23,276 bases of DNA from a virus, in IMG/VR virus record IMGVR_UViG_3300028895_000139, positions 1 through 23,276 of that record; one strand, written 5' to 3'. The notes beneath the pieces were generated by a model, which saw only the letters and a list, made by a program, of their open reading frames with translations, ran no database searches and was not told the origin of the DNA. A program made the translations under genes and the position numbers. Shown piece after piece: positions 1 to 23,276 of the stretch (positions are counted from its first letter, which is position 1; every line of letters begins with the position of its first letter).

Positions 1-1
1 G

Positions 2-88
2 GTTGTTGTGGCGGCCTATTATATCGGTAAATATGCAGGTGAACATTTGGGGAATTTGAATTTACCTGTGGAAATTTTTCCAACATAA
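2..88 (+). CDS. C-terminal end of an upstream phage gene (partial)
   Basis: Only the last 28 codons are inside the window, ending in TAA at 86-88. The tail of the protein reads ...YYIGKYAGEHLGNLNLPVEIFPT. The position directly before a protease/capsid gene is where a portal protein usually sits, so a portal C-terminus is a reasonable guess, but nothing in these residues proves it. A promoter begins 8 bases after the stop, so this gene ends the preceding transcription segment, at least formally. Confidence 0.5.
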   Translation, partial: VVVAAYYIGKYAGEHLGNLNLPVEIFPT

Positions 89-96
89 TAAACCGC

Positions 97-124
97 TTGC
101 ATAGTATTGTATTTATGGTATAAT
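97..124 (+). promoter_or_regulatory. Sigma-70-like promoter with extended -10, upstream of capsid gene
   Basis: A perfect -10 box TATAAT at 119-124 is preceded by TG plus one base (TGGTATAAT), an extended -10. A weak -35, TTGCAT, lies at 97-102 with a 16-base spacer. Transcription would start near 131. The same TGGTATAAT string occurs at 22525-22533 before another leader RNA. Confidence 0.65.
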
Positions 125-130
125 ATCGAC

Positions 131-288
131 AGTTGAATAACGTACCTGCGGTGACAGGATAGCCCTAGAGACCCGGTGAGGGTGGGGCGAAAAGGGAATC
201 GCAGGGGCGCAAAAGTTCGATGTATCGAAGCGCAATTCGCGCGGGATTATTCCGTGCTGGTTGCGCTTTTTTGTTTTTAGGAGGAAAT
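131..288 (+). ncRNA. Structured leader RNA of the capsid gene
   Basis: The stretch from the predicted start to the capsid ATG is non-coding and rich in complementary segments. CCTGCG (145-150) pairs with CGCAGG (200-205) and encloses C-rich and G-rich runs. TTCGAT/ATCGAA (216-229) is a perfect short hairpin that shares two bases with the terminator stem starting at 228, so the two may compete. Read from the promoter, this would give an RNA of about 145 nt ending in a U-run. It could be an attenuator, riboswitch-like leader or free small RNA. I do not recognise a known riboswitch family. Confidence 0.5.
227..278 (+). terminator. Intrinsic terminator abutting the capsid ribosome binding site
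   Basis: AAGCGCAA (228-235) pairs perfectly with TTGCGCTT (261-268). An inner helix GCGCGG (239-244) pairs with CCGTGC (252-257) through one G-U pair, with loop GATTATT. A U-run with one G follows (267-278). The capsid Shine-Dalgarno GGAGG starts at 280, two bases after the U-run. A terminator between promoter and gene implies attenuation or antitermination. Confidence 0.7.
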
Positions 289-2571
289 ATGCCGGAACCG
301 CAGGATGGGGAAACACAAGAAGAATTTATCCAGCGCTGCATCCCGGTTGTGCTGGAGGATGGAACCGCCGAGGACAACAAGCAGGCCGTGGCGGTCTGTT
401 ACAGCATGTGGGAACAGGCGAAGAAGAGCGTTAAGGGTATATCGGTCAAAGCCGTGGGGGATTGGGAGCTGGAAGTACTCGGCATCCCCTATGGGGGGCC
501 ACAAGGGGGAAAAGACGCCGATGGCGAGTACTTCAGCTCGAAGACCGAATTTTACCTGGATCGGTTTAGCAAGCCCCTGGTGACGTATTACCACGGTTTC
601 GACCCAGAAGGAAATCCCCAGGGAGACCCGGAGATTATCGGCGAGACCAACGGTTATGAAAAGCGCGCTGATGGTGTGTGGTGGAGAGTGGTTCTGGATA
701 AAGCCAGCGAGTACGCCAAGCGCGTCTGGGAAGCGGCCAAGCAGGGCATCGCCAGGGCATCGAGCGGGAGCATATCGCACCTGGTACGGACCGCTACTGA
801 TGGAGAGATCCTGCACTGGCCGATTACCGAGTTGAGTTTGTTAGACGCCGTGGGCAGCCGCCAACCCGCCAACCAATACGCGGTGGCGCTACCCATAGCG
901 CAGAAGAGTTATAAGCGGGCGGGATTAGAACTGCCCGAACTGCCGGAGATGGACGGGCCGGAGACCACGCTAGAGACCCAGCCGGGTGGCGCGGTGAAGC
1001 CTCAGACCTCCCCGGACACCAATCATTTAGAAAGCTCAGAACGAGTTATGGAGGGACAAAAAATCATGGAAGAGAAAGAAGTACAAGAACTTGTTGCTAA
1101 ACAAGTTGCTGATGCGTTAAAGGCTGAGACTGAAAAGCGCGAAGTCGCCGAAGCCGTCGCCAAAGCGGAACAGGAGAAGATCGACGCTGCAGTCAAAGCC
1201 GAGCGCGAGAAGTGGGAGGCCGAGGCTGCCAAAGCGAACCGCCTATCGTCTGACGACGGTATGCCGTATATCAAAAAGTATGGCGACACCGATAAATTCG
1301 ATGACCTTACTCCAGGCGAACATGCATTTATGCTGTCATGCTGGAAAGGGTTATACCATCAGCGCGGAGAAGGACAGAACATCACCGATGCTGCAGTCAA
1401 GGCGTTGGCACTCAAAGCTGATAGCGAAGCGCAGAAGGGCGACAAGCACAGTTATTCCGCGATGAAGGCGCTGCACAAACTGGCGCCAGAGATCAAGGCT
1501 AACGAGGTCAACTACTCCACCTACTCCAGCTACGGCGATCAGTGGGTTGGAGTCCTGTACCATTCCGACCTGTGGGAGAAAATCCGAGCCGGGACGTGGG
1601 TGCTGTCTGAACTAGAGCGGGGCGGCGATGTGCGCCAGATCCCCGACGGGTACGAAAGCGACATTGTGCCACTGGAAAGCACCGACCCAATCTGGTACAA
1701 GGTCGCGCAGACTACGGCGGTCGATTCGACCTGTTTGCGCCCGGTAGCGTCTGTTACCGCCTCGCCGATTGGCACTGCACAGAAGAGCGTTTCTCTAGCA
1801 AAAATGGGGTGCCGAGTTCTGTTTACCGGCGAGATGGTTGAGGACTCGCTGGTCCGCTGGGTGCCAAACGCTTACCGACAGATCCAGGTAAGCGGTCAGG
1901 AGCAAATGGAACACGCTATCATCGATGGCGACACATCAAGCGCGAACACCACGAATATCAATGACATTGGGGCACAACCCGCCGGTACTGCGGTATTCAA
2001 CCTGGTGGACGGTTTCCGCAAGTTGGGGCTAGTCACGAACACCGCAAATTCACGAGATGGTGGCGTTTTAGCTGTGGAAGATTTTCTGGAAACACTCAAA
2101 CTGATGGGAACCGCCGGGAAGCATGCGACTGATAGAACCAAGGTTAGTTTCGTCCTAGATCCGTGGGTACACTGGAAGGCATTAGAACTGTCTGAGGTCA
2201 AGACCAGGGATGTATTCTCTGGGGCGACCATCGAAAACGGTATGCTGACCGCAATCTGGGGTTATCCGGTAAAGGTAAGTCACTTTATGCACTACGCCGG
2301 GGTTCTGCTCGGCACGGTCACGACCGCCGCGTACCAGCTGAAGGCCAATACCAGCGGCAAAGTGGATCAGACTACCGAATCGAATAACACTAAAGGCGCG
2401 TTCTTTGCAGTCCGCTGGGATCAATGGGCTTTGCGCTGGAAACGGCGCATGACCATGGAGATTGACCGTTGGCCCGAGGCCGACACCAACCAAATCGTTG
2501 CATTGCTGCGCTGGGGTTTGGCGTATCGGGACTCCGATGCAAGCGCCATCACCTACAACATTACTGTATAA
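289..2571 (+). CDS. Fused prohead protease - scaffold - major capsid protein
   Basis: The start is set at 289 because GGAGG (280-284) precedes it; an upstream in-frame ATG at 220 lies inside the leader RNA. The product is 760 residues. Residues 1-45 carry a short conserved phage motif (MPEPQDGETQEEFIQRC...). Residues about 52-205 look like an HK97-family prohead protease, with probable catalytic His102 (YYHGFDPEG) and Ser158/159 (ARASSGS) and the ELSLLD strand. Residues 255-317 are a charged Ala/Glu/Lys coiled coil, like a scaffold or delta domain. The remainder, to Val760, fits an HK97-fold major capsid protein. Known HK97-type phages usually encode protease and capsid separately, though fusions exist. 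Maturation would presumably cleave near residues 317-325. An internal start at 1066 may make the capsid part alone. Confidence 0.85.
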   Translation: MPEPQDGETQEEFIQRCIPVVLEDGTAEDNKQAVAVCYSMWEQAKKSVKGISVKAVGDWELEVLGIPYGGPQGGKDADGEYFSSKTEFYLDRFSKPLVTYYHGFDPEGNPQGDPEIIGETNGYEKRADGVWWRVVLDKASEYAKRVWEAAKQGIARASSGSISHLVRTATDGEILHWPITELSLLDAVGSRQPANQYAVALPIAQKSYKRAGLELPELPEMDGPETTLETQPGGAVKPQTSPDTNHLESSERVMEGQKIMEEKEVQELVAKQVADALKAETEKREVAEAVAKAEQEKIDAAVKAEREKWEAEAAKANRLSSDDGMPYIKKYGDTDKFDDLTPGEHAFMLSCWKGLYHQRGEGQNITDAAVKALALKADSEAQKGDKHSYSAMKALHKLAPEIKANEVNYSTYSSYGDQWVGVLYHSDLWEKIRAGTWVLSELERGGDVRQIPDGYESDIVPLESTDPIWYKVAQTTAVDSTCLRPVASVTASPIGTAQKSVSLAKMGCRVLFTGEMVEDSLVRWVPNAYRQIQVSGQEQMEHAIIDGDTSSANTTNINDIGAQPAGTAVFNLVDGFRKLGLVTNTANSRDGGVLAVEDFLETLKLMGTAGKHATDRTKVSFVLDPWVHWKALELSEVKTRDVFSGATIENGMLTAIWGYPVKVSHFMHYAGVLLGTVTTAAYQLKANTSGKVDQTTESNNTKGAFFAVRWDQWALRWKRRMTMEIDRWPEADTNQIVALLRWGLAYRDSDASAITYNITV
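1050..1068 (+). promoter_or_regulatory. Candidate internal ribosome binding site and start inside the capsid ORF
   Basis: GGAGGG at 1050-1055 is followed by 10 A-rich bases and an in-frame ATG at 1066 (residue 260, MEEKEVQEL). It lies exactly between the protease domain and the coiled coil. Initiation here would yield a 501-residue scaffold-capsid protein without the protease, the stoichiometry a phage head needs. The in-frame ATG at 1048 is an alternative. Confidence 0.4.
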
Positions 2572-2593
2572 ACTCTGATATGAGAGCCTGATA

Positions 2594-2617
2594 GGGGAGG
2601 GTATTACAACCCTCCCC
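2594..2617 (+). other. GC-rich intergenic hairpin after the capsid gene
   Basis: GGGGAGGGT (2594-2602) and ACCCTCCCC (2609-2617) form a 9-bp perfect stem with loop ATTACA. No U-run follows, and the next ribosome binding site (AGGAGG near 2628) is close. It is more likely an mRNA processing or stability element than a terminator. Confidence 0.6.
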
Positions 2618-2638
2618 CGGAGGCAAAGGAGGATAATA

Positions 2639-3541
2639 ATGTCTAGATCATATATATTGAGAAAGGGAGTAAGCAAACTCCGCGACTTAGCAGACGGGAT
2701 TCAAAGTAGTCTGCCACCAAATCATGGCGAGGTGTTCTACGTCAATGGGATCACCTGGGCGAACGGATTTGGAACTGGTAGTGATGCTAATGATGGGCTT
2801 TCGCCCGAAGAACCATTGATGACGCTGACCAAAGCGTTGTCATACTGCACAACCGAGGCGAATGATTACATCTTTATACTTGATTACTATCAACCAACCG
2901 GCGAAACGTGGCCGGTTAGTGTCAACAAGAGCTTAGTCAACATCATTGGACTGCAGCCCCGACACCCATCAACGAAATGGGTATGTATGTATGCGCCCTC
3001 AACGACCGCATGTATGGATATTGTAGCGGACTGTGTTTACCTCGAAGGATTAGGGTTTTATCCGAATGCGGCATCTGCCGGGATAACGGTAGATGATGGA
3101 AAGAAAATGCTGCATATCCATGAGTGCTTCTTTGCACAGGGCACCTACGGACTATCCGTCACTTCTGGTGATTGGGGATTTAATATCGCGGTAACTGATA
3201 GCTTCTTCTTGTCCTCACTTTCCTCGGGGGGAATTTCTGTGCAGGATGACCCGCCTGGGGTGTGGATTGAGGGATGCCACTTTGACCGATTGACCGGAGA
3301 TTGCATCAATATATCTGCGGGCGCATATCACCGGATTATCAATAACACTTTTGCGCTCAAGGCGAACACTGAAGGTCTGGCGATAACTCTTGGTTCTGCC
3401 GTGTCGCGCGCTTTTGTGTCTGGTAATAGCGCTGGCTACGGTGTTGCTACAACTACATCGCCCTACGATGATGCAGGGACTGTCACAACTAACAACTGGG
3501 GTGTCAACTACCTCGGTACGACCGCAATAGACCCAGTATAA
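2639..3541 (+). CDS. Predicted beta-helix structural protein next to the capsid gene
   Basis: Residue count is 300, with AAGGAGG 4-10 bases upstream of the start. The N-terminal 40 residues are followed by VNGITWANGFGTGSDANDG and SPEEPLMTLTKAL, a pattern common at the start of right-handed parallel beta-helix (pectate-lyase-like) phage proteins. Repeated turns rich in N, G, I and V follow (for example VYLEGLGFYPN, VWIEGCHFDRLTGDCINIS, HRIINNTFALKANTEGLAI). Such folds build tail spikes, head fibres and decoration proteins. Its position directly after the capsid favours a head fibre or decoration role, but this is inferred from location only. No enzymatic motif is evident. Confidence 0.6.
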   Translation: MSRSYILRKGVSKLRDLADGIQSSLPPNHGEVFYVNGITWANGFGTGSDANDGLSPEEPLMTLTKALSYCTTEANDYIFILDYYQPTGETWPVSVNKSLVNIIGLQPRHPSTKWVCMYAPSTTACMDIVADCVYLEGLGFYPNAASAGITVDDGKKMLHIHECFFAQGTYGLSVTSGDWGFNIAVTDSFFLSSLSSGGISVQDDPPGVWIEGCHFDRLTGDCINISAGAYHRIINNTFALKANTEGLAITLGSAVSRAFVSGNSAGYGVATTTSPYDDAGTVTTNNWGVNYLGTTAIDPV

Positions 3542-3553
3542 GGAGGATAAATC

Positions 3554-3733
3554 ATGCCTTTAATGTCACGAGTTAAATTCAAGGTTGCTATCGACCAGTT
3601 TAAAAAGGGTGAGATTGCCTGGGTGCCTGATTTTTTGATTAAATCAAAATACGCAGGTAAGGTCGAGGAAGTGTCACCCTACGATGATTTAGAGGACGAA
3701 CCAAAGCCGCGCGCTAAAAAGGCCACGAAATGA
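3554..3733 (+). CDS. Small basic-tailed head-module protein
   Basis: Fifty-nine residues starting MPLMSRVKFKVAID and ending in a Pro/Lys/Arg-rich tail (DEPKPRAKKATK). AGGAGG lies 8 bases upstream of the start. The reading frame is intact and its TGA overlaps the next gene's ATG (ATGA at 3730-3733), which supports translational coupling and makes it a real gene despite its size. Small proteins of this kind between capsid and connector genes are common in siphophages and often lack assigned function. Confidence 0.7.
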   Translation: MPLMSRVKFKVAIDQFKKGEIAWVPDFLIKSKYAGKVEEVSPYDDLEDEPKPRAKKATK

Positions 3734-4104
3734 CCCTAAAAGATATGCGTATCGCGATAACCGTGGACGCATCTGGCGACCTCGTTACCTATGGCGAGAA
3801 GTCGATCTTTGGGCGCTTGATCGCAGTCCTTTATGACCGCGGAGACATGGATACTGGAACAGATTTGACACTGACTTGGGACTCTTATCCCGTAACCGAA
3901 ACTATCCTGACTATCACTAATGCCGGAACAGCCGACAAAATATGGTATCCGCGCAGGTTGTTGCAAGGCGAAACGGGATCGGATCTGACAGGGACTAGCG
4001 GTGGAGATCGGGAACCATTTATCATCATGGGCAGACCTAAACTTACTGTAGATGAGGGAGGTGCTAGTAAATCAGGCGCGCTTATTCTGGTTTACGAGGA
4101 ATAG
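3730..4104 (+). CDS. Hypothetical head-module protein, beta-rich
   Basis: A 124-residue protein without membrane segments. The alternating hydrophobic/Thr pattern (TGTDLTLTWDSYPVTETILTIT) suggests an all-beta fold. It starts within the stop of the previous gene (ATGA). Its place between capsid and connector makes a head decoration, stabilisation or completion role plausible. I do not recognise the family. Confidence 0.65.
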   Translation: MTLKDMRIAITVDASGDLVTYGEKSIFGRLIAVLYDRGDMDTGTDLTLTWDSYPVTETILTITNAGTADKIWYPRRLLQGETGSDLTGTSGGDREPFIIMGRPKLTVDEGGASKSGALILVYEE

Positions 4105-4108
4105 GTCT

Positions 4109-4372
4109 ATGACACTTTCCACAAATAAGGTAACAGTAACCACCAATCCAACGTTGATATTCCCGCCTGATAGGGATGGCGCGTATGTGCATATCCAGGT
4201 ATCAAGCCAGGGCGTAGTTTATATCGGCAATTCTACGGTGTCGACAACGACCGGGCACTATTTGCCAGCCAGTGGAAAAATCGACCTGTATGTCGGTCCT
4301 AATGAAGCCATTTACGGCGTATCGACCGAGGGGACGGTGGTTCTGACTTACCTTGCAACTCTGAACCAATAG
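4109..4372 (+). CDS. Small beta-rich structural protein
   Basis: The ATG at 4109 is chosen over an upstream in-frame ATG at 4052, because GAGGA lies at 4096-4100 and the longer form would overlap the preceding gene by 53 bases. The 87-residue product starts MTLSTNKVTVTTNPTLIF and is Thr/Val-rich with GxVYIGNSTVSTTTGHYL and VLTYLATLNQ. This resembles the short jelly-roll-like decoration proteins found beside capsid genes, but that is a pattern-level impression. The stop is followed within 12 bases by the connector gene. Confidence 0.65.
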   Translation: MTLSTNKVTVTTNPTLIFPPDRDGAYVHIQVSSQGVVYIGNSTVSTTTGHYLPASGKIDLYVGPNEAIYGVSTEGTVVLTYLATLNQ

Positions 4373-4384
4373 CGGAGGTAGCGC

Positions 4385-5002
4385 ATGGCGACTGGCGACT
4401 ACTGCACTCTGGACGAACTCAAGGCGAGACTGTGGCCTAGCGACCAGGTGCCCGATGATGTAAACGACACCGAACTAGCGCGCATCATCGCCAAGGTGAG
4501 CAGGGAAATTAACCTGTATACCGGGACGCGCTTTTACAACACTGGCAGCGATGAGACGCGCTACTTTACCGCCCAGGATGTATCACACTGCTGGATTGAC
4601 CCGATCACCACGATAACCAGCGTGGCGACCGATGATGAGGTGGATAGGACATACTCGACCAGCTGGACAGAGGGCACACACTTTGAGGCTTACCCCTATA
4701 ACGCCAGCTCGGAGGGTTTACCCTATTTCAGGATCGACCGGCTGCCACTGGGATCTCTATGCTTCCCAACGAGCGCCAAGGCGGTCAAGGTGGTCGGGCG
4801 CTTCAACTACCACGCAGCGACCGCGCCAGCAAGCACCCTGAATGCTATCAAGGAGGCGTGTTTGCTCCAATGCCTGCATGACTACAACGCTTCCCCGACG
4901 GGGGTGCTTGGTCCAACCGAGGTCGGTCAGATCGCGGTAGTCCCAGGCTGGCATCCTGACGCGAAGCGCACGCTGGACGCGTTCAAAATCAGTATGGTGT
5001 AG
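4385..5002 (+). CDS. Head-tail connector (gp6-like adaptor)
   Basis: A 205-residue protein with the classic start of the gp6/HK97 connector family: a short N-terminus, CTLDELKARL, then DTELARIIAKVSREINLYTGTRFY. In these proteins the helices form a ring under the portal. The middle is beta-rich, with ITTITSVATDDE, and the C-terminal helix contains IKEACLLQCLHDYN. GGAGG lies 6 bases upstream of the start. The order after the capsid and before a tail-completion gene matches siphophage synteny. Confidence is high for role, moderate for the exact family. Confidence 0.8.
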   Translation: MATGDYCTLDELKARLWPSDQVPDDVNDTELARIIAKVSREINLYTGTRFYNTGSDETRYFTAQDVSHCWIDPITTITSVATDDEVDRTYSTSWTEGTHFEAYPYNASSEGLPYFRIDRLPLGSLCFPTSAKAVKVVGRFNYHAATAPASTLNAIKEACLLQCLHDYNASPTGVLGPTEVGQIAVVPGWHPDAKRTLDAFKISMV

Positions 5003-5005
5003 CGC

Positions 5006-5437
5006 ATGGCTCTTGACGATGCGATACGAGAAATACTCGCCATTGTAGGGGACGTACAGGGGGTACGAGCTGCGCCGGAGTACGCAACTGACAAATTGCC
5101 TCCGGGGATATTTGCTATGGCATTACCGTCAAGCGGCGTATTCCGGCAGGCCCCTACTGGCGTTTTACAGGGGCTCCATAGCGTCGAGTTGTACGTCTAC
5201 TGCCCGCGAATTGACTTGGCAAAAACACTCAAAACGCTCTTGCCAATGGGCGAACTGGTAGCGGCAGAACTGGAGAAAAACGTCACGCTAAACAGCACCT
5301 GCCAGACCTTCGGAGACATCGAATACACGTTCAGCGCCAACATCAACCTGGGTAGTGAAACTCAGCCGGATTATTACTCCGGTTGGACGTTCACCGTCAC
5401 CGGTATCAAGATCGAAGATACCAGCATCCTTGCATGA
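5006..5437 (+). CDS. Probable tail terminator / tail completion protein
   Basis: The product has 143 residues, with an N-terminal helix (DDAIREILAIVGDVQGV) followed by beta strands including GLHSVELYVYCPR and a helix with LLPMGELVAAELEK. That helix-strand arrangement and the late strand WTFTVTGIKIEDT fit tail-terminator or neck proteins of siphophages. It sits three bases after the connector gene and before the tail tube, though three accessory genes now intervene. Its TGA overlaps the next ATG. Confidence 0.6.
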   Translation: MALDDAIREILAIVGDVQGVRAAPEYATDKLPPGIFAMALPSSGVFRQAPTGVLQGLHSVELYVYCPRIDLAKTLKTLLPMGELVAAELEKNVTLNSTCQTFGDIEYTFSANINLGSETQPDYYSGWTFTVTGIKIEDTSILA

Positions 5438-6570
5438 ACCAAACCGTAGCGATCGTAGGCAGCCAGTCGGATACGCGCCACCTCGCACCGTCACATGATC
5501 CCGATGTGGATGTATGGGTGATGAACGAGGCGGCTAACCAATGGGCGAAGGAGTGGGATTTGGATGCAGTATTCCAGATTCACATCCCGGTAGTTTACCA
5601 ATCGCCGCACAACCGTTGTGACCCGCACCATTGGGAATGGTTACAGCAGGATCACGGCGATTTGAAAATTTATATGCAGGAGGTTGACCCGGATGTGCCA
5701 AACTCGGTGCGGTATCCCCTGGAGGGGATTTGTCTGGAACTGTTGGGTAACTTCCATCAAGGGGTGGACCTGGAGGAGTGCCCGTTCTTCCGCTCTACTC
5801 CGGTATATGCAATCGCCCTGGCAATTTATCAGGGGTATTCCCAAATCAATGTGTACGGCGTGGAAATGTCAAGCGACACAGAGTGGGAATACCAGCGAGA
5901 CAACCTGACGTTTTGGACGGGCATTGCAATCGGGCGCGGGATAAAAGTTAACTTCTATTCCGGGGACGGGATTTTCCGCTTCCCGCTGTACGCTTATGAG
6001 GGCAACTTGGAACAGAAACTGGAAACCTTCGAGGAGCGTGTCAGAGAGTTGAAAACGGAGATCCGCAAGGCGCGCGAGAAAGTGGAGCGCAAGGCTGACG
6101 CGCTGTTGCGTGCCTGGAACAACAAGAAACTATCCGAGCGCATCACCGAATGGGCTCAAGCGATGACGGAATGGGGTAATCTGGAAGGCGCTTTACAGGT
6201 GTCGGAAAGGTTCCATAACATCGTCAGCGATATGCTGGAGAAGTGGGGAACCGCTTTTCTGGATCGTGGAGAATGGGAGAGTGCCCTGGCGCTTACCGCC
6301 CAGGACGCTAATGACTACCGCAACGAGGTGTACCGCACCGCTGGAGAACTGCAACCGTTTATCGATATGTGGAGCGGGGATAAGTCGGCTAGAGCGGCAG
6401 CATTGCGGGCGCAAATCGGGCACCGTATCGCAGAGCATGGAAATGCCTGTTACGCCGCTGGTGTAGCGAATGGGGTGAGAACGGAGAATACCCGCTGGAT
6501 GGAACTATACGATGAGCAGGTACGCTCCGCAGGTGGAGTGAAAGCGTTAGAGATGGTGATGGGCGAATGA
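5434..6570 (+). CDS. Phage Rossmann-like protein with C-terminal helical domain, copy 1
   Basis: The ATG at 5434 overlaps the upstream stop (ATGA), so this start is preferred over an in-frame ATG at 5383. It gives 378 residues. The N-terminal half begins TVAIVGSQSDTRHLAP and carries DVWVMNEA, a hydrophobic beta strand with a Gly-rich turn then a conserved Asn. The same arrangement occurs in a widespread phage family loosely resembling DUF115/MptE-like and sugar-transfer proteins. The segment VYAIALAIYQGYSQINVYGVEM is its typical second conserved block. Residues about 195-240 form a basic coiled coil, and the C-terminal part is helical. Copy 2 follows immediately. Substrate and reaction are unknown. 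A role with the neighbouring glycosyltransferase in decorating virions or host polymer is inferred from position. Confidence 0.6.
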   Translation: MNQTVAIVGSQSDTRHLAPSHDPDVDVWVMNEAANQWAKEWDLDAVFQIHIPVVYQSPHNRCDPHHWEWLQQDHGDLKIYMQEVDPDVPNSVRYPLEGICLELLGNFHQGVDLEECPFFRSTPVYAIALAIYQGYSQINVYGVEMSSDTEWEYQRDNLTFWTGIAIGRGIKVNFYSGDGIFRFPLYAYEGNLEQKLETFEERVRELKTEIRKAREKVERKADALLRAWNNKKLSERITEWAQAMTEWGNLEGALQVSERFHNIVSDMLEKWGTAFLDRGEWESALALTAQDANDYRNEVYRTAGELQPFIDMWSGDKSARAAALRAQIGHRIAEHGNACYAAGVANGVRTENTRWMELYDEQVRSAGGVKALEMVMGE

Positions 6571-7694
6571 GCGAGATACACATTGTGGGGACGCATCCAG
6601 CGACTAGGGAAATGGCGCCGTTTGACAATCCAGAGGCTGAACTCTGGATATTCAACGAGACCTACACCTCGCCATGGACAAAGGGGAACGCGCGGGTATT
6701 GTTCCAAATGCACCCGCCGGAGGTCTACCGCAGTTCTCACAACCGCGCCGATAAAGATCATTGGCGCTGGCTGCAGCAGAACCATGGCGACCTAGTGATT
6801 TATATGCTGGAGGTTGATCCGCTGGTGCCCAATTCCCGCAAATACCCGCTGAAAGAAGTATGCTATTCACTCTTGAGCGGGTTCAGGCAGGGAGTTGAGT
6901 TGAAGGAGCTTAAATTCTTCACCTCGTCGATCGCATACGCCCTGGCATTGGCGATCACCAAGAGACCTAACAAAATCTGCGTTTATGGTGTGGAGAATGC
7001 GACCGATACCGAGTATATAAGGCAGCGCGATTGCATCGCTTTCTACACCGGGATTGCGCTGGGTAAGAGTATCCTGGTGGATTACTACGGCGGCAATTCG
7101 CTTTTCAACCAGCCGGTTTATGGTTATGAAGGCGACATCATGCGGACAACCGAAGGATTTGACCAGCGCGCCGAGGAACTGAGAGAATTGGTCGCTGAGG
7201 CAAAGGAGGACTACGACCGCAAAGAGGCGGCGTTATCCAGGGCATTTAACAACGGGAACTTATCGCAGAGGATAAGCGAACTGATCAATGCCAGCGGCGC
7301 CTTGGGTAAACTGGAAGGTCATTTGCACGAAATAGAGAAGTACGCCAGTAAAGTTGCCGAGATGCTGCAGAACGGGGGAACGGCGATTTTAGATCGCAAC
7401 GAGTATGAAGCAGCAGCAGGCCAGGCGCGGCAGGATGCCGAGAGGTATCACCAGATGATCCACCGCACCGCAGGCAGGTTGGATTACACGATTGAGGCGT
7501 ATGAACACGGCAAGAGCCCAACCGCGCGACTGCAACTAGACAGCTTCACAAGACAGCACATCAACGCCGGATACGCTAAGGGATTTGCACTAGGGATCTT
7601 CGAGGAGAATTTGAAACTGACCAGGGAACTGGACAATGCGGTGAGAGCCGCGGGAGGGCAGAAAGCATTGGAGATGGTAAAGAATGGGCGATAA
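6567..7694 (+). CDS. Phage Rossmann-like protein with C-terminal helical domain, copy 2
   Basis: The 375-residue product is collinear with the preceding gene: IHIVGTHPATREMAPFDNP, ELWIFNET, HNRADKDHWRWLQQNHGDLVIYMLEVDP, SIAYALALAI and a C-terminal AAGGQKALEMV that matches copy 1's SAGGVKALEMV. It overlaps copy 1 by four bases (ATGA). The two proteins are clearly paralogous yet substantially diverged, which indicates an old tandem duplication with both copies retained. The middle is again a basic coiled coil followed by helices. The function is not known to me. Retention of two copies suggests a heteromer or two substrates, which is speculation. Confidence 0.6.
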   Translation: MSEIHIVGTHPATREMAPFDNPEAELWIFNETYTSPWTKGNARVLFQMHPPEVYRSSHNRADKDHWRWLQQNHGDLVIYMLEVDPLVPNSRKYPLKEVCYSLLSGFRQGVELKELKFFTSSIAYALALAITKRPNKICVYGVENATDTEYIRQRDCIAFYTGIALGKSILVDYYGGNSLFNQPVYGYEGDIMRTTEGFDQRAEELRELVAEAKEDYDRKEAALSRAFNNGNLSQRISELINASGALGKLEGHLHEIEKYASKVAEMLQNGGTAILDRNEYEAAAGQARQDAERYHQMIHRTAGRLDYTIEAYEHGKSPTARLQLDSFTRQHINAGYAKGFALGIFEENLKLTRELDNAVRAAGGQKALEMVKNGR

Positions 7695-8424
7695 CGGGTA
7701 CGAGCCTGATTACAGCATACTGAATAAATGGCCGGTGGTGCATTGGGACTGGCCTAAGCCGGTAGTATTTATCCCAATGATGCAATCATTACCGTTTGCC
7801 GATGAGGTATGGCCGCGCATCAACGAAATTGCCAGGTACGGGACCCCATTTATCTACCAGCCGTACATGTTCGCAGATCGGGCGCGCAATGAAGCCGCTA
7901 AGGAACTGCTAGATAGTGACAAGACGCATATCGTCATGCTGGACGCCGATCACCGTCACCCGACTGATGTGGTTCACAGGTTGTGCAGGCGCGTGATAGA
8001 AGACCCGGAGCGATTAGTAGTTGGTGGGTTGAATTTCAAACGCAATGCGCCATTCTCGCCGCTGGCGTGCTATGTATCAGAGCAGGGGATATATCGCCCT
8101 CACGAATGGGAACCAGAGTGCGCCGAGGTAGACGCTATCGGCACGGGATGTATCATCATCGCCAGGGAAGTGTTCGAGCAGGTGGAGTGGCCTTGGTTTA
8201 TCAACGACCCGCATTACCCCAGCAAGACGTTGGGCAGCCACGATAACTATTTTTGCCAGAAAGCGAAGGAGGCGGGTATCAAAATATGGTGCGATTTTAC
8301 CCTGACCAGCCCGCACGGGGGGACGCATTGGGTAACGGAGCAGACTTACCGAACTTACTGCCAGGTAAACCCAATACCAGAGGAGGACATTAAAGATGTG
8401 CAAACTGAAATACATCGGGAATAG
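7684..8424 (+). CDS. GT-A fold glycosyltransferase-like protein
   Basis: A 246-residue product that overlaps the previous gene by 11 bases. Features of GT-A glycosyltransferases appear in order: RARNEAAKELLDSDKTHIVMLDADHRHP, with a DAD metal-binding motif following a hydrophobic strand; then VGGLNFKR; then the acceptor-side strand AIGTGCIIIAREVFE; and DNYFCQKAKEAGIKIWCDF near the end. Together these indicate transfer of a sugar from a nucleotide donor, with Mn2+ or Mg2+ bound by the DxD-type motif. The donor and acceptor are unknown. As it sits inside the virion-protein operon, it may modify a capsid or tail protein. It is cytoplasmic, as no signal peptide or membrane segment is present. Confidence 0.7.
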   Translation: MGDNGYEPDYSILNKWPVVHWDWPKPVVFIPMMQSLPFADEVWPRINEIARYGTPFIYQPYMFADRARNEAAKELLDSDKTHIVMLDADHRHPTDVVHRLCRRVIEDPERLVVGGLNFKRNAPFSPLACYVSEQGIYRPHEWEPECAEVDAIGTGCIIIAREVFEQVEWPWFINDPHYPSKTLGSHDNYFCQKAKEAGIKIWCDFTLTSPHGGTHWVTEQTYRTYCQVNPIPEEDIKDVQTEIHRE

Positions 8425-8623
8425 TTGGATACCAGGCGTGCCATCCAGGGATTTGACGCTGGAGGAGATCGAGGCGAACGGCTGGGACTACGGCGCGCTG
8501 ATCGGTTCGGGTTTATACATCGAGGTTGTACCGGAGGAAGAGAGGAGAATATATAAAAAGCGCAAATCGGAAAAGCCAGAGATAGAGGAGGTGAGTAAAT
8601 GGCAGGAGGTATCAGAAAACTAA
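8396..8623 (+). CDS. Small protein preceding the tail tube gene
   Basis: Seventy-five residues, starting MCKLKYIGNSWIPGVPSRDLT, with AGGAGG at 8381-8386. It overlaps both neighbours, by 29 bases upstream and 25 downstream, as tightly packed phage genes do. The first half (YIGNSWIPGVPSRDLTLEEIE) resembles a small beta motif repeated in many phage head-tail modules, and the C-terminus is highly charged (RRIYKKRKSEKPEIEE). No function can be assigned. Confidence 0.65.
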   Translation: MCKLKYIGNSWIPGVPSRDLTLEEIEANGWDYGALIGSGLYIEVVPEEERRIYKKRKSEKPEIEEVSKWQEVSEN

Positions 8624-9609
8624 GAAAGATTCAATTGGGGCGGGAGACGACCGCGGGCACAAAGGTCGATGCGACGACCTACTGGCGCGGGACTGGCACC
8701 ATCGAAGACAACATGAGTTTGGTGTTCCCCGACGAGGACGTGGGCTATAAAGGAGGCGTGAACAGATCTTATATCTCCAAATATGAGGCATTGCTAGATT
8801 TAGAGGAGACGCCCGCCACGTTTGAGCAGATATTGCACATCCTTGAGATGGGCGTCGAGTCCGCCGCGGCATCGCAGGACGGGAGCGGCAGCGGGTACGT
8901 TTACGTATATCCGTTCAACCAGACCAGCGATACTGGATCGGTCAAAAGTTACACGGTCGAGGGCGGCGATAACTCCGGCGAGGAGGAGTTCGCCTACGGT
9001 TTCTGTACCGACTTCACCCTGTCAGGCGTACCGGGCGAAGCGGTGATGATGCAGGCAAATATCGTGGGGAGACAAGTCTCAACTGGGACGTTCACCAGTA
9101 CTACGACCGCCACGATCCCGACCGTGGAGGAGATCCTGTTCGGCAAGGGCAAAATCTACATCGATGGTGATACCGTCACCTGGGGCAACACTCAAAAAAC
9201 GTCATTCTGGCGCGGTTTTGAGTTCCGCTGTAATACCGGATGGGAACCGCAGTACACCGGGGACGGATCGCTGTACTTCACCTTTGCTAAAAACGTGGGA
9301 CCTGAGATCCGCTGCGACATCACCATGGAACACAACGCCGATGCGATCACCGAAATCGCCGCATGGCGCGCAAGGACTGCGCGGAAACTGCGCTTGATAT
9401 TTGAGGGAACCGCATTCACGACCGCCGGGACTTCATTCACCTATAAGACGCTGCGTATCTCCATGGTGGGATCGTGGGAGGACTTCACGCCACTGGATGA
9501 CATGGACGGAGATGATGTTGTAACCGGGACATTCCGGGTTGCCTACGACCCAGACGCCGCCGCGTTCTGCGAGATTTACGTAGTGCCCGCACTAGCTGCA
9601 GTACAGTAG
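8599..9609 (+). CDS. Major tail tube protein
   Basis: The 336-residue sequence starts MAGGIRKLRKIQLGRETTAGTKVDATTYWRGTG, typical of siphophage tail-tube subunits. Recurrent features are a long beta-rich body, CTDFTLSGVPGEAVMMQANIVGRQV (a core tube strand pair) and LRLIFEGTAF...LRISMVGSWEDFTPLDDMDGDDVVTGTFRVAYD near the end. A GAGGAGG ribosome binding site lies just upstream. The following gene pair (tail-assembly chaperones) and tape measure confirm the placement. It would polymerise around the tape measure to build the tail. Confidence 0.85.
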   Translation: MAGGIRKLRKIQLGRETTAGTKVDATTYWRGTGTIEDNMSLVFPDEDVGYKGGVNRSYISKYEALLDLEETPATFEQILHILEMGVESAAASQDGSGSGYVYVYPFNQTSDTGSVKSYTVEGGDNSGEEEFAYGFCTDFTLSGVPGEAVMMQANIVGRQVSTGTFTSTTTATIPTVEEILFGKGKIYIDGDTVTWGNTQKTSFWRGFEFRCNTGWEPQYTGDGSLYFTFAKNVGPEIRCDITMEHNADAITEIAAWRARTARKLRLIFEGTAFTTAGTSFTYKTLRISMVGSWEDFTPLDDMDGDDVVTGTFRVAYDPDAAAFCEIYVVPALAAVQ

Positions 9610-9624
9610 TGGAAAGGACTATAC

Positions 9625-9894
9625 ATGACAGTATTAAAATTTGACCCTCCAGGCATAGACGCGCCAGGATACCTACGGCGACAACGACATATCCTTGAGT
9701 TGTATTCCGAATTTAAGGATAATCTATCGCCAGGTGCGATTGATGGGTTAGTGGAAATATTTCTCGGATATGTGACCGAGCCAGAAGACAGGGACGAAGC
9801 GCGAGAAGCGCTCTTGGATGCCTCGGAAGCACAAATTAGATCATTAATGGTGGCAATCACGGGGGGAGGTGATGAAGAAAACCCTACAACATAA
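9625..9894 (+). CDS. Tail assembly chaperone G (zero-frame product)
   Basis: The 89-residue acidic protein lies between tube and tape measure, the invariant position of the G/GT chaperone pair. AAAGGA lies 6 bases upstream of the start. It is mainly helical (DGLVEIFLGYV, DEAREALLDASEAQIRSLMVAI) and ends with a Gly-rich tail GGGDEENPTT. A long open frame in the -1 phase begins just before the stop, which indicates the gpG-T fusion produced by programmed frameshifting. The chaperone binds the tape measure and tube subunits during tail assembly and is not itself part of the virion. Confidence 0.75.
   Translation: MTVLKFDPPGIDAPGYLRRQRHILELYSEFKDNLSPGAIDGLVEIFLGYVTEPEDRDEAREALLDASEAQIRSLMVAITGGGDEENPTT
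9865..9894 (+). promoter_or_regulatory. Programmed -1 frameshift region of G/GT
   Basis: GGAGGTGA at 9865-9872 is an eight-base complement of the 16S anti-Shine-Dalgarno. It is followed by the only A-rich slip candidate, A GAA AAC at 9876-9882, and by CCT, which could re-pair as CCC at 9882-9884. The stop of G is at 9892-9894. An upstream Shine-Dalgarno-like element is a known stimulator of -1 frameshifting, as in dnaX, although the spacing here is shorter. Confidence 0.5.
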
Positions 9895-10115
9895 CCTCTA
9901 AAGATAGGGCAGAAATACGCGCCTATTTTAGAGGATACAAGGCTTATGTTCCGCTCTGGTTCCGTATCCTGGCGGCAGCAGAGTTTGATCCATTAAAGGC
10001 CCAGGAGATGGAGGAGAAACTTACAGGTAGATGGTGGCATTACTGCGAGTTGGCTAATATGGAGCGGGGTAGAGTTGCACAGGCTGAACAGCGAAAGGCG
10101 CGGAGAATGCGATAA
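9876..10115 (+). CDS. T extension of the tail assembly chaperone (-1 frame, no own start)
   Basis: This open frame of 79 codons lies in phase -1 to gene G. It reads RKPYNITSKDRAEIRAYFRGYKAYVPLWFRILAAAEFD... and ends ...KARRMR. It has no usable start codon at its beginning, so it must be entered by frameshifting from G. Two -1 frame stops (9870 and 9873) sit just before it, so the slip must occur between 9876 and 9894. The aromatic and charged composition and the position immediately before the tape measure match the T domain of other phages. The stop touches the next ATG at 10116. Confidence 0.65.
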   Translation, partial: RKPYNITSKDRAEIRAYFRGYKAYVPLWFRILAAAEFDPLKAQEMEEKLTGRWWHYCELANMERGRVAQAEQRKARRMR

Positions 10116-11615
10116 ATGGCGACCAAAGAAGAACTACAAATCATTATAAGTGCCAAAGATCAAACAAAAGGTATAATTGGCGGCTTATCTGGATCATTGG
10201 GCAAACTGGGCAAACTTGCTGGTACTGCAGTCGTAGCTGGAATTGGAGCGACCACAGCTGCGGTTGGTGGTTTAGCGGTTGGTCTGGGTGTTTTGGCGAA
10301 AGATGCCGCCCAACTCGGTCCTATTGAGGAAGCATTCGAGGGGATTGCTGAGAGTTCTGGAAAATCTGCCGATGAATTAATGGATGCCTTTAGAAGGCAG
10401 TCAGGGGGCTTGATTCGCAATACCGACCTGATGAAATCCTACAACATGGCAGCCAGTCTGGTGAGTGATGATTTTGCCAATGAATTACCAAATGCCATGA
10501 ATTATCTCAGCCGCGTTAGCGCAGCGACCGGCGAGGACATGGGATTCCTGATGGATAGTCTTGTGCGCGGCGTTGGGCGTGTAAGCCCGATGATTTTGGA
10601 CAACCTGGGGGTACAGGTTGATTTGACTGCCGCAACGGAGGCCTATGCAGAATCGGTCGGAAAGACCGCAAAGGAATTGACAAAGAGCGAGCAGCAAATG
10701 GCGATATTTGATGCCGTGATGCAACAGCTTGCTATCAATACCGAAAACCTGCCCGAGATGAGCGACCCATTCAAACAACTGAGCGTAACACTGGTCAACC
10801 TGAAAGATACTGCTGCTAAAGAAATCGGAGGGGCGTTTCTACCATTGATACAGGATCTTGCAGATGAAATCACCGAGTTTGTATCATCTGAGGAGTTCCA
10901 ACAGTGGATCAGGGACGTTGCCAGATGGTTGAGAGAGGAATTAATCCCCTGGCTAAAGGATGCCTACCGCTGGGTGAAGGAGGAATTATTACCAGCCTTG
11001 CGCGAGTTCTGGGAATGGTTGTCTCCAAAAATTGAGGCGATGAAAGCTGGGATTGCTGGTTTGCGCTCTGCCTGGGAAAGTGATTTTATGGGTATCAAAA
11101 CTTTCGTAGAGGGCGTCTGGGAGGGATTGCAACTTACATTCGAGTTATTCAGCGCGGCATTTGAGGGCGACTGGGAGAAATTTGGAGACACTCTACAGGA
11201 ATTATGGAAAAGCATCTGGGATACGATAAAAGGGGTAATGGAGAAGCGTATAGAAGATACGCTGGAGTACATACGAAGTGTTGATTGGGGGCAGGTCGGA
11301 AGAGACATTCTAACAGCGATTGGTAATGGCGTATTATCGGTAGGTCGCTGGTGGGCAATGCTCTGGTTTAAAATGGGTCAAACAGCAATCAACGCGGTAT
11401 TAGGTGCATTCAACATTACCCTACCAAATTTAGGGGGAGGCGGAGAAAACCCTACAACCTCGTCCAATATGAATACCTGGGTTCCTGGTCATTCACGCAT
11501 TAAGCCAGGACAGACAACGGTTAATTTAACGTATTCCCCGGCTGTATCGTTTGTAGACCAATATGAAGTTGAACGACAGTTAGTACCGATAATAAATGAT
11601 GCCTTAAGAAGGTAA
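10116..11615 (+). CDS. Tape measure protein (short)
   Basis: A 499-residue protein with an N-terminal amphipathic start (MATKEELQIIISAKDQTKG), a Gly/Ala-rich hydrophobic stretch at residues about 30-62, and a middle helical portion with a tape-measure-like segment (LMDSLVRGVGRVSPMILDNLGVQVDLTAATEAYAESVGKTAKELTKSEQQMAIFDAVMQQ). Trp-rich helical repeats follow (WLREELIPWLKDAYRWVKEELLPALREFWEWL). The C-terminus has a GGGGENPTT linker and FVDQYEVERQLVPIINDALRR, a usual ending for such proteins. It sets tail length and is probably ejected into the cell with DNA. At this length the tail would be fairly short. Confidence 0.85.
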   Translation: MATKEELQIIISAKDQTKGIIGGLSGSLGKLGKLAGTAVVAGIGATTAAVGGLAVGLGVLAKDAAQLGPIEEAFEGIAESSGKSADELMDAFRRQSGGLIRNTDLMKSYNMAASLVSDDFANELPNAMNYLSRVSAATGEDMGFLMDSLVRGVGRVSPMILDNLGVQVDLTAATEAYAESVGKTAKELTKSEQQMAIFDAVMQQLAINTENLPEMSDPFKQLSVTLVNLKDTAAKEIGGAFLPLIQDLADEITEFVSSEEFQQWIRDVARWLREELIPWLKDAYRWVKEELLPALREFWEWLSPKIEAMKAGIAGLRSAWESDFMGIKTFVEGVWEGLQLTFELFSAAFEGDWEKFGDTLQELWKSIWDTIKGVMEKRIEDTLEYIRSVDWGQVGRDILTAIGNGVLSVGRWWAMLWFKMGQTAINAVLGAFNITLPNLGGGGENPTTSSNMNTWVPGHSRIKPGQTTVNLTYSPAVSFVDQYEVERQLVPIINDALRR

Positions 11616-11616
11616 C

Positions 11617-13116
11617 ATGGCGACCCAATATTACATTTACATCGACTGGGACGATAACGGGACATTCACCGATGAGGGCGGGCGGGTGATCCGGTTCAAC
11701 ATCCAGCGTGGCAAGCGCAGGACTGTGGAAAAGGACGGTTACGCCCATGTGAACCCTGGGATGGCGTACCTCACCCTGGATAATTACGATGGTCGCTATG
11801 ACCCGTTCAACACCTCTGGGGAACTTTACGGGTACATACTACCAAACCGCGTTGTGCGGATAAAAGCAACTGATGGCACATTGACTTACAACCTATTCAC
11901 CGGGTTTATCCGTGATGTACGACCACAACGGGGCTTCCAGGGGAGATCGGAGGCGCAAATCGTATGCTCTGACGGGCTGGACTGGTTACAGGAGCAGAAC
12001 TGCGAACACGGGGATGTGCAGACCGATTACCTAGTCAATGAGGCGATCAACGACTTAACGGTCGCTGCAGGTTGGCCTTTCGCTGATACTTCGGGCTGGA
12101 TATTCCCGATGATTTTTGAGACCAACAGCGAATTGGGTGGTACGGGGATTGAAAATAACGGCGACACGATGCCCTACTGGTGGTCAGACCCGAAGAAGAC
12201 CGTGCTGGAGGCGATCAACGAACTGGAGAACACTTGGGCGGGCAACGCATTTGTAGCGACAGATGGCACATTTAGTTATGAGGCGCGCATTTATGGATTA
12301 GATCCAAAAGTCACGATCACGCAGTCTGAATTATTAAAGGACATGGAGCTGCAGCAGCCATGGGAGGAGATAAAGAATCGCATCAGGATTGGAGCTCACC
12401 CGAGGCGCGAGTCGGGATCAATAGAGATTTGGAGACTATCAGACATCCCATATATCGGCGCAAGTGGTACTTTGACCATTTGGGCTGAGTACCAGGACGA
12501 GGGCGAATGGGCTCCCGCTAAGAGCGTGACCACGCCTGTAGCTACCACGGACTATACCGCCAATACGGAGGAAGGAGGCGGCGGCGCGGATAAGACCGCG
12601 CAAATTAGCATCTCAATGACTGATTATGCAACCGAGGCGAAATTGGAAATCACGAACAACGATGCGGGAGGCGTTTACCTGACCTTGATGAAACTGCGCG
12701 GGGAATTGTACCAGGACGAGAGCAAGACGTTTGCTATCGAATCAGATACCGTCAGCATCAACGATTATGGTAGGCGCGACATGACGGTAAATGAGATTTG
12801 GACCCAGGAATCACAAGAAGCGGCAGACCACGCGGGATTTGCAATATATTTGTACGCAGATCCCCGCAAAGTACCCTGGATACGCTTCGAGGAGAGACCT
12901 ACCTACCAGTTTGCATATGATTTATTCGATGGCGTCGTGCTGGATATTGATAAACTGGGGATTGACGGGGATTACTACATCACCTACATCGAGCATGACT
13001 GGCAGGCGACCCGCGGTTGCAGGACGACTTGGAGGTTAGAGCCCGACCCAGAGGACGTATTGGGATACTGGATATTCCCGGCAACCTTCGAGACCAACAC
13101 GATTTTAGGATGGTGA
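11617..13116 (+). CDS. Distal tail / baseplate hub protein
   Basis: A 499-residue protein with the start MATQYYIYIDWDDNGTFTDEGGRVIRFNIQRGK, typical of tail-tip proteins that follow the tape measure. Later blocks include LFTGFIRDVRPQRG and a long beta-rich region. The C-terminal half contains YQFAYDLFDGVVLDIDKLGIDGDYYITYIEHDWQATRGCRTTWRLEP, which resembles hub-domain strands. The gene begins two bases after the tape-measure stop. By position and pattern it would join the tail tube to the fibres. Lytic motifs are not visible. The exact family is uncertain. Confidence 0.7.
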   Translation: MATQYYIYIDWDDNGTFTDEGGRVIRFNIQRGKRRTVEKDGYAHVNPGMAYLTLDNYDGRYDPFNTSGELYGYILPNRVVRIKATDGTLTYNLFTGFIRDVRPQRGFQGRSEAQIVCSDGLDWLQEQNCEHGDVQTDYLVNEAINDLTVAAGWPFADTSGWIFPMIFETNSELGGTGIENNGDTMPYWWSDPKKTVLEAINELENTWAGNAFVATDGTFSYEARIYGLDPKVTITQSELLKDMELQQPWEEIKNRIRIGAHPRRESGSIEIWRLSDIPYIGASGTLTIWAEYQDEGEWAPAKSVTTPVATTDYTANTEEGGGGADKTAQISISMTDYATEAKLEITNNDAGGVYLTLMKLRGELYQDESKTFAIESDTVSINDYGRRDMTVNEIWTQESQEAADHAGFAIYLYADPRKVPWIRFEERPTYQFAYDLFDGVVLDIDKLGIDGDYYITYIEHDWQATRGCRTTWRLEPDPEDVLGYWIFPATFETNTILGW

Positions 13117-13119
13117 GAC

Positions 13120-13806
13120 ATGGCTTATACAGCAGTCAAAACAGTTAGCACGGGCGACCCATGGACTGCAAGGGATATGAATAGATACGTGCGTGACAAT
13201 TTTGCGGCGGGCGTTCCCGACATAATGACAACCAAGGGCGACATTGCAGTAGCGACCGCCAATGATACAGCAACAAGGCTCGGCATTGGCTCAAATGATG
13301 AGTGGCTCTATGCCGATAGTGGGGCAACTACAGGACTTGTCTGGGGAGAAATTGGGCATTTAAAAACAGTAGGAGATGGAGCAAATCAACTTGTATCATC
13401 GGTAAGCACTGCACTTATCACTTGTCTATCTACAGAAACATTTGATACCGCAGCGGCATTTACAAGCGATAGATTTACCTGTCCTGCTCCAGGTATGTAT
13501 CTGGTGATTTGCACAGATTATGCAGATGGAAACAGTGAAGGACATATTCAAATAAATGATAACCTTAGATATTATTTATATAAAAATGCGGTTTTGCACT
13601 CTGTATTATACAGAGCAAATTTTGATGAGGCAAAGGTCGGCGGTGGATACCATGGGGAAGTCGTAGGAATGGATATTGTAAAGTGCATCCAGGGAGACAT
13701 TATCGATGTTCGTATGAAATGCTTTAAAACGGGCGGTGAAAATTGGTATTTATCAGGTGATTCAACCTGGGGCAATCTTTCTGTAGCTTACTTACCGCTG
13801 AATTAG
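13120..13806 (+). CDS. Tail fibre / receptor-binding protein, paralogue 1
   Basis: The 228-residue product has the anchor MAYTAVKTVSTGDPWTARDMNRYVRDNFAAGVPDIMTTKGDIAVATANDTATRLGIG. It shares this anchor almost position for position with the next gene (MAYTAVPTQNTGDEWTAAEHNTYVRDNFAAGVPDIFTTKGDLAVATAADTAARLAVG). Tail-attachment modules with TTKGDxAVATAxDTAxRL are common at the base of phage fibres. From about residue 85 the sequence becomes a beta sandwich of C1q/TNF-like appearance (FTCPAPGMYLVICTDYADGN...YLYKNAVLHSVLYRA), probably the receptor-binding tip. Confidence 0.7.
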   Translation: MAYTAVKTVSTGDPWTARDMNRYVRDNFAAGVPDIMTTKGDIAVATANDTATRLGIGSNDEWLYADSGATTGLVWGEIGHLKTVGDGANQLVSSVSTALITCLSTETFDTAAAFTSDRFTCPAPGMYLVICTDYADGNSEGHIQINDNLRYYLYKNAVLHSVLYRANFDEAKVGGGYHGEVVGMDIVKCIQGDIIDVRMKCFKTGGENWYLSGDSTWGNLSVAYLPLN

Positions 13807-13816
13807 GAGGGCGATT

Positions 13817-14506
13817 ATGGCATATACAGCAGTACCCACGCAAAATACAGGCGATGAATGGACGGCAGCCGAACATAATACCTATGTGCGAGATAATTTC
13901 GCCGCAGGGGTGCCGGACATATTCACAACCAAGGGTGATCTGGCGGTTGCAACCGCAGCGGATACCGCCGCAAGATTGGCGGTAGGAACCGATGGGCATG
14001 TTCTCATTGCTGACAGCGGGGAGGCGTGCGGCATAAAATGGGGCACAGTTCCTAATGGTCCATCGACCGGAGTAGGAGCGCGTTATTATGTAGACGATAC
14101 CCAAGAAGTCGCGGATTCCAGTCAAACCATTATCGATTATGCTGTAAAAGACTACGATACCGATACTGCCGTAACGGTTGGGGCAGCGTGGAAATTCACT
14201 GTACCCGCAGACCAGGGCGGTAAATATCTGGTAATCGCGACCTGTTATTACCAGTCTGCAGGATGGTTAGCAAATGAACGCGCTGATTTGGAACTTTATA
14301 AAAACGGAGCCAGGGTTTGTATTATGGGTTCCTACTTTGTTAATGCAAATAATACCGTCAACGTGTTCGTTATTGGATCTGCAATTGTAGATTTATCGGC
14401 AGCAGATTATATCGATGTTCGCGCATACCAAAATTCAGGAGATGCCCAACAAATCGATTCTGACGGTGAATTTACCCACATCGCCATCGCCAAACTATAC
14501 TCATAA
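13817..14506 (+). CDS. Tail fibre / receptor-binding protein, paralogue 2
   Basis: The protein has 229 residues. Its first 75 residues are paralogous to the preceding gene, and its C-terminal jelly-roll is also related in plan (FTVPADQGGKYLVIATCYYQ...LYKNGARVCIMGS) but strongly diverged. GGAGG precedes the start. It is the last gene of the virion operon; a strong terminator follows. Two different tips on a shared anchor suggest dual receptor specificity, or a donor and an active copy for tip exchange. Confidence 0.7.
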   Translation: MAYTAVPTQNTGDEWTAAEHNTYVRDNFAAGVPDIFTTKGDLAVATAADTAARLAVGTDGHVLIADSGEACGIKWGTVPNGPSTGVGARYYVDDTQEVADSSQTIIDYAVKDYDTDTAVTVGAAWKFTVPADQGGKYLVIATCYYQSAGWLANERADLELYKNGARVCIMGSYFVNANNTVNVFVIGSAIVDLSAADYIDVRAYQNSGDAQQIDSDGEFTHIAIAKLYS

Positions 14507-14602
14507 TCACCCACCCCTCAAGCCGAACTCCACCAATCCCCCGCAGTGCGGGCAGGTAACGACCGCGTACAACGTGCGCGGTCTTTCCATTTTACTATCC
14601 AT
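14507..14602 (-). CDS. 31-residue zinc-knuckle micro-protein, antisense to the tail terminator
   Basis: The minus strand reads MDSKMERPRTLYAVVTCPHCGGLVEFGLRGG then TGA. The CPHCGG motif followed by LVEF is the knuckle of zinc-ribbon proteins and recurs in the NCPHCG of the gene at 18926. An upstream GAAAGGA is 9 bases from the ATG at 14602. A near-perfect sigma-70 promoter ends about 22 bases upstream of the ATG (14625-14653), and its predicted start falls just before the ribosome binding site. An alternative in-frame ATG at 14620 would add MKGCGV but would leave no leader. The gene converges on the tail operon. One CxxC pair can hold zinc only as a dimer or with a partner. Function unknown. 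Confidence 0.5.
   Translation of the reverse strand: MDSKMERPRTLYAVVTCPHCGGLVEFGLRGG
14561..14593 (+). terminator. Intrinsic terminator of the virion operon
   Basis: GACCGCGTAC (14561-14570) and GTGCGCGGTC (14574-14583) form a 10-bp stem with one G-U pair and loop AAC, followed by TTTCCATTTT. This closes the long head-tail transcription unit. The hairpin DNA also lies inside the antisense micro-gene at 14507-14602, so the stem is read as codons on the other strand. Confidence 0.85.
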
Positions 14603-14624
14603 AACACCACATCCTTTCATAATA

Positions 14625-14653
14625 ATTATAAATACCTACCGTGAAATAGTCAA
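14625..14653 (-). promoter_or_regulatory. Near-consensus sigma-70 promoter, minus strand
   Basis: On the minus strand, TTGACT (14653-14648) and TATAAT (14630-14625) are separated by exactly 17 bases. This is one mismatch from consensus in the -35 and a perfect -10. It points to the zinc-knuckle micro-gene. Confidence 0.7.
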
Positions 14654-14665
14654 TTAAGTATTGAC
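14649..14665. promoter_or_regulatory. Palindrome between divergent -35 boxes, candidate operator
   Basis: GTCAAT (14649-14654) and ATTGAC (14660-14665) are perfect inverted repeats around TAAGT and cover both -35 boxes. The symmetry follows partly from facing -35 consensus boxes, so it is not independent proof. Still, a dimeric repressor bound here would shut both promoters. The adjacent ribbon-helix-helix gene is the obvious candidate. Confidence 0.4.
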
Positions 14666-14689
14666 AATTCAACTACAATAGTATATAAT
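14661..14689 (+). promoter_or_regulatory. Perfect consensus sigma-70 promoter of the second operon
   Basis: TTGACA (14661-14666) and TATAAT (14684-14689) are both perfect and are separated by 17 bases. The first gene, a ribbon-helix-helix regulator, starts 38 bases after the -10. Unregulated, it should be very strong, which suggests early expression or tight repression. Confidence 0.9.
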
Positions 14690-14726
14690 AATATCGAATA
14701 AATTAGTTCCGCCAGTTGGAGGTACA

Positions 14727-14906
14727 ATGAAAAGTAAACAGGTACGAGTTTGGCTGGACACCTACGAGAAATTAGAAAAGCTGGCTGATCTAAACCGCTT
14801 GTACATTGTACAGCAAATTGACCAGTTGGTGACACGAGAATACAAATACGTTTTTGGCGACACCCTGCCCCAGAAAGAAGAAGAGCCTGTCGCTGGAACG
14901 GCTTGA
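14727..14906 (+). CDS. Ribbon-helix-helix type regulator
   Basis: Fifty-nine residues with GGAGG 7 bases from the start. The segment KQVRVWLDTYEKLEKLADLNRLYIVQQIDQLVTREYKY has a short strand (QVRVWL) followed by helix A and helix B. That is the layout of Arc/MetJ/CopG-like DNA-binding dimers, in which the strand inserts in the major groove. The acidic tail (PQKEEEPVAGTA) is probably flexible. It is the first gene behind the consensus promoter and beside a palindrome, so autoregulation is likely. The family call comes from pattern and size only. Confidence 0.6.
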   Translation: MKSKQVRVWLDTYEKLEKLADLNRLYIVQQIDQLVTREYKYVFGDTLPQKEEEPVAGTA

Positions 14907-14907
14907 A

Positions 14908-14997
14908 ATGCCCGAGATCGATAGTTTTACCGCATTCATCCTGATAACCCTATTCGTGGCGACATACCTATACGGTTGTCGCCGTTCTGTACTCTAG
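14908..14997 (+). CDS. 29-residue single-span membrane micro-protein
   Basis: The frame reads MPEIDSFTAFILITLFVATYLYGCRRSVL: a short acidic N-terminus, one hydrophobic helix of about 17 residues, and a Cys-Arg-Arg end. It starts two bases after the upstream stop and ends 8 bases before the next gene. The charge pattern predicts N-out/C-in insertion. A holin-like or inhibitor role is possible, but small phage membrane proteins cannot be assigned from sequence alone. Confidence 0.5.
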   Translation: MPEIDSFTAFILITLFVATYLYGCRRSVL

Positions 14998-15005
14998 GAG
15001 GAGCT

Positions 15006-15269
15006 ATGCCTATTTACCAATCCCATCCTGAGCACATGACGCGCCAGTTTGTGAAATTGCCCGATCCTATCAGATGTCACGTGGATTACGGCGAGGGCAC
15101 AATCATAATTGAACTGGGAGACGCTATAAACTCCTGGCTGGTAGCCCTAGAAAATGGGGGCTGTTGGACCACGCCGGTTGATGACTGCGCCTGCTTCCTA
15201 CCAGAACACCACTGCCCAGCATGCGAAGCCAAGGCGCGGGAGATGTTCCCGCTAGAGGAGGTTTATTAA
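15006..15269 (+). CDS. Cysteine-rich small protein, possible zinc site
   Basis: The ATG at 15006 is preferred, since AGGAGG stands at 14996-15001; an earlier in-frame ATG at 14976 lies inside the preceding gene. The 87-residue product has a beta-rich first half (YGEGTIIIELGDAINSWLVAL). The C-terminal cluster GGCWTTPVDDCACFLPEHHCPACEAK, with five Cys and two His, could bind zinc. The stop overlaps the next start (TAATG). I do not recognise the family. Confidence 0.6.
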   Translation: MPIYQSHPEHMTRQFVKLPDPIRCHVDYGEGTIIIELGDAINSWLVALENGGCWTTPVDDCACFLPEHHCPACEAKAREMFPLEEVY

Positions 15270-15358
15270 TGTTGACCCCCCTTGAATTCTATACCGTGAT
15301 GGCAGTCCTAGGCTTCGTGCTGTGCTGGATGGCATGGCGTGACTTGAATAGAAAATAG
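15269..15358 (+). CDS. Second 29-residue membrane micro-protein
   Basis: MLTPLEFYTVMAVLGFVLCWMAWRDLNRK has a hydrophobic helix of about 17 residues followed by a basic end. It is the same length and design as the gene at 14908 but not obviously homologous. Its start shares one base with the previous stop (TAATG), which favours coupled translation; GAGGAGG lies at 15255-15261. A role in membrane disruption or signalling is possible, without evidence. Confidence 0.5.
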   Translation: MLTPLEFYTVMAVLGFVLCWMAWRDLNRK

Positions 15359-15372
15359 CAGAAAGGAGGAGC

Positions 15373-15660
15373 ATGACAGACAATATTTTAGCCCCGCTCA
15401 CATTCACAGAGGCAGAGATCGGGTTGTTCATCCGTGACCGGCGTTGCGCAATATGCCGCAGCCACTTTATCCCGTTCTACCAGGGCAACGGCGAGTATTA
15501 CGCCGAGTGCCCTAACTGCGGGAAGGTGACACAACACATACACACAAGCCGCGTGCGCATCGACCAATTGAACAGCGATGAGGCGTTTGCGGCGCGCGAC
15601 TTACGAAAGAAGAAACCCAAAAGAAGTTCGGACGAGATCCTAACTGAGCTAGGATTCTGA
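15373..15660 (+). CDS. Zinc-ribbon protein
   Basis: A 95-residue protein with [11 protein letters not shown] and, 20 residues later, [11 protein letters not shown]. The CxxC...CxxC spacing is that of a zinc ribbon. The flanking parts are charged, with a basic tail ([13 protein letters not shown]). AAGGAGGAG is immediately upstream. Such ribbons occur in phage recombination or replication accessory proteins, and the RecT-like gene follows within 14 bases. A role in nucleic-acid binding is plausible but unproven. Confidence 0.65.
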
Positions 15661-15673
15661 AAGGAATAGACTG

Positions 15674-16555
15674 ATGACAAGTGAAATAATACAACAGCGA
15701 ACACACATGACAGACGAGCAAATTGATTTGATAAAGCGCACTATTGCCAAAGGCTCAACTGACGATGAACTGAAATTGTTTATCATGCAGGCAGAGCGCA
15801 CAGGACTTGACCCTTTCTCGCGCCAAATCTACGCAATCAAACGCTGGGATTCAAAAGAGAAACGAGAGGTCATGGCAATTCAAACCAGTATAGACGGTTT
15901 TCGTCTCATTGCTGATCGGACAGAAAAATATGCTGGTCAAATCGGTCCCTTCTGGTGTGGCAAAGATGGCGAATGGTTGGATGTGTGGTTGTCTAACGAG
16001 CCTCCATCTGCCGCCAAGGTCGGAGTTTTCAAAACCGGCTTTGCAGAACCACTTTGGGCAGTTGCCCGTTATGACTCTTATGTACAGTGCAAAAAGGATG
16101 GCAGTATAACTGTTTTCTGGTCACGAATGCCCGACCTTATGCTGGCAAAATGCGCCGAGTCTCTTGCGCTTCGCAAAGCATTTCCCCAAGAGTTGAGCGG
16201 ATTGTATACCGCAGAAGAAATGGGGCAAGCATCAAACGGGTTTGATGCCGTTGATACCGTTGAGGGCCAAGTGGTAGAAACAAAAACCCCATCCGATACT
16301 GTGAAGAAATCCCCACCTAAAGCAAAAGAACCTAACGGCAACGGCGTATCGAAAGTTGTTCAAGCTCTGGTCGATGCTGGGACCGCAAGCAATAATGCGC
16401 ACGCGGCTAGTATCCTGAACATGATCAAATCAGAAAAGCCCAAGATTTCTGATCAGGAACTTGTACTCGCCGCCAAATTCTATCGTGGGTGGCGCGATAA
16501 AGGCGACGAAAAAGAAACCGCGCTGGCTAAGGCGCTGAAGGGCGATCAGCCTTAG
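15674..16555 (+). CDS. bet: RecT/Bet-type single-strand annealing protein
   Basis: The 293-residue protein begins with [72 protein letters not shown], the hallmark block of the phage recombination protein Bet family. The second block is [44 protein letters not shown]. The protein anneals complementary single strands during phage recombination. The C-terminal third is variable ([13 protein letters not shown] linker) and ends in a helical region. The usual exonuclease partner is not found nearby. The gene lies between zinc-ribbon genes in the early operon. Confidence 0.88.
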
Positions 16556-16561
16556 CGTTTC

Positions 16562-16609
16562 TTCTCCTCCTTGGGTATGGGGGGAGGCTGATACCTCCCC
16601 CCAGGAGAA
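16562..16609 (+). other. GC-rich intergenic hairpin after the recombinase gene
   Basis: A perfect 10-bp stem is formed by 16578-16587 and 16594-16603 (TGGGGGGAGG with its complement), with loop CTGATA. TTCTCCT (16562-16568) can close it further by pairing with AGGAGAA (16603-16609), with one base shared at 16603. No U-run follows, so simple termination is unlikely. Its plan matches the hairpin at 2594-2617. Confidence 0.6.
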
Positions 16610-16631
16610 TCATATAAATGAGGAAGACACA

Positions 16632-16835
16632 ATGATAAACAAATATGATGTAAGACTAAATCTAGAATGTCCATATTGCAGAAAAACTATTTGCTACCTG
16701 TTCCCCTGCAAATTATATGGACCAACCTCCCTTGTATTGATATGCGACATAGAAGAGGGTGGTTGCGATAAAGAGTTTGTAGTCCGCTTACAACATAAAT
16801 ATATTACCAGCACTCACAAAATCGAGGAGACATAA
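16632..16835 (+). CDS. Small zinc-binding protein
   Basis: A 67-residue product with [19 protein letters not shown] followed by [19 protein letters not shown]. CxxC, then C and C at a spacing compatible with a treble-clef or ribbon knuckle, suggest one zinc ion. The stop shares one base with the next ATG (TAATG), so it is coupled to the first pentapeptide-repeat gene. The family is not known to me. Confidence 0.6.
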
Positions 16836-17449
16836 TGACCGAAAAAATAGACGGTCGCGGCTGGAAGTTCTTGAACCAGTACGGGGCGACGGAATACGAA
16901 GGGGTTGAAACCATATATCCCCTGCCAAGACCTGACGAGAAGTGGGGTCCGTGGCTCACACATCCCGAACCTGCTGAACCAGATGGTAAGGATTGCGGTT
17001 CTGGTCGCTGGCATGTGATGAAGAAACTGTCAGCACAATACGCGCCCATTGGTTGGTGGCCGTGGTTCGTCGAATATCGAGGCATCTTTGGCGAGAGCGA
17101 TAAAAAGGTTGGGGTCCGTGAATTGCGGTTGCGCCTTGTACCAAAGCGTGTGTTTTGGCGTGTAATCCGGTTGGGTTGGTGTAAGGGTTCCAACCTATGG
17201 AATGCCGTCCTGTGGAATGCCGACCTGCGGGGTGCCAACCTGCGGGGTGCCAACCTGCGGGATGCCAACCTGCGGTATGCAGACCTGCGGAATGCCAACC
17301 TGCGGGATGCCAACCTGGAGGGTGCTGACCTGCGGTATGCCGACCTGCGGGATGCCGACCTGCGGTATGCCGACCTGGAGGGTGCTGACCTGCGCGGCAT
17401 TATCACAAACGAATACACGAGGATGCCAGAAGATAAGGAGACACAATGA
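16835..17449 (+). CDS. Pentapeptide-repeat protein with conserved N-terminal domain, copy 1
   Basis: The 204-residue protein has an N-terminal domain, residues 1-118, rich in Trp and Pro ([60 protein letters not shown]). Residues 120-188 then form about 14 pentapeptide repeats of A(D/N)LRx type. The DNA repeat unit is 15 bp. Such repeats form a right-handed quadrilateral beta-helix. In Qnr and MfpA this mimics DNA and protects or inhibits gyrase, but most family members have unknown roles. The final residues ([16 protein letters not shown]) are nearly identical to those of copy 2, which begins in the overlapping ATGA. Confidence 0.8.
17192..17398 (+). repeat. 15-bp tandem repeat array encoding pentapeptides, copy 1
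   Basis: About 14 units, typically GACCTGCGG plus a variable pair, then ATGCC. Units differ mainly at the two residues after ADL. Unit length divisible by three keeps several frames open, including antisense ones. Confidence 0.85.
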
Positions 17450-18195
17450 CCGAAAAAATAGATGGTCGCGGCTGGAAGTTCTTGAACCAGTACGGGGCGA
17501 CGGAATACGAAGGGGTTGAAACCATAGATCCCCTGCCAAGACCTGACGAGAAGTGGGGTCCGTGGCTCACACATCCCGAACCTGCTGAACCAGATGGTAA
17601 GGATTGTGGAGCGGGCAGGTGGCACGTCATGAAGAAACTATCCGCGCGATACGCACCTGTCGGTTGGTGGCCGTGGTTTTGTGAGTATCGAGGCATCATT
17701 GGTGAAAGCAAGGAGAAAGTAGGGGTGAGGGAACTCCGCTTGAAACGTGTTAGTAAACGTGTGTTCTGGCGCATTATCCGGCTGGGCTGGTGTTGCGGTG
17801 CCGACCTGCGGTATGCCAACCTGCAGGGTGCCGACCTGCGGAGTGCCAACCTGCAGGGTGCCGACCTGCGGTATGCCGACCTGCGGTATGCCGACCTGCG
17901 GGATGCCGACCTGCGGAGTGCCAACCTGCAGGGTGCCGACCTGCGGTATGCCGACCTGCGGTATGCCGACCTGCGGTATGCCAACCTGCGGTATGCCGAC
18001 CTGCGGAGTGCCAACCTGCAGGGTGCCGACCTGCGGTATGCCGACCTGCGGGATGCCGACCTGCGGGATGCCGACCTGCGGGATGCCGACCTGCGGAGTG
18101 CCGACCTGCGGGATGCCGACCTGCGGGATGCCAACCTGCGGAGCATTATCACAAATAAATACACGAGGATGCCAGAAGATAAGGAGACACAATGA
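17446..18195 (+). CDS. Pentapeptide-repeat protein with conserved N-terminal domain, copy 2
   Basis: A 249-residue paralogue of the preceding gene. The first 160 or so bases differ from copy 1 at only two positions. Similarity then drops sharply to a diverged but homologous region ([28 protein letters not shown]). The pentapeptide part is longer, with about 23 units at residues 120-232, dominated by [20 protein letters not shown]. The C-terminal tag is again nearly identical to copy 1. The proteins may act as a pair or as a size-variant series generated by repeat slippage. The lysin gene starts in its stop (ATGA). Confidence 0.8.
17803..18141 (+). repeat. 15-bp tandem repeat array encoding pentapeptides, copy 2
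   Basis: About 23 near-identical 15-bp units, the longest repeat in the window. Higher-order repetition is visible: blocks [10 protein letters not shown] recur three times, which points to segmental expansion by slippage or unequal recombination. Confidence 0.85.
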
Positions 18196-18902
18196 AACTT
18201 TTATATCCAGTCCCGTCAAATGCTCCAATAACACAGACGTTTGCGGAGCATGTGAAGTGGGCAAAGGTGAATGGGTGGTGCCATAAGCCTGGTCCATGTC
18301 CGAGTGGCGTTTATTACTATGGGGGGGTTGACTTTGGCGCTCCTATGGGAACAACCGTACTTGCCTCGGCTGATGGGGTTGTATCTGATAGGCGATGGGC
18401 TAAAACTGGCTATGGTTATCATGTACGTATCGCTCACAACATTCACTTTATGACTATTTATGCCCATCTAAGAGATATTGTCGTTGACGAAGGTCAGGAT
18501 GTCAGAGCCGGAGATTTTGTTGGTTATTTGGGCAACACGGGCAATAGCACCGGACCACACCTGCACTTTGAACTTCGTAAAGATGGAGTGCCAATCGACC
18601 CGGCTCCATACCTGGTCAAGTGCATTGACGAGGAACCGGAACCAGTTGAGATTGAAATACCGCAGTTTCCAGAGTTGCCCGTTGCGGAAATCACCGCTGA
18701 CCCGTTCCTGAATATACGTACTGGACCAGGAACTGCTAACCCTGTTACATATCACCTAAATAAAGGCGAATTGGTCGAGGTTATATGTCTTGTACGAGGC
18801 AGTTCATTCCCCGATGGCAACGATCTCTGGATGGTGTTGGGCTACTGCCAATACGCCGCAATGCGCTACCGCGGCAAGGTATATGCTAAGTGGGTAAAGT
18901 AA
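18192..18902 (+). CDS. Endolysin-like protein: M23 peptidase domain plus SH3 domain
   Basis: The 236-residue protein has an M23/LytM-type domain at residues about 8-142, with [23 protein letters not shown], the strand IYAHLRD (His92) and [17 protein letters not shown] (His123, His125). A Pro/Glu linker follows ([17 protein letters not shown]). A bacterial SH3-like domain carries [29 protein letters not shown]23 enzymes cut peptide bridges in peptidoglycan, and the SH3 part usually binds the wall. The HxxxD zinc motif reads YYYGGVD, so Tyr43 replaces the first zinc-binding His. There is no signal peptide, as expected for a holin-dependent lysin. It overlaps the pentapeptide gene by four bases. 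Confidence 0.8.
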
Positions 18903-18904
18903 TT

Positions 18905-18918
18905 ATGGGGCGGCGGAG
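18905..18918 (+). repeat. 5' half of the GGGGCGG element (E1, solitary)
   Basis: ATGGGGCGGCGGAG follows the lysin stop by two bases and matches the first ten bases of the complete elements at 19101, 19728 and 20139. No CCGCCCC partner occurs before the end of the next element at 19210. The GGAG inside it serves as ribosome binding site for the next gene. Confidence 0.6.
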
Positions 18919-18925
18919 CGGATAG

Positions 18926-19096
18926 ATGAACACCTGGGAATATACGTTTTGTCCTAAATGCGCTGGAGATTTTCAACTTGCGAAAGACATTGAGGATTAT
19001 CTCGAGGACAAGCAAATTGAAAATTGCCCCCACTGTGGGTGTGAATTAATCATTGAGGGAGAGTTACTTATCCACGTTCAAATGAACGATGTTTAA
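18926..19096 (+). CDS. Small zinc-ribbon protein
   Basis: Fifty-six residues: MNTWEYTFCPKCAGDFQL, an acidic helix, then ENCPHCGCELIIEGELLIHV. Two CxxC knuckles about 22 residues apart make a zinc ribbon. The ribosome binding site GGAG lies within the solitary E1 repeat, 7 bases before the ATG. The second knuckle resembles the antisense micro-protein at 14507. Four bases separate its stop from the next GGGGCGG element, so gene and element look like one unit. Confidence 0.6.
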   Translation: MNTWEYTFCPKCAGDFQLAKDIEDYLEDKQIENCPHCGCELIIEGELLIHVQMNDV

Positions 19097-19100
19097 TCAT

Positions 19101-19217
19101 GGGGCGGCGGCGTGGGTAACGCGTCTGGCTGGGGTTGATCGCCCGTAAGCGTGCCACGCCGACCTGGACACCGACCAGACCGGGAGCAATGATATGGATC
19201 GAATCCTGCCCGCCCCA
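19101..19217 (+). ncRNA. tRNA-like shell element E2
   Basis: GGGGCGG (19101-19107) pairs with CCGCCCC (19210-19216), followed by A as discriminator. After a two-base linker comes a D-arm-like hairpin, GCGT GGGTA ACGC (19110-19122). GTCTGG (19123-19128) pairs with CCAGAC (19175-19180) around a 46-base loop, where an anticodon arm would be. A T-arm-like stem is split: GCA (19186-19188), then seven extra bases, then GG, loop ATCGAAT and CCTGC (19205-19209). An alternative helix, GGCGTGG (19109-19115) with CCACGCC (19154-19160), would form a pseudoknot. The shape is tRNA-like but it is no normal tRNA. Confidence 0.45.
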
Positions 19218-19355
19218 CAGAGCCTATGGTGGAATGGCAAGCCACAAAAGGCCGAGATAACGTGCCACGTATTGAATGAAACGACAGGCCTCGGACGTGT
19301 GGTAACGACGCTAACAGTACCCAAAGGCAACGGAGGTGGTGCTACAGTCAGGTGA
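19194..19355 (+). CDS. Possible 53-residue protein starting inside element E2
   Basis: The ATG at 19194 stands 7 bases after GGAG (19183-19186), and the frame runs to TGA at 19353-19355. The product starts MDRILPAPQSLWWNGKPQKAEITCHV and ends in TVPKGNGGGATVR. It looks like a small beta protein with no recognised family. Its first eight codons coincide with the 3' end of the tRNA-like element E2, so either the element has been captured as coding sequence or this frame is fortuitous. Confidence 0.45.
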   Translation: MDRILPAPQSLWWNGKPQKAEITCHVLNETTGLGRVVTTLTVPKGNGGGATVR

Positions 19356-19390
19356 TTGTCCTAGTCCTGACAAAATGGGGGCGAGAAAGT

Positions 19391-19447
19391 GGCTCCGCCC
19401 TTCGGGGCGAAAAGAGGAGAGTCTCTCCCGATCTGGTAGGGAGAGAC
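19391..19447 (+). other. Two stable hairpins in the spacer before the 19466 gene
   Basis: CGCCC TTCG GGGCG (19396-19409) is a five-base stem on a TTCG loop. GTCTCTCCC (19421-19429) and GGGAGAGAC (19439-19447) form a 9-bp perfect stem. The next ribosome binding site (AGGAG) follows about 7 bases later. No U-run is present, so these are probably RNA-processing or translation-control structures. Confidence 0.6.
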
Positions 19448-19465
19448 AAATAATAGGAGATTGCA

Positions 19466-19723
19466 ATGAGCGCATATACACAATCGGTTGAGAGTTTAAG
19501 AAATAATACGATAAATCGGGCTCGAACTCTTGCTGACAATCAAGGTCAGCCATTTTGTGTTATTGAAATTCCTTATGGAGTTACATATATTACCTACGAT
19601 GTGATTCCGGCAAAATCTGGTGAAGTCATTGAATTGTCAGGTGAAGCTCGAATAATTTGTACTGTATATCCGGTGATTAATATTCCTATTGAGAGATCCT
19701 GTTTACCAGAAGATAACGAATGA
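19466..19723 (+). CDS. Hypothetical protein in the element-separated block
   Basis: An 85-residue product starting MSAYTQSVESLRNNTINRARTLADNQGQPFCVIEIPYGVTYITYDVIPAKSG and continuing VIELSGEARIICTVYP. It seems to be a helix followed by a beta fold. AGGAG is 7 bases upstream of the ATG. Element E3 begins 5 bases after the stop. The gene is more AT-rich than the neighbouring GC-rich spacers. The family is not recognised. Confidence 0.6.
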   Translation: MSAYTQSVESLRNNTINRARTLADNQGQPFCVIEIPYGVTYITYDVIPAKSGEVIELSGEARIICTVYPVINIPIERSCLPEDNE

Positions 19724-19727
19724 ACTT

Positions 19728-19894
19728 GGGGCGGCGGCGTGGAAGTGACACGTTCACACAGAAGCGTATCTGATGTGTGTAACCCGCGGAACGTAAGCCG
19801 CAGGCGATCCGTTGAATAAGTGCAAAAATACCTTGTTATCACTCAGCCCTTCGTGGTGCGGAAACGGTGGCAGGAGCGTTACCTGCCCGCCCCA
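19728..19894 (+). ncRNA. tRNA-like shell element E3
   Basis: GGGGCGG (19728-19734) pairs with CCGCCCC (19887-19893), followed by A. After a two-base linker, GCGTG GAAGTGA CACGT (19737-19753) makes a D-arm-like hairpin at the same distance from the end as in E2 and E4. GCAGG (19870-19874), loop AGCGTTA and CCTGC (19882-19886) make a T-arm-like hairpin directly abutting the acceptor strand. Its loop lacks the TTC of a true T-loop. The interior of about 115 bases holds other hairpins, such as CACACAGA paired with TCTGATGTGTG. No anticodon arm is identifiable. Confidence 0.45.
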
Positions 19895-19930
19895 CTAGAA
19901 GGATAAGATGGATTTGAAAGGAGAATAGCA

Positions 19931-20125
19931 ATGATAAATGGCGTAATACAAAGATTAATAGCAAAATTCTGGATGAAACTGGCATGGAAGATGCCAAAGA
20001 GACTTGTTTATTTCTGCGCAATCCGGTTGATCGCCTTCGCTACACAAGGGGAATATAGCAACACGATAATTCCAGAGCTAACAGCCATGGATGCGCTTGG
20101 GCGTTATGAGCAACAAATCTCATAA
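19931..20125 (+). CDS. Small basic phage protein
   Basis: Sixty-four residues: MINGVIQRLIAKFWMKLAWKMPKRLVYFCAIRLIAFATQGEYSNTIIPELTAMDALGRYEQQIS. AAAGGAGA is 6-13 bases upstream of the ATG. The first part is an amphipathic, strongly basic helix pair; the end (TIIPELTAMDAL) is a pattern I associate with small conserved phage proteins of unknown function. It could bind membrane or nucleic acid. The gene is bracketed by elements E3 and E4. Confidence 0.6.
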   Translation: MINGVIQRLIAKFWMKLAWKMPKRLVYFCAIRLIAFATQGEYSNTIIPELTAMDALGRYEQQIS

Positions 20126-20138
20126 ACAATACAGACAT

Positions 20139-20224
20139 GGGGCGGCGGCGTTATGGAGCACGAAATGCGCGGAGTTTTGATCATACCACCGTGGTTTCCG
20201 CAGGTTCGAATCCTGCCCGCCCCA
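20139..20224 (+). ncRNA. tRNA-like element E4, closest to a real tRNA
   Basis: Its 86 bases have acceptor GGGGCGG/CCGCCCC with discriminator A, and a D-arm-like hairpin (GCGTT at 20148-20152 with AATGC at 20164-20168). The T-arm is perfect: GCAGG TTCGAAT CCTGC (20200-20216), with a consensus T-loop. No 3' CCA is encoded. The anticodon region does not fold cleanly; a mismatched stem could present TGA (Ser) but I do not trust it. It may be a decayed tRNA or a tRNA mimic. A 86-residue open frame through it is an artefact. Confidence 0.5.
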
Positions 20225-20398
20225 CTAAGCGGTACGTGGTAGAAGCGTATGCTCCCACCCCGCAACGATCCGCAGTACGATGCCGCCTAACCCTGCGGTG
20301 GAGAACTAAAGGAGAGATCCTACTTCAATCTTTGATACCAGAACAAGTGTCCTTCATTGCATGGGAACGGCGGCACCCATGCCCGGAATTATTATGAC
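20225..20398 (+). other. Spacer between E4 and the glycosidase gene
   Basis: No convincing gene is present. It contains CCGC/GCGG inverted pairs near 20281-20296 and a 7-bp perfect inverted repeat, GCATGGG (20359-20365) with CCCATGC (20376-20382). That repeat ends 17 bases before the chosen start of the glycosidase and could affect its translation. The glycosidase lacks an obvious strong ribosome binding site. Confidence 0.4.
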
Positions 20399-21403
20399 AT
20401 GCGAAAATATCTGGTTTTATTTATTCTGGCGGTAATCATGGTCTCTTGTGTACCAACAAAACCACTAGGAATACAGGAGCATAAAATATTCATGCCAATC
20501 GCAATCAAGTCAAGACCCGCGCTGCACCGTGTCGGCGTCCAGTTGGAAGGCGCGACCGATTACAACCAACCGTACCTCATACCAGGATCTACCGTTGAGC
20601 GGCAGGTGTTCTGGTACAAGATTGAAGAAGAGCGCGGAGTTCTAAACTGGCCTTCAAAGCTTGACGCTGACATTCGCGCACTTGAGTCATATCCGTTAGT
20701 GTTGAACATCAAGACTACACCCACCTGGGCGAGGCAGTACGCGGGTTATGTTTGCTCTCCTCCCGCGGAACACTACTACTATGACTACGCAATGTTCGTT
20801 GTCAGCGTGATAGACAGGTATCACCCCAACGCGGTTGAGATATGGAACGAACCCGAGACGCACGCGAGCGGCATTGACCCGAACTCCCCGCTGATGGGAT
20901 GTTGGCCGAACAGGTTGACGTATTTCCAGGCGGGCAAACTGTATGGTGAGTTCGTGGATTATGTCTACAACATCGTACATGCGTACCATCCCAGCGTTTA
21001 CATCATGGCAGGTGCGACACTTCTTGACCCGTTCAGTAAAAAGGCAGAGTTTACCGAGGGGATGTTATCGACCCAACCCAACTATGACGTGTACTCAATT
21101 CACTCATACTTGACATACCCCAAGATGGACTACAAGCAAGTGCTGAGACAACTTGACTTTTTACGCAGGTACGGCGTGGACAAACCTATCTGGATTACAG
21201 AGACCAGTTTACTTTGTGACGGAGACTGCGGCGGCTCATTCGAGAAGGCGCAGGCAGATTACGCGCACTATATATTCAACTTAGACCTGGTTGACCACGT
21301 GCTGTGGTACACGCTTTACGGCAACGGTTGGCGCAACTCCGACCTGGCGTATGCAAGAATGAAGAAGCCCGCGTGGTACGTGTATGAGGAGATGTTGAGA
21401 TGA
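20399..21403 (+). CDS. Secreted lipoprotein glycoside hydrolase (clan GH-A type)
   Basis: The start at 20399 gives a lipoprotein signal (MRKYLVLFILAVIMVSC, candidate lipid Cys17); an earlier in-frame TTG at 20357 would bury it. The 334-residue protein then shows a TIM-barrel glycosidase pattern: VLNIKTTPTWARQYAG, VEIWNEPETHA with the NEP motif (Glu151, general acid/base), and PIWITETSLL (Glu268, probable nucleophile), as in clan GH-A families such as GH39 or GH5. It would hydrolyse a host surface or environmental polysaccharide from the outer membrane face or exterior. A lipoprotein enzyme in a phage is unusual and may be a lysogenic-conversion gene. Family and substrate are not settled. It overlaps the methyltransferase by four bases. 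Confidence 0.75.
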   Translation: MRKYLVLFILAVIMVSCVPTKPLGIQEHKIFMPIAIKSRPALHRVGVQLEGATDYNQPYLIPGSTVERQVFWYKIEEERGVLNWPSKLDADIRALESYPLVLNIKTTPTWARQYAGYVCSPPAEHYYYDYAMFVVSVIDRYHPNAVEIWNEPETHASGIDPNSPLMGCWPNRLTYFQAGKLYGEFVDYVYNIVHAYHPSVYIMAGATLLDPFSKKAEFTEGMLSTQPNYDVYSIHSYLTYPKMDYKQVLRQLDFLRRYGVDKPIWITETSLLCDGDCGGSFEKAQADYAHYIFNLDLVDHVLWYTLYGNGWRNSDLAYARMKKPAWYVYEEMLR

Positions 21404-22515
21404 TGACCTTCGGCTCGCTGTTCGCGGGGATAGGAGGCATTGACCTGGGGCTTGAGCGCGCTGGAATGACGTGCCTGTGGCAGGTCGAACTTGACAACTA
21501 CTGCACAAAAGTATTGGAGAAGCATTGGACGGAGGTTAGGAGGTACAGAGATGTCAGAAAGTGTGGAAAACGGAACCTCGAACCAGTTGATCTTATTGCT
21601 GGAGGATTCCCTTGCCAGCCTCACAGTGTCGCCGGGAAGCGACGAGGCGCAGCAGATGACCGCAATCTCTGGCCAGAATTTATCCGGATTATTAGAGAGG
21701 CAAGACCGCGATACGTCCTTGCCGAGAACGTTCCTGGAATCGTCACCACCTATCTCGACCAGGTGCTATCTGACCTGGAAAGTGAAGGCTACACCTGCTG
21801 GACATTTAATATTCCAGCTTGCGCCTTCGATGCCCCGCACAGACGAGAACGGATCTTCATTGTGGCCGACACCGACAGAACGAGACTACAGGAGCGGAAC
21901 AGGAACAGACCACGGGAATCATTCGCCTCCTCTATCAAGCGAAGTTGGTGGTCAGTTGAACCCGGCGTGGGTAGAAGGTCTGATGGGTTTCCCTCATGGT
22001 TGGAGCGACATATCGGAAAAGGAATGAGTTATGAAGAGAGTAAAAGAGCAACCAAAATATTGCGAGAGTTGTGGCGAGGAAATGGTGCGGAAGCGATACG
22101 GAAAGCGACTGGAGGACTTGACCGCCTTCAAGCAGCGGAGGTTTTGTTCGCTTTCGTGTGCGAACACGCGCCAGACATTGACCAAGCACGGATATTCGTG
22201 GCGTGCCCGGAAGCACTTGAAGACGAAATGCGAGGCGTGCGGCTCATGCTTGGATTTGCAGGCTCATCATATAGACCAGAGGATTCAGAACAATTTAGCA
22301 GAGAACATTCAAACTCTATGCAAACCGTGTCACGATTTTTGGCATTCGACGGGAAGACGAATTGGGAAATATCCAGTTGGGAAGATGGCATCCCTCGTAT
22401 AGCCACAAAAGTTCCCGCTCGGGTGGACCGACTTAGAGGACTAGGCAACGCCGTAGTGCCGCAGGTCGCAGAGTGGGTTGGCAGGAGGATAATTGAACAT
22501 GCCGCCGGTATATAA
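21400..22515 (+). CDS. C5 cytosine DNA methyltransferase (contains nested genes)
   Basis: GAGGAG precedes the ATG. The 371-residue protein carries the C5-methyltransferase motifs in order: I, FGSLFAGIGGIDLG (residues 4-17); IV, GGFPCQPHSVAG with catalytic Cys72; VI, ENV (109-111); VIII, APHRRERIFIVA (145-156); and IX/X, VPARVDRLRGLGNAVVPQVAEWVGRRI (338-364). It would methylate cytosine in a short DNA motif to evade host restriction. The target-recognition region, residues about 160-335, coincides with two other genes read in the +1 frame. Minimal phage enzymes of this type are nearer 250 residues, so about 120 residues look inserted. The inserted part nevertheless remains open in this frame. 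Confidence 0.85.
   Translation: MMTFGSLFAGIGGIDLGLERAGMTCLWQVELDNYCTKVLEKHWTEVRRYRDVRKCGKRNLEPVDLIAGGFPCQPHSVAGKRRGAADDRNLWPEFIRIIREARPRYVLAENVPGIVTTYLDQVLSDLESEGYTCWTFNIPACAFDAPHRRERIFIVADTDRTRLQERNRNRPRESFASSIKRSWWSVEPGVGRRSDGFPSWLERHIGKGMSYEESKRATKILRELWRGNGAEAIRKATGGLDRLQAAEVLFAFVCEHAPDIDQARIFVACPEALEDEMRGVRLMLGFAGSSYRPEDSEQFSREHSNSMQTVSRFLAFDGKTNWEISSWEDGIPRIATKVPARVDRLRGLGNAVVPQVAEWVGRRIIEHAAGI
21551..22027 (+). CDS. Nested methylase-associated phage protein (+1 frame inside the methyltransferase)
   Basis: AGGAGGT at 21538-21544 lies 6 bases before the ATG, a textbook ribosome binding site inside another coding sequence. The 158-residue product has LILLLEDSLASLTVSPGSDEAQQ, then LTWKVKATPAGHLIFQLAPSMPRTDENGSSLWPTPTERDY, and ends with GGQLNPAWVEGLMGFPHGWSDI. 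The LWPTP and LNPxWVExLMGFPxGW blocks mark a family often found beside phage cytosine methylases; its function is unknown to me. An earlier in-frame ATG at 21491 has no ribosome binding site. The overlapping frame encodes motifs IV, VI and VIII of the methyltransferase, so both frames appear constrained. Confidence 0.7.
   Translation: MSESVENGTSNQLILLLEDSLASLTVSPGSDEAQQMTAISGQNLSGLLERQDRDTSLPRTFLESSPPISTRCYLTWKVKATPAGHLIFQLAPSMPRTDENGSSLWPTPTERDYRSGTGTDHGNHSPPLSSEVGGQLNPAWVEGLMGFPHGWSDISEKE
22031..22402 (+). CDS. Nested HNH endonuclease (+1 frame inside the methyltransferase)
   Basis: The 123-residue protein starts 3 bases after the previous stop, with AAAAGGA upstream. It shows CESC (11-14), an FCSLSCANTRQ cysteine pair, CEAC (67-70), the catalytic QAHHID (His79-His80-Asp82), NNLAENIQTLCKPCHDFWH with Asn88 and CxxCH (97-101). 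This is an HNH nuclease with zinc-binding knuckles, which nicks or cuts DNA, either as a homing nuclease or in packaging. It is free-standing but wholly contained in the methyltransferase frame. Insertion of a homing HNH gene whose other frame happened to stay open would explain the long methyltransferase. The alternative is sustained overprinting. Confidence 0.8.
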   Translation: MKRVKEQPKYCESCGEEMVRKRYGKRLEDLTAFKQRRFCSLSCANTRQTLTKHGYSWRARKHLKTKCEACGSCLDLQAHHIDQRIQNNLAENIQTLCKPCHDFWHSTGRRIGKYPVGKMASLV

Positions 22516-22524
22516 TTCAACCTG

Positions 22525-22533
22525 TGGTATAAT
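22525..22533 (+). promoter_or_regulatory. Extended -10 promoter before a leader RNA
   Basis: TGGTATAAT with a perfect TATAAT at 22528-22533. No good -35 box is visible, as is tolerated for extended -10 promoters. The start would be near 22540, just before the folded leader. It repeats the extended -10 found at 116-124. Confidence 0.55.
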
Positions 22534-22540
22534 TGTGGGG

Positions 22541-22637
22541 CTAGGTTGCACGCAGGATTTATGTTTCTGTGCGAATACCCGCTCATCTACCCAGTCCTGT
22601 GTGCCCTAGCAGCTAACAGAAATGGTGGTGAGCGGGT
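22541..22637 (+). ncRNA. Pseudoknot-forming leader RNA of the T5orf172 gene
   Basis: CTAGG (22541-22545) and GCACGCAGGA (22548-22557) pair with TCCTGTGTGC (22595-22604) and CCTAG (22605-22609): 15 pairs with a TT bulge and one G-U. Within the loop, ACCCGCTCA (22577-22585) is perfectly complementary to TGAGCGGGT (22629-22637), which lies 9 bases before the Shine-Dalgarno. Both can form together as an H-type pseudoknot. The arrangement suits a regulatory leader (riboswitch, autoregulatory site or ribozyme). I do not recognise the class. Confidence 0.55.
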
Positions 22638-22647
22638 GTTTGCGTAA
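22561..22647 (+). CDS. Possible 28-residue leader peptide
   Basis: A short frame inside the leader RNA reads MFLCEYPLIYPVLCALAANRNGGERVFA. Its TAA (22645-22647) lies in the Shine-Dalgarno of the next gene, as expected for coupled translation. The upstream AGGA is only 3 bases from the ATG, which is too close for efficient initiation. It may be fortuitous, since the same bases form the stem and pseudoknot arms. Confidence 0.25.
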   Translation: MFLCEYPLIYPVLCALAANRNGGERVFA

Positions 22648-22655
22648 GGAGCGGA

Positions 22656-23177
22656 ATGAAACTCGTAATTAATCATCATATATTAAATAACTACAAAATT
22701 GGTACGTTGAGCGACAGGCTGTGGCGAACATTCGTTGAAATTTGTTTAGTATTTTCTTGGAAAGAAGAGTTGGTTACTTCCGAAGACCTAGCTTTTTATA
22801 CTCATAAGTCGCTAGAAAATATTGAACGCGATGTGGCAGAACTAGAGAAACTTGGATTGCTTGATGATTTCAAGGGTGTAAGACGACGCATTGGATATGT
22901 TTATCTAATCAAAGATTGCGAACGTAATTTATATAAAATTGGAATGACTACTGATATTCGCAAGCGTCTTAATGCTCTGCAATCATCTACGGGAAACTCT
23001 AGTTTAATGTTGATCCATAAAATCCGCTCAAAGAGGTGCTCCGAACTTGAAAAAATTTTACATCAGATGTTTGCTGGCAAGTGTGTATTTGGAGAATGGT
23101 TTCAATTAACTGATGAGGATGTAGATTGGATAAAAAGCATTGAAGAAACCGATTTAATCAATCCGTTCCTGCTTTGA
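22656..23177 (+). CDS. Winged-helix / T5orf172 (GIY-YIG-like) fusion protein
   Basis: The 173-residue protein has AAGGAG 4 bases before the ATG. Residues 1-72 are helical with a winged-helix look (SDRLWRTFVEICLVFSWKEELVTSEDLAFYTHKSLENIERDVAELEKLGLLDD). Similar segments start phage replication-initiation proteins. The C-terminal half is a T5orf172/Mug113 domain: IGYVYLIKDCERNLYKIGMTTDIRKRLNALQSSTG, then HQMFAGKCVFGEWFQLTDEDVDWIKS. That fold relates to GIY-YIG nucleases. DNA binding by the N-terminus and cleavage or nicking by the C-terminus is inferred. The next gene shares the N-terminal theme, which suggests exchange between replication genes. Confidence 0.75.
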   Translation: MKLVINHHILNNYKIGTLSDRLWRTFVEICLVFSWKEELVTSEDLAFYTHKSLENIERDVAELEKLGLLDDFKGVRRRIGYVYLIKDCERNLYKIGMTTDIRKRLNALQSSTGNSSLMLIHKIRSKRCSELEKILHQMFAGKCVFGEWFQLTDEDVDWIKSIEETDLINPFLL

Positions 23178-23190
23178 TATTGAGGTATTT

Positions 23191-23276
23191 ATGGCTAATT
23201 ATCGTCAAATTCATGTAAGCATCTGGAAAGATGAATGGTTCATAGATTTAAATTCAGATGAAAAACTGTTATTTAT
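23191..23276 (+). CDS. Start of a phage replication-initiation (DnaD-like) protein, partial
   Basis: The window ends inside the gene. The 28 visible residues, MANYRQIHVSIWKDEWFIDLNSDEKLLF, follow the signature of phage replisome organisers (M-x-x-Y-R-Q-I-H-x-S-x-W-x-D-x-W-x-x-x-L-x-x-x-E-K-L-L-F), the opening of an N-terminal winged-helix. GAGGT lies 6 bases upstream of the ATG. Confidence 0.75.
   Translation, partial: MANYRQIHVSIWKDEWFIDLNSDEKLLF

Follow-up and report, generated by a model that had tools for sequence, protein, structure and literature searches.

Organization of the methyltransferase locus

The stretch of DNA analysed here, referred to as the window, is a 23,276-base virus record, and all coordinates are window positions unless a locus is named. 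On its plus strand, positions 21400-22515 hold a 371-codon C5 cytosine methyltransferase ORF, alpha, which matches PF00145 over residues 2-164 in a profile search (5.7e-49) and contains motifs I-VIII and X. The sequence segments that we take to be motifs I (LFAGIGGIDLGLERAG, 21418-21465), IV (GFPCQP, 21604-21621) and X (RVDRLRGLGNAVVPQ, 22420-22464) are all in the alpha frame on the plus strand. A second plus-strand ORF, beta, occupies the +1 frame (21551-22027; 158 codons, ATG at 21551, TGA at 22025-22027), so that motif IV is dual-coding with beta while motif I lies outside the overlap. An AGGAGGT ribosome-binding site (21538-21544, plus strand) stands 6 nt before the beta ATG, and beta matches PHROG 1008, labelled DNA methyltransferase, at 1.1e-26. 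A third ORF, for an HNH endonuclease (22031-22402, plus strand; PHROG 1271, 1.9e-9), is also in the +1 frame and has its ATG 3 nt after the beta stop. A first-pass annotation of this DNA had described two genes nested at +1 within the methyltransferase gene; its coordinates hold, including AGGAGGT at 21538, and 849 bases of the window are read in two frames. The same methyltransferase gene is found in a 29.3-kb IMG/VR contig (L001), and L001, L052, L089 and the window represent one and the same gene.

Nearby ORFs were also noted. The ORF at 20357-21403, which extends into the beginning of alpha, starts in a signal-like way and weakly matches a glycosyl hydrolase core (PF11790, 3e-5). Directly 3′ of the methyltransferase gene, at 22656-23177, is a T5orf172/MUG113 (GIY-YIG-like) ORF (PF13455, 4.3e-15; PF10544, 1.7e-11). 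Two adjacent ORFs of 204 and 249 codons at 16835-18195 have near-identical N-termini and pentapeptide-like repeats (ADLRYADL...), and are probably a tandem duplication.

The AlphaFold model of alpha is confident at residues 1-160 and about 341-371, motif X included, and matches M.HhaI with Z 25.4 and 2.4 A over 197 residues. Residues 162-339 (21883-22416, plus strand), where alpha reads through the beta recognition region and the HNH gene, mostly have pLDDT <50 and are predicted to be mostly disordered, and the core as modelled has no recognition domain. Beta is less tractable. The window beta had no match in Pfam, NCBIfam, PADLOC or PDB sequences, and was not assigned to a known family on this basis, and a search of 61 beta relatives against Pfam gave just 13 families, each matching one relative. 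The model of beta alone is weak (pTM 0.26; best Foldseek E 0.8), although a hairpin at residues 73-93 and a helix at 138-145 are more confident than the rest, and we draw nothing from it; neither structure nor profile searches linked beta to the C5 small domain.

The first-pass annotation had also stated that alpha keeps all motifs from I to X in one frame. This does not hold for motif IX, whose pattern was not found in the window alpha frame and which sits in the nested ORF. The beta C-terminus, LNPxWVEWLMGFPxGWTDL (LNPxWVExLMGFPxGW in the wider form that includes HNH-bearing loci), resembles what we take to be the C5 motif IX consensus, and in the window the motif-IX-like segment LNPAWVEGLMGFPHGW lies at 21956-22003 (plus strand) in the beta frame. 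The motif was thus assigned to beta by resemblance and by its absence from alpha. Among 163 distinct methyltransferase ORFs, canonical motif IX was in frame in one (L120), which lacks a full beta, while motif X was in frame in 106; the remaining 57, in which the motif X pattern is not in frame, count against a two-chain reading, with the proviso that they include permuted and truncated loci. In three related enzymes (L021:2883-3743, L027:859-1794 and L197:2496-3482) motif IX shares the frame of motifs I-VIII and motif X is in another, the third frame. Two further loci were noted. In L045:1740-3791 motif IV is interrupted in frame, between PC and Q, by ~350 residues whose end reads HN and which resemble an intein. 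In L087:2414-3202 an HNH-like segment follows motifs I-III in frame, and a stop codon comes immediately ahead of motif IV.

Recurrence of the double reading and selection on each frame

Viral loci were gathered by separate queries with beta (50), alpha (37) and HNH (30). Together with a few phage records they gave 113 distinct methyltransferase ORFs, of which 110 have beta at +1, and the arrangement reported by the first-pass annotation is thus conserved in relatives. Relatives with one broken frame are exceptions: L085 and L087 are broken, and in L105 the frames have changed. Yet the frames are permuted in 20 of the 33 HNH-bearing loci, so alpha is not always one I-to-X frame. A scan of bacterial genomes with a pattern from the beta C-terminus gave 331 loci. 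The best 80 of these, chosen for their similarity to betas that overlap a methyltransferase, hold 72 distinct methyltransferase ORFs; each of the 80 has beta in the +1 frame of its methyltransferase, and the overlaps are 337-1355 bases long. Two-frame loci occur in phages and in contigs titled Bacillota, Pseudomonadota, Bacteroidetes, Acidobacteria, Spirochaetes and others. Annotators have noticed single cases (Lily g63, 'g62 internal gene'; K1ind1 ORF28, 'Mte8-like'), and an account of beta as a conserved overlapping ORF was absent from the open-licence literature searched. By pattern, betas contain zero to seven WPTP-like modules. Of 179 module clusters, 22 are common to more than one locus, near-identical loci included; some common modules, such as those of one cluster found in L018, L024 and L042, stand at different places in the array.

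The double reading exceeds chance, as had been proposed. For the beta frame, stops were counted against synonymous shuffles in 34 distinct loci from the methyltransferase query, after ORFs without a full domain had been dropped (one each from L062, L082, L085 and L087) and identical sequences collapsed. The +1 frame contains 2 stops over motifs IV-VIII vs 59.5 expected, with zero in 33 of the 34 loci. Over motifs I-III of these genes its count is 74 vs 83.2 expected, and that of the +2 frame over motifs IV-VIII is 180 vs 171.6. A shuffle test of regions A and B was not relied on, since their zero stops follow from how the regions were defined. Across HNH, none of 32 loci has a stop in the methyltransferase frame, where 146.1 are expected in total (P<0.05 in 31 of the 32), and the third frame has 147 vs 131.5. 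Codon choice in HNH is in line with this: where the next two bases are AA, AG or GA, no codon ends in T (0 of 1037 codons), vs 22.6% of 2521 codons elsewhere. Ribosome-binding sites before beta starts have a mean best match of 4.8 bases vs 3.7 in the third frame as a control.

Suppression of synonymous change is present in both overlaps tested, with the general limit that the pairs behind the fourfold-site, codon-position and motif IX comparisons are not independent. At 45-65% protein identity, fourfold sites of alpha differ by 0.39-0.48 over motifs IV-VIII vs ~0.73 in motifs I-III; close pairs (75-95% identity) are only weakly suppressed (0.37 vs 0.46, lower in 58%), a point against the two-chain reading. 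HNH fourfold sites are somewhat suppressed, at 0.35-0.63 vs 0.53-0.72 in the 5′ part of the methyltransferase gene. In 109 distinct loci, differences before the beta start fall mainly at alpha position 3 (54-80%), and those in the recognition region mainly at alpha position 1, equivalent to beta position 3 (49-53%). The motif IX block likewise varies mainly at beta position 3, both in 44 HNH-free loci (0.49) and in 61 genome loci (0.50). For HNH, the figures from the 109 loci mix two frame arrangements; recounted by HNH codon position, differences there fall mainly at HNH position 3 (45-55% in three divergence bins). From these codon-position differences, alpha is the main frame up to motif VIII, beta is the main frame in the recognition region, and HNH is the main frame in its own stretch. 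Both overlaps are therefore under selection, in different ways: over motifs IV-VIII both the alpha and beta frames matter, whereas in the recognition region and HNH the main demand on the other frame is freedom from stops.

The nested HNH gene

All 30 loci retrieved with the HNH query carry it in an alternate frame of an open methylase. The nested HNH is missing from 76 of the 109 distinct beta-bearing viral and phage loci, and among the 80 kept genome loci (best 80 of 331) it was found in L175 alone. When the HNH-free alleles L054, L060, L078 and L056 were aligned to the window, they showed no interruption at the HNH site: alpha EPxVGR..GVPxRVDRL is there read together with beta LNPTWVEWLMGFPxGWTDLED. 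In the window the beta end differs and is followed by HNH and then, in the same frame, by FPLGWTDLED and a stop (22412-22444, plus strand), an old beta end that lies outside the present beta. The first-pass annotation had suggested insertion of the HNH gene into the target-recognition part with the host frame retained. Insertion with the host frame open is supported; the site is instead in the codons for motif IX, after the recognition region and ahead of motif X. The break is set beside WVE/WLMG because five loci (L090, L099, L111, L113 and L115) keep WLMG in the copy downstream of HNH.

The old copy was recognized in 26 of the 33 HNH-bearing loci by a loose pattern, and it is also the +1 reading of alpha VPxRVDRL, so that variation by frame is the better test. 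In 26 HNH-bearing loci, variation in the post-HNH copy is greatest at beta position 2, equivalent to alpha position 3 (0.49 vs 0.12 and 0.39); constraint from beta is gone and that from alpha is kept, as insertion predicts. Among loci that fit the pattern around WVE, these three residues are followed by W in 29 of 36 without HNH vs 1 of 30 with it, the latter otherwise having K, G, L, A or S in its place. Such a replacement would be expected if the insert carried a version of the site spared by its own nuclease, although the change from W to K, G, L or A, like the old copy itself, can come partly from shared descent and alpha-frame constraint. Given the empty-site alleles, the separated old copy and the changed target residue, the HNH looks like a homing-type invader.

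The frames around the insert are arranged in two ways. In 13 of the 33 HNH-bearing loci alpha runs through HNH to motif X, as in the window. In the other 20 the N-terminal part of alpha stops before motif X and the beta frame continues through HNH to it, an arrangement that, judged by sequence, would be an AquI-like split. Seven of the 13 window-type loci (the window, L048, L053, L077, L107, L109 and L119) have the HNH ATG 3 nt beyond the beta stop, and the other six have it elsewhere; the 3-nt spacing suggests coupled translation. A known self-splicing intron seems unlikely, as positions 21300-22700 had no Rfam match at E up to 1 and the inserted stretch (~420-435 nt) barely exceeds the 372-nt HNH ORF. 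In L077:3495-3821 this site holds a different HNH and the W that follows WVE is retained, which may reflect a separate invasion. In Staphylococcus phage CUB-EPI_14 (L120:2483-2974) an HNH lies at +1 in a canonical one-chain C5 methyltransferase with motif IX in frame.

A candidate two-polypeptide enzyme, rival readings and known systems

We consider it likely, with a probability of roughly 0.8, that the locus encodes a C5 methyltransferase made of two polypeptides, alpha and beta, and that a homing-type HNH gene later entered it at the codons for motif IX. Besides the points already named, this reading is weakened by the missing structural or profile link between beta and the C5 small domain, by the 20 HNH-bearing loci whose alpha ends ahead of motif X, and by the six window-type loci that lack the 3-nt spacing. 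Alpha would be the catalytic large domain, with motifs I-VIII, a mostly disordered read-through segment and motif X, and would bind AdoMet and carry out the chemistry, while beta would read the target. Starting from its own ribosome-binding site inside alpha, beta would supply target recognition and motif IX. The first-pass annotation had called beta a methylase-associated protein; because motif IX sits in the nested ORF, beta is more likely the second half of the enzyme. The HNH gene would then have inserted into an HNH-free alpha/beta pair, its 5′ end bringing a replacement beta C-terminus and stop to which translation of HNH is probably coupled, with the alpha frame staying open through HNH to motif X. 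The sequences themselves show a conserved double reading, constraint specific to each frame, the placing of the motifs, alleles without the HNH and an old beta end set apart from beta; from these we infer that the chains assemble and methylate DNA, and that the HNH protein is a nuclease capable of homing.

One alternative is ribosomal frameshifting, in which a single chain would enter the beta frame after motif VIII and return before motif X, so that beta would not be separate. The beta-frame recognition region and motif IX do stand in sequence order between motifs VIII and X, and frame-permuted loci exist. However, the ribosome would have to shift twice, beta possesses a start and ribosome-binding site of its own in the window and in many relatives, and constraint on the beta frame extends over motifs IV-VIII, for which a late shift gives no reason; we regard this alternative as improbable. 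Somewhat less probable again is that beta is a separate protein with another job, such as an inhibitor or a DNA-binding partner, that overlaps alpha by happenstance. While the lack of any fold or family match leaves room for such a role, all of the kept genome betas overlap a methyltransferase (having been kept by similarity to overlapping betas), motif IX is missing from alpha, and the modelled alpha core is without a recognition domain.

The HNH part alone has also been read differently: the first-pass annotation saw a compact restriction-modification-like unit, in which the HNH would be the cognate nuclease of the methyltransferase. Beyond its being encoded within the methyltransferase gene, nothing points there. 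Most beta-bearing loci are without a nested HNH, there is one insertion site with HNH-free alleles, and similar HNH elements occur in a methylase of unrelated type (L120) and, in the text available of the report concerned, in actinophage methylases (PMC11855218), so that we hold this role to be very unlikely and the homing-type origin the better description. Finally, that the extra frames are untranslated shadows of conserved methyltransferase residues and codon bias is already contradicted: the +1 frame of the canonical L120 methyltransferase gives a weak beta-like match (114 codons, 5.5e-16), so part of the beta similarity over motifs IV-VI is shadow, and alpha GRVAxGVPxRVDRL read at +1 gives beta motif IX, but stop depletion is confined to the overlap, the beta frame is dominant in the recognition region and at motif IX, and the HNH frame is dominant over HNH.

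The two-frame finding is more general than what the first-pass annotation claimed. With a slight lean in its favour, we propose a class of C5 methyltransferases, in phages and many bacterial phyla, in which catalysis is encoded in one frame and target recognition in an overlapping one. Recognition cassettes in this class would shuffle as DNA modules open in both frames, and HNH homing genes would insert at the motif IX codons, sometimes permuting an EcoHK31I-like split into an AquI-like one. Long same-strand overlaps in prokaryotes are easily mistaken for annotation errors; here the overlap recurs, with measurable selection on each frame. Should beta be the recognition half, numerous DNA cytosine methyltransferase records lack it in their annotation, and their specificity can be neither predicted nor expressed from one ORF. 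The module arrays offer a clean system for asking how DNA changes specificity while serving two proteins, and also how a homing gene invades without destroying either of them.

In EcoHK31I, the small methyltransferase gene is nested in the large one in another frame. The large chain of M.EcoHK31I has motifs I-VIII and X and the small chain motif IX, with the predicted TRD placed in the large chain, according to the text available for that enzyme (PMC3404938). It is by analogy a precedent for a motif IX that stands apart from I-VIII and X. As in M.EcoHK31I, the window alpha holds motifs I-VIII and X, with motif IX placed in beta by motif pattern; unlike there, as far as the available description goes, the main frame of the small chain contains the recognition region, which is built of modules, and the locus also includes a nested HNH gene. 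The same source describes M.AquI as a two-subunit C5 methyltransferase whose second chain carries both motif IX and motif X (PMC3404938). The window is not of this type, but the 20 frame-permuted loci are like it in joining motifs IX and X, and differ from it, as there described, in that the joined motifs come with an HNH read through in another frame.

An out-of-frame HNH in phage methylases was already published in 2025: the ShiLan domain, in an actinophage DNA methylase, with a second case in Pacc40 (PMC11855218). In the available text, the ShiLan HNH is in the third frame and has a GTG start without a detectable ribosome-binding site, splicing was not apparent, and the words 'subunit' and 'EcoHK31I' and any mention of a second methylase chain are absent (PMC11855218). 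So far as this text allows comparison, both systems have an alternate-frame HNH, no stops in the methylase frame and HNH-free relatives, and the HNH half of our finding is a further case of the ShiLan kind; here, unlike in ShiLan, the HNH is at +1, its ATG lies 3 nt after the beta stop, and the host gene was already two-framed. A further parallel, on the available account, is mobE in nrdA of phage Aeh1, an HNH homing gene in a critical part of an enzyme that works from separate chains, for which coupled translation was suggested (PMC2988022). On that account, both HNH genes lie within a part of an enzyme gene that is critical to its function, but nrdA is split in two, whereas the window alpha frame continues through HNH.
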